From Cutibacterium equinum (GTDB taxonomy: Bacteria; Actinomycetota; Actinomycetes; Propionibacteriales; Propionibacteriaceae), in assembly GCF_028021195.1 (NCBI RefSeq), contig NZ_CP115668.1, positions 496,001 through 560,000 on the forward strand: a stretch of DNA of 64,000 nt. The letters are read 5' to 3'. The notes below the pieces were generated by a model that saw only the letters and a list, made by a program, of their open reading frames with translations, searched no databases and was not told where the DNA came from. A program made the translations under genes and the position numbers. Shown piece by piece: positions 1 through 64,000 of the stretch; position 1 is the first letter of the stretch, and each line of letters starts with the position of its first letter.

Positions 1-1
1 C

Positions 2-2044
2 ACCGTCACGGCAAAGTTGAATGGGCGTCAGTCGTTGAAGCTGGAGAAACAGTCCGCCGACACGTGGGTCGCGAAGAATGTGCAGATCGAGGACCTCGCC
101 TCCTCCAGCGAGGTGCTCGTGGAGGCCACGGACTACGCGGGCAACATCGGCACCGTTCGCACTTCGATTTACCAGCCTGTGCTCACCGTCGACAATGCCG
201 GTTCCGCGACTCTCGAGCAGCAGTTGCGCGGCACGCTTCGTCACGAGGGCAAGACTGTTCGCGTGACGACGTCGGGCGGTCAGGAGCTCACGCCGCGCTA
301 CGAGACCACGGAGGACGGAATCACGTTCACCGTCGATCTCAAGGCCAAGCTGAAGGCCGATCCGGAGGTGCTGAAGATCGAGGTGCTCGACGCCGCGGGC
401 AAGGTCATCTCGACCCAGGAGGTGAAGCTCGAGACTGACACGATCGAGCCCTACATCTACTGGAAGGTCCAATACGGTCCGTCTGGTGAGCTGAAGCGCG
501 AGGGTGATCACGTCACCTTGGCCGGTACCGCCTCAGACGATGCCACCCCGGCCAAGGACTTGAAGTTCTCTGTTCGCTCCGGCTGGAGCCCCAATGGCAC
601 CAAGAATCTTCAGGAGTTCACGGTGCCTGACGACGGCGAGTTCAGCTTCGAATTGGAGGCTGAGAAGTATATGGACGGCGTGACGGTTGTGGTTGAGGAC
701 CTGGCGGGTAACCAGCTCGTCAAGAGTTTCGCCGTCAAGAGCGAGGCCGAGGTCAACGCCGCGTCGAGTCTGGAGCATGGCATCGGGCACTCGATCAACG
801 ATCCGCACATCGGGTCCGTGCCGACCGATGATTCCAGCCCTGTCCGCCCGATTGACGTCATCTTCAGTAATGAGGACGGCGGCTACGAGGTCGTCGGGCG
901 CGAGTCCGGCAACCTGGGCTCCAAGCAGGATTGGAACCTTGAGACCGGGGAGGGGTTCTTCTCGATCTTCGTCGCGGCTGGCCATCAGGCCAAGATCAAC
1001 GATGGTCCGTTCATGCCGGCCAAACCGTCTGACAAGGACATGACCATCCGGTATCCCGTCAAGCTGACGACCGGCTACAACGGGCTCAACTTGTACGGCA
1101 TTGACCGAAACAAGAAGCCCGTGATCGACCGTGGTTACCTGATCTTCTTCGATATCGAAGGACCGCAGGTGACCGTGAACGTGGACGCCGTCGGCGAGCC
1201 GAAGGACGGGATCTTAGGGACGATCTACTCGAACGGCACCCCGTACACCGTCCGCGGCACGGCCAAGGACAACACCATGCAATGGACTGTCCGCGTCAAT
1301 GGCAACGTGGCTCGCCGCGTGTTCATCGAAGGTGAGATGAACAACAACGAGCGCGCCTGGCAGTACACGATTCCTGCTCCGGACAAGGGAGACATCCTCC
1401 ACGTGTCCGCGTTGGACAGCGTCGAGAACAGCTCCAAGGTGTTCAAGTGGCGCTTCGACATCGACAAGGTCAAGCCCGTGATCAAGGCGACGTATCCGAC
1501 CGATACGAAGTTCGACGGCGCGTTCACGCCGAAGTTCGATGCCAGTGACAACATCAAGGTCGCAGACACGACGATTCTGCTGAACGGTCAGCCATACCAG
1601 GCCGGGACTCAGGTCACCGGCGAGGGGGTCAAGACGTTCACCGTGACGGTGCGAGACATCGCCGGGAACGTCACCACGGGTGTGTTCACCTACGAGATCA
1701 AGGCGAAGCAGGTTGAGCCGAAGCCCACTCCGTCGCCGGAGCCGACCCCGACGCTGACCCCGACCCCGTCGCCGGAGCCGGCCCCATCGCTGGAACCGAC
1801 GCCCACCCCGTCCGAGCCGGGTACTTCGTCGGCACCGATCCCGTCGGTCCCCGGCACTCCTTGGGAGCCGACTCCTTCCGAATCGGGTAAGCCGGGTCGG
1901 CCGGTTGAGTCCACCCGACCGGTTGAGTCGAGTGAGCCGGGTCGTCCGACCCGGACCATGACGCCGGCTGCCTCTTCGGAGCCGTCTCATGCTCCGAAGC
2001 CGTCGAAGTCGATCCGCCTGAAGCTGCCCAACACGGGTGTCTAA
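2..2044 (+). CDS. C-terminal part of a large secreted surface protein (probable subtilase/lactocepin-type), 5' truncated by window edge
   Basis: The reading frame is open from base 2, so the true start lies upstream. The visible part consists of repeated beta-sandwich-like segments with phrases such as ATDYAGNIG, VEDLAGNQL and VRDIAGNVTT. These recur in Fn3/Ig-like modules C-terminal to cell-envelope subtilases (C5a peptidase/lactocepin type). From about codon 560 the protein becomes a Pro/Thr/Ser/Glu-rich stalk. It ends in KLPNTGV followed by TAA. LPNTG fits a sortase motif, but there is no hydrophobic segment or basic tail after it, and neither of the other frames past the stop supplies one. 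No catalytic domain is visible here, so the subtilase assignment is inference from the repeat style; an adhesin is equally possible. Confidence 0.6.
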   Translation, partial: TVTAKLNGRQSLKLEKQSADTWVAKNVQIEDLASSSEVLVEATDYAGNIGTVRTSIYQPVLTVDNAGSATLEQQLRGTLRHEGKTVRVTTSGGQELTPRYETTEDGITFTVDLKAKLKADPEVLKIEVLDAAGKVISTQEVKLETDTIEPYIYWKVQYGPSGELKREGDHVTLAGTASDDATPAKDLKFSVRSGWSPNGTKNLQEFTVPDDGEFSFELEAEKYMDGVTVVVEDLAGNQLVKSFAVKSEAEVNAASSLEHGIGHSINDPHIGSVPTDDSSPVRPIDVIFSNEDGGYEVVGRESGNLGSKQDWNLETGEGFFSIFVAAGHQAKINDGPFMPAKPSDKDMTIRYPVKLTTGYNGLNLYGIDRNKKPVIDRGYLIFFDIEGPQVTVNVDAVGEPKDGILGTIYSNGTPYTVRGTAKDNTMQWTVRVNGNVARRVFIEGEMNNNERAWQYTIPAPDKGDILHVSALDSVENSSKVFKWRFDIDKVKPVIKATYPTDTKFDGAFTPKFDASDNIKVADTTILLNGQPYQAGTQVTGEGVKTFTVTVRDIAGNVTTGVFTYEIKAKQVEPKPTPSPEPTPTLTPTPSPEPAPSLEPTPTPSEPGTSSAPIPSVPGTPWEPTPSESGKPGRPVESTRPVESSEPGRPTRTMTPAASSEPSHAPKPSKSIRLKLPNTGV

Positions 2045-2058
2045 AAGGGGATAAACAC

Positions 2059-2095
2059 GCGGTGGCCACCTTCTCGTTTGGAGGGTGGCCACCGC
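2059..2095 (+). terminator. Rho-independent-type hairpin after the surface protein gene
   Basis: A perfect 12-bp inverted repeat (GCGGTGGCCACC and its complement, 2059-2070 and 2084-2095) with a 13-base loop lies 14 bases after the stop codon. There is no T-run, as is common in high-GC actinobacteria. Confidence 0.75.
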
Positions 2096-2345
2096 CTGTT
2101 AACGGCGTCGCGATTCACCCGGATTCAAGGTGATCGCTCGCCTTCATCACGACCGAAGGGCTGATCTGTAATTCAGGAATCCGAATATAGCCGCCAGTGG
2201 GTCGAGCAAGGGTGCCGATGACAGTGCGCCAAGAGTGACTGATTCAGCTTTGCGCGTTGATTCCTTACCCATGTTCCTGCGTCGACATACCTTGATTCCT
2301 GAAGGTGTCGCGGTATGTTTGGCTTCAAGGAACGTGAAGCTTCGG
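2096..2345. other. Intergenic stretch without a recognisable gene
   Basis: Short ORFs on both strands have no convincing ribosome binding site or recognisable sequence. I see nothing else here until the regulatory elements just before the flavin reductase. Confidence 0.5.
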
Positions 2346-2346
2346 T

Positions 2347-2376
2347 TATATGTACAAGCACGCTTGTGCTGGAAAG
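2347..2376 (+). promoter_or_regulatory. Candidate -10 box, operator-like inverted repeat and RBS before the flavin reductase
   Basis: TATATG at 2347-2352 is a possible -10 box. It is followed by the perfect inverted repeat ACAAGC-AC-GCTTGT (2354-2367), placed where a repressor could block the transcription start. A GGAAAGG ribosome binding site follows at 2371-2377. No good -35 box is visible. Confidence 0.35.
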
Positions 2377-2383
2377 GATTCTG

Positions 2384-2947
2384 ATGACCAAGCACATTTC
2401 TGTTCTCGTAGGCAGCCTTCGTCGCGGATCGTATGCGCGCAAGATCGCCAACGAAGTTATGAACTACTTCCCTGAGGGATATGAGGCCCAGATCGTCGAG
2501 ATTCGTGATTTGCCGCTCTATGACTTTGACTATGACGACCCCGAGGTCACCGACAAGCCGGTGCCTGAGGAATATACCCGCTTCCGTGAAACGATCAAGA
2601 ACTCAGACGGTGTTCTCTTCGTCACCCCGGAGAACAATCGCACGATCCCGGCGTGTCTGAAGAACGCGGTTGACATTGGTTCGAAGCCGAACTCTGACGT
2701 CGCCTGGAAGAACTTGCCGGCCGGAATTATCAGCCATTCCGTCGGTCGGATGGGCGGCTACAGTTCGCAGAAGAATCTCCGCCTTGCCCTGTCGTACTTC
2801 GACATGCCCATGCCCGGTCAGCCTGAGGTGTTCCTTGGCCAGTCTCCGACTCTGTTTGACGAGTCGGGGAAGATTGGGCCCGAGCGGACCGTGACTTTCC
2901 TTCGCGATTACATTGACCGTTTCGTCAAGGTTGTCGAAGCGAAGTAA
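2384..2947 (+). CDS. NADPH-dependent FMN reductase family protein (NAD(P)H:quinone/azo/chromate reductase type)
   Basis: 187 aa flavodoxin-fold enzyme predicted to bind FMN and reduce flavin, quinones or similar acceptors with NAD(P)H in the cytoplasm. The N-terminal VLVGSLRRGS (residues 7-16) is the FMN phosphate loop of this family. TPENNRTIPACLKNAVD (81-97) matches the family signature usually seen as TPEYN-S-P--LKNA-D. Length is typical. I chose ATG 2384 over the longer frame because a GGAAAGG site precedes it by about 7 bases and the family begins at this point. It stands alone, with an inverted repeat upstream that could be an operator. The physiological substrate cannot be read from sequence. 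Confidence 0.88.
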   Translation: MTKHISVLVGSLRRGSYARKIANEVMNYFPEGYEAQIVEIRDLPLYDFDYDDPEVTDKPVPEEYTRFRETIKNSDGVLFVTPENNRTIPACLKNAVDIGSKPNSDVAWKNLPAGIISHSVGRMGGYSSQKNLRLALSYFDMPMPGQPEVFLGQSPTLFDESGKIGPERTVTFLRDYIDRFVKVVEAK

Positions 2948-2992
2948 GTCACGGACCTGATTTAGCTCCGTCCGACTTCACCGTCTGGCAGT

Positions 2993-3033
2993 CTCACGGC
3001 CTTTACCGTCACGAGAGCGGTAACGGCCGTGAG
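2993..3033 (+). terminator. Hairpin terminator after the flavin reductase
   Basis: Arms 2993-3008 and 3018-3033 pair over 16 positions with one mismatch; loop of 9. No T-run follows. Confidence 0.6.
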
Positions 3034-3160
3034 GGCTGTGAAGGTGGCCGGGTGAGCTCCGCTGAGTCCCGTTTTAGTAATACCGACGTGATTGAGTCGG
3101 CTCGACCAATGACGGAGAGCCGTGCCCGCGCCGGCTTGGTATTGCTCACACACATCACAA

Positions 3161-3190
3161 CATCAATGAACATGATGCTATGATGCTTCT
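3161..3190 (+). promoter_or_regulatory. vapBC promoter with overlapping operator; leaderless start
   Basis: TATGAT (3179-3184) is a near-consensus -10 box lying 6 bases before the antitoxin ATG at 3191, so the transcript would begin at or next to the start codon. Just upstream, CATCA/TGATG half-sites (3161-3165 and 3173-3177) form an inverted repeat, followed by another ATGATG. This suits autoregulation by the antitoxin-toxin complex. Confidence 0.5.
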
Positions 3191-3442
3191 ATGCGAACGA
3201 CGTTAACGCTTGACCCTGATGTGACCGAGCTCCTTGAGCGCGAGATGGCTGAGCGTCATGTGTCGTTTAAACGCGTCGTCAACGATGCCTTGCGCCGCGG
3301 CTTGGGTAGTACCCAGAATGTGGATTTCACTTTCCCCAGCTTTAACTTGGGGGCCGCGCGAGTCGATCTGACGCATGCCGCGAGGTTGGCTGCCGAGCTT
3401 GAGGACGATGCCCTCGCTGAGAAGCTTTCCCAGGGTCGCTGA
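3191..3442 (+). CDS. vapB: Antitoxin of a VapBC-type toxin-antitoxin module
   Basis: 83 aa. The N-terminus MRTTLTLDPDVTELLEREMAERHVS has the short beta strand followed by helices of a ribbon-helix-helix DNA-binding domain, as in many mycobacterial-type VapB proteins. The C-terminal tail (residues about 60-83, acidic and Ala/Leu-rich) would wrap around and inhibit the toxin. It overlaps the toxin gene by one base (TGATG), so translation is coupled. Codon 5 is the rare Leu codon TTA. The ATG sits 6 bases after a -10 box, so the mRNA is probably leaderless. Assignment rests on the RHH-like N-terminus plus the PIN-domain partner. Confidence 0.85.
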   Translation: MRTTLTLDPDVTELLEREMAERHVSFKRVVNDALRRGLGSTQNVDFTFPSFNLGAARVDLTHAARLAAELEDDALAEKLSQGR

Positions 3443-3870
3443 TGTTGCTCGTTGACGCCAATGTGCTGGTTTACGCGACTAACACGAGTGCTCAACATCA
3501 CGAGGCTGCCCGGGCGTGGCTGCTGGAGGAGTTGAACTCCGGAACTGAGGTTGTGGGGATGCCGTGGGTGTCTCTGCTGGGATTCATTCGCGTCTGTACC
3601 CATCCGCGTATCCTGGAGAACCCACTGACGGCAGAGCAGGCCATGTCGGTAGTGAATGCATGGTTGTCTCACCCGCGTGTTGTGACGCCTGAACCGTCCG
3701 CCCGTCACGGTGCGCTGCTGGCTGGTCTCCTTGTGAAGGCCGGGACGGCTGGCAACCTCACCAATGACGCCCACCTAGCCGCCTTAGCACTCGAATTGAA
3801 TGCGACCATGGTGACCTTCGACAGGGACTTTGGCCGTTTTGACGTCCGATTTCTGGTGCCGGGAAGCTGA
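3442..3870 (+). CDS. vapC: VapC-type PIN-domain ribonuclease toxin
   Basis: 142 aa PIN-domain endoribonuclease, predicted to cut tRNA or rRNA when released from its antitoxin. MLLVDANVLVYA places the first catalytic aspartate at residue 5. TNDAHLAALA (D109) and TFDRDF (D127/D129) supply the other conserved acids of the metal site. Length and order are standard for actinobacterial VapC. The gene is translationally coupled to the antitoxin. The RNA target cannot be predicted. The pair lies directly upstream of the helicase-methylase-ATPase defence operon, so it may help stabilise that island. Confidence 0.9.
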   Translation: MLLVDANVLVYATNTSAQHHEAARAWLLEELNSGTEVVGMPWVSLLGFIRVCTHPRILENPLTAEQAMSVVNAWLSHPRVVTPEPSARHGALLAGLLVKAGTAGNLTNDAHLAALALELNATMVTFDRDFGRFDVRFLVPGS

Positions 3871-4048
3871 TTCTCTGCTGGTTCGCGGACGAAGGGCTGA
3901 CTGTAAGCTCACTTCTCGGCATGCCCGTGTCGGCGCGGATCCTCTCTTCAGATGTGCTGTCCTCCTGGGTGTTTTTGGTGTAGTCACTGTGAGTAGGATC
4001 GGGGTCACCTCGTTTGTAGCCGGTTGGCTCTGCCCTTGGAGGACTTGA

Positions 4049-7000
4049 GTGTCTGTAGATGAGACGTTGACGCTTGCGAAACTGCGCCCGGGGCAACGCA
4101 TCCGTGGCCTGGTGCCGAGGCAAACGATCACTCTCATCGCCATTGACCCCATCGACTCAGGACTGATCGAGGTGTCCTACCGAGACGATTCTGGTCGAAA
4201 TAGTGCCTGCGTGGTCACTGATGCCGACGTTGTGCGCTTCGAGATCGTGGGCGACGACTCGGCGCCGGCATTTGATGCTGACCCGGATGAGTTCCGCCTC
4301 GCAGCCGAAGCACTGCGCATCAAATATGCCGCGCGGTATGACCCGATGGTTGCGGTCAACAGTTCTGATGTTGATCCGCTGCCGCACCAGATTCGTGCGG
4401 TCTATGAGGAGTTGTTGCCCCGTATCCCGCTGCGATTCCTGTTGGCCGATGACCCCGGTGCGGGCAAGACGATCATGGCTGGGCTGTACGTGAAGGAGTT
4501 GATCCTCCGCTCGGACTGCGACCGGGCGCTCATCGTCGCTCCTGGTGGTTTGGTTGAGCAGTGGCGCGAAGAGTTGTTGCAGAAGTTCAACCTCCGCTTC
4601 GAGGTGTTCTCTCGGCAGATGGCAGATGATGCTCAGGGGCGCAATCTCTTTGCCGAACACCCGTTCCTGATCGCGCGCATGGATCAACTCTCCCGCAGTG
4701 AAGACCTTGTCGAGCAGCTGGGTGAGGTCACCTGGGATGTCGCCGTCGTGGACGAGGCGCATCGCATGTCAGCGCACTACTCGTCGTGGGCGGGCGAGGT
4801 CGATGAGACCAAACGGTTCAAACTGGGTCGCCTGTTGTCGGAGACGGCGCACAATTTCTTGCTGATGACCGCTACCCCGCACGCGGGCAAGGAGGAGGAT
4901 TTCCAGCTTTTCCTGTCGCTACTGGATCGTGACCGCTTTGAGGGCCAGTATCGGCAGGGGGTGCACCGCAGCGACACCAAGGGTCTCATGCGCCGGATGG
5001 TCAAGGAAGACCTGCTCACCTTCGAGGGCAAGCCGCTATTCCCCGAACGCCGGGCCTACACCGTCGAGTACGAACTCAGCCCCGCCGAACGGGAGCTCTA
5101 CGAACTGGTCACCGACTACGTTCGTACCGAGATGGGCCGAGCCGAACGGATTGCTCAGGCCGGCGACAAGAAGCGCGGCAACAACGTCGGATTCGCGCTC
5201 ACCGTGCTGCAACGCCGTCTGGCCTCCAGCCCCGAAGCGATCCTGCGATCCCTGGAACGACGCAGGCAGCGCCTTGACGCGAAATTGCGCGACATGCAGC
5301 GCATCACCGACGATGCGCGCTTCGACGCTTCCGTCTCCTCGTACGTCGATGACCGCCCCGCCGGCAAGGTCACGTTCGACTTCGGAAGCGACGCGCTGCC
5401 CGCGTTCTCGGTTGATGATTTCGAAGACTTCGACGAGGAGACGACCGAGGAGGAACGCGCTCAGTTTGAGCAACAGGCAGACCAGGTCGTCGATCTTGCC
5501 ACGGCCGCACAGACAATCCCCGAGCTTCAAGCTGAGATCGCGAGCCTTGATGACCTCATTACGGTCGCTCGTCGCGTCAGGTTGCAAGACGATGACCGGA
5601 AGTGGGTGCAACTGCGCACCATCCTCGACAAGCAGCTCCTGACCCACGACGGCTCCGGCGATACGCGCAAGATCGTCATCTTCACTGAACACCGCGACAC
5701 CCTCGACTACCTGCAAGCCAAGATCACCGCCCAGTTCGGCCGCGCCGATTCGGTCGTCACCATCCACGGCGGCACTCGCCGCGAGGATCGTAAGCTGGCA
5801 CGCGAACGGTTCACCCACAACCCAGACACTGTGGTTCTCCTTGCCACGGACGCCGCAGGGGAGGGGCTGAACCTGCAGCGCGCGCACCTCATGGTCAACT
5901 ATGACCTGCCGTGGAATCCCAACCGCATCGAGCAGCGCTTCGGCCGCATCCACCGTATCGGCCAGCGTGAGGTCTGCCATCTGTGGAATATGGTCGCCAA
6001 AGACACCCGTGAGGGCGACGTGTTCACCCGGTTGCTGGCAAAGATCAATCAGATGTCAGAGGCGTACAACGGCAACCTGTTCAACGTGCTCGGCGATGCC
6101 GACGCCTTTCAGGAGCGGTCCCTGCGCGACCTGCTGATCGAGGCCATCCGCTACGGCGATCAGCCCCAGGTCAAGGCCAAACTCGACCAGACCATTGACG
6201 CCGGTGTCTCTCGCGGTCTCGACGAGATGCTTGCCGAACGCGCGCTCCACCCCGAGATGTTCTCCGCGTTCGACCTCGACGAGGTCCGGGCACGGATGGA
6301 AAAAGCCCGTGAACGTCGACTTCAGCCGGGATACATCGCCGCCTTCTTCATTCCCGCATTTGAACGTCTGGGCGGGCGCATCCGCAAGCGAGAGCAAGGC
6401 CGCTACAAGATCACCCGCGTCCCAGCCCGCGTGATCGACGTCGCGCGTCGCCGCAACCGGTGGGCGCCTCTCGCCGAGCAGTACGAGCGCATTACCTTCG
6501 AGCCTTCCCGGATGCATCCTGACGGGCTTGCCGATGCCTCCCTCATTGCGCCCGGCCATCCGCTGCTGGACGCCGTCATCGAGGCCACTGTCGATGACCT
6601 CGGCCCCACCCTCCAACGGGGCACGGTGCTGGTGGATCGACGCCATGAGCAATCCGATGCGCCGATGTTAATGTTCAGCGTCGAGCAGCGCATCAAGAAT
6701 ACGGCTGCTGATGCGGACACGGTTTCTCATCACTTCGATTACCCGCTGCTCGAACAAGACGGTACCGTCACCGTCTCCGCAGCGCCGCCTTACCTTGACT
6801 ACGATCGCCCCGAACCCCAGGAAATTGAAGCCATCATCGAGATCGTCGGTAACGAATGGGTGCGTCGAAATCACGAGAAGAGCGTGCGCGCCTGGGCCTA
6901 CCGCGAGGGGCTGCAACCCCGGATGGACGAGATCAAGACCCGGCTCAATGCCGAGACTGCCCGCACTCGTGCGCAAGTCAAGGATCGGCTGCTGGCTGAG

Positions 7001-7639
7001 ATCAACCATTGGGATCAGGAATACAACCGCCTTGAAGCACTCGAACGGGCGGGCACCGTCGGCCGGCTGCGCTCCGAGACGGCCCTTGCTCGCGCCCGCG
7101 AGCTGGAAGGACGGCTGGCTCAGCGGCTCGCGCAGCTCGACGAGGCCACTCACCTTGTCGCGGTGCCCGCCCTCATCCGTGCAGCTGCACTCGTCATTCC
7201 CAGCGCTCTGCTCGCGACCGGCGCCGAGTCCGAGGCGCGAGCCGTAGCACGTCAGACCGAAGAAGTTGAGCGTCGAGCGGTCGACGCTGTGCTTGCCGCT
7301 GAGCGGGAGCTGGGACGTGAACCTGTCGAGATGCCGCGTAACAACCCCGGCTACGACATTCGATCCACCGACGACCAGGGCTTCGTTCACTACATCGAGG
7401 TGAAGGGTCGTATTGAGGGGTCTGACACGTTCACCATCACCACCAACGAGATCACCTTCGCGCAAACTCAGGGTGATCGGCATCGGCTCGCCTTGGTCGA
7501 GGTGTCGGCCGATGGCCCACAGCGCGATGAACTGCGTTACGTGAGCGACGCCTTCACCCACCTGGAACCCTCCGCGACCACCCGTTCCTACAATGAGGTC
7601 TGGGGTGACTACTGGGAACGCGGAGATCCACCGCGATGA
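4049..7639 (+). CDS. SNF2/DEAD-like helicase with C-terminal DUF3883, component of a helicase-methylase-ATPase defence locus
   Basis: 1196 aa. Residues 105-690 form a two-lobed SF2 helicase: Walker A in DDPGAGKT (134-141), DEAH box 235-238, TATPH motif III, and a C-terminal lobe with TDAAGEGLNLQ and RFGRIHRIGQ (motifs V and VI) as in SNF2/RapA-like translocases. The C-terminus (about 1097-1165) has NPGYDI followed by HYIEVKG (E1117-K1119), a DUF3883 domain often adjoining helicases and resembling a PD-(D/E)XK nuclease core. A long charged linker lies between. The start GTG 4049 has GGAGGA five bases upstream. The stop overlaps the methylase start (ATGA), so they form one operon. In related defence systems the helicase is thought to translocate on invading DNA; this is inference. 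Confidence 0.9.
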   Translation: MSVDETLTLAKLRPGQRIRGLVPRQTITLIAIDPIDSGLIEVSYRDDSGRNSACVVTDADVVRFEIVGDDSAPAFDADPDEFRLAAEALRIKYAARYDPMVAVNSSDVDPLPHQIRAVYEELLPRIPLRFLLADDPGAGKTIMAGLYVKELILRSDCDRALIVAPGGLVEQWREELLQKFNLRFEVFSRQMADDAQGRNLFAEHPFLIARMDQLSRSEDLVEQLGEVTWDVAVVDEAHRMSAHYSSWAGEVDETKRFKLGRLLSETAHNFLLMTATPHAGKEEDFQLFLSLLDRDRFEGQYRQGVHRSDTKGLMRRMVKEDLLTFEGKPLFPERRAYTVEYELSPAERELYELVTDYVRTEMGRAERIAQAGDKKRGNNVGFALTVLQRRLASSPEAILRSLERRRQRLDAKLRDMQRITDDARFDASVSSYVDDRPAGKVTFDFGSDALPAFSVDDFEDFDEETTEEERAQFEQQADQVVDLATAAQTIPELQAEIASLDDLITVARRVRLQDDDRKWVQLRTILDKQLLTHDGSGDTRKIVIFTEHRDTLDYLQAKITAQFGRADSVVTIHGGTRREDRKLARERFTHNPDTVVLLATDAAGEGLNLQRAHLMVNYDLPWNPNRIEQRFGRIHRIGQREVCHLWNMVAKDTREGDVFTRLLAKINQMSEAYNGNLFNVLGDADAFQERSLRDLLIEAIRYGDQPQVKAKLDQTIDAGVSRGLDEMLAERALHPEMFSAFDLDEVRARMEKARERRLQPGYIAAFFIPAFERLGGRIRKREQGRYKITRVPARVIDVARRRNRWAPLAEQYERITFEPSRMHPDGLADASLIAPGHPLLDAVIEATVDDLGPTLQRGTVLVDRRHEQSDAPMLMFSVEQRIKNTAADADTVSHHFDYPLLEQDGTVTVSAAPPYLDYDRPEPQEIEAIIEIVGNEWVRRNHEKSVRAWAYREGLQPRMDEIKTRLNAETARTRAQVKDRLLAEINHWDQEYNRLEALERAGTVGRLRSETALARARELEGRLAQRLAQLDEATHLVAVPALIRAAALVIPSALLATGAESEARAVARQTEEVERRAVDAVLAAERELGREPVEMPRNNPGYDIRSTDDQGFVHYIEVKGRIEGSDTFTITTNEITFAQTQGDRHRLALVEVSADGPQRDELRYVSDAFTHLEPSATTRSYNEVWGDYWERGDPPR

Positions 7640-10464
7640 ACGGCCCCGACGACCAGCCCAAGACCAGCGAGAGAAACCCCGTGACCGACGCCACCAAGAA
7701 GAAGCTCATCGAAACCTCCCTCCCGTTGGAGGCGATTAATGACTCCTCGGCCAGGGAGAAGTCCATTCGGCACGGGCACCCCTCCACCTTGCACCTGTAC
7801 TGGTCACGCAAACCGTTGGCCACTGCTCGGGCGGTTCTCTTTGCTCAGTTGGTGGATGACCCCAGTTCTCGACCCGAGGAGTTCCCCACGGTCGAGGCGC
7901 AGGACGCTGAGCGTGCCCGGCTGCATGCGCTGCTGGAGAAGCTCGTCGTCTGGGAGAACAGTAACGACGAAACGCTGCAGCAGCAGGCTCGTGAGGAGAT
8001 CCGCAAATCCAACAACGGAGAACTTCCGGCCGTTCTCGATCCATTCGCCGGCGGTGGCTCGATCCCGCTGGAAGCCCAGCGACTCGGACTGGAGGCCCAT
8101 GCCAGTGACCTCAACCCGCTGGCTGTGCTCATCAACAAGGCCCTCATCGATATCCCGCCGAAGTTCGCCGACCGGCCGCCGGTGTTTCCAGGAGCCGCCG
8201 ATTCGGCGAACAGTTGGCGGCGCGCTGAAGGCTTGGCCGAGGACATCCGGCGCTACGGCCAGTGGATGCGAGACGAGGCTGAGCGGCGCATCGGTCACCT
8301 ATACCCGAAAGTGCGCGCAGAGGATGGCACGGAGCACACGGTGATCGCCTGGAAATGGGCCCGCACTGTGAGAAGCCCCAACCCGGCAAACCCGATCGAG
8401 GTGCCGCTGGTCAACTCGTGGTGGCTCAGCAAGAAGAAGGGTAAGGAAGCCTGGGTGCACGCATCCGTCGTTGACGGCGAGGTGCGCTACGAAGTCCGGC
8501 ACGACGCCAATGGGCCGACTGGCGAGGATGAGTGGACCATCAAACACGGCAAGGGAGCAAAGGCCGTTGGCGATGGCACACCATTCAGCTACGACTACAT
8601 CCGAGAAGAAGGCCTCGGCGGCAGGATCGGAGCACACCTCATAGCGGTTGTGGCGGAGGGGCTGCGGGGACGTCTATACCTTTCGCCTTCCGAAGACCAA
8701 CGCCAAGCTGCCCATGTCTCTCGACCTGGCATTGGCGAAGACGGTAAGATCGCAACGAACCCGCGCTGGTTCTCCCCGCCTGCATACGGCATGACCCAAT
8801 TCTCAGATCTATTCACCAATCGCCAACTGGTCGTGCTGACAACGTTCAGCGACTTGGTGACACAGGCGCGCCAGAAAGTCCTCGAGGATGCGCTCAAATC
8901 TGGTATGACCGCCGGCTCCCGACTCGAGGACGGCGGCTCCGACGCCGAAGCCTACGCCGACGCGATCGCGACCTACTTGGCTCTGGCCGTCAGTCGTACC
9001 ACCGACTATTCATCAAATCTTTGCAGCTGGCACAACACTGGCGAGAAAATGCGGAATGTCTTTGGCCGGCAGGCGATCCCGATGGTGTGGGATTTCGCTG
9101 AAAGTAACCCGCTGTCTCATTCGTCGGGGAATTTCCTCGGGCAGGTGGAATGGGTGGCGAAAGCCGTGGCACATACGCCGGCTTCGCGCCCTGCGTCTGC
9201 CCAGCAAGCCGATGCTCTGACGCGAGATTACGGCGGCTTGGTGATTTCCACCGATCCGCCCTACTACGACAACATCGGCTACTCGGATCTCTCCGATTTC
9301 TTCTACGTCTGGTTGCGGCAAAGCCTGTCAAGTATTCAGTCCAAGACCGTTGGAACCATGCTGACTCCGAAATCTGCTGAACTCGTCGCGAACCCCTACC
9401 GGCACGATGGCCGTGCCGGTGCAGAGCGTTTCTTCGTCGACGGTTTCAACGGGGTCTTCCACCAAATTCGGCAAGGCGCCCGATCTGACATCCCCATGAC
9501 GGTCTACTACGCCTACAAGCAGCAGGACTCCAAGGCGGACGGCACCACATCAACCGGGTGGCACACCCTGCTGAGCGGGTTGATCGCAGCGGGCTGGGAG
9601 ATCACCGCAACCTGGCCCATGCGCAGTGAACTGTCCAACCGGATGCTTTCGCACGGCACCAACGCGCTGGCTTCGTCGATCGTCCTGGCTTGTCGCCCGC
9701 GCCCCGAGAATGCCCCTTCGACCACTCGTCGGGCCTTCGTCTCCGAACTGAAAGCCGAGCTACCAGAAGCACTGCGCACCATGATCCAGGGGTCGGTCGC
9801 TCCCGTGGATCTCGCCCAGGCTGCGATCGGCCCAGGTATTTCCGTGTTTTCGCGCTATTCACGGGTACGCGAGGCTGACGGGTCCGACATGAGCGTCAAG
9901 GATGCCCTGCTGCTCATCAACGCGACCCTCGATGAGGTCATCGGGGAGCAGGAGTCCGACTTTGACCCCGACACTCGTTTCGCCGTCAAGTGGTATCGCC
10001 AATATGGATGGGGTCAGGAGAGCTCGGGGATTGCCGACCAGTTGGCACGGTCCTCGGACACCTCGATCGGTGGGCTGGAGCGTGGCGGCATCTTTGAGGC
10101 CAAAGGCGGTCAGGCAAGACTGTTGTCGCCTTCGTACCTGGACGGCGACTGGGATGTCTCGGCCGATGAGCGCGTCAGTGTTTGGGAGGCGACGGTTCGC
10201 CTCGCTGCCGTGATGGCCAAGGACGGGGCCGACAAGGTGGCGGAGTTGCTGCCGTCGGTGCAGACGCGCATGAACCTGGACGCAGTGAAGGAGCTGGGCT
10301 TCCTGCTGTTCCACGAGGCTGAGAAGAAGAAGGACACGCAGGACGCCATCCTTTTCAACAGCCTGGTCAGCGCATGGAACGACGTCAACGAGCAGGCGCA
10401 CAAGTACGCCGCGACACCACGTCCTTCGCAGCAGGCCTTCGACTTCGATGAGGGCGATGATTAG
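7636..10464 (+). CDS. DUF1156-family DNA adenine-specific methylase, defence locus
   Basis: 942 aa. The N-terminus KKLIETSLPLEAINDSSARE with IRHGHPSTLHLYWSRKPL is the DUF1156 signature of large defence-associated methylases. DPFAGGGSIPLEA (motif I, from residue 135) binds S-adenosylmethionine. DPPYYDN (motif IV, 540-546) is the catalytic loop of N6-adenine/N4-cytosine methylases. It probably modifies host DNA so that the partner proteins spare it; the site is unknown. ATG 7636 overlaps the helicase stop by four bases. A GTG at 7681 is an alternative start and is where many homologues begin. No DUF3780 gene, often seen in this family of loci, was recognised next to it. Confidence 0.9.
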   Translation: MNGPDDQPKTSERNPVTDATKKKLIETSLPLEAINDSSAREKSIRHGHPSTLHLYWSRKPLATARAVLFAQLVDDPSSRPEEFPTVEAQDAERARLHALLEKLVVWENSNDETLQQQAREEIRKSNNGELPAVLDPFAGGGSIPLEAQRLGLEAHASDLNPLAVLINKALIDIPPKFADRPPVFPGAADSANSWRRAEGLAEDIRRYGQWMRDEAERRIGHLYPKVRAEDGTEHTVIAWKWARTVRSPNPANPIEVPLVNSWWLSKKKGKEAWVHASVVDGEVRYEVRHDANGPTGEDEWTIKHGKGAKAVGDGTPFSYDYIREEGLGGRIGAHLIAVVAEGLRGRLYLSPSEDQRQAAHVSRPGIGEDGKIATNPRWFSPPAYGMTQFSDLFTNRQLVVLTTFSDLVTQARQKVLEDALKSGMTAGSRLEDGGSDAEAYADAIATYLALAVSRTTDYSSNLCSWHNTGEKMRNVFGRQAIPMVWDFAESNPLSHSSGNFLGQVEWVAKAVAHTPASRPASAQQADALTRDYGGLVISTDPPYYDNIGYSDLSDFFYVWLRQSLSSIQSKTVGTMLTPKSAELVANPYRHDGRAGAERFFVDGFNGVFHQIRQGARSDIPMTVYYAYKQQDSKADGTTSTGWHTLLSGLIAAGWEITATWPMRSELSNRMLSHGTNALASSIVLACRPRPENAPSTTRRAFVSELKAELPEALRTMIQGSVAPVDLAQAAIGPGISVFSRYSRVREADGSDMSVKDALLLINATLDEVIGEQESDFDPDTRFAVKWYRQYGWGQESSGIADQLARSSDTSIGGLERGGIFEAKGGQARLLSPSYLDGDWDVSADERVSVWEATVRLAAVMAKDGADKVAELLPSVQTRMNLDAVKELGFLLFHEAEKKKDTQDAILFNSLVSAWNDVNEQAHKYAATPRPSQQAFDFDEGDD

Positions 10465-10467
10465 GTC

Positions 10468-10587
10468 ATGGGGAAAGCACTTGCCGATTTGGTGGCTATC
10501 CCACCGCGAACGTTCGCACCTTCAGTGCGTCCAGCACGGCACCTGCTGTCGACGCAGCTGGCTGCACTCGTCGAAGAGCAGGTGTGA
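10468..10587 (+). CDS. Possible 39-aa ORF between methylase and Abi-like gene
   Basis: ATG 10468 lies three bases after the methylase stop, and its TGA at 10585 lies three bases before the next ATG. The spacing is what a translationally coupled small gene would show. The product begins MGKALADLVAIPPRTFAPSV and ends LLSTQLAALVEEQV, with a mixed N-terminal half and a leucine/alanine-rich helix at the end. I recognise no family. It may be a genuine small component, a coupling ORF, or a remnant of a longer gene. Confidence 0.4.
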   Translation: MGKALADLVAIPPRTFAPSVRPARHLLSTQLAALVEEQV

Positions 10588-10590
10588 GCG

Positions 10591-11373
10591 ATGATGAGTG
10601 AGTCGCGGGGACAGATACCGGCTGACGAAAATTGCCCCGGCGCGGCGACCGCTCATGCGGCCTCGTCCGGGGCTTACACAAGCGAGTGTACAGCAGCGGG
10701 ATCCGCCGGACAACGTGTTCGAGAGTCTGAACTGACGCGCCTACTCAGTGCAGGGAGGCTATCCACCTACCTCCAAGCCTGCGACGGCAACGTGAACAAG
10801 GCCTTGCGCCTCTACTTGTGGAACATCGAGATCGCTTCGGCTTTCTGGGGCGGCTTTAGCGTGCTTGAAGTCGCTTTACGCAACGTGATCCACAGTGAGC
10901 TCAGCACCTTTGCCGGGCGAGACGACTGGTGGAACGCGAACATCGGCCTGCACCAGCTTGAACAGCACCGTGTTGCTGATGCCGTCGCAGCAGCGCAGCG
11001 CGGGAAGGGAGAGGCCGTCCTTCCTGGACACGTGGTGGCTGAGCTGAGCTTTGGGTTCTGGACCGGACTCCTGGCCAATAGGTATCACCAGCGGCTGTGG
11101 GTCCCAGCGCTTCACGGGGCGTTTCCGTACCTCGTCGGACCTCGCCGCGAGCTGCACCGCAAACAGGAGTCGCTCCGGAAGCTTCGTAACCGTATTGCTC
11201 ATCACGAGCCGATCTTCGCGCGTAACCTCACCGCAGACCACGAGCGGCTGCTCAGCATCCTCGGTGCGATCTCGCCGATTGCCGTTGACTGGGTGAATCA
11301 GAACTCGCGAGTACCGCAGATCATCTCCCGGCGAACCAATGTAGTTACTGGGATTGAAAGCACCACGTTCTAG
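10591..11373 (+). CDS. Abi-like HEPN-domain protein embedded in the defence operon
   Basis: 260 aa. From about residue 47 the sequence LTRLLSAGRLSTYLQ, then ALRLYLWNIEIASAFW and VLEVALRNVIH, matches Abi-like (Abi_2/AbiD-F related) proteins. LRNRIAHHE (198-206) carries the HEPN motif Rx4H (R199...H204), the catalytic signature of HEPN ribonucleases. The first 45 residues are low-complexity and a later start is possible, but ATG 10591 fits the four-base gene spacing. It sits between the methylase and the ATPase genes on the same strand, with nine bases to the next ATG. Such proteins are predicted to cut RNA and stop growth of infected cells; here its activity may be gated by the neighbours (inference). 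Confidence 0.8.
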   Translation: MMSESRGQIPADENCPGAATAHAASSGAYTSECTAAGSAGQRVRESELTRLLSAGRLSTYLQACDGNVNKALRLYLWNIEIASAFWGGFSVLEVALRNVIHSELSTFAGRDDWWNANIGLHQLEQHRVADAVAAAQRGKGEAVLPGHVVAELSFGFWTGLLANRYHQRLWVPALHGAFPYLVGPRRELHRKQESLRKLRNRIAHHEPIFARNLTADHERLLSILGAISPIAVDWVNQNSRVPQIISRRTNVVTGIESTTF

Positions 11374-11382
11374 GAGACAACG

Positions 11383-14300
11383 ATGGCGATGAACAACCGA
11401 GACAGAGTGGGCAAAGCGTTCGACCTCCTCTCCGAAGGACTGCTCGATCTGGTCGATGAGGTCATGACGGGGGTCTACCAAACTCCCGAGTGGACAGCCG
11501 CGTGGGCGAAGCAGGACGCCCAACGGCGGGGCGTGCCGGAGCGCACCATGACCAAGCACGATGTGCAGGTGCAGCTTCGTGCCATTACGGAACAGGGATA
11601 CCACTTCAAGGACGTGCTTTCCCGAGCGCAGCAAGGCTTTGCGTCCGAGTTGCGGGAGACGCGGAACCAATGGGCGCACAACGAGCCCTTCTCCTCCGAC
11701 GACGCAGCCCGCGCGCTCGACACCATCGAGCGGCTGCTGCGCGCCGTCGATTCGATCGATTCCGCTGAGGACGTGCGAAAGCTGCGCGTCGATCTGCAAC
11801 GCGCTGTGTTCGAGGACCAAACCCGGCAGCAGGTCAGGCGCACCAAGGTGTCCCTCGAGCCAGGATCCGGCCTACGCCCGTGGCGCGAGGTCATCCGCCC
11901 CCACGATGACGTGGCGCGTGGCGAGTTCACCGCCTCGGAGTTCGCGGCCGATCTGCATTTGGTCCACACCGGGCAGGCGACGAGCCCCGAGTATGGCGAT
12001 CCGGTCGAGTTCTTCGCCCGCACCTATCTCACCGAGGGGTTGCGTGATCTGCTGTCGCGCGCGCTGCGTCGAATGAGCGGCGAGGCGAGTGCGAGTCCGG
12101 TGGTGAATCTGCAGACCAACTTCGGTGGCGGCAAGACTCACTCCATGCTGGCGCTGTACCACCTGTTCAGCGGCACACCGGTCAAGGCCTTCCCTCAGGA
12201 GCTTCAGGATCTCATTGCCGACAACGGGAACCCCGACCTCAGTGCCCTCGACGTGCGACGGGTCGCCCTCGTCGGCACTTATCTGAAGGCCGGGTCACCG
12301 AGCATCAAGGACGACGGTACTGAAGTCCACACGCTGTGGGGTGAACTCGCATGGCAGCTCGGTGGGCGCGAAGCCTACGACCTCATCGCCGAGGACGACC
12401 GTGCCGGTACCAACCCTGGTGGTGCCCTGCGCGAGCTGATCGTGCGTCACTCGCCCGCACTCATCCTCATCGACGAGTGGGTGGCCTACGCGCGCCAGCT
12501 CGTCACCGACAAGGAACTGCCGTCCGGATCGTTCGAGACCCAGTTCACCTTCGCCCAGTCGCTGACGGAGATTGTCCGCTCCGTGCCGGGTGTGATGCTG
12601 GTGGTCTCGATCCCGGCCTCCGACAGTGGTGCGGAAGTGCGCGGCAGCGACATCGAGATCGGTGGCGCGAACGGCCAACTCGCGCTCGAACGCCTCCAGA
12701 ACGTGATCCGCCGAGTCGCTGACCAGTGGCGGCCATCGAGCAAGGACGAGTCATTCGAGATCGTCCGCCGCCGACTCTTTCAGGCCCCCGATGCCGAAGG
12801 ACTCACGACCATCTCGGCTGTGGCGCGCAGCTTCGCAAATCTGTACCGCAGCAACACCGCGCTGTTCCCACGCGATGCGGCCTCGCCCAACGACGACTAC
12901 GAGAAACGCATCCGCGCTTCTTACCCTCTGCACCCCGAGCTGCTGGATCGTCTCTACGAGGACTGGTCGACGCTGGAGCGATTCCAGCGCACCCGTGGCG
13001 TGCTGAAGCTCGTCTCCTCAATCGTGCACGAGCTGTGGGCAGCCGGCGACACCTCACCGCTGATCCTGCCCGGCAATGTGCCGCTGGATGCGACAACCGT
13101 GAACACCGACCTGACTCAGTACCTCGAAGACCAGTGGAAGCCGATCATCGACTCCGACATCGACGGCCCGGGCTCAACGGCACAAAAGATTGACCTCGAC
13201 CGGCCCAACCTTGGACAGCGATTCGTCACTCAGCGCATCGCGCGCACGATCTTCATGGGGGCGGCCCCCCGCATCAAGAGCACACACAAGGGATTGGACA
13301 AGCAGTACCTCTGGCTCGGCACCGCAGTTCCCGGCGACACGCTCGGAAACTTTGGCAGTGCGGTCGAGCAGCTCGCGCAGCGCTCCACCTATTTTTACGA
13401 AGAGCAGGGCCACTACTGGTTCGACACCCAACCGTCCGTCACGAAGACCGCGAACGACTACGCCGAGCGGCTCCGCGAGGACGTCGAAACGGTGTGGAAT
13501 GAGATCACCCGCCGACTCCAGGCCGAGGAGCGTTCGCGTGGCGTGTTCGACCGGGTCCACATTGCCCCGTCGTCGTCTGCAGACATCCCCGACCTCGAAG
13601 AGACGCGCTTGGTAATCGCGCACCCCAGGCACGCCCGTCGCAAGCAGGACACTGCCGACTCACCGGCCCACGTCTGGGTCCGCCAGGCCATCGAGAGCAA
13701 GGGCGCGAGCCAACGCATTCACCGCAACACACTGATCTTCCTACTCGCAGACAAGAGCGAACTGGAAAGCCTTGAAGCGGCCACCCGAAGCTACCTCGGG
13801 TGGAAGCGAGTCCAGGCCACCAGCGACAGTCTCAACCTGTCCGCGCAGCAGCGCAAGCAGACCGACGACTGGGTCTCCCGGCTCAATCAGACCGTCTCCG
13901 ACCGCATCCGCGACACCTTCGTGTGGGCGGTCTACCCGGAGCAGTCCGACCCGACCAAGCCGTTCGAACTTGTCGCCGACCGTGTACCCGATTCCGGCGG
14001 ACGTTCCTTGACCGAGCGCGTCAGTGCCAAGCTCGCACGTGAGGATCAGCTCGTCACCGACTTCGGTGCGGCGATCCTCGGCTCCATCCTGCACAACGAA
14101 CTCAGCGCGCTGTGGCGTGAGGCCGGCGAGATCACCGTCGGCGAGTTGTGGGGATACTTCACCCGCTATACTTACCTGCCCCGCCTCGTGCGGCGCGACG
14201 TGCTCGACAATGCCATCGAACAGTCGCTTGTGACACTGCTCGTCCACGATGAGCTGTTCGCCATCGCTTCTGGCAAGGACACCGTCACAGGCCGTTATCG

Positions 14301-14778
14301 CGGGCTCGTGGTGCCGCCCGACCCGAACGCAAGCATTCAGGTCACCGATAGCACTCTGCTTGTCGATGGCGACCGGGCCCAGCAGCAGATTGATTCTGAT
14401 CGGACGGCAGCCAGAGAAGCCGCTGACAAACAGGCAGACGACGGTGGCAAGAAGGCCTTCCCGGTGGATCTCGCATGGAGACGAACTCGTCAGCCTTCTT
14501 CCGACACCGATCCGTCTGACCCCGAGCCTGAGGTCGAAGCAGCGCTTTCGCGGTTCTTCGGCTCGGTCAAGATCGACCCAGATCGCTACTCGCGTGACAT
14601 CGGCAATATCACCCGCGAAGTCATTGACCGACTCTCCGGAGCCGGTGCGCACGTGGAGATCACCATCGACATCCAGGCCACCAAGCCTGAAGGCTTCGAT
14701 GAGGCAGAGATACGCACCATCAGCGAGAACGCCCGGGTTCTCAAGTTCAATCCCACTTCTGGCTTCGAGAGGAGTTGA
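11383..14778 (+). CDS. DUF499 ATPase with N-terminal HEPN-like (Swt1-type) domain, defence locus
   Basis: 1131 aa. Residues 1-125 resemble the Swt1-type HEPN domain, with RNQWAH (R94...H99) as Rx4H motif. A linker is followed by a P-loop ATPase: NFGGGKTHS (Walker A, 246-254) and LILIDEW (Walker B, D364-E365), the signature of DUF499 proteins accompanying DUF1156 methylases. The C-terminal half is likely an adaptor with winged-helix character. An AGGAG site ends 5 bases before ATG 11383. A strong hairpin follows the stop, marking the operon end. In such systems the ATPase is presumed to couple recognition to the effector; not demonstrable here. Confidence 0.88.
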   Translation: MAMNNRDRVGKAFDLLSEGLLDLVDEVMTGVYQTPEWTAAWAKQDAQRRGVPERTMTKHDVQVQLRAITEQGYHFKDVLSRAQQGFASELRETRNQWAHNEPFSSDDAARALDTIERLLRAVDSIDSAEDVRKLRVDLQRAVFEDQTRQQVRRTKVSLEPGSGLRPWREVIRPHDDVARGEFTASEFAADLHLVHTGQATSPEYGDPVEFFARTYLTEGLRDLLSRALRRMSGEASASPVVNLQTNFGGGKTHSMLALYHLFSGTPVKAFPQELQDLIADNGNPDLSALDVRRVALVGTYLKAGSPSIKDDGTEVHTLWGELAWQLGGREAYDLIAEDDRAGTNPGGALRELIVRHSPALILIDEWVAYARQLVTDKELPSGSFETQFTFAQSLTEIVRSVPGVMLVVSIPASDSGAEVRGSDIEIGGANGQLALERLQNVIRRVADQWRPSSKDESFEIVRRRLFQAPDAEGLTTISAVARSFANLYRSNTALFPRDAASPNDDYEKRIRASYPLHPELLDRLYEDWSTLERFQRTRGVLKLVSSIVHELWAAGDTSPLILPGNVPLDATTVNTDLTQYLEDQWKPIIDSDIDGPGSTAQKIDLDRPNLGQRFVTQRIARTIFMGAAPRIKSTHKGLDKQYLWLGTAVPGDTLGNFGSAVEQLAQRSTYFYEEQGHYWFDTQPSVTKTANDYAERLREDVETVWNEITRRLQAEERSRGVFDRVHIAPSSSADIPDLEETRLVIAHPRHARRKQDTADSPAHVWVRQAIESKGASQRIHRNTLIFLLADKSELESLEAATRSYLGWKRVQATSDSLNLSAQQRKQTDDWVSRLNQTVSDRIRDTFVWAVYPEQSDPTKPFELVADRVPDSGGRSLTERVSAKLAREDQLVTDFGAAILGSILHNELSALWREAGEITVGELWGYFTRYTYLPRLVRRDVLDNAIEQSLVTLLVHDELFAIASGKDTVTGRYRGLVVPPDPNASIQVTDSTLLVDGDRAQQQIDSDRTAAREAADKQADDGGKKAFPVDLAWRRTRQPSSDTDPSDPEPEVEAALSRFFGSVKIDPDRYSRDIGNITREVIDRLSGAGAHVEITIDIQATKPEGFDEAEIRTISENARVLKFNPTSGFERS

Positions 14779-14812
14779 GGTTCACCCGACGCGCCGATCG
14801 TCGGGTGAACCT
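14778..14812. terminator. Bidirectional hairpin terminator between the defence operon and corA
   Basis: A perfect 13-bp inverted repeat (AGGTTCACCCGAC, 14778-14790, and its complement 14800-14812) with a 9-base loop overlaps the last base of the ATPase stop codon. It serves convergent genes on both strands. Confidence 0.8.
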
Positions 14813-14834
14813 GCTCACCCACTCCCGGATCGGG

Positions 14835-15923
14835 TCACAGCCAATTCTTCTTGTGGAAGATCACGTACAAGATCACGCCGCTGGCCACCATACTTAGTAG
14901 GCAATACAGGTAGCCGTATTTCCAGTGAAGCTCCGGCATGTAGTCGAAGTTCATGCCGTAGATCGAGCCGATAAGGGTGGGGACGACGAGGATGGCTGCC
15001 CATCCTGAGATGATCTTGACGTCCTCGTTGGAGCGTTGGTCCACCAGGGTCGCATTGACCGTCAGGATTTGGGTCAGAAGTTCGCGAATGTCGGTGATCT
15101 GGGAGGAAATCCGGGCCAGGTGGTCGGCGACGTCAGTCAGATAGGCCTGCAGCTCGGGTGGCACCTGGTGCTTTGCCGATCCGGCGCGCAGAGCGGCGAT
15201 GATCGGGATGACGGGGTTGGTGGCGTGCTGCAGGTCGATGGCCTCACGGGACAGGCGGTAGATACGTTCGGGGGCTGCAGAGTCCCCGCTAAAGACCTGC
15301 CTCTCGATCTGCTCGATGTCGAACTGGATGCCGCTGATGACGGGGAAGGTCTGGTCGACCACGCCGTCGAGGATGGTGTAGAGCACTGACTCTGGACCGT
15401 GGCACAACAGCTCTGGGTCGCTGGGAAGACGTGGGGTCCACCTCAGGCTCGACAACTCGTCAGGGATGCGCTGCACGATGACGACGACGCAGTTGCGTTG
15501 CTTGATGACCTCGGCCTCGACGAAGGCCACGTCCTCCATCGAGTCGATGTAGAACGGCGGGTGCAACACCAGGAACAGGGCATCCTCGTGGCGTTCCAGC
15601 TTGGGACGCTGGTGACCTTCCACCAGGTCCTCGGCCAGCAGCGGATCGAGGTGCATGAGGTCGACAAGGCGCTTGATCTGGGTGCGGTTGGGGCTCTGCT
15701 CGACGATGATCCCCAGTCGTTCGGGATGGCCGTCCAGCCACGACAGTGTGGTCTCGACGTCAGGCTGGTGTTCCGGATTCGCTGGGACCCCCTGCTCGAA
15801 CCACTTGATGTCGACGATGCCGGGTTTGGTGTCGGCGATCGGGCCGGTTGCCAACGGTGATGCGCCACCGTGGGTACGCGCACTCGTCGGGACACCATTC
15901 CTTGGCTGGGGTGTTGCTGCCAT
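14835..15923 (-). CDS. corA: CorA-family magnesium/cobalt transporter
   Basis: 362 aa. The C-terminus has two membrane helices, with the diagnostic YGMNF motif (GMN 323-325) at the end of the first and a second helix before the final HKKNWL. The large N-terminal cytoplasmic domain forms the funnel of the CorA pentamer. The predicted role is passive, regulated uptake of Mg2+. GGAGG lies just before the ATG at 15923, supporting that start. The permease gene is 60 bases upstream on the same strand, so cotranscription is possible. The first ~25 residues are poorly conserved-looking. Confidence 0.92.
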   Translation of the reverse strand: MAATPQPRNGVPTSARTHGGASPLATGPIADTKPGIVDIKWFEQGVPANPEHQPDVETTLSWLDGHPERLGIIVEQSPNRTQIKRLVDLMHLDPLLAEDLVEGHQRPKLERHEDALFLVLHPPFYIDSMEDVAFVEAEVIKQRNCVVVIVQRIPDELSSLRWTPRLPSDPELLCHGPESVLYTILDGVVDQTFPVISGIQFDIEQIERQVFSGDSAAPERIYRLSREAIDLQHATNPVIPIIAALRAGSAKHQVPPELQAYLTDVADHLARISSQITDIRELLTQILTVNATLVDQRSNEDVKIISGWAAILVVPTLIGSIYGMNFDYMPELHWKYGYLYCLLSMVASGVILYVIFHKKNWL

Positions 15924-15983
15924 TGATCGCCTCCTCCATCATCTGGGCCGCAATCCTACTGCCTACGGCGTCGATCACCGTCG

Positions 15984-17438
15984 TCACTGACCCTCGCCGG
16001 GGGTGCCGTCGTCAACGTACATGCCAGGCGTGTCGAGGATGATGTTGGTGCCTCCTGCCGCGTCGGACAGTTCGTTGGGTGCCAGCCATGCGGCGAGGTG
16101 GTACACGCCGACGGTGACGATGGTGCCCAGTGCGATGCCACCCAGGGTGAAGGAGTCGCTGAACTTCAGCGAGACGTCACCGACGCCGATGATGATGCCG
16201 GCTGCCACCGGGACGAGGTTCACCGGATTGCCGAAGTCGACGTTGTTCTCCTTCCAGATCTTGGCACCCAACAGGCCGATCATGCCGTAGAGAACGACGG
16301 TGATCCCGCCCAGTACACCACCGGGGGTCGCCGAGATGATGGCACCAAACTTCGGGGAAAAACCGAACAGGATCGCCACGATCGCAGCCACCATATAGGC
16401 CGCGGTCGAGTAGACCCTCGTCGCAGCCATGACGCCAATGTTCTCCGAGTAGGTCGTCGTCGGGCCTGCGCCGAGGAAGGTGGCCAGCATGGATGTCGCG
16501 CCGTCAGTGGCGACCGCCCGTCCGAGCTGGTGGTCGAGGTTCTTACCGGTCATCTCAGCGACGGCCTTGACGTGACCGGTGTTCTCGGCAATGAGGGCGA
16601 TGACGACCGGCAGGGCCAGCAGGATGAAGGCCAGGTGGAACGACGGCAGATGGAATCCAACAACATTGGTGGGCGCGTAATGGGATCCGTTGCGGGCCTG
16701 GGGCAGGTACGTCCAGGTGTCGAGGTTCGTCACCGGGGGCAGACCGATCCACGCCGAGTCATGCACGGCCGACCAATCCACTCGCGGGGCGACGCTGCCG
16801 TCGCCGTGATGCAGCGGGCCAAACACGAGGTCCTCGATCCACGACAGCACGTAACCGATGACCAGGGCCAGGAAGATGGCGATGCGGGAGATGAATCCGC
16901 GCGGCCCCACCGACAGTGCGATGACGAGCAGCATGACGATGAGTGCGGTCCACTGGTCGGTGGGCCAATAGGTCTTGGCCACCACCGGGGCGAGGTTGAA
17001 GCCGATGAGCATGACGACGGCTCCAGTCACCGTCGGGGGCAGCACCTTGTGCACGACCCGCGAACCGGCGGCCTGGATGATGATGCCGCAGATGAAGAGA
17101 GTCAGACCGACGCACAGCAGGGCACCCGAGACGTCATTTGGCTTGCCACCTGAGGCGTAAATGGCCGTCGCCACGCCGGGAAAAGCTGCCGAGGAACCGA
17201 GGTAGGACGGCACCTCGTGCTTGGTGACGAAGATGAAGACGAGGGTCGCCACACCCGACATCATCACTGCCAACTGGGGGTTGAGGCCCATGAGGACGGG
17301 GAAGACGAAGGTCGCCCCGAACATCGCCACGACGTGCTGGGCACCCAGCCCGATGGTGCGCCCCCACCCGAGCCTCTCGTCGGGAGCCACCACCTCACCT
17401 GGGTTGAGTACACCGCCGTTGTGCAGCTTCCAGATCAT
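15984..17438 (-). CDS. Uracil/xanthine permease, NCS2 (UraA) family
   Basis: 484 aa integral membrane protein with about 14 predicted segments. It shows the N-terminal GLGAQHVVAMFGATFVFPVL and the motifs GLGGTTYSE-like (GAGPTTTYSENIGVMAAT) and PVLGGI-like (TPGGVLGGITVVLYG) of NCS2 nucleobase:proton symporters. I chose ATG 17438 (IWKLHNGG...) over the longer frame because GGAAGGA lies 7 bases upstream and homologues begin here. Substrate is probably uracil, but xanthine carriers share these motifs. It is expected to feed pyrimidine salvage. A hairpin separates it from the mannosyltransferase gene. Confidence 0.88.
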   Translation of the reverse strand: MIWKLHNGGVLNPGEVVAPDERLGWGRTIGLGAQHVVAMFGATFVFPVLMGLNPQLAVMMSGVATLVFIFVTKHEVPSYLGSSAAFPGVATAIYASGGKPNDVSGALLCVGLTLFICGIIIQAAGSRVVHKVLPPTVTGAVVMLIGFNLAPVVAKTYWPTDQWTALIVMLLVIALSVGPRGFISRIAIFLALVIGYVLSWIEDLVFGPLHHGDGSVAPRVDWSAVHDSAWIGLPPVTNLDTWTYLPQARNGSHYAPTNVVGFHLPSFHLAFILLALPVVIALIAENTGHVKAVAEMTGKNLDHQLGRAVATDGATSMLATFLGAGPTTTYSENIGVMAATRVYSTAAYMVAAIVAILFGFSPKFGAIISATPGGVLGGITVVLYGMIGLLGAKIWKENNVDFGNPVNLVPVAAGIIIGVGDVSLKFSDSFTLGGIALGTIVTVGVYHLAAWLAPNELSDAAGGTNIILDTPGMYVDDGTPGEGQ

Positions 17439-17485
17439 GGGCGTCCTTCCGGGTTGGTTCCCTTCCGGACCCTCAGCGTATCGGT

Positions 17486-17517
17486 CCACCGGGCAGAGCC
17501 TTTCGGGTGCCCGGTGG
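17486..17517 (-). terminator. Hairpin after the O-mannosyltransferase gene
   Basis: A perfect 10-bp stem (17486-17495 with 17508-17517) and a 12-base loop lie just past the stop of the minus-strand mannosyltransferase gene. It could equally act as an attenuator for the downstream permease. Confidence 0.5.
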
Positions 17518-17522
17518 CCGAC

Positions 17523-19106
17523 TCAGATCCAGGAGCGGAACCACATCCGTGCCAGCCATGCCTTTCGGGTCATGAGACTGTCTGTGAGGATGGGGTAGAT
17601 GAAGGTGAAGTCGGCGGCAACCAACGCCATGATCGTCCCGACGACGATCGCACCGATGCGGCGTCGGCTGGTGGCCTTGGCCGGCCCGAGGATCTGACCG
17701 AGCCAGATGGCCAGGATCGTCGCCGTGAACGGGATGATGCAGATCGCGTAGAAGAAGAACAGCGGACGATCGTCGTAACGGAACCACGGAATCCACGTCG
17801 ACATCATGGCGACGATCGGCAGGGTGAATCGCCAGTCTCGCGCGAAGATCCACCAGATCACCGCAGCCGCCAGGGCGATGGCAGCAAACCACCACAGCAC
17901 AGGGGTTCCGGTCGCGGAGATGACGCGCAGGCAGGTGTCACCGACGGCCTCGCACCCCTGCTGGCCAGGCTTGATGTCATTGACCGCGTCGATTCCCAGC
18001 GGACGCTGATTGATCAACCAACCAGACGGATTCGAGGCATAGACGTGAGTCTGGGTCATCATGTAGTCGCCGGTGTGGAAGTCATACATCTGCTGGTGAT
18101 AATTCCACAGCGCAGCCAGGGGTTTCCCGATCACCTTGGACAGGCCCGGATCAGGGTTGGGTCCGGCCCAGGACTTACCGAAGACCATGTGAGGGTAGAC
18201 CGACAGCCATCGCGCCCACGTGGCGATGTAGACGCCCAGGGCCACGACGACCATGTAGACGAAGGCCGGGACCCCGTCGCGTAGGAAGGACCACCAGGCC
18301 TTCGTGCCGGAACCGGCCAGTCGACGCGCCGACCAGTCCCAGATGACCGAGATGATGCCCATCGTGGCCAGCACGAACATGGAGTTCCACTTCGTGGCGC
18401 AGGCCAGACCGAACATGATTCCTGCCACCAGGCGCCAGGGCCGCCACCCCAGGGCTGGGCCGAACACCCCGTCGAGATGGGGTTTGCCGATGGATCTGAG
18501 ATGGTCTGCCAGACGATGACGGAACCAGTCCCGGTCGGCCGCCACCGCAGATACGCCAGCCACGAGGAAAAACGCCTGGAAGATGTCGAGCAGTCCGATC
18601 CGGCTCATGACGAAGGCCAAGCCGTCGAGGGTGAGCAGGATGCCAGCTATGGCCCCCACCATCGTGGAGCGGGAGAGACGTCGAGCCAGCCGGATTGTCA
18701 CGAGGACCAGTAGGGAACCAAAGACCACCGAGGCGAATCGCCAGCCGAAGGAGTTGAAACCAAACAGGTGTTCCCCAACAGCGATGAGCCATTTTCCCAT
18801 CGGTGGATGGACGACGAACTCGGCATCGGGAGTCCAGGTGTTAGTGATTCCCTTGACGATGTCAGGGTTGGCTTTCGCAGCGTCAGGCCAGGTGCCCTCA
18901 TAGCCCTGGTGGAGCATTGTCCAGGCGTCCTTGGGGTAGTAGGTCTCGTCAAAGACGAGGTTGCGGGGAAAACCGACATTCCACACCCGCAGCAGGAAAG
19001 CCACCGCGGTGATGAGGGCCGTGACGACCCAGCTCGTGTACTCGTCGGTCATTCGTCCGTCATCGAGACGCTCGATGGTCGACAAAGATCTTCTCGCTGC
19101 TGCCAC
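17523..19106 (-). CDS. pmt: Protein O-mannosyltransferase (dolichyl-phosphate-mannose type, GT39)
   Basis: 527 aa polytopic membrane enzyme that transfers mannose from polyprenyl-phosphate-mannose to Ser/Thr of exported proteins, homologous in position and type to mycobacterial Pmt (Rv1002c). Near the N-terminus GFPRNLVFDETYYPKDAW contains the conserved Asp-Glu pair of the GT39 active site. HPPMGKW follows in the first outer loop, and multiple hydrophobic segments span the remainder. I prefer GTG 19106 because TACGAT lies six bases before it, the leaderless pattern seen at many genes here; ATG 19052 is the alternative. The frame continues upstream across rsmI but that is antisense shadow. It is divergent from rsmI, as in mycobacteria. 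Confidence 0.88.
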   Translation of the reverse strand: MAAARRSLSTIERLDDGRMTDEYTSWVVTALITAVAFLLRVWNVGFPRNLVFDETYYPKDAWTMLHQGYEGTWPDAAKANPDIVKGITNTWTPDAEFVVHPPMGKWLIAVGEHLFGFNSFGWRFASVVFGSLLVLVTIRLARRLSRSTMVGAIAGILLTLDGLAFVMSRIGLLDIFQAFFLVAGVSAVAADRDWFRHRLADHLRSIGKPHLDGVFGPALGWRPWRLVAGIMFGLACATKWNSMFVLATMGIISVIWDWSARRLAGSGTKAWWSFLRDGVPAFVYMVVVALGVYIATWARWLSVYPHMVFGKSWAGPNPDPGLSKVIGKPLAALWNYHQQMYDFHTGDYMMTQTHVYASNPSGWLINQRPLGIDAVNDIKPGQQGCEAVGDTCLRVISATGTPVLWWFAAIALAAAVIWWIFARDWRFTLPIVAMMSTWIPWFRYDDRPLFFFYAICIIPFTATILAIWLGQILGPAKATSRRRIGAIVVGTIMALVAADFTFIYPILTDSLMTRKAWLARMWFRSWI

Positions 19107-19112
19107 ATCGCC

Positions 19113-19118
19113 ATCGTA
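19113..19118 (-). promoter_or_regulatory. -10 box of the O-mannosyltransferase gene, leaderless
   Basis: TACGAT on the minus strand, six bases before GTG 19106. Confidence 0.4.
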
Positions 19119-19166
19119 GAGGGTTGGTGGGACGTCACCGTCGCCACGGCGTGGGACGATGGTGAG

Positions 19167-20114
19167 GTGAACCAGACACAACCGGGACGAGTCATCCTTG
19201 CGGGCACCCCCATCGGGGACCGTCGCAGCGCCTCGCCGGCCCTCATCGAGACCTTGCGTGACGCCCGCATCATCGCTGCCGAGGACACCCGTCGACTGCG
19301 CGATCTGCTGCGCCGCCTCGACGTCGAGACTTCTGCCCGGGTGGTGTCCTATTTCGAGGCCAATGAATCGGCCCGAACCTCTGAGCTTATCGACTGTCTT
19401 CTCGACGGAGACGACGTCGTCGTGGCCACCGATGCCGGGATGCCCTCGGTCTCCGACCCGGGATACCGACTCGTCACCGCAGCGATTGAGCACGGCATCG
19501 TCGTCACCTCGGTACCCGGACCCACCGCCGTGACGACCGCCCTGGCCATCTCGGGAATGCCGACTGACCGGTTCTGCTTCGAAGGATTCCTGCCGCGCAA
19601 GGCGGGGGAGAGGCGTCGTCGTCTGGCAGAGCTTGCCTCCGAGCCGCGCACCACCGTCCTCTACGAGGCTCCGCATCGGCTCGCCGATCTGCTTGACGAT
19701 GCTGCCGAGATCCTCGGCACCGACCGACGTGCCGCAGTGTGCCGGGAATTGACGAAGACCTACGAGGAAGTTCGCCGCGGCACCCTGGCAGAACTGGCTG
19801 AATGGGCCCGCGGCAACGCTCGCGGCGAGATCACCATCGTCATGGAAGGCGCCAAGGCGCGTGCTGTGAGTCTTGACGAGGCCGTCGAGATGGTTGCCGA
19901 CCTCACTGACGACGGCGTCAAACCGTCCAAGGCCGTTTCCCAGGTGGCACGGTCCACCGGTATCGACCGCCACGATCTCTACGATGCCGTCCAGAACGCC
20001 GCGATCATGCAGACCGCATCGACTAGCCACAGCGCCTCGACCGACCAGAACGCCTCGACCGACCAGAACGCCTCGACCGACCAGAACGCCTCGACCGACC
20101 AGGAGGAATCGTGA
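19167..20114 (+). CDS. rsmI: 16S rRNA (cytidine-2'-O)-methyltransferase RsmI
   Basis: 315 aa tetrapyrrole-methylase-fold enzyme that 2'-O-methylates C1402 of 16S rRNA in the decoding centre. GRVILAGTPIGD at the N-terminus, AAEDTRRLRDLL, ATDAGMPSVSDPGYRLV and GFLPRK match RsmI. Translation is taken from GTG 19167, since the family begins with the first strand there; no strong RBS is visible. The C-terminal 30 residues are unusual: a perfect repeat of ASTDQN encoded by an 18-base tandem repeat, beyond the conserved domain. It is coupled to tatD by a GTGA overlap. Gene order rsmI-tatD-rsmA-ispE is conserved in actinobacteria. Confidence 0.93.
   Translation: MNQTQPGRVILAGTPIGDRRSASPALIETLRDARIIAAEDTRRLRDLLRRLDVETSARVVSYFEANESARTSELIDCLLDGDDVVVATDAGMPSVSDPGYRLVTAAIEHGIVVTSVPGPTAVTTALAISGMPTDRFCFEGFLPRKAGERRRRLAELASEPRTTVLYEAPHRLADLLDDAAEILGTDRRAAVCRELTKTYEEVRRGTLAELAEWARGNARGEITIVMEGAKARAVSLDEAVEMVADLTDDGVKPSKAVSQVARSTGIDRHDLYDAVQNAAIMQTASTSHSASTDQNASTDQNASTDQNASTDQEES
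20034..20102 (+). repeat. 18-bp tandem repeat (about 3.8 copies) inside the rsmI 3' end
   Basis: The unit GCCTCGACCGACCAGAAC occurs at 20034, 20052 and 20070, with a fourth partial copy at 20088-20102. Being a multiple of three it can change copy number without frameshift. The tatD ribosome binding site AGGAGG directly follows it. Confidence 0.9.
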
Positions 20115-21019
20115 ACGAAGCCATCCGAGAGGTCCTGGCCGAGGCGGGCTTACCGCCCCTGCCTGAGCCTCTGGCTCGACCCGTGGTGGATGCCCACACC
20201 CACCTCGACACGGTGGCCGACATCGCCCATCTCGATCCGGAGATCAGCCTGGCGGCCGCCCGAGAAGTCGGGGTGAGCCACATCGCCCAAATCGGGTGCG
20301 ACGTCGAGGGATCCGAGTTCGCCGAGAACCTGGCGCGTACCCACGCCAACGTCATCGCGGCGGTGGCCATCCACCCCAATGACGCCGCTCGCATGGGGCG
20401 CACGAAGATCGGCCCCGCCCTCAAGCGCATCGACGAACTCGCCGGGGCCGGGGACCATGTTCGGGCCATCGGCGAGACTGGCATCGACCACTTCGGCACG
20501 GCTGACGAGGAGGGGCAGGCTCTGCAACGCGAGGTTTTCGCCGCCCACATCGCCATGGCCCACGAGCACGGACTGGCCTTGGCGATTCACATGCGCGATG
20601 CCCGCAACGGTGGCCAGACAGACGGCCCGACCCAGGGGCGTCAGGCCCATGACGACGTCGTCGACATCCTCAACTCAGAAGGCTGGCCGGAGCGGGTCAT
20701 CATGCACTGCTACTCCGGCGACGCCGATCTGGCGCGAACCTGCCTCGAGCACGGTGCCTACCTGTCCTTCTCCGGGACCATCACCTTCAACTCGGCAGCT
20801 CCCCAGCGCGACGCCCTGGCAATCGCTCCCGATGATCGCATCCTCGTCGAGACCGACGCCCCCTTCCTCACACCGGTGCCACGTCGAGGCAAGCGCAACG
20901 GGCCCTACCTGCTGGCCCACACCGTCCGTTTCGTGGCCCAACAGCGTGGTTGGGGCGAGGCCCAGGCCTGCCAACAACTGGCTGACAACGCCTTTGCCGC
21001 CTATGGAGGAGCCTGGTGA
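20111..21019 (+). CDS. tatD: TatD-family metal-dependent hydrolase (DNase)
   Basis: 302 aa TIM-barrel metallohydrolase. PVVDAHTHLD gives the HxH metal-binding motif, AIGETGIDHF the conserved glutamate, and VETDAPFLTP the terminal metal-site aspartate. These are the TatD signatures; the family has Mg-dependent 3'-5' exonuclease or D-aminoacyl-tRNA-deacylase-like activity. GTG 20111 overlaps the rsmI stop and has AGGAGG upstream. A resuscitation-promoting factor gene usually lies between tatD and rsmA in mycobacteria; here tatD runs straight into rsmA with a GTGA overlap. Confidence 0.92.
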   Translation: MNEAIREVLAEAGLPPLPEPLARPVVDAHTHLDTVADIAHLDPEISLAAAREVGVSHIAQIGCDVEGSEFAENLARTHANVIAAVAIHPNDAARMGRTKIGPALKRIDELAGAGDHVRAIGETGIDHFGTADEEGQALQREVFAAHIAMAHEHGLALAIHMRDARNGGQTDGPTQGRQAHDDVVDILNSEGWPERVIMHCYSGDADLARTCLEHGAYLSFSGTITFNSAAPQRDALAIAPDDRILVETDAPFLTPVPRRGKRNGPYLLAHTVRFVAQQRGWGEAQACQQLADNAFAAYGGAW

Positions 21020-21912
21020 CCGGAACTGGATTGCTTGACCCGGCGTCGATCCGACGCATCGCCGACCAGATCAGCCTGAGACCCACGAAGACTCGCGGGC
21101 AGAACTTTGTCCACGACGCCAATACGGTGCGTCGCATCGTCTCCCTGGCCCAGGTGGGTCCAGACGATCGTGTCATCGAGGTCGGCCCAGGGTTGGGATC
21201 ACTGACCCTCGGTCTGCTGGAGACCGGCGCCCACGTCGTCGCCGTCGAGATCGACGAGGTACTGGCCACGCAGCTTCCCCACACTGTCGCCGAGAGGATG
21301 CCCGAGGCCGCTGACAGGCTTGAGGTCATCGTCTCCGACGCCCTCGACGTCGACGCCATCCCCGGCGCCGACCCCACCGCCCTGGTGGCGAACCTGCCCT
21401 ACAACGTCGCCGTCCCGGTGCTGTTGCACATGTTGGCGATCTGTCCGCAATGGTCGACGGGTGTCGTCATGGTGCAGTCGGAGGTGGCCGACCGTCTGGT
21501 GGCTGCCCCCGGATCCAAGATCTACGGGGTTCCCAGCGCCAAACTGGCCTGGTATGCCGAGGCGACCCGGGTGGGAAACGTCCCCCCGACGGTCTTCTGG
21601 CCGGTGCCCAATGTGGATTCTGGGTTGGTGCGGATCACGAGGCGACAACCTCCCCAGATCGACGGACAAGACCCCCGAGCCACGCGCTCCCAGGTCTTCC
21701 GTGTGGTCGATGCGGCCTTTGCGTCGCGACGCAAGATGCTGCGTTCGGCGCTGGCTGGTCTGTGTGGCGGTTCGACGGCGGCCTCCGAGCTCATCAGCGC
21801 TGCCGGGATCGACCCGACCGTGCGCGGCGAAGCTTTGGACATCGTGGACTTGACCCGCGTCGCGCAGACCCTGGCTCAGGCCGGCGCCCTCGGTGAACCC
21901 GGCCATGCGTGA
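21016..21912 (+). CDS. rsmA: 16S rRNA (adenine1518/1519-N6,N6)-dimethyltransferase
   Basis: 298 aa. It dimethylates two adjacent adenines in the 3'-terminal hairpin of 16S rRNA. KTRGQNFVHD, VIEVGPGLGSLT (SAM motif I) and NLPYNVAVPVL (catalytic NLPY) are textbook RsmA/KsgA motifs. Its GTG start overlaps the tatD stop, and its own stop overlaps a possible ispE start. Length is typical for actinobacteria. Loss of this enzyme gives kasugamycin resistance in other bacteria; here it looks intact. Confidence 0.95.
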   Translation: MTGTGLLDPASIRRIADQISLRPTKTRGQNFVHDANTVRRIVSLAQVGPDDRVIEVGPGLGSLTLGLLETGAHVVAVEIDEVLATQLPHTVAERMPEAADRLEVIVSDALDVDAIPGADPTALVANLPYNVAVPVLLHMLAICPQWSTGVVMVQSEVADRLVAAPGSKIYGVPSAKLAWYAEATRVGNVPPTVFWPVPNVDSGLVRITRRQPPQIDGQDPRATRSQVFRVVDAAFASRRKMLRSALAGLCGGSTAASELISAAGIDPTVRGEALDIVDLTRVAQTLAQAGALGEPGHA

Positions 21913-21923
21913 CCTTCTGCCGG

Positions 21924-21929
21924 TACAGT
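21924..21929 (+). promoter_or_regulatory. Candidate -10 box of ispE, leaderless
   Basis: TACAGT six bases before ATG 21936, located inside the possible GTG-initiated extension. It would allow ispE-marR to be transcribed apart from rsmA. Confidence 0.35.
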
Positions 21930-21935
21930 AAGTAC

Positions 21936-22904
21936 ATGATGATGGACGATCCTTTCGACCTGCTGCGTCCCACGACCGTGACGGTGCGGGTCAGTGCCAA
22001 GGTCAATCTGGCGCTGGGGGTCGGTACTCTGGCGCCTGACGGTTTTCACCCGCTCGCCACGGTCTTCGAGGCGATCGGGATTTACGACGACGTGACGGTG
22101 ACTCGTCGGGCCGACAAGCGCATCACCCTCACTGTGTCGGGAGAGGACGCCGACCAGGTTCCCACCGACGAGACGAATCTCGCATGGCGCGCCGTGGAGA
22201 TGGTGCGCGAGGGATTCGCCCTGGATTGGGGGGAGAGCGACCACGGCGTCGACATTCACATCGACAAGTCGATTCCGGTCGCCGGTGGCATGGCGGGTGG
22301 GTCTGCTGACGCCGCCGGGGCTCTGCTCGCGGCGGCCACGTTGTGCCGTCTTCCCGATTCTCCCGAAAGTTTGCAGCCGTTGGCCGAGGAGCTCGGCTCT
22401 GACGTGCCGTTCTGTCTCATGGGCGGGGTCGCTCTGGGGCAGGGACGCGGCGATCAGCTCGCCCCGGTGATCTGCCGTGGCCGGCACCGTTGGGTCATCG
22501 CCACCTCGAACCAGGGGTTGTCCACCCCGGCCGTGTACCGACGTTTCGACGAGATGGGTGGCAGTCCGGGGGCAGACGCCGTTCCCAACGACCTCATCTC
22601 AGCTCTCACTCGCGGAGACCTCGACGCCGTCGCGGCCACCATGAGCAATGATCTCCAAGCCCCCGCTGTCGACCTGCGTCCTGAACTTGGTGAGGTACTG
22701 GCAGTCGGAAAGGAAGCGGGAGCCCTCACCGGACTGGTCTCGGGTTCCGGGCCGACCTGTGCCTTCCTCGTGCGCGACGCAGCCGGGGCCAAGAAGGTCA
22801 GCGCCGCCCTGTCTGCCCTGCCGCAGGTCAATCGCACCAGGACGGCCCGCGGACCGGCTGCCGGGGCCCAGGTGCTGCCGGGGCCGGTAGGAAGTTTCGC
22901 ATGA
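21936..22904 (+). CDS. ispE: 4-diphosphocytidyl-2-C-methyl-D-erythritol kinase
   Basis: 322 aa from ATG 21936. A GHMP kinase that phosphorylates CDP-methylerythritol in the non-mevalonate isoprenoid pathway. VRVSAKVNLALGVG at the N-terminus and PVAGGMAGGSADAAG (ATP-binding GHMP motif) are diagnostic. LVSGSGPTCAFLV is the third motif. Two starts are possible: GTG 21909, overlapping the rsmA stop, or ATG 21936, six bases after TACAGT (21924-21929), which fits the leaderless pattern found elsewhere in the window. The latter keeps the usual distance to the first motif. The stop overlaps the MarR gene (ATGA). Confidence 0.92.
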   Translation: MMMDDPFDLLRPTTVTVRVSAKVNLALGVGTLAPDGFHPLATVFEAIGIYDDVTVTRRADKRITLTVSGEDADQVPTDETNLAWRAVEMVREGFALDWGESDHGVDIHIDKSIPVAGGMAGGSADAAGALLAAATLCRLPDSPESLQPLAEELGSDVPFCLMGGVALGQGRGDQLAPVICRGRHRWVIATSNQGLSTPAVYRRFDEMGGSPGADAVPNDLISALTRGDLDAVAATMSNDLQAPAVDLRPELGEVLAVGKEAGALTGLVSGSGPTCAFLVRDAAGAKKVSAALSALPQVNRTRTARGPAAGAQVLPGPVGSFA

Positions 22905-23422
22905 CGAGCTCGCCCCACCATGAGGACCCGACCGACGCCGTTGACGTCATCATCGCGGCATGGGCCAGGGAACGCCCCGACCTGCCCGTCGAGGTGATGG
23001 AGGTGTGGTCGCGCGTCACGAGGCTGGCACGCCGTCTCGATCGAGACCGCTCCAAAGCCTTCGCGCAATGGGATCTGGAAGGCTGGGAGTTCGACGTCCT
23101 GGCAGCCCTGCGACGCTCCGGAGAGCCTTATCAACTCAGCCCCGGACAGCTCCTCAACGAGCTTGAGGTGGCATCAGGGACGATGACGAACCGGATCACC
23201 AGACTGTCCGACCGTGGCCTGGTGCGTCGCCTGCCTCACCCCAAGGACGGTCGGGGGGTCATTGTCGAGCTCACCGACGCCGGACGAGATCAGGTCGACG
23301 GAGCTCTGGCAGCCTTGCTGGAATCCGAGGGACGTCTCCTCGACTCGATGGACCCCCAGGCTGTCGAGCACCTGGGGCAAGGGCTGCGCGCGGTGCTGGC
23401 TGGTCAGGAAGATCTGGACTGA
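22901..23422 (+). CDS. MarR-family transcriptional regulator
   Basis: 173 aa. The winged-helix core is visible as WEFDVLAALRRSG, YQLSPGQLLNELEVASGTMTNRI (recognition helix) and RLSDRGLVRRLPHPKDGRGVIVELTDAGRD (wing), typical of MarR. It would act as a dimer on DNA and respond to a small ligand. The target is unknown; genes are often controlled by their neighbours, here ispE or the convergent TetR gene. The start overlaps ispE by four bases. The 3' end overlaps the end of the convergent TetR gene by 19 bases. Confidence 0.9.
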   Translation: MTSSPHHEDPTDAVDVIIAAWARERPDLPVEVMEVWSRVTRLARRLDRDRSKAFAQWDLEGWEFDVLAALRRSGEPYQLSPGQLLNELEVASGTMTNRITRLSDRGLVRRLPHPKDGRGVIVELTDAGRDQVDGALAALLESEGRLLDSMDPQAVEHLGQGLRAVLAGQEDLD

Positions 23423-24084
23423 TCGTCGTGCCTCTCCCCGTGGCGGGTCAGACGCGGGTTTTCCGACACCCGTGTCAGCCCGTTGAAGGCCAGGTCCACC
23501 AGATGAGCGGCGACAACCTCCTTGGCCGGCTCCCGGGTGTCGATCCAGGCCTGTCCTGCCATGCCCACCATCCCGGTGAGGGCTTGGGCATACAGGGGTG
23601 AGAAGGAGGCGTCGAAGCCGTGACGGTTGAAATTGTCGGCGAGGATCCCCTCCGCCCATGCCGCGACATCAGACAGGATCGAGGCATAGGAGCCAGTCGT
23701 CGATCCGACTGAGGAATCTCGGGAGATGATGCGGAATCCGTCGGGGCGATCGTCGATGTAGTCGAGCAGGGCCAGTACTGCGGATTCCAGGGTGCGACGT
23801 GGCCCTTGCCTCGGTCGCGTCATCGCAGCATTGAGGCACTCCTGCAAGAGTCGAACCTCCCGGTCGACGACGACGGCATAGAGCCCGTCCTTGGACCCGA
23901 AGTGCTCGTAGATGACAGGTTTGGAGACCCCCGCGGTGGCAGCGATCTCCTCCACGGAGGTGCCGGCGAGGCCGTTGTCAGCGAAAAGGCGACGCGCCAC
24001 GCCGATGAGCTGGTCGCGGCGCTGTCCGCTGGTCATCCTGGCCCGGGAGCGCCTGGACGGCGGGGATGCGGGCATCGACATCAT
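23404..24084 (-). CDS. TetR-family transcriptional regulator
   Basis: 226 aa. The N-terminal helix-turn-helix is RRDQLIGVARRLFADNGL, TSVEEIAATAGVSKPVIYEHFGSKDGLYAVV, a textbook TetR DNA-binding domain preceded by a basic tail rich in Arg/Ser. The C-terminal ligand domain is generic. I start it at ATG 24084, not at the longer frame which would run over the tRNA gene. TAGGCT lies seven bases before this ATG, the leaderless pattern. It is convergent with and overlaps the MarR gene. Target genes are not evident; tRNA-Gln and glmU are divergent but unlikely targets. Confidence 0.9.
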   Translation of the reverse strand: MMSMPASPPSRRSRARMTSGQRRDQLIGVARRLFADNGLAGTSVEEIAATAGVSKPVIYEHFGSKDGLYAVVVDREVRLLQECLNAAMTRPRQGPRRTLESAVLALLDYIDDRPDGFRIISRDSSVGSTTGSYASILSDVAAWAEGILADNFNRHGFDASFSPLYAQALTGMVGMAGQAWIDTREPAKEVVAAHLVDLAFNGLTRVSENPRLTRHGERHDDQSRSS

Positions 24085-24091
24085 GGCATCG

Positions 24092-24097
24092 AGCCTA
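24092..24097 (-). promoter_or_regulatory. -10 box of the TetR gene, leaderless
   Basis: TAGGCT on the minus strand, seven bases before ATG 24084. Confidence 0.4.
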
Positions 24098-24166
24098 CTT
24101 GGCCCTGGCACATGGCTGAATCGCGGTCCATGCTCTAAGGTTGGATGGTCTCGGTTCGCCGAGCGT

Positions 24167-24245
24167 TCCCCGGTTGGTCTGCCGGCAGGGCCCGCCTGAC
24201 TTTGAATCAGGATCAGCGACGCAGGTTCGACTCCTGCCCGGGGAG
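24167..24245 (+). tRNA. tRNA-Gln (anticodon UUG)
   Basis: Acceptor arms TCCCCGG (24167-24173) and CCGGGGA (24238-24244) pair fully. The anticodon stem CCTGA/TCAGG holds loop CTTTGAA with anticodon TTG (24202-24204). The T arm is GCAGG-TTCGACT-CCTGC. U1-A72 and discriminator G73 are glutaminyl-tRNA identity elements. The variable region (24212-24220) is nine bases, longer than usual for class I tRNA. CC but no encoded CCA follows. A possible promoter is TGGCTG-N17-TAAGGT at 24113-24141. tRNA-Gln next to glmU is common in actinobacteria. Confidence 0.85.
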
Positions 24246-24371
24246 CCGATGGTTGAGTCATCCCTCGTCAGGACGCTCACCAATCCCTGTCGACCCTCCT
24301 GGCGGTGCGGTCCGAGCCAGCGACGGCTAAAGTTGTCCGTGCATGACGCATCCGAGCCTGGGGGGAGCACC

Positions 24372-25670
24372 GTGACGTCCAGCCCGTCCACCGAACGAAC
24401 CAAGATCGACGGAGTGGCCGCCGTGATCGTGTTGGCTGCCGGCGGCGGGACCCGCATGAAGTCCTCCACGTCGAAGCTGCTGCACGAGGTCGCCGGTCGT
24501 CCCATGCTGTCGTGGGCGGTCGGGGCGGCCCGTGGGCTCAACCCTGAGCACCTCGTCGTGGTCGTCGGACATCGCCGCGACCAGGTCGAGGCCCACCTTG
24601 CCGAGGATGCCCCCGACGTCACCACCGCCGTCCAGGCCGAGCAGAAGGGCACCGGACACGCCGTGGCATGCGGGCTCGAAGGTCTGGGCGATCTTGAGGG
24701 TGAGGTCGTCGTCACCTACGGCGACGTCCCGATGCTCACCGCCGAGACCCTTCAGCAGATGGTCAAGGCACACCGGGAGGGGCGCAATCTCGTCACCGTC
24801 CTCACCGCTGAGGTCGAGGACCCCACGGGGTATGGACGCATCTTGCGCGACGGGGAGGCCGTCGTCGGAATCGTGGAGCACAAGGACGCCAACGAGGCCC
24901 AGCGAGCTGTCCGCGAGATCAACTCCGGCATTTACGTCTTTGACGCCCAGGCCCTGCGTGAAGGGGTCTCCAAGCTGTCCAACGACAACGCCCAGGGCGA
25001 GTACTACCTCACCGACGTCGTCACCATGGCTGCCGATGGCACCGTCGAGGTCCCCGGTCGCGGCCGGGTTGGTGCCTTCCGTACTGACGATGTGTGGCAG
25101 ACCGAAGGGGTCAACAACCGGGTTCAGTTGGCCCGCATGAATGCCGAGGTCAACCGACGCATCGTCACCGCATGGATGGGCGCTGGGGTCACCGTCATTG
25201 ATCCGTCCTCCACCTGGATCCAGCCCGACGTCGATCTTGGCAATGACGTCACGTTGTATCCAGGGGTTTTCCTCAACGGAGCCACGACCATCGCCCCGGG
25301 GGTCACCATCGGACCGGACGTCACCGTCACCGACTCGGAGATTCGTCAAGGGGCCAGGGTCACCCGATCCGAGGTCACCCTCGCCGTCGTCGGTGAGGGA
25401 GTGCGCGTCGGACCGTTCTCCAATATTCGTCCCGGCTCTGTCCTGGACCGCAACGCCAAGGTCGGGGCTTTCGTCGAGACCAAGAACACCCACGTCGGAA
25501 CCGAGGCGGCCATACCCCACATGGCCTACGTTGGTGATTCCGAGGTGACCGCAGGATCCTCCGTCGTTGCCGGATCCGTCCTCTCCCGGGAGCAGGCCGC
25601 TCCCGCCACCGACTCGGACGCCATGTCCGACAGCCAAGATCACACTCTTATCCCGGAGGCTGACCAGTGA
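24372..25670 (+). CDS. glmU: GlmU, N-acetylglucosamine-1-phosphate uridyltransferase; acetyltransferase domain appears internally deleted
   Basis: 432 aa from GTG 24372 (GGGGGAG upstream; TAAAGT at 24328 is a possible -10). The N-terminal pyrophosphorylase is complete: VIVLAAGGGTRMKS, EQKGTGHAVACG, VVTYGDVPML. The left-handed beta-helix begins normally and retains FSNIRPG, VETKN (K371) and PHMAYVGD (H383, equivalent to the catalytic histidine, and Y386). After YVGDSEV it jumps to TAGSSVVAGSVLSREQ. The segment that normally follows, with the NIGAG and NYDG elements that bind acetyl-CoA, is absent (about 45 residues short). The UDP-GlcNAc-forming half should work; the acetylation of glucosamine-1-phosphate is doubtful. 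The stop overlaps prs (GTGA). Confidence 0.92.
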   Translation: MTSSPSTERTKIDGVAAVIVLAAGGGTRMKSSTSKLLHEVAGRPMLSWAVGAARGLNPEHLVVVVGHRRDQVEAHLAEDAPDVTTAVQAEQKGTGHAVACGLEGLGDLEGEVVVTYGDVPMLTAETLQQMVKAHREGRNLVTVLTAEVEDPTGYGRILRDGEAVVGIVEHKDANEAQRAVREINSGIYVFDAQALREGVSKLSNDNAQGEYYLTDVVTMAADGTVEVPGRGRVGAFRTDDVWQTEGVNNRVQLARMNAEVNRRIVTAWMGAGVTVIDPSSTWIQPDVDLGNDVTLYPGVFLNGATTIAPGVTIGPDVTVTDSEIRQGARVTRSEVTLAVVGEGVRVGPFSNIRPGSVLDRNAKVGAFVETKNTHVGTEAAIPHMAYVGDSEVTAGSSVVAGSVLSREQAAPATDSDAMSDSQDHTLIPEADQ

Positions 25671-26635
25671 GCGGAACCACCCGTCCGAACAACAAGCACC
25701 TCATGATCTGCTCAGGACGGGCTTATCCCGAACTCGCCGAGCAGATCGCCGCCGAACTCGGCGTCGACCTGGTTCCCTCGCGTCAGGTCACCTACGCCAA
25801 CTCCGAGATCTACGTGCAGTTCCAGGAATCCGTGCGTGGTTGTGACGCGTTCGTCATCCAGTCCCACAGCGCCCCGGTCAACGAGGCCATGATGGAGCAG
25901 CTCATCATGATCGACGCCCTCAAGAGGGCCTCGGCCAAGCGCATCACCGTGGTCTCCCCGTTCTACCCCTACGCCCGCCAGGACAAGAAGCACCTGGGTC
26001 GTGAGCCCATCTCGGCGCGTCTGATGGCCGACCTCTACCACGCTGCCGGTGCTGACCGGATCATGTCGGTCGACCTGCACGCCGCCCAGATCCAGGGATT
26101 CTTCGACGGCCCCGTCGACCATCTGTGGGCCCTGCCGGTGCTGGCCGACTATGTTGCCTCCAAGTACGACAACTCTGACATGGTCGTCGTGTCCCCGGAC
26201 GCCGGCCGTGTGCGTCTGGCTGACATGTGGACCGACAAGATCGGTTGCCAGCTCGCCATCATTCACAAGCGTCGCGACCCGAACAAGGCCAATGAGACGA
26301 CCACCCATGAGGTCGTCGGTGAGGTCGAGGGCAAGACCTGCCTGCTCGTCGACGACATGGTCGACACCGCTGGAACCATGTGCCAGGCTGCCTTGGCCCT
26401 CAAGAAGCATGGCGCCAAGCGCGTCATCGCCTCCGCCACTCACCCGATCCTGTCGGATCCGGCCGCTGAGCGCATCAACAACTCCCCGATTGAGGAGCTC
26501 ATCGTCACCAACACCCTCAAGATTCGTGAGGACATCGACATCCCTTCGATGACGGTGCTGTCCATCGCCCCGCTCATCGCCAAGGCGATTCAGGAGGTCT
26601 TCGAGGACGGTTCGGTCACCAGCTTGTTCCGCTGA
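25667..26635 (+). CDS. prs: Ribose-phosphate pyrophosphokinase
   Basis: 322 aa. Makes PRPP from ribose-5-phosphate and ATP for nucleotide, histidine and tryptophan synthesis. ANSEIYVQFQESVRG, YARQDKKHLGREPISARL (ATP loop) and SVDLHAAQIQGFFDGPVDHL are class I PRS signatures. LLVDDMVDTAGT (226-237) is the PRPP-binding loop. GTG 25667 overlaps the glmU stop and has a GGAGG-like site upstream. glmU-prs order is conserved well beyond actinobacteria. Confidence 0.96.
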   Translation: MSGTTRPNNKHLMICSGRAYPELAEQIAAELGVDLVPSRQVTYANSEIYVQFQESVRGCDAFVIQSHSAPVNEAMMEQLIMIDALKRASAKRITVVSPFYPYARQDKKHLGREPISARLMADLYHAAGADRIMSVDLHAAQIQGFFDGPVDHLWALPVLADYVASKYDNSDMVVVSPDAGRVRLADMWTDKIGCQLAIIHKRRDPNKANETTTHEVVGEVEGKTCLLVDDMVDTAGTMCQAALALKKHGAKRVIASATHPILSDPAAERINNSPIEELIVTNTLKIREDIDIPSMTVLSIAPLIAKAIQEVFEDGSVTSLFR

Positions 26636-26707
26636 CGCCGGTATCGGTGTGCACAGGCCCGGTGACGACGCAGCTCACGGGAGTCAGCCAGGCTGACGGG
26701 TGTGTGT

Positions 26708-26737
26708 TTGGTCTCAGGTCCGACGGTGGCGTAGAGT
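26708..26737 (+). promoter_or_regulatory. Promoter of rplY-pth
   Basis: TTGGTC (26708-26713), 18-base spacer, TAGAGT (26732-26737). This leaves a 5' leader of about 95 bases before rplY, with G/C-rich inverted stretches that could fold; no known leader motif was recognised. Confidence 0.5.
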
Positions 26738-26839
26738 GGCCCCGCTTGGCGAGGGACCGCAAGGTCCGTGATCGACTGGCCGCCCAACAGGGCATCCTCT
26801 CGTCGAGCCGTGTCACGTCAACGAGAAGGAGAAGCCGCC

Positions 26840-27451
26840 ATGGCAGACATCATTCACCTCAAGGCCGAAGAGCGTACCGAATTCGGTAAGGGTGCTGCTC
26901 GTCGTATTCGTCGTGAGGACAAGGTTCCCGCCGTCATGTACGGCCACGACCAGGACCCGATCCACGTGACCCTTGAAGGCCACGCCACCCTCCTCGCCCT
27001 GCGTACCGAGAACCCGCTGCTGTCGATCGAGATCGAGGGCAAGGAGCCCATGCTCGCCCTGCCGAAGGACATTCAGCGTGACGTTCTCAAGGGCTTCGTC
27101 CGTCACGTCGACTTGCTGGCCGTGCGTCGCGGCGAGAAGGTTGACGTCAATGTCGCCCTGCGCATCACCGGAGAGTCGGCTCCTGGCACCATCGCCATGA
27201 CCGAGTTCAACGAGATCGAGGTCGAGGCCGACCTGCTGAACATCCCGGAGGCCATCGAGATCGACGTCACCGGCCTTGAGGCTGGCGTCACCGTCTACCT
27301 CGGCGACCTCAAGCTGCCTGAGGGCACCGTCCTCAAGGGCGACCCGGAGGCCGTTGCCGCTACCGTCGTGTTCCCGGAGACCGAGCCTGCTGAGGACGAG
27401 GAGTCCGAGGGTGAGGACGCCGAGGGCGAGTCCGAGGCTGCGAAGGAGTGA
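26840..27451 (+). CDS. rplY: 50S ribosomal protein L25/general stress protein Ctc
   Basis: 203 aa, the longer CTC form of bL25 that binds 5S rRNA. ADIIHLKAEERTEFGKGAARRIRR and VPAVMYGHDQDPIHVTL are the 5S-binding N-terminal domain. The second beta domain follows, and the acidic tail (EPAEDEESEGEDAEGESEAAKE, in parts) is typical of actinobacterial forms. GAAGGAG lies ahead of ATG 26840, overriding the longer open frame. The stop overlaps the pth start (GTGA). Confidence 0.95.
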   Translation: MADIIHLKAEERTEFGKGAARRIRREDKVPAVMYGHDQDPIHVTLEGHATLLALRTENPLLSIEIEGKEPMLALPKDIQRDVLKGFVRHVDLLAVRRGEKVDVNVALRITGESAPGTIAMTEFNEIEVEADLLNIPEAIEIDVTGLEAGVTVYLGDLKLPEGTVLKGDPEAVAATVVFPETEPAEDEESEGEDAEGESEAAKE

Positions 27452-28050
27452 GCCGTTCCTGGCTCGTGATCGGGCTCGGCAACCCGGGCCCGCGCTATGA
27501 CGGTACCCGACACAACGTCGGGGCAGACGTCATCACCGAGTTGTGCCGTCGGGCCGGCGAGAAGCTCTCGTCGGCCCGCGGGCAGCGAGCCGAGCTGGCC
27601 CGCATTCGCATCGGCTCGGCTGGCGTCGGTGTCCCGGCTGCCGACGCCCAGGTCGTCACCGTGATGCGCAGCCGCACCTACATGAATGAGTCGGGTGTCG
27701 CCGTACGCAAGGTTGCGGATTTCACAGGCATCACCCCCGATCACCTCATCGTCGTTCATGACGAGATCGATCTCGACCCGGGCCGTCTGCGCCTCAAGTG
27801 CGGTGGCGGGGACAACGGACACAACGGGTTGAAATCCATTCGCGCCCACCTCCACACCGGTGAGTTCATCCGGGTGAGGGTTGGGGTCGGTCGTCCTCCG
27901 GGCCGTCAGGACCCGGCCGATTGGGTCTTGGCTCGTGTGCCTGCCAAGCAGCGCGCTGACCTGGACGTGCAGGTGGCTCTGGCCGCCGACGCCGTCGAGA
28001 CGATCATCACCGAAGGCCTGACTGCGGCCCAGAACCGCTTCAATTCCTGA
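27448..28050 (+). CDS. pth: Peptidyl-tRNA hydrolase
   Basis: 200 aa. Recycles peptidyl-tRNA dropped from ribosomes. VIGLGNPGPRYDGTRHNVG holds N12 and the catalytic H22; SRTYMNESG and HDEIDLDPGRLRLK carry the other conserved residues. The GTG start overlaps the rplY stop, with AAGGAG just before. rplY-pth pairing is conserved in actinobacteria. Confidence 0.96.
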   Translation: MSRSWLVIGLGNPGPRYDGTRHNVGADVITELCRRAGEKLSSARGQRAELARIRIGSAGVGVPAADAQVVTVMRSRTYMNESGVAVRKVADFTGITPDHLIVVHDEIDLDPGRLRLKCGGGDNGHNGLKSIRAHLHTGEFIRVRVGVGRPPGRQDPADWVLARVPAKQRADLDVQVALAADAVETIITEGLTAAQNRFNS

Positions 28051-28053
28051 CTC

Positions 28054-29208
28054 TCACCAATTCTGCGGGGGCTGCATCGGTGGGAACTGCGGCATGGCGG
28101 GCAAGCGGCCCAACTTGTCGGGGCGTGCCCGCAGCCATTCCGAGAGCTGATCGCGCCGACGCACCAGCTCGGGGCCTCCCTGACCCTTGGCGATGCGGTG
28201 CTGGCTGAGAGCGGCTTCCGTGACAGCGGTGATGGTCCGCTTCTGGCTGCGCTTGGCCGCCCGACCGTGTTTGCCCGAGTCAGCAAGCACAGCGCGACGC
28301 TTCCGCGGATCGGCGACCATGTCTGCCTCGGCGGGAGTCACCAGGCCGGCCTCGACCATGAGTGGAAGCTGGGAGCGCACCGCCTCGGACTCCTTGCGAC
28401 GGTTACGAGTCGTCATGACGACGGTTCCGACGAACACCGGGACGAAGAGCACCACGTAGATGAGGATCATCGCCGTCAACTGGCCGTTGGTGCCGAGCCC
28501 GAGGGCAGATGCGGCCAGCGTTGGGCCACCGTTCCACAGACCGTGCAACAGGCAGGCGACCACATACCCCACGATGACCTTCCAGAATCCGCCCTTGTTG
28601 CGCCAAGCCCAGATGCCCACGGCAGTGGCTGTGGTGTAGAGGGGGTGACCGAAGACGCCGAATCCGGTGCGCACCAGGGTCATGACGACGAGGTCTTCTG
28701 CCCCTTCGGCGCTGGCGAAATATCCCAGGTTTTCCACGAACGCGAAGCCCAAGGCGCACACCCCCGCGTAGAAGATGTGGTCGGTGAGCGAGGTGAGTTC
28801 GAGTTTGCGGTCCCCGGTGGCGATCAGCAGGAAGACCGAAGCCTTGGCGAGCTCTTCGACGATGGGAGCGACGACGGCGAGGGTGGTGAATTTGTCCGCG
28901 GGGATCGCTACCTCGACGATTAATGAGAAGATGACGACTGCCGACCCTCCCCAGATCAATGCCATCATGGTGAGACGAATGGGTTCTGGCTCCCATCTGT
29001 CAAGCCATCGGTAGCACAGCAGGCACACGATGAGGGCTGCGGTCGAGGGGATCGCGCCGATGATGAAGTGGGAGGGCGATCCGGCGCCGATGACGGCCAC
29101 CATGAGGAGGATGACGATCGCCCCGACAATGGTGATGACGAGCGGCAGGACTCCGCGGCGACGAACTGGTTTGGGGGCGAGGGGGTATTGAAGCGGTGGG
29201 GTGCTCAC
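28054..29208 (-). CDS. PrsW-family intramembrane metalloprotease
   Basis: 384 aa membrane protein with about eight segments. It shows the three PrsW motifs: APIVEELAKA (EExxK, E118-E119, K122), FAFVEN (155-160) and the later LLHGLWNG histidine. These residues are proposed to bind zinc within the membrane. Bacillus PrsW cleaves an anti-sigma factor; the substrate here is unknown and no sigma/anti-sigma pair is nearby. A basic cytoplasmic tail of about 120 residues ends the protein. GTG 29208 is preceded six bases upstream by TAACAT, so a leaderless transcript divergent from mfd is likely. It ends three bases after the pth stop, convergent. Confidence 0.87.
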   Translation of the reverse strand: MSTPPLQYPLAPKPVRRRGVLPLVITIVGAIVILLMVAVIGAGSPSHFIIGAIPSTAALIVCLLCYRWLDRWEPEPIRLTMMALIWGGSAVVIFSLIVEVAIPADKFTTLAVVAPIVEELAKASVFLLIATGDRKLELTSLTDHIFYAGVCALGFAFVENLGYFASAEGAEDLVVMTLVRTGFGVFGHPLYTTATAVGIWAWRNKGGFWKVIVGYVVACLLHGLWNGGPTLAASALGLGTNGQLTAMILIYVVLFVPVFVGTVVMTTRNRRKESEAVRSQLPLMVEAGLVTPAEADMVADPRKRRAVLADSGKHGRAAKRSQKRTITAVTEAALSQHRIAKGQGGPELVRRRDQLSEWLRARPDKLGRLPAMPQFPPMQPPQNW

Positions 29209-29214
29209 GGTGTT

Positions 29215-29220
29215 ATGTTA
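29215..29220 (-). promoter_or_regulatory. -10 box of the PrsW-like gene, leaderless
   Basis: TAACAT on the minus strand, six bases before GTG 29208. Confidence 0.4.
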
Positions 29221-29285
29221 AAGGATGGCCAGTCAGGTAGAACAGCCCAGAATGTGACGGTCGTCTCTTTGTCAGTGGTACCACG

Positions 29286-29291
29286 TACTCT
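29286..29291 (+). promoter_or_regulatory. -10 box of mfd, leaderless
   Basis: TACTCT six bases before GTG 29298, in the 89-base divergent region shared with the PrsW-like gene. Confidence 0.4.
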
Positions 29292-29297
29292 GTCTGG

Positions 29298-32200
29298 GTG
29301 ACTTCTGGCGGATTGACCTCCCTTTTGTCCCGCGAGCCGGTGCTCTCCCGTTGCGTCGAGGATGCTGTGACCCGACGTACCCCCACTCTTGATGTGCAGG
29401 TGGCTCCTTCTGCCCGCCCTGCGGTGGCGGCTGTGCTCAGCCAGGGGCTCACTGGTTCTGGGCGGCTGCCAGTGCTGCTGGTGACAAGCACGTTCCGGGA
29501 GGCCGAGGAGTCGGTGGCCACCCTCAAGACGTGGCTGCACCCCGATGACGTCTGTTATTACCCGTCCTGGGAGACCCTGCCTCACGAGAGGTTGAGCCCG
29601 CGCACCGACACCGTTGGTCGCCGGATGGAGGTGCTGCGTCGGTTGTGCGGCACTGAGGGCGAGATGCCGAAGGTCGTCGTCGCCCCGGTGCGATCCCTGC
29701 TCCAGCCCCAGGTGGCAGGTCTGGGACGCATCAAGCCGGTCCGCCTGGCGGTGGGGCAGGAGCACGACCTCACCGAGCTGGCGGCAGAGCTTGTCAATGC
29801 CGCCTACAGCCGGGTTGACATGGTGGAACGCCGTGGCGAATTCGCCGTGCGTGGCGGCATCCTCGACGTCTTCCCCCCGGTGCTGGAACATCCGGTGCGT
29901 ATCGACTTCTTCGGTGACCAGATCGAGGAGATGACCTCCTTCGCGGTGGCCGATCAGCGGTCCACCGATGACACCCATCAGGAACTCATCTGCGCTCCGT
30001 GTCGTGAACTCATTCTCACCGACGAGGTCCGTTCCAGGGCCAAGACCCTGCTGCCCGACCATCCCGAACTGGCAGACATGCTGGAGCGGATCGGCGACGG
30101 TCAGGCAGTTGAGGGGATGGAGGCCCTCATGCCAGCCCTGGTTGATCAGATGGAGCTGCTCGTCGACGTCCTTCCCGAGCACGCCATGGTCGTTCTGTCC
30201 GATCCCGAGATGGTGCGGTCCCGAGCCGCAGACCTGGTCCGCACCTCCGAGGAGTTCCTGGGAGCGGGGTGGGCGGCTGCCGCGGGTGGTGGGCAAGCCC
30301 CCATCGACCTGGCAGCTTCCGGTTACCGCAGCCTGGCCGATGTGAGGGCCCACTGTCTCGAGCGAGGCATGGCGTGGTGGTCGATGTCCTCGTTCAGCCT
30401 CGACGCTCCTGCGGCCGACGTCATTATTGACGATGTTACTGACGATGACGTGGTCACGAGCGCCCCGCACACCGTCAACCCACATCTGCAGGCCGTCGAG
30501 CCGTGGCGCGGAGACGTCGAGGCGGCCGTCAAGGATCTCACCGCCAGGCTCGATGACGGCTGGACGGTCGTGCTGTGCGCCGAAGGTGAGGGCATCGCCA
30601 AGCGCATGAGAGAGCTGTTCGGTGAACACCAGGTCGCGGCCAAGCTGGTCGACGAGGTCGACGCCGACATCACCGAGCCATGCGTCCAAATCCTGCGGCT
30701 GCATCAGCGGCACGGGTTTGCCGCAGAATCCCTCAAACTGGTGGTGGCCTCCACCGGAGACCTCGTGGACTCCCAGGACCCAGCCGTCAGTGGCGAGCGA
30801 CGGATGCCCCGACGACGGCGCAATCAGATCCAGCCACTGGAACTGACTTCCGGTGATCTCGTCGTCCATGAGCAGCACGGTGTGGGGCGATATGTGGAGA
30901 TGGTGCAGCGTACCGTCGGTGGCGCCACCCGCGAGTACCTCGTCATCGAGTACGCCCCCTCCAAGAAAGGCCAGCCCGGCGACCGTCTCTTCGTCCCCGT
31001 CAACTCCTTGGACCAGGTGACCCGCTACGTCGGTGGCGACGCCCCGAGCCTGGATCGCATGGGTGGTGCTGACTGGCGTAAGCGCAAGTCCCGTGCCCGC
31101 AAGGCTGTCCGTGAGATCGCCGCCGAACTCATCAAGCTCTATGCCGCCCGACAGGCCACCAAGGGCCACGCCTTCGGTCCCGACACCGCCTGGCAGCGGG
31201 AGTTGGAGGACGCCTTCGCCTACGTCGAGACCCCTGACCAGCTCACCACCATCGCCGACGTCAAACACGACATGGAGCAGGTCGTGCCCATGGACCGTCT
31301 GGTGTGTGGAGATGTTGGTTATGGCAAGACCGAGATCGCCGTGCGGGCCGCCTTCAAGGCCGTCCAGGACGGTAAGCAGGTGGCCGTCCTCGTGCCGACG
31401 ACGTTGCTGGTCCAGCAACATTTCCAGACTTTCACCGAGCGTTATGCCGGGTTCCCCGTCAAGGTGGCGGCCCTGTCGCGCTTCCAGACCGACGCCGAGG
31501 CCCGCGAGACCTTGGAAGGGCTCAAGCGCGGCACCGTTGACGTCGTGGTCGGTACCCATCGTCTGCTGGCCAAGGAGGTCGAGTTCAAGGACCTCGGCCT
31601 GGTCATCGTCGACGAGGAGCAGCGCTTCGGCGTTGAGCACAAGGAGGCCCTCAAGCGCATGAGGGTCAACGTCGACGTCCTGGCGATGAGCGCCACCCCG
31701 ATCCCACGCACCTTGGAAATGGCGGTGACGGGCATCCGCGAGATGAGCACGATCGCCACGCCACCGGAGGAGCGTCACCCGGTGCTCACCTTTGCTGGCC
31801 CCTATGACGAGGGACAGGTGGTCGCGGCCATCCGTCGCGAGTTGGCTCGTGAGGGCCAGGTCTTCTACATTCACAACCGGGTGCAGTCCATCGAGAAGAC
31901 GGCCGCCAAGCTGCGCGAACTCGTCCCGGAGGCGCGGATCGTCACCGCCCACGGGCAGATGAACGAGAAGCAGCTTGAGCAGATCATGGTGGACTTCTGG
32001 GAGCGCCGCGCCGACGTGCTGGTCTGCACCACCATCGTCGAGTCGGGTATCGACATTTCCACTGCCAATACCTTGCTCATTGATCGTGCTGACCTCATGG
32101 GCCTGTCCCAGCTCCACCAGTTGCGTGGCCGTGTCGGACGCTCCCGGGAGCGCGGTTACGCCTACTTCCTCTACCCGGCTGACAAGCCGCTCTCCCAGAC

Positions 32201-32870
32201 CGCCCATGATCGCCTGGCGACGATGGCCGCTCACACCGATCTGGGAGCTGGCATGGCCATCGCCATGAAGGATCTGGAGATCCGCGGCGCAGGGAACCTG
32301 CTGGGCGGCGAGCAGTCCGGTCACATCGCCGATGTCGGATTCGACCTCTACATCCGTCTGGTGGGTGAGGCGGTCGCAGAGTTCCGCGGTGATGCCAGCG
32401 GCGCCGAAGAGTCGGAGATGCGTATCGAACTACCGGTTGATGCCAATCTTCCGGTCGACTACGTCGAGACCGAGCGGCTCCGTCTGGAGATGTACAAGAG
32501 GTTGGCCGAGGTTCGCAGCGATGAGGAGGTCGACGCCATCGCCGCCGAGCTCGTTGATCGATACGGTCCGATGCCCGAGCCGGTTCAGGCTCTTCTCGGG
32601 GTGGCGCGATTCCGCCTCCTGTGTCGCAGGGTAGGTATCCACGAGGTGGTCCCGTCTGGACGCAACATCCGGTTCTCGCCGGTCCATCTGCCGGAGTCAG
32701 GAGTCATGAGGCTCAAGAGGCTGTATCCGGGGTCAGTGGTCAAGGAGACGGCCGGGTTTGTCATGGTGCCCAAACCGACTACCGCGCGGATCGGTGGCCA
32801 GGTGCTTGGGGGACAGCAGCTCCTCGACTGGGCGGGAGAACTCGTCAGAGGTATACTGCAGATACGGTAG
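29298..32870 (+). CDS. mfd: Transcription-repair coupling factor Mfd
   Basis: 1190 aa, the normal length. It removes stalled RNA polymerase from lesions and recruits UvrA. In order: UvrB-homology region (YYPSWETLPHERLSP near residue 85), the RNA polymerase interaction domain (GDLVVHEQHGVGRY), and the RecG-like motor with GDVGYGKTE (671-679), DEEQRFG (DEEQ 772-775), MSATPIPRTL and RGRVGRS. The C-terminal TRCF domain follows. GTG 29298 is used because it gives a full-length N-terminus and follows a -10 box by six bases. The large open frame on the opposite strand is shadow coding from high GC. Confidence 0.97.
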   Translation: MTSGGLTSLLSREPVLSRCVEDAVTRRTPTLDVQVAPSARPAVAAVLSQGLTGSGRLPVLLVTSTFREAEESVATLKTWLHPDDVCYYPSWETLPHERLSPRTDTVGRRMEVLRRLCGTEGEMPKVVVAPVRSLLQPQVAGLGRIKPVRLAVGQEHDLTELAAELVNAAYSRVDMVERRGEFAVRGGILDVFPPVLEHPVRIDFFGDQIEEMTSFAVADQRSTDDTHQELICAPCRELILTDEVRSRAKTLLPDHPELADMLERIGDGQAVEGMEALMPALVDQMELLVDVLPEHAMVVLSDPEMVRSRAADLVRTSEEFLGAGWAAAAGGGQAPIDLAASGYRSLADVRAHCLERGMAWWSMSSFSLDAPAADVIIDDVTDDDVVTSAPHTVNPHLQAVEPWRGDVEAAVKDLTARLDDGWTVVLCAEGEGIAKRMRELFGEHQVAAKLVDEVDADITEPCVQILRLHQRHGFAAESLKLVVASTGDLVDSQDPAVSGERRMPRRRRNQIQPLELTSGDLVVHEQHGVGRYVEMVQRTVGGATREYLVIEYAPSKKGQPGDRLFVPVNSLDQVTRYVGGDAPSLDRMGGADWRKRKSRARKAVREIAAELIKLYAARQATKGHAFGPDTAWQRELEDAFAYVETPDQLTTIADVKHDMEQVVPMDRLVCGDVGYGKTEIAVRAAFKAVQDGKQVAVLVPTTLLVQQHFQTFTERYAGFPVKVAALSRFQTDAEARETLEGLKRGTVDVVVGTHRLLAKEVEFKDLGLVIVDEEQRFGVEHKEALKRMRVNVDVLAMSATPIPRTLEMAVTGIREMSTIATPPEERHPVLTFAGPYDEGQVVAAIRRELAREGQVFYIHNRVQSIEKTAAKLRELVPEARIVTAHGQMNEKQLEQIMVDFWERRADVLVCTTIVESGIDISTANTLLIDRADLMGLSQLHQLRGRVGRSRERGYAYFLYPADKPLSQTAHDRLATMAAHTDLGAGMAIAMKDLEIRGAGNLLGGEQSGHIADVGFDLYIRLVGEAVAEFRGDASGAEESEMRIELPVDANLPVDYVETERLRLEMYKRLAEVRSDEEVDAIAAELVDRYGPMPEPVQALLGVARFRLLCRRVGIHEVVPSGRNIRFSPVHLPESGVMRLKRLYPGSVVKETAGFVMVPKPTTARIGGQVLGGQQLLDWAGELVRGILQIR

Positions 32871-32894
32871 GCGCCACGCCAAGGCGCAAAATAG

Positions 32895-32924
32895 TTGACA
32901 ATGCGCCGGAATACTCGTTATTCT
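32895..32924 (+). promoter_or_regulatory. Strong promoter of the ABC transporter cluster
   Basis: TTGACA (32895-32900, perfect -35), 18-base spacer, TATTCT (32919-32924). A ten-codon ORF MDRWSYYSKV starts at 32927, right at the expected transcription start, and stops at 32959. The region is richer in A+T than its flanks. Confidence 0.6.
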
Positions 32925-32999
32925 TCATGGATCGATGGTCGTATTACAGCAAGGTGTGACTGTGAGACCCAAGTGTTCCTTGATTGAGAGTGATTTTCG

Positions 33000-33080
33000 A
33001 TGAATAAACGAGTGCACAGTGGTGTCACTGCCTTCGATGACGATCAGTTGTTGATGTTTCACCAAGGTCGAGTGCTATGA
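33000..33080 (+). CDS. 26-aa ORF coupled to the ABC ATPase gene
   Basis: ATG 33000 encodes MNKRVHSGVTAFDDDQLLMF followed by HQGRVL. Its TGA overlaps the ATPase start (ATGA at 33077-33080). A weak GAGAG lies upstream. The position between a consensus promoter and a transporter suggests a coupling ORF, regulatory leader peptide or small peptide precursor. I recognise no family and there is no Cys/Ser/Thr-rich core of the usual modified-peptide type. Confidence 0.4.
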   Translation: MNKRVHSGVTAFDDDQLLMFHQGRVL

Positions 33081-33826
33081 AACGCGCACTGTTGGAATCT
33101 GAGGTGAAGATCGAAGGGGTTTACTTTTCCTACGGTCGACGCAATGAGATTTTCCGTGGGTTTGACTGTGAGCTTCATGGTGGGAAAACCGTCCTTCTGG
33201 GCCCCAATGGTGCTGGGAAGTCGACGTTGTTTCGAATCATGGCAGGAATCCTTAAACCATCTGCAGGAAGGGTAGTCCTGCCTGATTCCCCGGGACCCGT
33301 GTCGCCCTCGCGGTCACAGGTCGCACTCATGCCCCAGGACGTACCACCGATACCCGGACTCCGTGTCGATGAACAGGTGGCCTATTCCGGCTGGCTGGCG
33401 GGACTGTCGCGTCGAGATGCGCAGAGTCGGGCCGTGGAGGTGCTGGCAGCGGTCAACCTCTCTGACAAGGCATCCTCGCGGGCCTCGCGCCTGTCAGGGG
33501 GACAGTTACGCCGTGTCGGTCTTGCCCAAGCTTTGGCGGTGAACCCGCAGGTTCTCCTGTTGGACGAGCCGACCGCAGGTCTCGACCCAGCTCAACGCCA
33601 TTCCTTCCGAGAGGTTCTCAAGTCGGTGCCATCTGGAGACCAGGTCGTCGTCGTGTCAACCCATCTGGTCGACGACATCGAGGACCTCTACGATCGTGTG
33701 GTCGTCATGAATGAGGGCTGCGTCATCTTTACAGGAACGCCCGATGAGTTCATCAATCTTTCGGAGCCGGGTCCCAACCGTGCCGAACGTTCCTACCTTG
33801 GCCTCGTCGGATCGGAGCGGACATGA
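33077..33826 (+). CDS. ABC transporter ATP-binding protein
   Basis: 249 aa ABC ATPase: Walker A GPNGAGKST (42-50), Q-loop in MPQDVP, signature LSGGQ (139-143), Walker B LLLDEP (160-165) and H-loop H196. It resembles ATPases of ABC-2 type exporters and of small-molecule or bacteriocin-resistance transporters. The stop overlaps the next gene by four bases, so that membrane protein is its partner. It lies in an inserted cluster between mfd and the SurA-like lipoprotein gene, interrupting an otherwise conserved order. Substrate unknown. Confidence 0.92.
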   Translation: MKRALLESEVKIEGVYFSYGRRNEIFRGFDCELHGGKTVLLGPNGAGKSTLFRIMAGILKPSAGRVVLPDSPGPVSPSRSQVALMPQDVPPIPGLRVDEQVAYSGWLAGLSRRDAQSRAVEVLAAVNLSDKASSRASRLSGGQLRRVGLAQALAVNPQVLLLDEPTAGLDPAQRHSFREVLKSVPSGDQVVVVSTHLVDDIEDLYDRVVVMNEGCVIFTGTPDEFINLSEPGPNRAERSYLGLVGSERT

Positions 33827-35091
33827 CCTGGTTGACGCGCATCCGGGTCTCACCAGGTATCTGGCTGGCGCCGGTCATGGCTCTCATCTCCATGGTTCAC
33901 TTCGACGTCCCGGCCACCACGGGATACGCCCTCGCATCGGCCACCCGCGACGCCTACAGTCTGCTACTCGTTGCTGCGCTCTCGTGTGCTGCCGGTGCCT
34001 GGGAAGGTCATCGGCTCCAAACCGGTGGGGTGCTTTCCGGAGCAGCGCGTCGGTCTCGGTTTGCGATCATGGCAGCCCCATGGGCCTCTGCGGTGGTCGT
34101 TCCCACCGCCTTGGACGTAGTGATCTTCATCCGTGACGGGGCGTTCACCAGTATTGACGCCGTGCCCGTCATCGTGACGACCATCGGCACTGTGTGGGTG
34201 TGGGCCTTGGCTGGAATGGCGGTAGGGGTCGCTGTGCGTCCCGCGCTGTCGGTGCCACTCAGTCTCACGGTTCCGGTCCTGTGGCTCATCATGCTTCCAG
34301 CCAGTGAGACCTTGTGGCTGCGACATCTGACCGGAGGCTGGCCCTCATGTTGCAGGGTCGACAGCACGCTGTCGTGGCGTGCCATTTTGGCGACGTGGAC
34401 GGTGCTCGCCAGCGTGCTGGCGGCAAGTCTCCTCGTGTTGTGGACACGTGGTCGTGCCGTGGGTCCCGGTCCTCGTATGGTCGCCGGATTGGTGGCCGTT
34501 CTGGTCGCGAGTGGCCTGGTGGGTGGTGCCAGCATGGTTCGGGGGATGGGCCCCGATCCCATCGCGCCGCGAACCCATGGTTTGCATTGTGACGTGGTGG
34601 ACAAGGCAAAGGTCTGTGTGTGGCCCGAGCACGAGGCTGCCGCCGCCAGGTTCAGGACCGTTGTGGCCACGGTGTTCCCGGTCTGGCGGCAGGCAGGCGT
34701 CACACTGCCCGAGGTCATCACCGAGGCGAGCCCCCCGGATTCCGCATCATCGCGTTCGCCCGATGGACGAGTCGCGTACGTCTATCTTGGGCGAGCATCC
34801 CCAGCTCCGGACGAACTGTTGGGGGCCTTGACGACTGATCTTGCCACGGCACCATGTCTGGAACGTGAGAACGTCGAGTTCCCAGAGCGGGCCACGGACG
34901 ACCAAGGGCGTTACCGAGCGTGGCTGCAGTTGTCGGGTGCACGGGCCTTGGGTCTGTCGGAGAAAGACGTGAGGGATGAGAACATTCCCACAGACCAGTG
35001 GCACTGGGCGCAGGAAGTCCTTACACAGCCTGATGCCCAGCAGACGAAGGCGGTGAATGTTGTTGCCACGAGATTGTCCTCGTGCCGGTGA
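33823..35091 (+). CDS. Membrane protein, putative ABC permease with extracytoplasmic C-terminal domain
   Basis: 422 aa. About six or seven hydrophobic segments occupy residues 8-250. A soluble tail of about 170 residues follows, with two close cysteines (CDVVDKAKVCVWPEH) that could form a disulfide outside the cell. It has no catalytic motif I can name. The layout recalls poorly characterised actinobacterial ABC-2-like permeases. ATG 33823 overlaps the ATPase stop, so the two are coupled and probably form one exporter. Function is inferred from context only. Confidence 0.7.
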   Translation: MTWLTRIRVSPGIWLAPVMALISMVHFDVPATTGYALASATRDAYSLLLVAALSCAAGAWEGHRLQTGGVLSGAARRSRFAIMAAPWASAVVVPTALDVVIFIRDGAFTSIDAVPVIVTTIGTVWVWALAGMAVGVAVRPALSVPLSLTVPVLWLIMLPASETLWLRHLTGGWPSCCRVDSTLSWRAILATWTVLASVLAASLLVLWTRGRAVGPGPRMVAGLVAVLVASGLVGGASMVRGMGPDPIAPRTHGLHCDVVDKAKVCVWPEHEAAAARFRTVVATVFPVWRQAGVTLPEVITEASPPDSASSRSPDGRVAYVYLGRASPAPDELLGALTTDLATAPCLERENVEFPERATDDQGRYRAWLQLSGARALGLSEKDVRDENIPTDQWHWAQEVLTQPDAQQTKAVNVVATRLSSCR

Positions 35092-35122
35092 AGGTGGTCG
35101 GGGCGGTCGGCAGTGAGGTGCC

Positions 35123-35698
35123 ATGATTTGGTGGTGTAAAAACCGCGGCGTCGCAATTGTGTTGGCGTGCTCGGTCGGTATGGCAGTCCTGGTGGTCCTC
35201 ACCGGAAGGTCGATTCGCGATATTCCGGTCATCTTCGGAGGGGTGGCCCTACGTGCGCCGTTGGTATTCTTCGGGTCGCTCGTCGTCCTCCTCGCCCATG
35301 GCTGGTCGGTGGACAGGGCGTCAGTCGAGCCGGAGTTCGTTTCCCGGCGCCCCGTCCGGTGGGCCGACGTGCTGCTCGTCGTGGTGGCGAGTCTGCCTCT
35401 GCTGGCCACGTCGCTGGTGCCCGGGCTTGAGGAGGTCGGTCTGGTGACGTCGCGCAATGCCGCGACGGGCATGGGGCTGACGCTCCTGTGCGCTCGGCGC
35501 CTACCGAGGGATGTTGCGTCGGTGCCAGGAATCGTCATGTTCCTTGCCGGGGCGCTTACGGGGCGTTCTTATGGACGTGAGGCGTGGTGGAACTGGGCGG
35601 TGACGTCCAGTACGAGTCCGGTAGGTGCACTGTGGGCCGCGCTTGCCATCATCGCGGGCTCATGCGTCACGATCGTCCCGCAGGTTCGGCGCCGGTGA
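35123..35698 (+). CDS. Small polytopic membrane protein of the ABC cluster
   Basis: 191 aa with five to six hydrophobic segments (first at residues 9-27) and an Arg-rich end. It is 31 bases downstream of the permease gene on the same strand. GAGGTG lies just before the ATG. No family recognised; probably a second membrane subunit of the transporter. Confidence 0.65.
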   Translation: MIWWCKNRGVAIVLACSVGMAVLVVLTGRSIRDIPVIFGGVALRAPLVFFGSLVVLLAHGWSVDRASVEPEFVSRRPVRWADVLLVVVASLPLLATSLVPGLEEVGLVTSRNAATGMGLTLLCARRLPRDVASVPGIVMFLAGALTGRSYGREAWWNWAVTSSTSPVGALWAALAIIAGSCVTIVPQVRRR

Positions 35699-35773
35699 CC
35701 GCCGAGGCGTAGGATCGCGATGGTAGACGTCCCCGCCGCGCCAAGGATGCGGCGTTGATCCCCAGGAGTGTTG

Positions 35774-36304
35774 ATGTCCCTGTCGCGTTCGAAGATGACT
35801 CGCGTGGTGGCTGCTGGTGCTGCCGGAGCGCTCGCTGTGGTGGGCTTGTCGGGCTGCAGCAGCCAGAGCCCGTCGACGGCGATCGCCGCCGGGTCCCGGA
35901 CGATTTCCATGAAGACCTTCGACGAGGCCGTCGATCACTGCGGTGACCTGGCTCAGGGAGGCGCCCTGAGTCCGCGTCAGGTCATCGCATCCACGCTTGC
36001 CCAAGGGGCGGTCGGGGAGCAGATCCTGTCCGACACCGGACGCGGCCTCAACACCGCCCAGCGCGACCAGATCATCGCCACCAATGGCCTCACCGTCCTC
36101 ACGAAGGATCCGGTCTGTCGAGACCTGGGTCGGTCTCTGGCGGCCATGTACCACGTCGTCAACAGCGACGGTCAGGACAAGGCGCTCGAGGAGATAACCG
36201 CAGTCGACGTCTCGGTCAATCCGCGGTTGGGTACCTGGGACGCCAGGAACCTTGCGGTTCATGGCAGCTCTTCACTGTCCGACCCCTTCACGTCTGGCTC
36301 CTGA
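35774..36304 (+). CDS. SurA N-terminal-like lipoprotein
   Basis: 176 aa. A basic start, hydrophobic stretch and lipobox LSGC (cysteine at residue 27) mark a lipoprotein. The mature part begins with AIAAGSRTISMKTFDEAVDHC, resembling the SurA/PpiC N-terminal chaperone domain (a protein-export chaperone), but no parvulin isomerase domain follows. AGGAG five bases before ATG 35774 decides the start; TAGGAT at about 35711 could be the -10. In other actinobacteria such a gene also sits between mfd and mazG. Confidence 0.72.
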   Translation: MSLSRSKMTRVVAAGAAGALAVVGLSGCSSQSPSTAIAAGSRTISMKTFDEAVDHCGDLAQGGALSPRQVIASTLAQGAVGEQILSDTGRGLNTAQRDQIIATNGLTVLTKDPVCRDLGRSLAAMYHVVNSDGQDKALEEITAVDVSVNPRLGTWDARNLAVHGSSSLSDPFTSGS

Positions 36305-36313
36305 CCCGCGTCG

Positions 36314-36946
36314 ATGGCATCGCAGGACTCCCGACCGAAGGCTGATTTTGCCGACCTCGTCGCTGTCATGGCGAGGTTGCGTGACGAGTGCCCCTGGGAT
36401 CGCAGCCAGACCCATCGCTCCCTCGTCACCTACTTGATCGAGGAAACCGGGGAAGTCGTCGACGCCATCGAGGCCGGCACTGACGACGACCTCGTCGAGG
36501 AATTGGGAGATCTGCTGCTCCAAGTGGTCTTTCACGCGCGCATCGCCGAGGAGGAGGGCGTCTCCGACATCGCGGAGGTCATCGGCGGGATCGTGACCAA
36601 GCTTGTGGCTCGTCACCCGTACGTTTTCTCCGACGAGGAGGTCCCAGACGACCTTGACGCCGCGTGGGAGGCCCGCAAGGCAGTGGCGAAAGGACGTACC
36701 TCCAGTCTTGACGGGATCGCACACTCCTTGTCGAGTGTGGCCCGCAGCGCCAAGGTCATCTCGCGTGCGCGCAGCCGCGGTGTCGACGTCGAGTTGCCTG
36801 ACGATCCCATCACCGCAGAGGAAACCGGCGATGAGCTTCTGTCACTCATCGCCAGAGCCCATGCCAGCGGGGTTGACGCCGACCAAGCCCTGCGTGACCG
36901 GTTGCGCAGGCTTGAGGGCGATATCCGAGACGCCGAAAGGCACTGA
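36314..36946 (+). CDS. mazG: Nucleoside triphosphate pyrophosphohydrolase MazG
   Basis: 210 aa. Hydrolyses (d)NTPs to monophosphates, helping to clean the pool. RLRDECPWDRSQTHRSL and IEETGEVVDAI with EELGDLLLQVVFHARIAEEEG hold the ExxE...ExxD metal-binding motif of the all-alpha NTP-PPase domain. The second half is shorter than in E. coli MazG, as usual in this phylum. Nine bases separate it from the lipoprotein gene. Confidence 0.93.
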   Translation: MASQDSRPKADFADLVAVMARLRDECPWDRSQTHRSLVTYLIEETGEVVDAIEAGTDDDLVEELGDLLLQVVFHARIAEEEGVSDIAEVIGGIVTKLVARHPYVFSDEEVPDDLDAAWEARKAVAKGRTSSLDGIAHSLSSVARSAKVISRARSRGVDVELPDDPITAEETGDELLSLIARAHASGVDADQALRDRLRRLEGDIRDAERH

Positions 36947-37072
36947 CCCATACTCGGTTCACACCGTCCTTGGTGATCCAGGGGAATCTGATCGCCTCTG
37001 TCCGCCGAACCCCCACGTGGTGTCGGGATGCGGACACCACTACGGTTGTCCGAGAGACGCAGGAGGTGAACG

Positions 37073-38970
<1,898 letters not shown>

Positions 38971-39006
38971 TTGACGCCACAAGGCGCTGATTGCAGCACC
39001 TGACAC

Positions 39007-39043
39007 GACACGACCGTCCCGGTATTTCCGGGGCGGTCGTGTC
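39007..39043 (+). terminator. Terminator of eno
   Basis: A 14-bp stem (39007-39020 with 39030-39043, one G-U pair) and a nine-base loop lie 36 bases after the stop. Confidence 0.75.
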
Positions 39044-39056
39044 ATGATGGACCACG

Positions 39057-39722
39057 ATGGCCAGCACACCGAGCAAACGACATCGTCCCTCCGGAAGGTC
39101 CCAGCGACCTGCCGGGAGGCGAGAGCGCCCATCCACCCTGAACCGTTCAGCCCCGAAGAACCGCGAAAACTACGAGCGCACCACGCGCCCGGAGCCTTCA
39201 CAACACAGCGTTCCCCAGGACGACAACGATCAGCCGCGACGATTCGGTCTGACATTGCGGGCAGTCGTCATGGGAGCTGCAATCCTGATGGTGCTCATCA
39301 TGATCACGCCGAGCCTGGGAATTTACTTCTCCCAACGCTCCCAGCTCGCTCACATCCGAGACGAGGAGGCGCAAACTCATGCCTCCATCTCGGCTCTCCA
39401 GGACGAGACCAAGCGGTGGCATGACCCCGATTACGTGCGTGCCCAGGCGCGAGCTCAACTCGGCTGGGTGATGCCGGGGGAGACCGGCTATCAGGTCATT
39501 GGAGAGGACGGCAAGGTCATCGGTTCCACGACCTCACTGGACGAGAAGGATCCCGCGACACAGGCCAGCGCGGACGCCCACTGGTGGCGGCAAGCCGCCG
39601 AATCGATCCAGGACGCGGACCATCCTGCACCGCCCACCGCCACACCGGGGGCGATGACCACCCCGGCCATGACCTCGACTGCCTCGGCGAGACCATCGTC
39701 CCCGAGTCCGTCTCATCGATGA
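39057..39722 (+). CDS. FtsB/DivIC-family septum formation initiator
   Basis: 221 aa bitopic membrane protein. A long basic, disordered N-terminus (1-62) precedes one membrane helix (66-90), a short coiled coil (92-120) and the conserved WHDPDYVRAQARAQLGWV (121-138), the DivIC/FtsB hallmark. The C-terminal tail is Pro/Thr/Ser-rich. It would act in the FtsL-FtsQ divisome complex. eno-divIC-DUF501-ppx order matches Rv1023-Rv1026. Confidence 0.9.
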   Translation: MASTPSKRHRPSGRSQRPAGRRERPSTLNRSAPKNRENYERTTRPEPSQHSVPQDDNDQPRRFGLTLRAVVMGAAILMVLIMITPSLGIYFSQRSQLAHIRDEEAQTHASISALQDETKRWHDPDYVRAQARAQLGWVMPGETGYQVIGEDGKVIGSTTSLDEKDPATQASADAHWWRQAAESIQDADHPAPPTATPGAMTTPAMTSTASARPSSPSPSHR

Positions 39723-39729
39723 GGTGACC

Positions 39730-40254
39730 ATGTTGGAAGAATTCACGCAGGACGACCGTCAGGCCGTTCGGGACCAGCTTGGTCGCGAGCCACGAGGTGT
39801 CGCCGGGGTGGCCTGGCGATGTGGTTGCGGCAAGCCTGGGGTCATTGCGACCGAGCCCAGGTTGCCCAACGGCACTCCCTTCCCGACGACCTATTACCTG
39901 ACCTGCCCGCGGGCCGCCTCCCTCATCGGCACCCTCGAGTCGTCTGGGCTGATGTCTCGGATGACTGAACGCCTGGGCGAGGATGAGGAACTGGCAGACC
40001 AGTACCGGCATGCCCACGAGGCCTACATCGCTGATCGCACCCGGATCGGCGAGGAGGCTGGTCTTGACCCCGTCCCCGAGATCGACGGGGTCTCTGCCGG
40101 TGGTATGCCGACCCGCGTCAAGTGCCTGCATGCCCTGGCTGGTCACGCCCTGGCTGTCGGCCCGGGGGTCAATCCGTTTGGTGACGAGGTCGTCGCCGAG
40201 CTGGGGGAGTTCTGGTGCAACCCATGTTCGCCCGAACACCACGACCCGCAGTGA
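39730..40254 (+). CDS. DUF501 protein
   Basis: 174 aa. GVAWRCGCGKPGVIATEPRL with TYYLTCPRAASLIGTLE is the DUF501 signature, with cysteines in CxC and a later C(x)4H-type patch that may bind metal. Function unknown. GAGG sits before ATG 39730, eight bases after the divIC stop. It is always next to ppx in actinobacteria, suggesting a link to polyphosphate or division. Confidence 0.9.
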   Translation: MLEEFTQDDRQAVRDQLGREPRGVAGVAWRCGCGKPGVIATEPRLPNGTPFPTTYYLTCPRAASLIGTLESSGLMSRMTERLGEDEELADQYRHAHEAYIADRTRIGEEAGLDPVPEIDGVSAGGMPTRVKCLHALAGHALAVGPGVNPFGDEVVAELGEFWCNPCSPEHHDPQ

Positions 40255-40266
40255 CAGGAGGACGAC

Positions 40267-41199
40267 ATGACTGACCATCGCACCGTCGCAGCCATCGACT
40301 GCGGGACGAATTCCATCCGTCTGCTGATTGCTACGGCAGGCCCTGACGGCGGTCTCGTCGAGCAGGCGAGGGATCTGGAACTGGTCAGGCTCGGCCAAGG
40401 GGTCGACGCCACCGGCGCCTTCCACCCTGACGCCCTGGACCGCACCTTCGCGGCCTGCCGCACCTTCGCCCAGACGATCGCCGAGTACCACTGCGACCAG
40501 ATCCGCTTCGTCGCGACCTCGGCCGCCCGTGACGTCTCCAACCGGGATGAGTTCTTCGCTGGGGTGCGTCAGGCCCTGGGCGTCGACGCCGAGGTCATCG
40601 CAGGCACCGAGGAGGCGAGTCTGTCCTTCGCCGGGGCAATGTCGGGGATCCGGGTGAGCGAGGAGCCCGTCCTTGTCGTCGACTGCGGCGGCGGATCCAC
40701 CGAGCTGGTGTTGGGTCATGGCACCACCATTGACTCCCAGGTGAGCCTCAACATTGGCTCCGTGCGCCTGCGCGAGCGCTTCCTGCACGACGATCCGCCC
40801 ACTGCCACCCAGAGAGACCAGGCCCGCACGTACGTCCGGGAAATGCTCGTTGCGTGCCCGGTCGACGTGGCCGCCGCTCGCACCGTCGTCGGAGTCGCCG
40901 GAACCGTGACGAGCCTGTCAGCCATCCACCAGGGCCTCACCCAGTACGACCGAGCCAAGGTCCACAGGTCGGTGCTGACAGCCGATGAGGTGTCAGCCCT
41001 GACAGACAAACTGCTTGCGTCGACGGTCGACGAGGTCGAGCAGATGGGGCCGTTGAAGAGGCGCCGTGCCGAGGTGCTCTGCGGTGGTGCCCTCATCATC
41101 GACGAGGTCTGTCGCCAGGCGACGGCAGGTGAACTCGTCGTCTCGGAGACCGATATCCTTGACGGCATCGTGCTGGCGATGCTGGCGCAGGGGACGTGA
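40267..41199 (+). CDS. ppx: Exopolyphosphatase/guanosine pentaphosphate phosphatase family
   Basis: 310 aa, the short actinobacterial Ppx/GppA form (like Rv1026). AAIDCGTNSIRLLIA (phosphate 1) and VVDCGGGSTELVLG (phosphate 2) of the ASKHA fold are intact, as is GVAGTVTSL. It hydrolyses polyphosphate or pppGpp. AGGAGG lies ahead of the ATG, 13 bases after the DUF501 stop. Confidence 0.94.
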   Translation: MTDHRTVAAIDCGTNSIRLLIATAGPDGGLVEQARDLELVRLGQGVDATGAFHPDALDRTFAACRTFAQTIAEYHCDQIRFVATSAARDVSNRDEFFAGVRQALGVDAEVIAGTEEASLSFAGAMSGIRVSEEPVLVVDCGGGSTELVLGHGTTIDSQVSLNIGSVRLRERFLHDDPPTATQRDQARTYVREMLVACPVDVAAARTVVGVAGTVTSLSAIHQGLTQYDRAKVHRSVLTADEVSALTDKLLASTVDEVEQMGPLKRRRAEVLCGGALIIDEVCRQATAGELVVSETDILDGIVLAMLAQGT

Positions 41200-41210
41200 T
41201 CTTCTCCCCA

Positions 41211-41283
41211 GCCCCCGTAGCCCAACGGCAGAGGCAGACGGCTTAAACCCGTCCCAGTACGGGTTCGAATCCCGTCGGGGGCA
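41211..41283 (+). tRNA. Class I tRNA with UAA anticodon (annotates as tRNA-Leu)
   Basis: Acceptor arms GCCCCCG (41211-41217) and CGGGGGC (41276-41282) pair perfectly; discriminator A41283. The anticodon stem GACGG/CCGTC holds loop CTTAAAC, giving anticodon TAA (41244-41246). The T arm is ACGGG-TTCGAAT-CCCGT. The variable loop has only five bases (41254-41258), so this is a 73-base class I tRNA, while bacterial tRNA-Leu normally has a long variable arm. The D stem has three good pairs. It reads UUA, a rare codon here. Confidence 0.85.
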
Positions 41284-41425
41284 CTTGGACACGGACCAGT
41301 GACGTGGTGGCTACGACCCCGGTCGTCGGTGTGGATTGCATGCTGGTCCTGCGGTACGGGGAAGGTTTCACGTTTCCGCAGCGTTGCTTACACTGGATGT
41401 CATCACGATTTCACAGGAGGGTCAC

Positions 41426-42256
41426 ATGGCCAACCCGGTCTTCAGCCGATCTGAGGTCTTCCAGCCGCATGGCAATCCCTATGGTCAACCCAACTATGCC
41501 GGTCAGGGCTACGGGTCGCAGTACGGCATGCCTGGACAGCCCGGCGCCGAGTGGGGGGCGCTGCCCGACATGCAGGAGCAGCGCACTGAGCCCGCCATGA
41601 CCTTTGACGACGTCCTCGGTCGCACGGGACTGGTGCTGCTCATCATCGCTGCTGTCGGCGCCGTGAGTTTCACCATGATCGGGCCGGACGTCAGGACCAG
41701 TGGGTTCGCCTTGGTCGTGGGCTCCATCGCCGCATTCGTCACGGCCATGATCGTGAGCACCCGGCGCAAGGTTCCCGTTGCGGGTGTCATCTTCTACTGC
41801 CTGTGTGAAGGCTTGGTCCTGGGTTCCATGTCGGCCATCTTCGAGGCCCTGTATCCGGGGATCGTCGTGCAGGCCGTCGTGGGCACCTTTGCCGCCGCCG
41901 GGGTGACCTTGGCTGCTTACAAGTTCTTCAACATTCAGGTGACGTCGCGTTTTCGCCAGGTCGTCATCATCTCGACCTTCGGCTTCGCCATGGCGATGCT
42001 CCTCAACCTCGTGCTGATGCTTTTTGGAATCAGCCTCGGCCTGGCCAGCTTCGGCCCCATCGGCATTGCGTGTTCGGCTCTGGGTGTCGTGTTGGCTGCC
42101 ATGAACCTGGTGGTCGATTTCGACTACGCCGAACAGGGTGTGCGCAACCAGGCTCCCGTCTCTGAGTCCTGGCGAGCTGCTTTCGGCATCGCGGTGACGA
42201 TGGTGTGGCTCTACACCGAGATTTTGCGGATCCTCAGCTACTTCCGAGCTGACTGA
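41426..42256 (+). CDS. Bax inhibitor-1/YccA family membrane protein
   Basis: 276 aa. A Gly/Pro/Gln-rich N-terminus (to about residue 45) precedes seven membrane segments typical of BI-1/TMBIM proteins. The C-terminal DYAEQGVRNQAPVSESWRAAFGIAVTMVWLYTEILRIL has the conserved acidic residues of the family's calcium/pH-sensing site. Function in bacteria is unclear, possibly ion leak. AGGAGG lies before ATG 41426, overriding the longer frame. The strong terminator at 42267 ends it. Confidence 0.9.
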   Translation: MANPVFSRSEVFQPHGNPYGQPNYAGQGYGSQYGMPGQPGAEWGALPDMQEQRTEPAMTFDDVLGRTGLVLLIIAAVGAVSFTMIGPDVRTSGFALVVGSIAAFVTAMIVSTRRKVPVAGVIFYCLCEGLVLGSMSAIFEALYPGIVVQAVVGTFAAAGVTLAAYKFFNIQVTSRFRQVVIISTFGFAMAMLLNLVLMLFGISLGLASFGPIGIACSALGVVLAAMNLVVDFDYAEQGVRNQAPVSESWRAAFGIAVTMVWLYTEILRILSYFRAD

Positions 42257-42266
42257 TGAACGTCAG

Positions 42267-42299
42267 AAGGGGCCCGGTCCTTGTTGGACCGGGCCCCTT
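42267..42299. terminator. Bidirectional terminator between BI-1 and NUDIX genes
   Basis: Perfect 14-bp stem (42267-42280 with 42286-42299), five-base loop TTGTT, with A's on one side and T's on the other. It can serve both convergent genes. Confidence 0.9.
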
Positions 42300-42307
42300 C
42301 GTCATGC

Positions 42308-43042
42308 TCAGGTACTGGGAACGTCGCGCAGATGCGTTTCCAGACACATCCGGGTTGCCGCTCCCCACGACAGTCGACGCCATCGCCACAGGGGGATCCA
42401 TTGGGCCGACTGGGTGGTGCCGCCGACGTCGATGACATAGGGGTCCGTGGGGTTCTCACTCGTGGCCGAATAGATGATCCGCAGAGCATGGAAGTCTTCC
42501 AACACCCCCGAGGGGGACCGTCCGATCCAGTGGTCTGACTGCAAGTCGATGATGCGGTTGAGACGGACTCGTTGCCCGGACTCCTCCATGACCTCCCGGG
42601 TGACGGCTTGGGCGGGGGACTCCCCAGGTTCCAGACCACCACCAGGCAGTGCCCACAGGCCCGGGACAGCGGTACGAGGAGAGCATTCGGTGCCCAACAG
42701 CCCTCGACGTGACCTCACGACGGCGTAGGCGGCAATGCGCTGGTAGGGACGAACGGATTCGTCGTCCTGGCGATCCTCGGAGAGATCTGGCACGCCATCG
42801 CGGGTGCGGGGCGGCTGGGATGTCGGCGTCCTGGCCCCGACATGGGCCGTAACGACGATCTCGTCGTCAACCCGATCAGCGGACAAGTACTCCTTGATGA
42901 CCAAGCCGTGACGCCACAGTTCAACGTGCGGATTCATACCGTGACGGACGCGGAAGGCATGGGTCTGCCCACTGCCTGGCGTTCCGACTGCGGTGATGAG
43001 CACACTTTCATTCAACCACCTTGGTCCTAGGAAGCGGTTCAC
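42308..43042 (-). CDS. NUDIX hydrolase
   Basis: 244 aa. The NUDIX box is perfect: GGLEPGE, seven residues, REVMEESG (about 135-157). An N-terminal domain of about 95 residues precedes it and is not recognised. A QRIAAYAVVRSRRGLLGTE strand opens the NUDIX fold. Substrate, a nucleoside diphosphate derivative, is not predictable. I start it at GTG 43042 (GGAG just before); the longer frame overlaps the upstream lipoprotein gene. That gene ends 37 bases upstream, so cotranscription is likely. Confidence 0.88.
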   Translation of the reverse strand: MNRFLGPRWLNESVLITAVGTPGSGQTHAFRVRHGMNPHVELWRHGLVIKEYLSADRVDDEIVVTAHVGARTPTSQPPRTRDGVPDLSEDRQDDESVRPYQRIAAYAVVRSRRGLLGTECSPRTAVPGLWALPGGGLEPGESPAQAVTREVMEESGQRVRLNRIIDLQSDHWIGRSPSGVLEDFHALRIIYSATSENPTDPYVIDVGGTTQSAQWIPLWRWRRLSWGAATRMCLETHLRDVPST

Positions 43043-43079
43043 CTCCGTGACGAGCTGAATCGACCGGGGGTTTGAGGAG

Positions 43080-44048
43080 CTACTTGATCTGGTCGGTGAC
43101 GTCGACGCCGTGGGTGTCAAAGGCCGTGGAGACGCCGTCGACGGTGATGCGCATGATGGGGGCGTCAAGCTTCTTGTCCACGGCAATGGTCCATGCCATG
43201 TCCGAGGGTTCCTCACTGGTGCCGAATGCTGCCTGTTCCATGATGTCGACGATGACCCGTGGTTTCAGGAGAGTGGGGGAGAAGGTCTCGGTGGCATCTC
43301 CCTTGCGCTGGACGGCCCACGCCGGCATGTCGGCAGACCGAGTGCGCCTCATGACGATGCCAGACGTGGCGGTGGGGGTGTCGACCATGACTCCCTTGCC
43401 CGGCTGGTAACTGATCTGGCCAACCTCCTTGGCTCCAGCCACGGCGTCGGCCAAGGCCTCGGTCATGTCGGGGGCGGTGGCAAAATCGAGGTGGCTGATG
43501 ACTGACCCGTCGCGTCGGAAGAAGACCGTCCGACTTTCGGGTTTGGTCGAGACCGTCATCAAGACAGTGCCTTCGTTGTACTCGACGATCTGCAAGTTCT
43601 GGTTCATGTGAGACCCAGACACCTTGGCTGCCTCGCGCAGGATCGAGGGCATCTTCTCGACGGCGAAATCGTCAGGATTGAAGGGACGCGACGCCGTCTG
43701 TGTGCTCTGGGTGGCAGAGGACTCAATCGTCCCGTTCTGCCAGGTCCACACCGTGGGAGTGCTGCCAGTCTGGACGGTGATGCTCAGGGCTTTCTTGGTG
43801 ATGTCCACCTTGGTGATCGGGCCATTGCCTGACGCGGCTACCAGTTCGTCAATGATCGCCCGGGTGTGGATGCCGTCGAGCGGGGATATCGAGGCCGTGA
43901 CCTTGGAGGATGGGACCAGAGCGATACGGCTGGGCTCGTCCGAAGGAGCAGTAGGCGACGAGGAGTGACATGACGTGCACAGGCACAGCGTGGTCGCGCT
44001 GACGATCACGCTGGCAACTTGGCGAAACCCTTTGGCTCTAAACGTCAC
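43080..44048 (-). CDS. Probable lipoprotein, LolA/RseB-like fold
   Basis: 322 aa. The N-terminus has a basic start, a hydrophobic stretch and CLCTSCHSS, an atypical lipobox with the lipid cysteine probably at residue 27. The mature protein alternates beta-strands and short helices (SITVQTGSTPTVWTWQNGT, TVLMTVSTKPESRTVFFR), in the manner of LolA/RseB-like envelope proteins, but no motif clinches this. GTG 44048 follows TAGACT by six bases, the leaderless pattern. It precedes the NUDIX gene. Confidence 0.7.
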   Translation of the reverse strand: MTFRAKGFRQVASVIVSATTLCLCTSCHSSSPTAPSDEPSRIALVPSSKVTASISPLDGIHTRAIIDELVAASGNGPITKVDITKKALSITVQTGSTPTVWTWQNGTIESSATQSTQTASRPFNPDDFAVEKMPSILREAAKVSGSHMNQNLQIVEYNEGTVLMTVSTKPESRTVFFRRDGSVISHLDFATAPDMTEALADAVAGAKEVGQISYQPGKGVMVDTPTATSGIVMRRTRSADMPAWAVQRKGDATETFSPTLLKPRVIVDIMEQAAFGTSEEPSDMAWTIAVDKKLDAPIMRITVDGVSTAFDTHGVDVTDQIK

Positions 44049-44054
44049 GGAGTG

Positions 44055-44060
44055 AGTCTA
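44055..44060 (-). promoter_or_regulatory. -10 box of the lipoprotein gene, leaderless
   Basis: TAGACT on the minus strand, six bases before GTG 44048. Confidence 0.4.
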
Positions 44061-44220
44061 TGAGTAGTGGTGGGCTGGCTGACGACGGATGGCTCCTACC
44101 TCCCGTGACGACGCACGTATCACTGACGTGTACCCCGGGCATCGCGGACCGGGTGCGACGTCTCGTGACTTTCAGTGACATGCCGCTGACTAGGGGATAT
44201 GGCGGTTGGAGGGGTTGGGT

Positions 44221-44249
44221 TTGCGTTGGTGTGGGATTGTGTGTAATGT
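44221..44249 (+). promoter_or_regulatory. rrn promoter P1
   Basis: TTGCGT (44221-44226), 17-base spacer, TAATGT (44244-44249), about 470 bases before 16S. Confidence 0.55.
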
Positions 44250-44320
44250 TTTCCGAGCTGCCGGGGGCTGCGTGATGTGGTTTCTGGATGGTATCCATGC
44301 TGGATCCCTGCTTGTCGGGT

Positions 44321-44349
44321 TTGACGGTGGGTGTGGGTTTCGGTAAGGT
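44321..44349 (+). promoter_or_regulatory. rrn promoter P2
   Basis: TTGACG (44321-44326), 17-base spacer, TAAGGT (44344-44349), followed by TGATCGGGTCGC. The downstream ten bases nearly repeat those after P3, which argues that both are real. Confidence 0.7.
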
Positions 44350-44423
44350 TGATCGGGTCGCTGCCTTTGTGGGTGGTGGCGTGGTTTGGCTGGTTCTGCT
44401 GGTTGGCTTTTGGCTCTGCGGTT

Positions 44424-44452
44424 TTGTGGGGTTGGGGTTGGTGTGGTAGGGT
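44424..44452 (+). promoter_or_regulatory. rrn promoter P3
   Basis: TTGTGG (44424-44429), 17-base spacer, TAGGGT (44447-44452), followed by TGGTCGGGTCGC, matching the initial transcribed region of P2. Confidence 0.6.
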
Positions 44453-44517
44453 TGGTCGGGTCGCCTTCGGGGTGGTTCTGCCTGTTGTGGGTGGGGTTGT
44501 TTCGTGTGGGTGTGATG

Positions 44518-44540
44518 TTTGAGAACTCAACAGTGTGTCT
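44518..44540 (+). promoter_or_regulatory. rrn leader antitermination/processing element
   Basis: The leader contains TTTGAGAACTCAACAGTGTG, the conserved element in actinobacterial rrn leaders associated with antitermination and 16S precursor processing. The region 44050-44220 upstream of the promoters holds no gene I can support. Confidence 0.5.
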
Positions 44541-44719
44541 TTGATAGTCAATGATTTTTTTGATGCATCGTTTTGGATGTGTCGGATTTTGTTTATGAAT
44601 TCCTTTGTGATTCTGGACATGACTAAATTGTTTTTTGGTTAGTGTTTGGGGTCAGTGTTTTGGATTCTCTTGTGACACCGTGGCCTGCACCTTTTTTGTG
44701 TGTGGGTGGGTGATATTTT

Positions 44720-49617
<4,898 letters not shown>

Positions 49618-49651
49618 AATCCCGGCACACACACAATTCTTTCTGATCGCG

Positions 49652-49677
49652 TCGCATCCACTATACGGCTCCCAACC
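49652..49677 (+). repeat. 3' arm of the 23S precursor processing stem
   Basis: Partner of 46473-46498 (23 of 26 positions complementary). Confidence 0.8.
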
Positions 49678-49734
49678 CCCACCATCAGCACGGGGGCCAC
49701 GAGCCACACCCCCACAAGGGGGTGCCCACTGTTT

Positions 49735-49852
49735 TTCCGGTGGCCATAGCGGAAGGGAAACACCCGGTCCCATACCGAACCCGGTAGTTAAGCCTTCCAG
49801 CGCCCATGGTACTGCACGAGGGATCGTGTGGGAGAGTAGGACGCCGCCGGAA
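49735..49852 (+). rRNA. rrf: 5S ribosomal RNA
   Basis: TTCCGGTGGC at the 5' end pairs with GCCGCCGGAA at the 3' end. CCCATACCGAACCCGG (loop B/C) and the GGGAGAGTAGGACG segment are standard 5S features. Boundaries are estimated from the terminal stem. Confidence 0.95.
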
Positions 49853-49865
49853 ACCCAACCCAACA

Positions 49866-49916
49866 AATGGGGGTGTGTGGACACAAGAATCATTCTTGTG
49901 TCCACACACCCCCATT
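49866..49916. terminator. rrn operon terminator, 25-bp perfect hairpin
   Basis: 49866-49890 and 49892-49916 are exact reverse complements with one base between them, so the DNA is almost a 51-bp palindrome. TCTTTAT follows. It also suits the convergent GNAT gene ending at 49983. Confidence 0.9.
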
Positions 49917-49982
49917 CTTTATCGCTTCTAGTCAGTCGGCCACTCCAACCAGCACACCAGCCATACATGATTGAATACGGAT

Positions 49983-50486
49983 TCAGCGTGATGGAGACAC
50001 CACTGGATTCCCGTCGACGCGAAGCATCGTCAAACGGTCGGCATTACTTGACACATCAACGAACCCAGCCCTACGGAACATGGCGACGGCAGGCTCATTC
50101 TCGGCCTCGACGCTGAGGCTCACTGACCGTACGTCGTGGCGTGTGCACTCGTCGAGGAGGCTTGCCAGGAGAAAACCTCCGTGGCCCTGGCCTCGCTGCT
50201 GTGCAGAGACCGCGATCATCAATTCTGGGATGCCGGGGGCGACGAAACCATACCCGGGATCGTCGGCCGGAAGGTTACGTAACCAAGCAGCCCCGACCGG
50301 AGAGTCGTCGACGAGGCAGATCATCCCAATCTGGTCGGGGGTCCACCCGTCAATGTAATGGGCGATGGCTGGGTTCGTTCGGCAGTCCTCGACACTCAAT
50401 GGGCCCGCCACCCCGCCAATTGCATATCGCAGTACATGGACCATGAAAGGAAGGTCTGGCGCAGTTGCGCGTCGCGTGGTGGCCAT
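49983..50486 (-). CDS. GNAT-family N-acetyltransferase
   Basis: 167 aa. The acetyl-CoA-binding motif A is ELMIAVSAQQRGQGHGGFLLASLLDE (Q/RxxGxG/A present as QRGQGHG), and motif B is LSVEAENEPAVAMFRRAGF. The substrate could be an amine, protein or antibiotic; it cannot be told. ATG 50486 follows TACCAT by six bases and the family starts there; the open frame upstream is not coding-like. A single gene, convergent with the rrn operon. Confidence 0.88.
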   Translation of the reverse strand: MATTRRATAPDLPFMVHVLRYAIGGVAGPLSVEDCRTNPAIAHYIDGWTPDQIGMICLVDDSPVGAAWLRNLPADDPGYGFVAPGIPELMIAVSAQQRGQGHGGFLLASLLDECTRHDVRSVSLSVEAENEPAVAMFRRAGFVDVSSNADRLTMLRVDGNPVVSPSR

Positions 50487-50492
50487 GACCTC

Positions 50493-50498
50493 ATGGTA
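50493..50498 (-). promoter_or_regulatory. -10 box of the GNAT gene, leaderless
   Basis: TACCAT on the minus strand, six bases before ATG 50486. Confidence 0.4.
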
Positions 50499-50685
50499 TC
50501 GGTACGTGACGAGCCTGCATTCCTTCGCCGCCAAGCGTTGAAGGAGCTTTACGGTTATGTCACGTGCAACGTTTGGTGTATTCGGGGTGCCCCGTACGGG
50601 AATTGTCTCACATAGCTGTCGCCTACCCACTGTGTGGGACTTAGGGTGGCATAGTGGTTGAATCAGTCTAGGGAAGAAGGGGAGT

Positions 50686-52674
50686 ATGGCTGACCTATCG
50701 GGCGCGTCTGCGCCGGCCCAGCCTTCCGGGTTTTCAGTACGTGAATTGACCCTCCGGGGCATCATCCTCGGTGGCCTCATGACATTGGTCTTCACCGCAG
50801 CGAACGTATATCTGGGCCTCAAGGTCGGCCTGACCTTCGCCACCTCAATTCCGGCAGCCGTCATCTCAATGGCCGTGTTACGCCATTTCAAGGGACATTC
50901 GGTCGCAGAGAACAACATCGTTCAGACGATTGCCTCGGCTGCCGGAACCCTCTCGGCCATCATCTTCGTCCTGCCCGGCCTCATCATGGTGGGGTGGTGG
51001 ACGGAATTCCCGTACTGGACGACGCTGGCGATCTGCCTGGTGGGCGGCATTCTCGGCGTCATGTACTCCATTCCGCTACGCCGAGCCCTCGTCACCGGCT
51101 CCGATCTGCCATACCCGGAGGGCGTCGCTGGCGCCGAGGTCCTCAAGGTCGGCGACTCCGCCGGTGCAGCCGAGGCCAACAAGGTGGGTCTGCGCGTCAT
51201 CATCGTCGGCTCCCTGGTGTCTGCTGGATACGCGCTGCTGTCTGACCTCAAGCTGGTCAAGTCAGCCCTCACCAAACCGTTCAAAGTCGGCAACAGCAGT
51301 GGCTCAATGGTTGGCGTCAGCATGTCGATGGCCCTCATTGGTGTTGGCCACCTCGTCGGTGTCGCCGTCGCCGCAGCCATGCTCGTCGGCATCGTGATCT
51401 CCTACGGCGCGATCCTGCCCTGGCGAGTCTCGGGCAAGGTCGGCGGCGACCTTGACGTCATCCAGGAGGTCTTCACCAGTGACGTCCGCTTCGTCGGCGC
51501 CGGCACGATCGGTGTGGCGGCTATCTGGACCCTCATCAAGGTCATCGGCCCCATTACCAAGGGCATCAGCGATTCCATCCGCTCCTCCAAAACCCGTCAC
51601 AAGGGCGGCGAGGTCCCGCTGACCGAGCGCGACCTTCCGGTGTCGGTCGTCCTGACCGTCGTGCTCGTTTCCATGATCCCGATCGGTGCCATGCTGTGGG
51701 GCTTCGCCCACGACATGGTGGTCTCGAAGTCCATGACCGGCGTCATCATCGTCAGCCTGGTCTTCATCCTGCTCGTCGGCTTGGCCGTCGCCTCCGTCTG
51801 TGGCTACATGGCCGGACTCATCGGCGCGTCCAACAGCCCGATTTCGGGTGTCGGGATTCTCGTCGTTTTGGTGGCCGCTCTGCTCATCAAGCTCACCTAC
51901 GGTGCCGTTGGTGGCCACGAGACGGTCAAACTGGTGGCTTACACCCTGTTCGTGGCGTCGATTGTCTTCGGTATTGCCACGATCTCGAATGACAACCTGC
52001 AGGACCTCAAGACCGGCCAGTTGGTTGGATCCACCCCGTGGAAGCAGCAGGTCGCTCTCATCATCGGCGTCGTTTTCGGATCGGCGATCATTCCGCCGGT
52101 CATGCAGCTCATGCAGACCGCCTTCGGTTTCCAGGGTGCCCCTGGTGCTGGGCCGAATGCTCTGCAGGCCCCGCAGGCCACCCTCATCTCGTCGTTGGCC
52201 AAGGGAGTGTTCGGTGGCTCCCTGGACTGGGGTCTGATGGGGATTGGCGCCCTGGTCGGCGTCGGCGTCATCATCGTCGATGAGATCCTCACTCACACCA
52301 CCAAGAAGTTCTCCCTTCCCCCGCTGGCCGTCGGCATGGGCATGTACCTGCCGATGACCCTGTCGCTGACCATCCCGATCGGTGCTGGCCTCGGCTGGCT
52401 GTTCGACAAGTGGGCGGCACACACCAGTGGTGACGTCGAGGGCAAGAAGCGAACCGGCATCCTGTTGGCCACCGGCCTCATCGTCGGCGAGTCCATCTTC
52501 GGCGTCATCTACGCGGCGCTCATTGCTGCCGCCGGCTCCGAGGACTCCATCGCCATCGCCCCCGAGTCGTGGGACAGTGGCGCTGGAATCGTCGGTGTCA
52601 TCGTCTTCGCGGCGGCCATTGCGATCCTGTACCAGTGGACCAAGCATCAGGCGCGGGAGCGCGTCGAGTCGTGA
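50686..52674 (+). CDS. OPT-family oligopeptide transporter
   Basis: 662 aa with about 15-16 membrane segments. ELTLRGIILGGLMTLVFTAANVYLGLKVGLTFATSIPAAV at the N-terminus is the hallmark of bacterial OPT proteins, proton-coupled importers of peptides or iron-siderophore-like compounds. PYPEGVAGAEVLK and GASNSPISGVGI further identify the family. AAGGGGA lies before ATG 50686. No partner gene; a terminator follows. The substrate is unknown, but peptide uptake suits a protein-degrading skin commensal. Confidence 0.93.
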   Translation: MADLSGASAPAQPSGFSVRELTLRGIILGGLMTLVFTAANVYLGLKVGLTFATSIPAAVISMAVLRHFKGHSVAENNIVQTIASAAGTLSAIIFVLPGLIMVGWWTEFPYWTTLAICLVGGILGVMYSIPLRRALVTGSDLPYPEGVAGAEVLKVGDSAGAAEANKVGLRVIIVGSLVSAGYALLSDLKLVKSALTKPFKVGNSSGSMVGVSMSMALIGVGHLVGVAVAAAMLVGIVISYGAILPWRVSGKVGGDLDVIQEVFTSDVRFVGAGTIGVAAIWTLIKVIGPITKGISDSIRSSKTRHKGGEVPLTERDLPVSVVLTVVLVSMIPIGAMLWGFAHDMVVSKSMTGVIIVSLVFILLVGLAVASVCGYMAGLIGASNSPISGVGILVVLVAALLIKLTYGAVGGHETVKLVAYTLFVASIVFGIATISNDNLQDLKTGQLVGSTPWKQQVALIIGVVFGSAIIPPVMQLMQTAFGFQGAPGAGPNALQAPQATLISSLAKGVFGGSLDWGLMGIGALVGVGVIIVDEILTHTTKKFSLPPLAVGMGMYLPMTLSLTIPIGAGLGWLFDKWAAHTSGDVEGKKRTGILLATGLIVGESIFGVIYAALIAAAGSEDSIAIAPESWDSGAGIVGVIVFAAAIAILYQWTKHQARERVES

Positions 52675-52687
52675 TCCGAAACGACGT

Positions 52688-52717
52688 GGGGGCCACCGGG
52701 ACCATCCGGTGGCCCCC
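52688..52717. terminator. Bidirectional terminator between OPT and rarD genes
   Basis: Perfect 12-bp stem GGGGGCCACCGG (52688-52699) with 52706-52717, six-base loop. Confidence 0.85.
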
Positions 52718-52736
52718 TTGTCGTGGCGTGACGGCG

Positions 52737-53627
52737 TCATTGTGTGCGTCTAAGCGCACGGACGATCCCTTCTGTTGAAAACATCACGACGGCAACCCAG
52801 ACGAGGGCGAAACCGACCCAGCGTTGCCAGGGCATCTCTTCACCGAAAACACACAGCCCGACGACGAATTGCAGGATCGGCGAGATGTACTGCAAAATCC
52901 CCAGGGTCGTCAGGGTGATACGGGAGGCCGCATAGGCGAACATCAGCAGCGGAACAGCCGTCATGAGGCCGGCGCTGACGAGCACCAGACTGTAGGCGCC
53001 GGTGAAGGTGGACCTTCCGTGGGCAAGCAACCACCCGATGTACACCAGGGCCAGGGGAGTGGTGGCCAGAGTCTCGACGGTGAGCCCGACGGTGGGCTTC
53101 ACACTGACCCCGAGCACCTTCTTGACCAGGCCGTACAGTCCGAAACTCACCGCCAGACCCACTGAGATGAGGGGCTTGGAGGAACGACCCAGCATGAGGA
53201 CGACAACGGCGATGGTGCCGACGCCAAAGGCGGCCCACTGGGAGGCGCTGAGTCGTTCTCGTAGCACCAGCACACCCAGCAGGGCCGAGACGAGCGGGTT
53301 GATGAAATACCCCATCGCTGCGTCAAGGGTGTGACCGGCATTGACCGACCAGACATAGAGGGTCCAGTTGATCAGCACCAGGTGGCCAGCCAGTACGAGA
53401 CCCCACATGGTGCGGCGGTCGTGGGCCACAGATGCGAGTCCACGCCAGCCCTTCCCGATCGTCAACAGGATGGCGCAGCAGACGAAGGACCACACCACCC
53501 GGTGAGCAATGATCTCGAAGGCCCCGGAACGCTCCAACAATCGGAAGTAGAGGGGAAAGAACCCCCACATGATGTACAGGGCGATGCCGGTCGTCAGTCC
53601 CCGTCTTGCCTCCACGTCGTCATGCAC
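52737..53627 (-). CDS. rarD: RarD protein, EamA/DMT superfamily transporter
   Basis: 296 aa with ten predicted membrane helices in two EamA repeats. GIALYIMWGFFPLYFRLLERSGAFEIIAHRVVWSF is diagnostic for RarD (named for chloramphenicol sensitivity in E. coli). PLLMFAYAASRITLTTLGILQYISPILQF is the second signature. Substrate unknown. The GTG start at 53627 is the first of the frame; ribosome binding is not obvious. The aldo/keto reductase gene ends 57 bases upstream on the same strand. Confidence 0.9.
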   Translation of the reverse strand: MHDDVEARRGLTTGIALYIMWGFFPLYFRLLERSGAFEIIAHRVVWSFVCCAILLTIGKGWRGLASVAHDRRTMWGLVLAGHLVLINWTLYVWSVNAGHTLDAAMGYFINPLVSALLGVLVLRERLSASQWAAFGVGTIAVVVLMLGRSSKPLISVGLAVSFGLYGLVKKVLGVSVKPTVGLTVETLATTPLALVYIGWLLAHGRSTFTGAYSLVLVSAGLMTAVPLLMFAYAASRITLTTLGILQYISPILQFVVGLCVFGEEMPWQRWVGFALVWVAVVMFSTEGIVRALRRTQ

Positions 53628-53684
53628 CTGGGGATCATGTCACGATCACTGGGTGTATGCGCGTATTTGCCGCAGGGTGGAACG

Positions 53685-54548
53685 TCAGGGAAGCTGGGCA
53701 AGCTCCTCATCAAAGAGGGAAAGATCGACAGCCTTCAAGGAGTCCAGGATCGTTTCCGAGCGGTGAGAACCCGGGATGGGAATGACGTGTTCTGCCTGGG
53801 CGAGCTCCCAGGCCAGGATCACCTGCGCCCGACTGACGCCACGGGCATCAGCGACCTGCTGGAAGGCGGCGAAGGCGTCCTTGTCGAGGGGACGGCGGTA
53901 GCCACCCAGCGGGCTCCACGCGACGAAAGCCAGGCCAAGCTCCCCGCACAACTCCAGCTCGGGCCGCGAGGACAGGAAGCTGGGGGAGAACTGGTTCTGC
54001 ACGGCCACCAGACGATCGCCGAGAATGCTGTGGGCCAACCGAATCTGGTCGGGGTCGGCGTTGGAGATGCCGGCGGTTCGGGCCAAGCCGTCGTCGAGAA
54101 TGCCTGCCAGGGCTCTCACCATCTCCTCGTACTCGACCTTCGGGTCGGGACGGTGCAGGTAGAGCAGGTCGATCTGGTCGGTGCGCAGTGCCTCGGCCGA
54201 AAGCTTGGCATCACGGCGTAGCCGCTCCGGGGACCCGTCGACGTCCCACACGGCTTGCCCAGCGTCGTTGAAGCAGCGGAAATGGCCGACCTTGGTGGCG
54301 ACCGAGATCCTCGAGCGGTCACCATTCCAGGACTCCAGGGCGTCGGCGACGAGCTTCTCGCCGTACTGTTCCTCGCCACCGGAGGTGTAGTAGGCCCACG
54401 CGGTGTCGATGTGGGTGCATCCGGCGTCCAGGACGTCGTGGAGGACCGTGATCGCAGTCTCGCGGTCCGGGCGCCCCTCGATCGACAACGGCATCGAGCC
54501 GTAAGCGATGGCAGAGACGCGGAATGGTCCTATCGTGCGGTACTTCAT
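53685..54548 (-). CDS. Aldo/keto reductase
   Basis: 287 aa TIM-barrel NADPH-dependent oxidoreductase. HIDTAWAYYTSGGEEQYGEKLVADAL carries the catalytic Asp and Tyr of the family; ISVATKVGH supplies the Lys. DLLYLHRPDP holds the His, and IPGSHRSETI is the NADP-binding end. ATG 54548 is chosen because GGAGGA lies 8 bases upstream. msrA ends 32 bases upstream on the same strand, suggesting a small oxidative-stress operon with rarD. Confidence 0.92.
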   Translation of the reverse strand: MKYRTIGPFRVSAIAYGSMPLSIEGRPDRETAITVLHDVLDAGCTHIDTAWAYYTSGGEEQYGEKLVADALESWNGDRSRISVATKVGHFRCFNDAGQAVWDVDGSPERLRRDAKLSAEALRTDQIDLLYLHRPDPKVEYEEMVRALAGILDDGLARTAGISNADPDQIRLAHSILGDRLVAVQNQFSPSFLSSRPELELCGELGLAFVAWSPLGGYRRPLDKDAFAAFQQVADARGVSRAQVILAWELAQAEHVIPIPGSHRSETILDSLKAVDLSLFDEELAQLP

Positions 54549-54580
54549 GTGTTCAGTCCTCCCCGGGGTGGTCATCCCCA

Positions 54581-55213
54581 TCATGCTTGCGCGAGGCACA
54601 CCCCGGTGGCATGTACCGGACAGTAACCGAAAGGATTGTTCTCGAGATACTGCTGATGTTCGGCCTCAGCCAAGTAGAACTCCACGCCATCGGCCATCGC
54701 GATCGTCGTCGTGATCTGCCCGTACCCTGCCTCGAGCAAGTTGGCCTGGAAAACACCCTTGAGGGCGGTGGCAGCCACGAACTGCTCGCTCGTGGTGCAC
54801 CAGATCGCCGAGCGGTACTGGGTGCCGACATCATTTCCCTGACGCATTCCCTGGGTCGGGTCGTGGTTTTCCAGGAAGAGGGTGAGTATCTCCTCGGTGG
54901 AGATCTGCTCGGGGTCATAGGTGACGCGGACTGTCTCGGCATGACCGGTGCGTCCGGTGCACACCTGGCGATAGGTGGGATTGGGGGTGAAACCACCCAT
55001 GTAACCGACGGCGGTCTGCCGCACACCCTCGGTGTTCCAGAACAGTTTCTCCGCTCCCCAGAAGCAGCCCAGGGCCAGGTAGATCGTCTGCGAACCGGGG
55101 AAGGAACGGTCGAGCCGGTCACCAGTAACACGGTGGAAGAAGGGCATCTCCAGCACCGGGGTCTGACCTGCGGGCAGAGCGTTGTCGGGGGAGACCATCT
55201 CGTTGTTGCTCAT
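54581..55213 (-). CDS. msrA: Peptide methionine sulfoxide reductase A
   Basis: 210 aa. Reduces S-methionine sulfoxide in proteins. GCFWGAE (49-55, C50 nucleophile) is the diagnostic motif; GYMGGFTPNPTYRQVCTGRTGHAE follows. FGYCPVHATGVC at the C-terminus offers the resolving cysteines. ATG 55213 has GAGAGGAAAGG upstream and agrees with homologues. No msrB domain is fused. Confidence 0.96.
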   Translation of the reverse strand: MSNNEMVSPDNALPAGQTPVLEMPFFHRVTGDRLDRSFPGSQTIYLALGCFWGAEKLFWNTEGVRQTAVGYMGGFTPNPTYRQVCTGRTGHAETVRVTYDPEQISTEEILTLFLENHDPTQGMRQGNDVGTQYRSAIWCTTSEQFVAATALKGVFQANLLEAGYGQITTTIAMADGVEFYLAEAEHQQYLENNPFGYCPVHATGVCLAQA

Positions 55214-55362
55214 GTGTCCCTTTCCTCTCGACGTCGACACGGGTGTATAACGACCAACACCCTTCACCAATTCCTGCCATCTCAGTGTGTGGTCCATAAT
55301 CCGGTCTCGTCTCCTCACCATGTGAGACTGTGGGGCAAAGTTCACCGCTGGAAAGGATCACC

Positions 55363-56982
55363 ATGTCTGACCCCGAGCAGCCTGGCGCGACCGTTGCAGG
55401 TCAAGGAAACACCACCGGGAAGGCCCGTCGCCGTGAGAGTTTCACCGGCCGGGGCGCCTTCCTCATCGCTGCGATCGGCTCTGCCGTCGGGCTGGGAAAT
55501 ATTTGGAGGTTCCCTTACGTCGCCTACAGCAATGGTGGAGGAGCCTTCATCGTGCCCTACCTCATTGCCCTGCTCACCGCAGGTATCCCGCTGCTCTTCC
55601 TCGACTACGCCATCGGACACAAATTCCGCGGTTCTCCTCCCATGGCTCTGCGTCGTCTCAACAAGCACACCGAGGTCATTGGTTGGTGGCAGACCCTCAT
55701 CTGTTGGGTGATCGTCGTCTATTACGCCGTCATCATCGCCTGGGCCATACGCTATGTCGGATTCTCGGTGACGAAGGCTTGGGGAGACGACCCCGAGGGA
55801 TTCCTGACTGGCAGCTTCCTGCACGTGGCCGGCAACGTTGACGTGGAATTCCACTTCGTGCCTGGGGTCTCCTGGCCCCTGCTGCTGCTGTGGATCGTCG
55901 TGCTGGCCATCATGGCCACCGGAGTCGAGAAGGGCATCACCCGCGCGTCATGGGTCTTCATGCCGATCCTCGCGGTGATGTTCATCGCTCTGGTCATCGT
56001 CGCCCTCACCCTTGACGGCGCATCGACCGGTCTTGACGCCCTGTTCACCCCGTCGTGGGACGCCTTGGGTAACTATCAGGTGTGGATGGCCGCCTACGGC
56101 CAGATCTTCTTCTCCCTGTCAGTGGGATTCGGGATCATGGTTACCTACGCCTCCTATCTCAAGCCGAAGTCGGATCTGACAGGTTCCGGCTTGGTGGTCG
56201 GTTTCGCGAACTCGTCGTTCGAGATCTTGTCGGGTCTGGGCGTCTTCGCCGCTCTGGGTTTCATGGCAACCGCGTCCGGGAAGCCGGTGAGTGAGGTCGC
56301 TGGTTCTGGGATCGGCCTGGCCTTCATCGCCTTCCCCAAGATCATCAGCGAGGCTGGCACTGTCGGATCGGTCATGGGCGTGCTGTTCTTCGTCTCCCTC
56401 GTCTTTGCTGGTATCACGTCGATGATCAGTCTGCTCGAGGTCGTCGTTGCCGCCTTCCGTGAGAAGACCGGCATGCACCGAGTGGCGGCAACCTGGGTCA
56501 TCGGTGGGGTGACGGCTGTCGCGTCGATCATCCTCTTCCCGACCACGACCGGCCTCAACCTGCTCGACGTCACCGACCACTTCATCAACAACATCGGCAT
56601 CGTCGGCGTCTCGCTGGTGGCCTGCCTCGTTGTCACCTGGGTGCTGCGCAAGCTCCCAGTGCTGCGCGATCACCTCAACGAATACTCCTCGTTCAAGGTC
56701 AACACGGTGTGGATGACCCTGGTCGGCGTCGTCGCCCCGCTGGTCCTGGCCGGCCTGTGGATCACCGAAATCCTCACCGTCTTCCACGAGGGATACGGCG
56801 GAATGCCCGACAATTTCGTCGCACTGTTCGGATGGGGAATGTCGGCCCTCGTCGTCGTCATGGCAGTCGTGCTGTCCCTCATCCCATGGCCGAACCGATC
56901 GGCCATTCACCACGAGCTCACTCACGAGGAAGAGCTCGCCCGAGAACATGCCCGAGTATCCCAGGAAGGAGCCCTGTCATGA
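55363..56982 (+). CDS. Neurotransmitter:sodium symporter family amino-acid transporter (MetP-like large subunit)
   Basis: 539 aa with 12 predicted helices. GAFLIAAIGSAVGLGNIWRFPYVAYSNGGGAFIVPYL is the NSS signature with the sodium and substrate site of helix 1. It resembles the Corynebacterium MetP methionine/alanine transporter, and a 34-aa partner gene follows with an ATGA overlap, as in metPS. GGAAAGGA lies before ATG 55363. Role: sodium-driven uptake of methionine or alanine. Confidence 0.93.
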   Translation: MSDPEQPGATVAGQGNTTGKARRRESFTGRGAFLIAAIGSAVGLGNIWRFPYVAYSNGGGAFIVPYLIALLTAGIPLLFLDYAIGHKFRGSPPMALRRLNKHTEVIGWWQTLICWVIVVYYAVIIAWAIRYVGFSVTKAWGDDPEGFLTGSFLHVAGNVDVEFHFVPGVSWPLLLLWIVVLAIMATGVEKGITRASWVFMPILAVMFIALVIVALTLDGASTGLDALFTPSWDALGNYQVWMAAYGQIFFSLSVGFGIMVTYASYLKPKSDLTGSGLVVGFANSSFEILSGLGVFAALGFMATASGKPVSEVAGSGIGLAFIAFPKIISEAGTVGSVMGVLFFVSLVFAGITSMISLLEVVVAAFREKTGMHRVAATWVIGGVTAVASIILFPTTTGLNLLDVTDHFINNIGIVGVSLVACLVVTWVLRKLPVLRDHLNEYSSFKVNTVWMTLVGVVAPLVLAGLWITEILTVFHEGYGGMPDNFVALFGWGMSALVVVMAVVLSLIPWPNRSAIHHELTHEEELAREHARVSQEGALS

Positions 56983-57083
56983 GTGGGTCTGCCATCGTCA
57001 TGATGATCATCGCCATGGTCACGGTGTGGGGCGGGTTGGCTGCATCGGCCATCTCCCTCTTCCGCCATCCTGAGCAGGACTGA
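56979..57083 (+). CDS. metS: Small subunit of the methionine/alanine NSS transporter
   Basis: 34 aa with one membrane helix: MSGSAIVMMIIAMVTVWGGL then ASAISLFRHPEQD. This is the size and pattern of MetS, required with MetP in Corynebacterium. ATG overlaps the transporter stop, with AGGAAGGA ahead. Family knowledge supports the call; gene name by analogy. Confidence 0.85.
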   Translation: MSGSAIVMMIIAMVTVWGGLAASAISLFRHPEQD

Positions 57084-57106
57084 GGCGCAACCGGGGCCGG
57101 CCACGA

Positions 57107-57790
57107 TCAATGGGAGGACAGATCCCAGTCGATCGGGTCGGCCCCTTGTTGTACCAGCAAGGTGTTGGTGCGGCTGAAGGGCCGGGACCCGAAGAAGCCG
57201 TATCGGGCCGACATGGGGGAGGGGTGCGAGGACTTGACGATCGGGACCCCGCTCAACATCGGTTCCAGGGATTGCGCGTCACGTCCCCACAGGATCGCCA
57301 CCAGCGGCCCACCGCGATCCACCAGGGCTTCGATGGCGGTCTGGGTGACTTCTTCCCACCCCTTGCCGCGGTGTGAGGCAGGACGACCAGGCTGGACAGT
57401 GAGGCATCTGTTGAGCAGCAGTACCCCCTGTTCGAACCAGCCGGTGAGATCACCGTGTTCGCAAGGGGTGATTCCCAGGTCCGACTGCAATTCGGCGTAG
57501 ATGTTCTGCAAGGATCTCGGCAGCGGGCGCACGTCACGCTCCACCGAGAAGCTCAGCCCCACAGGGTGTCCTGGGGTGGGGTAAGGGTCCTGGCCGACGA
57601 TGAGTACTCGGACATCGGCCATGGGGCGGGAAAAGGCGCGCAGGATGCGATCGCCGTGGGGCAGGAATCCTCGACCGGCTGCAGTTTCGGCGCGCAAGAA
57701 ATCGCCCATGTCGTGAATGCGTGGTTCCACCCCCGCCAGCGCCTCTGCCCAGTCGGGGGCGACTAGTTCGGCAAGGCGACGAGCTACCAC
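57107..57790 (-). CDS. ung: Uracil-DNA glycosylase
   Basis: 227 aa family 1 UDG that removes uracil from [20 protein letters not shown] (66-82) holds the catalytic Asp; [10 protein letters not shown] and SHPSPMSA (catalytic His loop) are intact. I prefer GTG 57790, with GGAGGT five bases upstream, over GTG 57802. Stand-alone gene, convergent with the transporter and divergent from the AI-2E gene. Confidence 0.96.
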
Positions 57791-57891
57791 GGTGACCTCC
57801 ACACGGATGCGTTCAGATGACGTGCTAGACGCTACCCTGTGAGCACGCGTTGCGGGGCCACCGTCCCGTCACACAATCCCGGAAGGACACC

Positions 57892-59127
57892 ATGAAGCTC
57901 TTCGGCTCGGGCAAGAAGGCCCCAGACTCGACGCCGGTCCCTCCGCCTGCTGACGGCGAGGGTGAGACGATCGACGCCGCTGTTGCCCAGGGGGTGGCCG
58001 TGCCACCTCCACAACCGGTCACATCGACGGTCACCATCGCCGAAGACGTTCCGGGCGGGCTGCGTACTGCTGCTGGCTGGTGTTGGCGGCTCATCGTCAT
58101 TGCTGCCTTCATCTATGGGCTCTACCAGGTACTTCACGCTGCGTCCGAGGTGTCAGTGCCCGTCGCGGTCGCTCTCATGCTGACGGCGGCCATGTGGCCT
58201 CTGGCGAACTGGTTGTCGCGCCATCACATCCACCGTGGGATCGCTGCGGGAATCTGCTTGTTGTTGCTCATCATCCTGGTCGGCGGGGTGTTCACCCTCG
58301 TCGGCGCCCAAATTGCCATGCAGTGGCGGGAACTGGGCACCCAGTCGGTGGCCAGCTTCAAGCAGGTGCTGGCGTGGTTGGCCGACAGCCCCCTGCACAC
58401 CAACAAGGCCCAGCTCAACGACCTCATGCACAAGGCCGAGGCAGCCATGGCTGGTTCCCAGGGGCGCATCGCCTCGACTGCTGCGGCAGCCGGGACCCAG
58501 ATCGGTCGATTCGCGGCCGGGCTCGTCATGGCCCTCTTCGCCACCTTCTTCTTCGTCTACGAGGGCGACACACTGGCTGAGAGGTCGGCGGTCCTCATCC
58601 CTCGTGAGCACCGCGCCAAGATCCTCGACGCGGCCAAGCGGGGCTGGGTTGCCCTGGTGGCATACGTCCGCGCCGCTGTCATCGTCGCTGCCGTGGACGG
58701 TCTGGGAGCCGGCATCGGCGCAGCCATCATCGGCTCCTCCATGTCGGTGGCCATCGGTGCCCTGACCTTCATCCTCGCCTTCGTCCCGATCGTCGGGGCA
58801 CTGACGGCAGGCATCGTCGCGGTGGGTGTGGTGCTGATAACTCTCGGGTTCGGCAAGGCCGTCATCATGCTCATCGTCTTCGTCGCCGTCATGCAGATCG
58901 AAGGACACGTCCTGCAGCCCTTCCTGCTAGGTAAGGCCGTCTCGATTCACCCGCTCATCGTGCTGGTCGGTATCGCTGTCGGCGCCATCATCTCCGGAAT
59001 CGTGGGGGCCCTGTTCGCCATTCCGCTCGTGGCCTTCGGTGTCGCCTTCATCAAGGCTTTGAACCCGGAGACCCCGCCAGATGAGGTCCCGCCCGCCGAG
59101 GACGACCTCGCTGCCGAACACGCGTGA
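57892..59127 (+). CDS. AI-2E family (PerM/UPF0118) transporter
   Basis: 411 aa. After a 55-residue cytoplasmic N-terminus come about eight hydrophobic segments in the AI-2E/PerM pattern, with the central amphipathic region (ELGTQSVASFKQVLAWLADSP) and the GxxxP-type VPIVGALTAGI and VLQPFLLGKAVSIHPLIVLVGIAVG. Members export small molecules or sodium/protons; substrate unknown. GGAAGGA lies before ATG 57892. Confidence 0.9.
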   Translation: MKLFGSGKKAPDSTPVPPPADGEGETIDAAVAQGVAVPPPQPVTSTVTIAEDVPGGLRTAAGWCWRLIVIAAFIYGLYQVLHAASEVSVPVAVALMLTAAMWPLANWLSRHHIHRGIAAGICLLLLIILVGGVFTLVGAQIAMQWRELGTQSVASFKQVLAWLADSPLHTNKAQLNDLMHKAEAAMAGSQGRIASTAAAAGTQIGRFAAGLVMALFATFFFVYEGDTLAERSAVLIPREHRAKILDAAKRGWVALVAYVRAAVIVAAVDGLGAGIGAAIIGSSMSVAIGALTFILAFVPIVGALTAGIVAVGVVLITLGFGKAVIMLIVFVAVMQIEGHVLQPFLLGKAVSIHPLIVLVGIAVGAIISGIVGALFAIPLVAFGVAFIKALNPETPPDEVPPAEDDLAAEHA

Positions 59128-59141
59128 ATTGGGCTCGCCCG

Positions 59142-59147
59142 TACAGT
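59142..59147 (+). promoter_or_regulatory. -10 box before the SHOCT-like gene, leaderless
   Basis: TACAGT seven bases before ATG 59155. Confidence 0.35.
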
Positions 59148-59154
59148 TGGTGTC

Positions 59155-60138
59155 ATGAGCGCTGATATCACCGCCATCCTCGAGGACCTTGCAGCCGGGA
59201 GGATTGACGCCGCCGAGGCCAACCGCCGTATCGCTGCTGCTGGGCAGGAGCAGCCCCCGTCCGGGAGTACGAGCGGACCCGGTGAAGGTGCCGGTCCTCG
59301 CCGTGGGGCATCCGAGGAGGAGACCTCCGGGGCCGACAAGGGCCCGCTGGGTGGCTTCACCATTCCCCCGGAGGCCAAGGAGGGACTCCGGTCGGCCTGG
59401 CGTGTGGTCTCCGGGGTGGCGGGGAGCGTCGGTGAGACAGTGGCATCGACGATGTCGCCCGGGCCACGTCGCGCCAGCGGGCAGAGCGAACCAGACAAGA
59501 CCGTTGATGCCGCCTCCGACCTGGACCGCGTTCGTCTGACCTGCACCGGACGTCGCATCCGCGTTATCGCAGACCGCGCGATTTCCGGCCTGCAGATCGA
59601 GGGCAAACACACGCGCAGGCGTATCGGACGAGTCGTCGAGGTCAGTATCGACGGCCACATCGCTCCCGATCTGGGAGTCCTCAAGCGATTCCGTCTGCCG
59701 GCAGACATGGACGGGATCAAGGATCTTGGTCTGGGCCGGGAGGTGACCGTGCGGGTGCACCCCGATTTGCCACTGGACATCGAGCTGTCAGGTGGTTCGC
59801 TGCACACCACTGGTGTGGCACACCTCGGTCGAGTCCGCGTCACCGCTGGGGTCGCCCAGATCGATGGCGTTCATCAGCTGGAGGACGGTCTGTTCCAGGC
59901 CGGAAATGGCACCATCACCGGATGCATCGACACCGGTCGCTCCCAGATTCGCGTCGAGTCGGGGAATGTGCTGGTCAAGCTGCTCGGAGGGTCCAACGTC
60001 GCGGTTCGCGGCAAGGCTCAGACCGGCATGATCTCCTGGCCTGAGGGTGGAGACGTCGACGAGTACGTCATGGGCAACGGAGCTGCTCGTCTCGATCTGA
60101 CCTGCCTGGTCGGTCGGATCGCAGTCCGCGCGATGTGA
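59155..60138 (+). CDS. Protein with SHOCT-like N-terminus and beta-repeat domain, function unknown
   Basis: 327 aa. Residues 5-30 (ITAILEDLAAGRIDAAEANRRI) resemble the short SHOCT/YvlB-type oligomerisation helix. A disordered Gly/Ser/Pro linker follows to about residue 60. From residue 120 there are regular short beta strands (VRLTCTGRRIRVIADRAISGLQIEG and onwards), as in DUF4097-like beta-solenoids. No signal peptide or membrane segment. ATG 59155 follows TACAGT by seven bases. I cannot name a function; envelope-stress related proteins share this architecture. Confidence 0.7.
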   Translation: MSADITAILEDLAAGRIDAAEANRRIAAAGQEQPPSGSTSGPGEGAGPRRGASEEETSGADKGPLGGFTIPPEAKEGLRSAWRVVSGVAGSVGETVASTMSPGPRRASGQSEPDKTVDAASDLDRVRLTCTGRRIRVIADRAISGLQIEGKHTRRRIGRVVEVSIDGHIAPDLGVLKRFRLPADMDGIKDLGLGREVTVRVHPDLPLDIELSGGSLHTTGVAHLGRVRVTAGVAQIDGVHQLEDGLFQAGNGTITGCIDTGRSQIRVESGNVLVKLLGGSNVAVRGKAQTGMISWPEGGDVDEYVMGNGAARLDLTCLVGRIAVRAM

Positions 60139-60154
60139 GCGCTCACCACAAACA

Positions 60155-60192
60155 TCATGAGGGCGGGGTGCGTTGGCACCTCGCCCTCATGA
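60155..60192. terminator. Bidirectional terminator before greA
   Basis: 11-bp outer stem TCATGAGGGCG (60155-60165) with 60182-60192 and an inner GGTGC/GCACC stem; loop GTTG. Confidence 0.85.
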
Positions 60193-60208
60193 CATCTGTG
60201 ACAGCTCG

Positions 60209-60715
60209 TCACTCCTCGAACGGCTCGACATCAAGGATCGTCACCTTGATCGTCTTGCCATTGGGAGCCTTGTACTCGGTCGATTCTCCCTTGGAATGGC
60301 CCAGAACGGCACCGCCAAGGGGGGACTGCGGGGAGTAGACGGAGATGTCGACGGAATCGTCGAGCTCCATCACCTGTCGGGACCCCAGCAGGAAGGTGTC
60401 AGTGTCGGACTCGTCGTCGAAGTAGCAGACGGTCACCTTGGAACCGGGCACGACTTCGTCCGGGGAGGACGGGGCTTCGCCCACCTCAGCGTTACGCAGC
60501 ATCTGCTCCAACTGACGGATGCGGGCCTCGGCCTGCCCCTGCTCCTCGCGGGCAGCGTGGTAGCCGCCGTTCTCGGAAAGGTCGCCCTCGGAACGAGCAT
60601 CGGCAATCTTGTTGGAAATGATGGTGCGGCCTTCGCCCTTGAGGTACTCGAGCTCTTGAGTGAGCTTGTCGAAGGCCTCTTGGGTCAGCCACACAGTATC
60701 TTGGGAGTCAGGCAT
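60209..60715 (-). CDS. greA: Transcription elongation factor GreA
   Basis: 168 aa. Stimulates transcript cleavage by backtracked RNA polymerase. GDLSENGGYHAAREEQG at the coiled-coil tip carries the catalytic acids; the C-terminal domain GSKVTVCYFDDE, SPQSPLGGAVLGHSKGE is typical. ATG 60715 follows TAGGAT by six bases, so leaderless. greA-DUF4307 order matches Rv1080c-Rv1081c. Confidence 0.95.
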   Translation of the reverse strand: MPDSQDTVWLTQEAFDKLTQELEYLKGEGRTIISNKIADARSEGDLSENGGYHAAREEQGQAEARIRQLEQMLRNAEVGEAPSSPDEVVPGSKVTVCYFDDESDTDTFLLGSRQVMELDDSVDISVYSPQSPLGGAVLGHSKGESTEYKAPNGKTIKVTILDVEPFEE

Positions 60716-60721
60716 TTACCT

Positions 60722-60727
60722 ATCCTA
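60722..60727 (-). promoter_or_regulatory. -10 box of greA, leaderless
   Basis: TAGGAT on the minus strand, six bases before ATG 60715. Confidence 0.45.
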
Positions 60728-60736
60728 CCGCGTGTG

Positions 60737-61174
60737 TCACCTGATGGGCCCGCACTCGGCCAGCTCAGCGGTGACAGCGCGCGAGAAAGTCTTGACGCTG
60801 GCGTGGATCGTCTCGTCCTTCGATGAGCTCGCCGGGAACCTCACCGTCGTCTCCCCGACGCGCACATGGTCAGCACCGGTGGCGACCAGGACGCAGGAGC
60901 CCTCGACGGAGGGGTCGGGACGGTGCAGGTTGATGGTGACGTCGACGCGGGTGTCGGACACCGCCTGGTATCCGTGCAAACTTGCCCGGACCGGCTGATC
61001 AGCGTGATGAAGCCCCGCCCACACCGTCCACCCGATGAGGATGACGGCCAGCACCAGGATGAGAACCACCCACGGGGTTCGATTCTGCTTGGGGTAGCGG
61101 TTGGCGATGCGTTCGCGGTCCTCGTCGGTGAGGGGCTGATCCTCGCTGTTGATTGGGGTTGGCACGTGGCCCAT
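60737..61174 (-). CDS. DUF4307 membrane protein
   Basis: 145 aa. Cytoplasmic ERIANRYPKQNR, one membrane helix (34-54), then an extracytoplasmic beta-rich domain. This is the DUF4307 family, found next to greA and mca in actinobacteria. Function unknown. Confidence 0.88.
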   Translation of the reverse strand: MGHVPTPINSEDQPLTDEDRERIANRYPKQNRTPWVVLILVLAVILIGWTVWAGLHHADQPVRASLHGYQAVSDTRVDVTINLHRPDPSVEGSCVLVATGADHVRVGETTVRFPASSSKDETIHASVKTFSRAVTAELAECGPIR

Positions 61175-61188
61175 TGTGCCGCAGGGCG

Positions 61189-61194
61189 TAGGCT
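61189..61194 (+). promoter_or_regulatory. -10 box of the small membrane protein gene, leaderless
   Basis: TAGGCT six bases before ATG 61201. Confidence 0.45.
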
Positions 61195-61200
61195 GTCACC

Positions 61201-61410
61201 ATGACAGTTCTTGCAGCCCAGCTCGTGAGTACCGGACTCGCCAACTTCTTGTGCTGCTTGGCCCTGGCTGTTTTCGGTGTCGTGGCGTGGATCAGTATTC
61301 GTCGCAACATCCGAGGCATCGACTTCGACGAGGTGCCTTGCGGGCCTGCCCTCAAGGAGGTCCATCACGAGGATGCCAAGGGGTCCCCGACCGATTCAGC
61401 CACGCACTGA
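61201..61410 (+). CDS. Small membrane protein (Rv1083-like position)
   Basis: 69 aa with one helix (about 8-31) and a short charged tail. It occupies the place of Rv1083, but the mca gene normally between DUF4307 and it is absent. No family recognised with certainty. Confidence 0.65.
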   Translation: MTVLAAQLVSTGLANFLCCLALAVFGVVAWISIRRNIRGIDFDEVPCGPALKEVHHEDAKGSPTDSATH

Positions 61411-61454
61411 CGTTTCCTCCGGGGTCCACTTGGCCCACAGCAGGGTTGTGCTCG

Positions 61455-61460
61455 TAGGCT
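61455..61460 (+). promoter_or_regulatory. -10 box of the DUF255 gene, leaderless
   Basis: TAGGCT seven bases before ATG 61468; TTGGCC at 61430-61435 is a possible -35 (19-base spacer). Confidence 0.45.
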
Positions 61461-61467
61461 GACCACC

Positions 61468-63483
61468 ATGCCCAACCACCTTGGTGAGTCCACCAGCCCG
61501 TATCTGCTCCACCACGCCGCGAACCCCGTCGACTGGTTCCCCTGGGGCCAGGAAGCATTCGCCGAAGCACGCCGTCGCGACGTGCCGGTCATGGTCTCGG
61601 TGGGGTACTCGAGCTGCCACTGGTGCCACGTCATGGCATTTGAGTCCTTCTCCGATCCGGATGTGGCTGAGGTCGTCAATGCCAATGTCGTTGCCGTCAA
61701 GGTTGATCGTGAGGAGCGTCCTGAGGTTGACGCCGCACTGATGCAGGTGACCCTGGCGATGACCGGACAGGGTGGCTGGCCCAACACCGTCTTCCTGACC
61801 CCTGACGGCAAGCCTTTCTTCGCCGGCACCTACTTCCCGCCGGTGCGCCGGGGTGCTCAGCCCGCCTTCGTGGAACTCGTCGAGGCTCTCGGCCAGGCGT
61901 GGCGAGAGCGTCGTGACGAGGTGGTGTCCTCGGCGCAGGCCATCGTCGACCATCTGCGCCCTGTCGAGAAGGCCTCCCAGACCCCACGCCCCAGCGCCGG
62001 GGAGCTCATTGACGCCGTCGGAACCGACTACGACATCGTGCACGGCGGGTTCGGGGGACCGACGAAATTCCCGAACGCCACCTTGTTGGACGCCTTGCTG
62101 GTCAAGGGTGACCCGACCAGCCTCGACATGGCTCAGAACACCTGTGAGCATCTGGTCCGTGGTGGCATCTTCGACCAGGTCGGGGGCGGTTTCCACCGTT
62201 ACTCCACGGATTCCCAGTGGGTTGTGCCCCATTACGAGAAGATGCTCTACGACAACGCGCTGCTGTTGGGAACCATGGCCCGCTGTTGGCGTCGTACCGC
62301 CGATCATGACCCGGATCGACGCGCTCTGTACTCCCACGCCGCCCGTCGCACGGTGTCCTGGCTGGGCAGGGAGATGCGCCTGCCGAACGGCCTGTACGCC
62401 GCTGGGCTCGACGCCGATTCCGACGACGCGGCGGGTCACACGCGCGAGGGCATCTACTACCTGTGGAATCAGGACCTCATCACCGACGCCCTGGGACCCG
62501 AGGAGGCCGAGTGGTTGCGTCCGCTGGTGCACCTGGAGCCCTTTGACGAGAACGGTTTGGGCACCCTGCAACTGCGCGGACGGGTCGAGTGGGAGCGCAT
62601 CAACGCCGACATGGACACCCTGCTGGAGGCTCGTGAACGTCGCAGCGCCCCGGCACGCGACGAGAAGGCCATCACCGCATGGAATGCCATGCTCATTGAC
62701 GGTCTCGTCGAGGCCGGGATGATTCTGCGCGAATGGGCCTGGGTGCGGCAGGCTCGCGATCTGGCGGAGGCGCTGTGGTCGGCCCATTGGAATGACGGCG
62801 ACCTGTTACGCACCTCCTTCCACGATCGTCCGGGAGCCCCGGCTGTCTGCGAGGATCACGCATGGTTGGCTCTGTCCTTCGCAGGTCTGGCCGGTGCGAC
62901 GGGGGAGTCAGTGTGGCTTGAGCGCGCCGTCGAGGTCCTCGAGAAGGCCGTGATGCGCTTTGGTGCTCCCGATGGCAGCTTCCTGGATGCCGAGGGGTCG
63001 GACTTGCTGACGGTGACGGCTCACACCCTGACTGACGATGCGTGCCCCAGCGCGACAGCCGTCATGGTGATGGCGCTTCGCCGGGTGGGTCTCATGGCCG
63101 AGCGTGACGACTTCATCAGCCGTGCCGACGAGGCCTCCGCAGCCTTGCTGCCGGTGGTGGCGTCGACTCCACGGTTCGCAGGGTGGGCGCTGGCCGACTT
63201 CCTTGTTGCCGATGAGTCCCGTCGTGGTCTCAAGCCGGCGGGTGTCGTCATCGCTGACACCCAGGAGGAGCCCACGGATCTGGCCGCAGCAGCCTGGCGC
63301 ATGGCCCCGGCAGGATCGGCGATCATGCGTCGCGTCGGGGAGGGATCCGGGTTTGGTACGTGGTTCGAGGATCGAGCCCCACGTGACGGCCAGCCGACGT
63401 GTTGGGTGTGCCGTGGCACGGTGTGCTTCGAGCCGGTGACCGATTACCTGGAGCTCAAGGACCCGCTCTGGCGGCGAGCGTGA
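61468..63483 (+). CDS. DUF255/YyaL (Spermatogenesis-associated protein 20-like) protein
   Basis: 671 aa. The N-terminal thioredoxin-like domain begins [21 protein letters not shown] and holds SSCHWCHVM (CxxC) and [24 protein letters not shown]. The remainder is an (alpha/alpha)6 barrel like that of N-acylglucosamine 2-epimerases/glycosidases: [28 protein letters not shown]. Function is not established for the family. It corresponds to Rv1084, with uppS next, as in mycobacteria. Confidence 0.92.
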
Positions 63484-63502
63484 CCTCATGGACCCCGGCG
63501 GG

Positions 63503-64000
63503 TCAGCGACCGTAGCGCCGCTCCCGCTGGGTGAAGGAGCGCAGGGCCCGCAGGAAGTCGACTCTTCGGAAGTCAGGCCACAACGCCTCACAGAAGTAGA
63601 ACTCGGAGTGGGCGCTTTGCCACATGAGGAAGCCCGACAGTCGCTGCTCGCCTGAGGTGCGAATGATGAGATCCGGATCGGGCTGGCCGCGGGTGTAGAG
63701 GTGGTCCTCGATGTGGTCGATCTCGAGGGTTTGCGCCAGCTCAGCCAGGCTGGTGCCCTTCTCGGCCTCCTCGGCAAGCAGTGAGCGTACGGCGTCGCGC
63801 AGCTCGTGACGCCCGCCATAGGCCACCGCGACGTTGATGTGCATGCCGACGTGATCGGCCGAGGTGGCACCGGCGCGGCACAGGGACTCGGCCATGTCGA
63901 CGGGGAGCAGATCGAGGTCCCCGACTGCTTGGACCCGCCAACGTGGATTGTGTGCCAAGGAGTCGACGAGGGATTCGATGACCTTGAGTAGCGGCCCGAG
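63503..64000 (-). CDS. uppS: Isoprenyl (undecaprenyl) diphosphate synthase, C-terminal part
   Basis: The frame is open to the window edge at 64000, so the N-terminus with the catalytic DGN motif lies outside. Visible are NVAVAYGGRHELRDAVR, PDPDLIIRTSGEQRLSGFLMWQSAHSEFYF and WPDFRRVDFLRALRSFTQRERRYGR, all cis-prenyltransferase signatures. It makes the polyprenyl carrier for cell-wall and glycoprotein synthesis, the substrate supplier for enzymes like Pmt. Convergent with the DUF255 gene. Confidence 0.93.
   Translation of the reverse strand, partial: LGPLLKVIESLVDSLAHNPRWRVQAVGDLDLLPVDMAESLCRAGATSADHVGMHINVAVAYGGRHELRDAVRSLLAEEAEKGTSLAELAQTLEIDHIEDHLYTRGQPDPDLIIRTSGEQRLSGFLMWQSAHSEFYFCEALWPDFRRVDFLRALRSFTQRERRYGR

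Follow-up and report, generated by a model that had tools for sequence, protein, structure and literature searches.

In Type-1 BREX-related systems, the DUF499 ATPase is often fused to a HEPN domain and the helicase usually carries an active C-terminal PD-(D/E)XK domain (PMC12839542). HEPN and other nucleases have been reported near or within these loci; the term 'Abi_2' is absent from the main text of that paper, and its passages drawn on here name neither an exchange slot nor an RNA (PMC12839542). Elsewhere, AbiFCd is neutralised in cis and in trans by the upstream RCd22 through direct binding (PMC12373285), and PD-T4-5 is a plasmid-borne gene described as a distant relative of AbiF/D (PMC9519451).

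The operon analysed here lies in a 64,000-nt stretch of the Cutibacterium equinum genome (contig NZ_CP115668.1, positions 496,001 to 560,000), referred to as the window, and its features are listed in Table 1. The original prediction had described a helicase, a DUF1156 methylase and a DUF499 ATPase in one tightly packed operon of the Hma type, with a HEPN Abi-like gene and a 39-codon ORF as extra components, VapBC upstream and no recognisable DUF3780 gene. All of these genes were found in place, with the three large ones closely spaced on the + strand. The five genes of the operon share this strand; hmaA and hmaB overlap by 4 bp and the later gaps are 3, 3 and 9 bp.

Table 1. Features of the Hma operon, in window coordinates
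Feature	Position	Strand	Description
hmaA	4049..7639	+	SNF2-type helicase, C-terminal NOV_C / PD-(D/E)XK-like domain at about 7265-7519
hmaB	7636..10464	+	DUF1156 adenine-type DNA methyltransferase
39-codon ORF	10468..10587	+	possible truncated start of a lost DUF1016/YhcG nuclease gene
abi	10591..11373	+	Abi_2/PD-T4-5-like HEPN gene, R199-x4-H204
structured RNA leader element	10620..10692	+	hairpin core 10634-10673
3' seam of slot	11367..11382	+	abi stop codon overlaps hmaC ribosome-binding site
hmaC	11383..14778	+	DUF499 AAA+ ATPase, N-terminal Swt1-like HEPN domain 11413-11751
13-bp inverted repeat	14779..14811		directly after hmaC stop; read by eye

The Hma assignment held: the PADLOC Hma models matched all three large genes (HmaA 1303 bits, HmaB 1110 bits, HmaC 877 bits) in the order A-B-C, which is also that of the relatives fetched and is interrupted here by the Abi gene after B. 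The predicted domains were likewise recovered by Pfam-type searches. HmaA has SNF2/helicase C domains and NOV_C (1.4e-19), which we take to be the DUF3883 of the prediction, and its nuclease-type residues are conserved (of 89 aligned, 86 have D1103, and E1117 and K1119 are each present in 85). HmaB matches DUF1156 (1.6e-28) and carries motif I (DPFAGGG) and motif IV (DPPY), with D540 and Y543 each present in 97 of 106 aligned. HmaC matches DUF499 (1.3e-33) and, beyond what had been predicted, has an N-terminal HEPN_Swt1 domain (4e-32), the 'Type-1 BREX-related' form; R94 is kept in 106, H99 in 111 and the Walker K251 in 112 of 113. As predicted, DUF3780 was not found (no match to E 0.1 among 10 proteins scanned), and this is expected because DUF3780 marks Type-2 BR systems and the operon here is Type-1 (PMC12839542). 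Judged from its DUF499 ATPase, the PD-(D/E)XK residues of its helicase and the lack of a DUF3780 match, the operon is an Hma / Type-1 BREX-related system, a known three-gene kind of phage defence, and the new part of the locus is the extras and not the core. The inverted repeat after hmaC is a possible terminator without a T run; it was not listed by the scan for T-run terminators.

The junction between hmaB and hmaC is a slot whose cargo can be exchanged. Among 107 evaluable homologous loci, 69 have a junction of at most 100 bp and 34 one of more than 250 bp, the long junctions mostly holding nuclease or toxin genes. The tree requires at least 16 changes of slot state, where shuffling gave a mean of 28, and slot content is therefore inherited yet switching. 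In the HmaC tree, the window belongs to a supported set of 7, of which the remaining 6 have a DUF1016 nuclease in the slot; the window has an Abi_2/PD-T4-5-like HEPN gene instead, and the 16 nt of its 3' seam are identical to those of the DUF1016 loci L108, L112, L114 and L118. The HEPN Abi-like gene of the original prediction is a real insertion between hmaB and hmaC, and the window alone among 113 loci combines Hma with a homologue of this Abi family. The other two extra components fared less well, since neither the 39-codon ORF nor VapBC is probably a component.

The 39-codon ORF has a coding score between the true-frame and wrong-frame ranges, and tblastn found no homologue at E 0.01 in 79 named Hma loci or in 44 longer ones (L062-L105), and none but the window's own match in the short loci L001-L061. 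Among Abi loci there was one match (L232, E 0.009), antisense and more than 1 kb from the Abi gene. A functional small protein was accordingly rejected. The ORF starts 3 nt after the hmaB stop, exactly as the DUF1016 gene does in 8 relatives, and its resemblance to DUF1016 N-termini was equalled in 1 (L112), 6 (L108), 16 (L118) and 35 (L114) of 5000 shuffles; because of this start point, the weak resemblance and the lack of an Hma-locus homologue, the best reading is a stump of a DUF1016 nuclease gene lost from the slot. The reading is a weak one, since the similarity to the L106 protein was not significant (599/5000 shuffles), DNA comparison gave no likeness to DUF1016, and the DUF1016 start was absent from the best 12 tblastn matches listed to E 10.

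Upstream of hmaA, the predicted VapBC pair corresponds to an RHH gene (weak, 0.033) and a PIN gene (3.7e-14). Of 124 Hma loci searched, one other distinct locus yielded a VapC homologue, located downstream; on the upstream side of hmaA these loci cover only a few kb (1.8-3.6 kb in the 8 listed). Since other Hma loci do not retain it within these flanks, VapBC was rejected as part of the system, and it looks like an unrelated neighbour. The Hma genes belong to about 26.8 kb of variable DNA that follows tRNA-Ala, and they end about 50 bp before DNA common to same-genus genomes; a search for a direct repeat of the tRNA end found none, and no integrase matched among 10 ORFs scanned.

The Abi protein scores 25.2 bits against Abi_2 (PF07751; gathering cut-off 25.6), has the Rx4H motif and matches PADLOC PD-T4-5 at 9e-12. 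Its motif RNRIAHHEPIF is invariant in 6 compared proteins; a solved-structure search gave 8 matches, none meaningful (best E 0.088). The first codons of abi contain a 40-nt hairpin that the original prediction had not mentioned. As in the AbiF system, a structured RNA stands at the 5' side of the HEPN Abi gene, in the window overlapping the start of the annotated frame. The alignment with relatives begins at about codon 46 (10726). The only early starts are ATG 10591 and 10594, after which CTG 10732 and GTG 10792 follow as possible starts in frame; since the hairpin lies inside the frame from either ATG, a separate RNA would need a rare or late start.

Double-sided changes in the hairpin pairs occupied 12 cells compared with 3.6 +/- 1.6 after shuffling (0/500), above both controls. 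Further pair types did not exceed shuffles (206/500), the RNAalifold covariation terms were slightly unfavourable (+0.39, +0.31), and folding of the whole 264-nt leader was not unusual (z -0.58), which was counted against an RNA. The abiF RNA, RF03085, was rejected as the leader element: window positions 10000-11500 gave nothing up to E 5, and 8 leader loci nothing up to E 2. By sequence comparison, the hairpin belongs to a structured RNA family, for which no counterpart was found in Rfam 15.

The hairpin is conserved and linked to the Abi family of the window. In 16 of 19 actinobacterial loci, and in 18 of 19 in another scan, a diverged copy stands immediately 5' of the Abi homologue and on its strand; these 19 homologues were not included in the covariance model. 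A second model, R2, gave 13 matches in 80 other genomes, 8 adjoining Abi genes and 5 elsewhere (2 of these in Abi-negative genomes); under the stricter filters of the search tool, only 6 of 47 Abi-positive genomes had its element next to Abi. Nine further Propionibacteriaceae copies had an Abi homologue or fragment beside 5 of them and no Hma genes in the stretches fetched. No Abi homologue was found near three of the copies in the model (L275, L278 and L279), and model R1 also matched L115 (23.6 bits), outside any slot. Two other Hma operons carry the hairpin: in L118 (B-C slot) it precedes a MazEF-like pair, and in L152 (A-B slot) an Abi_2 gene of a different Abi type. Searches at the DNA level, blind to the diverged copies later found by covariance models, gave one match in 72,556 plasmids (E 0.4), none by exact pattern in IMG/VR, and in 28 Hma genomes those of L118 and L152 plus one weak match (4e-4). 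Among 345 class genomes, 36 matched at E <=0.01; only the window's own match was strong, the other 35 being short and weak (best 9e-4).

We read the hairpin as a putative AbiF-like RNA antitoxin or leader, and a toxin-like RNase gene led by it probably has a built-in safety catch. The explanation we favour, as slightly more likely than not, is an Hma operon whose cargo slot has been refilled by an Abi RNase with a silencing RNA leader. On this view HmaB would be the methylase of self DNA, the ATPase HmaC would build a scanning complex, and HmaA, as helicase and nuclease, would cleave phage DNA that lacks the modification. The slot would once have held a DUF1016 nuclease gene, since exchanged for a two-part module of HEPN RNase toxin and RNA leader. 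The RNA would silence the Abi RNase by protein binding or translation damping, as abiF RNA does for AbiF; phage take-over would stop transcription or deplete the RNA, and the freed RNase would abort infection once the DNA-cutting layer fails. As a tentative generalisation, a family of short-hairpin RNA antitoxins with two subfamilies may govern actinobacterial AbiD/F-like HEPN RNases, and such self-contained modules of RNA and toxin in Hma slots may be suicide back-ups fired by phage operon shutdown.

It is possible, and in our view somewhat unlikely, that Abi is an independent single-gene abortive-infection cassette borrowing operon transcription, with the hairpin an ordinary 5' leader tuning translation or mRNA life. 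PD-T4-5 conferred defence by abortive infection in E. coli (PMC9519451), hairpin-bearing Abi homologues occur without Hma genes in the stretches fetched, and the overlap with the start of abi would suit a leader; however, distant homologues retain the hairpin with changes on both sides of its base pairs, and it precedes the other cargoes of L118 and L152, which goes beyond what an ordinary leader needs. We consider improbable a guard like that of PrrC, which we take to be linked with the RM genes of EcoprrI, in which the Hma complex would keep the Abi RNase silent until a phage inhibits Hma and so releases it. The type I restriction enzyme linked to PrrC silences it, and an anti-restriction factor of the phage activates it (PMC2610378), and abi is placed between the methylase and ATPase genes; but the window's Abi family also lives without Hma alongside and the slot holds many unrelated cargoes, and specific Hma contact is therefore not expected. 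A DNA recombination or cassette site driving cargo exchange is very improbable: hairpin copies do precede different cargo in the B-C and A-B slots, but most filled slots are without one and most of the diverged copies lie beside Abi genes outside Hma, so that an integration site is not supported.

Should the hairpin prove to be an antitoxin, the RNA control of HEPN toxins from which Cas13 is proposed to stem would reach Actinobacteria through this RNA family. The covariance models make the RNA family and slot points searchable and testable, and the Hma junction would be a natural place for seeking more defence genes, with 5 of 34 filled slots lacking assigned content.

Among known systems, PrrC in EcoprrI is an RNase toxin linked with an RM system (PMC2610378), as the window's Abi would be; the protein families differ, and silencing by the restriction complex is putative for the window. 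PD-T4-5, whose PADLOC model matches the window's Abi, was reported as plasmid-borne in E. coli (PMC9519451), whereas the window's gene is embedded in an RM-like operon. AbiF with abiF RNA shares the HEPN Abi_2/AbiD/F-type protein with Rx4H and a conserved hairpin directly upstream; it differs in its RF03085 RNA, in the two abiF motifs of RCd22 compared with the one hairpin seen here, and in its hosts, with Bacillota and Pseudomonadota named in that account and an actinobacterium here (PMC12373285). Closest are the Hma / Type-1 BREX-related systems as described (PMC8565338, PMC12839542), which share the three core genes and their A-B-C order, the HEPN-fused DUF499 ATPase, a helicase with a C-terminal PD-(D/E)XK-like domain and no DUF3780 found, from which the window differs by the Abi_2-like HEPN gene and putative RNA leader between hmaB and hmaC.

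All five reading frames of the original prediction were present at the positions listed in the table, with hmaA and hmaB overlapping by 4 bp and the remaining gaps in the operon measuring 3, 3, and 9 bp. Its assignment to Hma was confirmed using the PADLOC models, which gave 1303, 1110, and 877 bits for HmaA, HmaB, and HmaC, respectively, and the N-terminus of HmaC was found to be a Swt1-like HEPN domain (4e-32). In the aligned homologues, with gaps counted as misses, the HEPN residues R94 and H99 of HmaC were kept in 106/113 and 111/113 sequences, its Walker K251 in 112/113, the PD-(D/E)XK residues of HmaA in 86 (D), 85 (E), and 85 (K) of 89, and the aspartate and tyrosine of the HmaB DPPY motif each in 97 of 106, so that the Hma core looks intact. 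Hma was named by PADLOC in 2021, and HmaB appears as an m5C methylase in excerpts of that paper (PMC8565338). In excerpts of a 2026 paper, Hma-type systems are renamed BREX-related, HmaB is an N6 methylase, HEPN-fused HmaC is reported from 1370 taxa, and auxiliary nucleases, including HEPN, are placed near or inside BREX-related loci (PMC12839542). The operon of the window is a Type-1 BREX-related member, and the absence of DUF3780 noted in the original prediction is expected because the same excerpts give DUF3780 as a Type-2 marker.

The 2.51-Mb genome that holds the window belongs to the same family as G769, whose Hma locus is that of Nigerium massiliense; this points to Propionibacteriaceae and, more tentatively from size, GC, and kinship, to Cutibacterium. 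A variable region of roughly 26.8 kb extends from tRNA-Ala(CGC) to the corA gene, and Hma occupies its right end. The corA side was matched in all nine genomes of the genus searched, including the window's own (partially in two). Of six stretches fetched from the same genus, three had a tRNA-Ala(CGC)-corA interval of 0.4 to 3.5 kb and the other three did not align on the tRNA side. A transposase remnant adjoins tRNA-Ala(CGC), and no integrase match was obtained among 10 ORFs scanned. Elsewhere in the window, a segment with lower GC (0.54-0.58), mostly strong GC skew, and few long ORFs is perhaps a candidate rRNA operon.

Features of the window, and cargo kinds found once each between hmaB and hmaC
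Feature	Position in window	Remark
Variable region	-12011 (G000:C1 about 483990) to 14830	between tRNA-Ala(CGC) and corA
hmaA	4049..7639	+ strand
hmaB	7636..10464	+ strand
ORF39	10468..10587	+ strand
abi	10591..11373	+ strand; single-kind cargo, one locus
Leader element	10620-10692	structured RNA
Hairpin	10634-10673	core of leader element
hmaC	11383..14778	+ strand
Low-GC segment	44001-49000	
HTH + peptidase M78		single-kind cargo, one locus
MazE/AbrB-like (presumed) ORF + PIN		single-kind cargo, one locus
NOV_C + HEPN		single-kind cargo, one locus
MqsA + SecB-like		single-kind cargo, one locus
NERD-like nuclease		single-kind cargo, one locus; score just below cut-off

HmaC homologues were sought in 396 genomes of the phylum, 394 of the class, and 57 relatives, which gave 38, 32, and 6 genomes with a match; 44 longer stretches were chosen from these, without far HmaC matches that lacked the HEPN portion and without most of the very short contigs. 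The best 79 of at least 575 confirmed loci from a named-genome scan for HmaC were also used, and the total including the window was 124 loci, of which 113 were non-redundant. Slot families, that is, those of the variable cargo at the gene junctions, were named using Pfam on representatives and extended to cluster members via blastp. The hmaB-hmaC gap was readable in 107/113 loci (up to 100 bp in 69, 100-250 bp in 4, and more than 250 bp in 34), and the 34 filled slots held GmrSD-type genes (13), DUF1016/YhcG (10, in one case accompanied by an RHH gene plus a PemK/MazF toxin), one of six kinds seen once each, or cargo with no family assigned (5). The hmaA-hmaB gap was readable in 90/113 (64, 3, and 23 in the same size classes), with DUF3800, Schlafen AlbA_2, HipA, and SMODS genes as examples of cargo. 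A short-protein family recurred at this second junction (L150, L157, L169, L173, L174, L177, L180, and L182), the one member scanned giving no Pfam match. One locus (L070, 9752-11067) carried a three-gene cargo of a short ORF, an MqsA-like gene, and a SecB-like gene, resembling a toxin-antitoxin-chaperone set. Among five annotated Hma plasmids, the hmaB-hmaC insert was absent in three and hmaB was broken by an IS3 element in one; Thermus thermophilus pVV8 holds HicAB and two HTH genes between hmaB and hmaC.

In an HmaC tree of 26 rows, built by a quick method with long-branch warnings on far rows, the window fell inside a supported set of seven; the other six all carry DUF1016, and their HmaC is 87-92% identical to that of the window. 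DUF1016 starts 3 nt past the hmaB stop in eight loci, the position at which ORF39 begins in the window, and the 16 nt preceding hmaC, including the ribosome-binding site, are identical in the window and the relatives L108, L112, L114, and L118 (Propionibacterium australiense). Judged by sequence, the replacement of cargo at this slot is clean, and we infer that a DUF1016 gene gave way to the Abi module. HmaB is the fast-changing protein: its identity to five close relatives, in 60-residue blocks, was 36-79% over the first 720 residues and 73-95% afterwards. Across 98 labelled loci, at least 16 slot-state changes were needed, compared with a shuffled mean of 28.1 (minimum 25, 100 shuffles); cargo is thus inherited, yet often swapped. 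That ORF39 is a remnant of the DUF1016 gene is weakly suggested by its likeness to DUF1016 N-termini of relatives, which are not independent (shuffles: L112 1/5000, L108 6/5000, L118 16/5000, L114 35/5000), and by the finding that 0/368 39-residue operon pieces equalled its score against L112. The L106 N-terminus showed no resemblance above chance (599/5000), DNA alignment did not reveal the resemblance, and when the 124 loci were searched with ORF39 by tblastn, no DUF1016 start stood among the first 12 matches listed, to E 10.

Comparison of slots showed that 47 bp of the window match P. australiense, and the hairpin reads GCCCCGGCGCGGCGACCGC-4 nt-GCGGCCTCGTCCGGGGC. It lies inside the frame from ATG 10591 or 10594, in which no later ATG, GTG, or TTG precedes the conserved Abi domain. 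The order in P. australiense is DUF1016, hairpin, then an RHH + PemK/MazF pair, and in L152, a Bifidobacteriaceae MAG, the hairpin stands between hmaA and hmaB, 5' of an Abi_2 gene (PF07751, 1e-41) whose protein is not detectably similar to the Abi of the window; each of the three genomes has one copy. A repeat of about 45 bp was seen by eye either side of the L152 hairpin before the Abi_2 gene (about 255 and 481).

A covariance model, R1, was built from 12 hairpin copies. On 113 Hma loci and five plasmids it found no additional slot copy, the next match being 9 kb past hmaC in L115 (23.6 bits). Among 177 Propionibacteriaceae genomes, 10 had a hairpin match, including the window's and P. australiense, with nine new copies. 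Five of the nine were followed by an Abi homologue (L270, L274, and L277) or a fragment (L273 and L276), none was found beside the hairpin in L275, L278, and L279, and the L272 stretch stops at a contig edge; no Hma gene was found in the 3.7-12 kb around the nine. R1 was also applied to 19 actinobacterial loci included solely as Abi homologues, whose flanks held no Hma gene. In 16 of the 19, a match on the same strand as Abi either overlapped the aligned Abi start or lay no more than 100 nt 5' of it; a smaller search (E up to 1) raised this to 18 of 19, and 2 of its 21 non-model-member matches lay elsewhere. The matches scored 10.8-22.7 bits, and L245 had none. Three hairpin copies without a recognised Abi-like ORF alongside (L290, L291, and L293) may be solo or decayed copies, or may have other partners.

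The leaders have in common a second consensus, GTGCCCCGGG-YGGC-RTGC-loop-GCAGAGGCG-CCCGGGGC-TTAC, and a second model, R2, was made from 14 of the Abi-homologue leaders and run on 80 other genomes, 47 Abi-positive and 33 not among the positives (for 20 of the 33, the search is shown to have given no match). R2 produced 13 matches in 11 genomes, eight within 60 nt of an Abi match or overlapping its start (seven on the Abi strand, one opposite) and five elsewhere, two of these in Abi-negative genomes. Because only 6/47 Abi-positive genomes had an adjacent match under stricter filters, either R2 is fairly specific and not sensitive or many Abi genes are without the element. Covariation was assessed on 22 sequences chosen by the models themselves. 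Cells changed on both sides numbered 12, compared with 3.6 +/- 1.6 in shuffles (0/500 as high), and slid controls gave no more than 5; further pair types were not above shuffles (206/500). Kinship is not corrected for in these counts, and RNAalifold covariation terms were slightly unfavourable. No Rfam 15 family reached its curated cut-off over the hairpin, either in window 10000-11500 or in eight leader loci; the matches listed were weak or elsewhere, and sR10 (12.7 bits, cut-off 45) touches the 5' side of the leader, not the hairpin.

The leader RNA would silence Abi, and the Abi-leader module inside Hma would act as a suicide back-up to DNA restriction. Silencing of Abi by the Hma complex itself, as a PrrC-like guard, is less likely, since this Abi family also occurs on its own, without Hma. 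The hairpin family and its actinobacterial Abi link were not found in Rfam 15 or the portions of literature searched, nor was an Hma exchange slot in the portions searched (including PMC12839542, PMC8565338, PMC12373285, and PMC9519451). Hma, HEPN auxiliaries near such systems, and AbiF with its RNA are already known. According to excerpts of PMC12373285, AbiF of Clostridioides difficile is bound by the abiF RNA lying upstream of it and is thereby neutralised, both in cis and in trans; RNA mutants with a broken stem do not achieve this. The window's hairpin occupies the same place as abiF RNA, for a related HEPN protein, and a leader that silences Abi is therefore the best-supported proposal.
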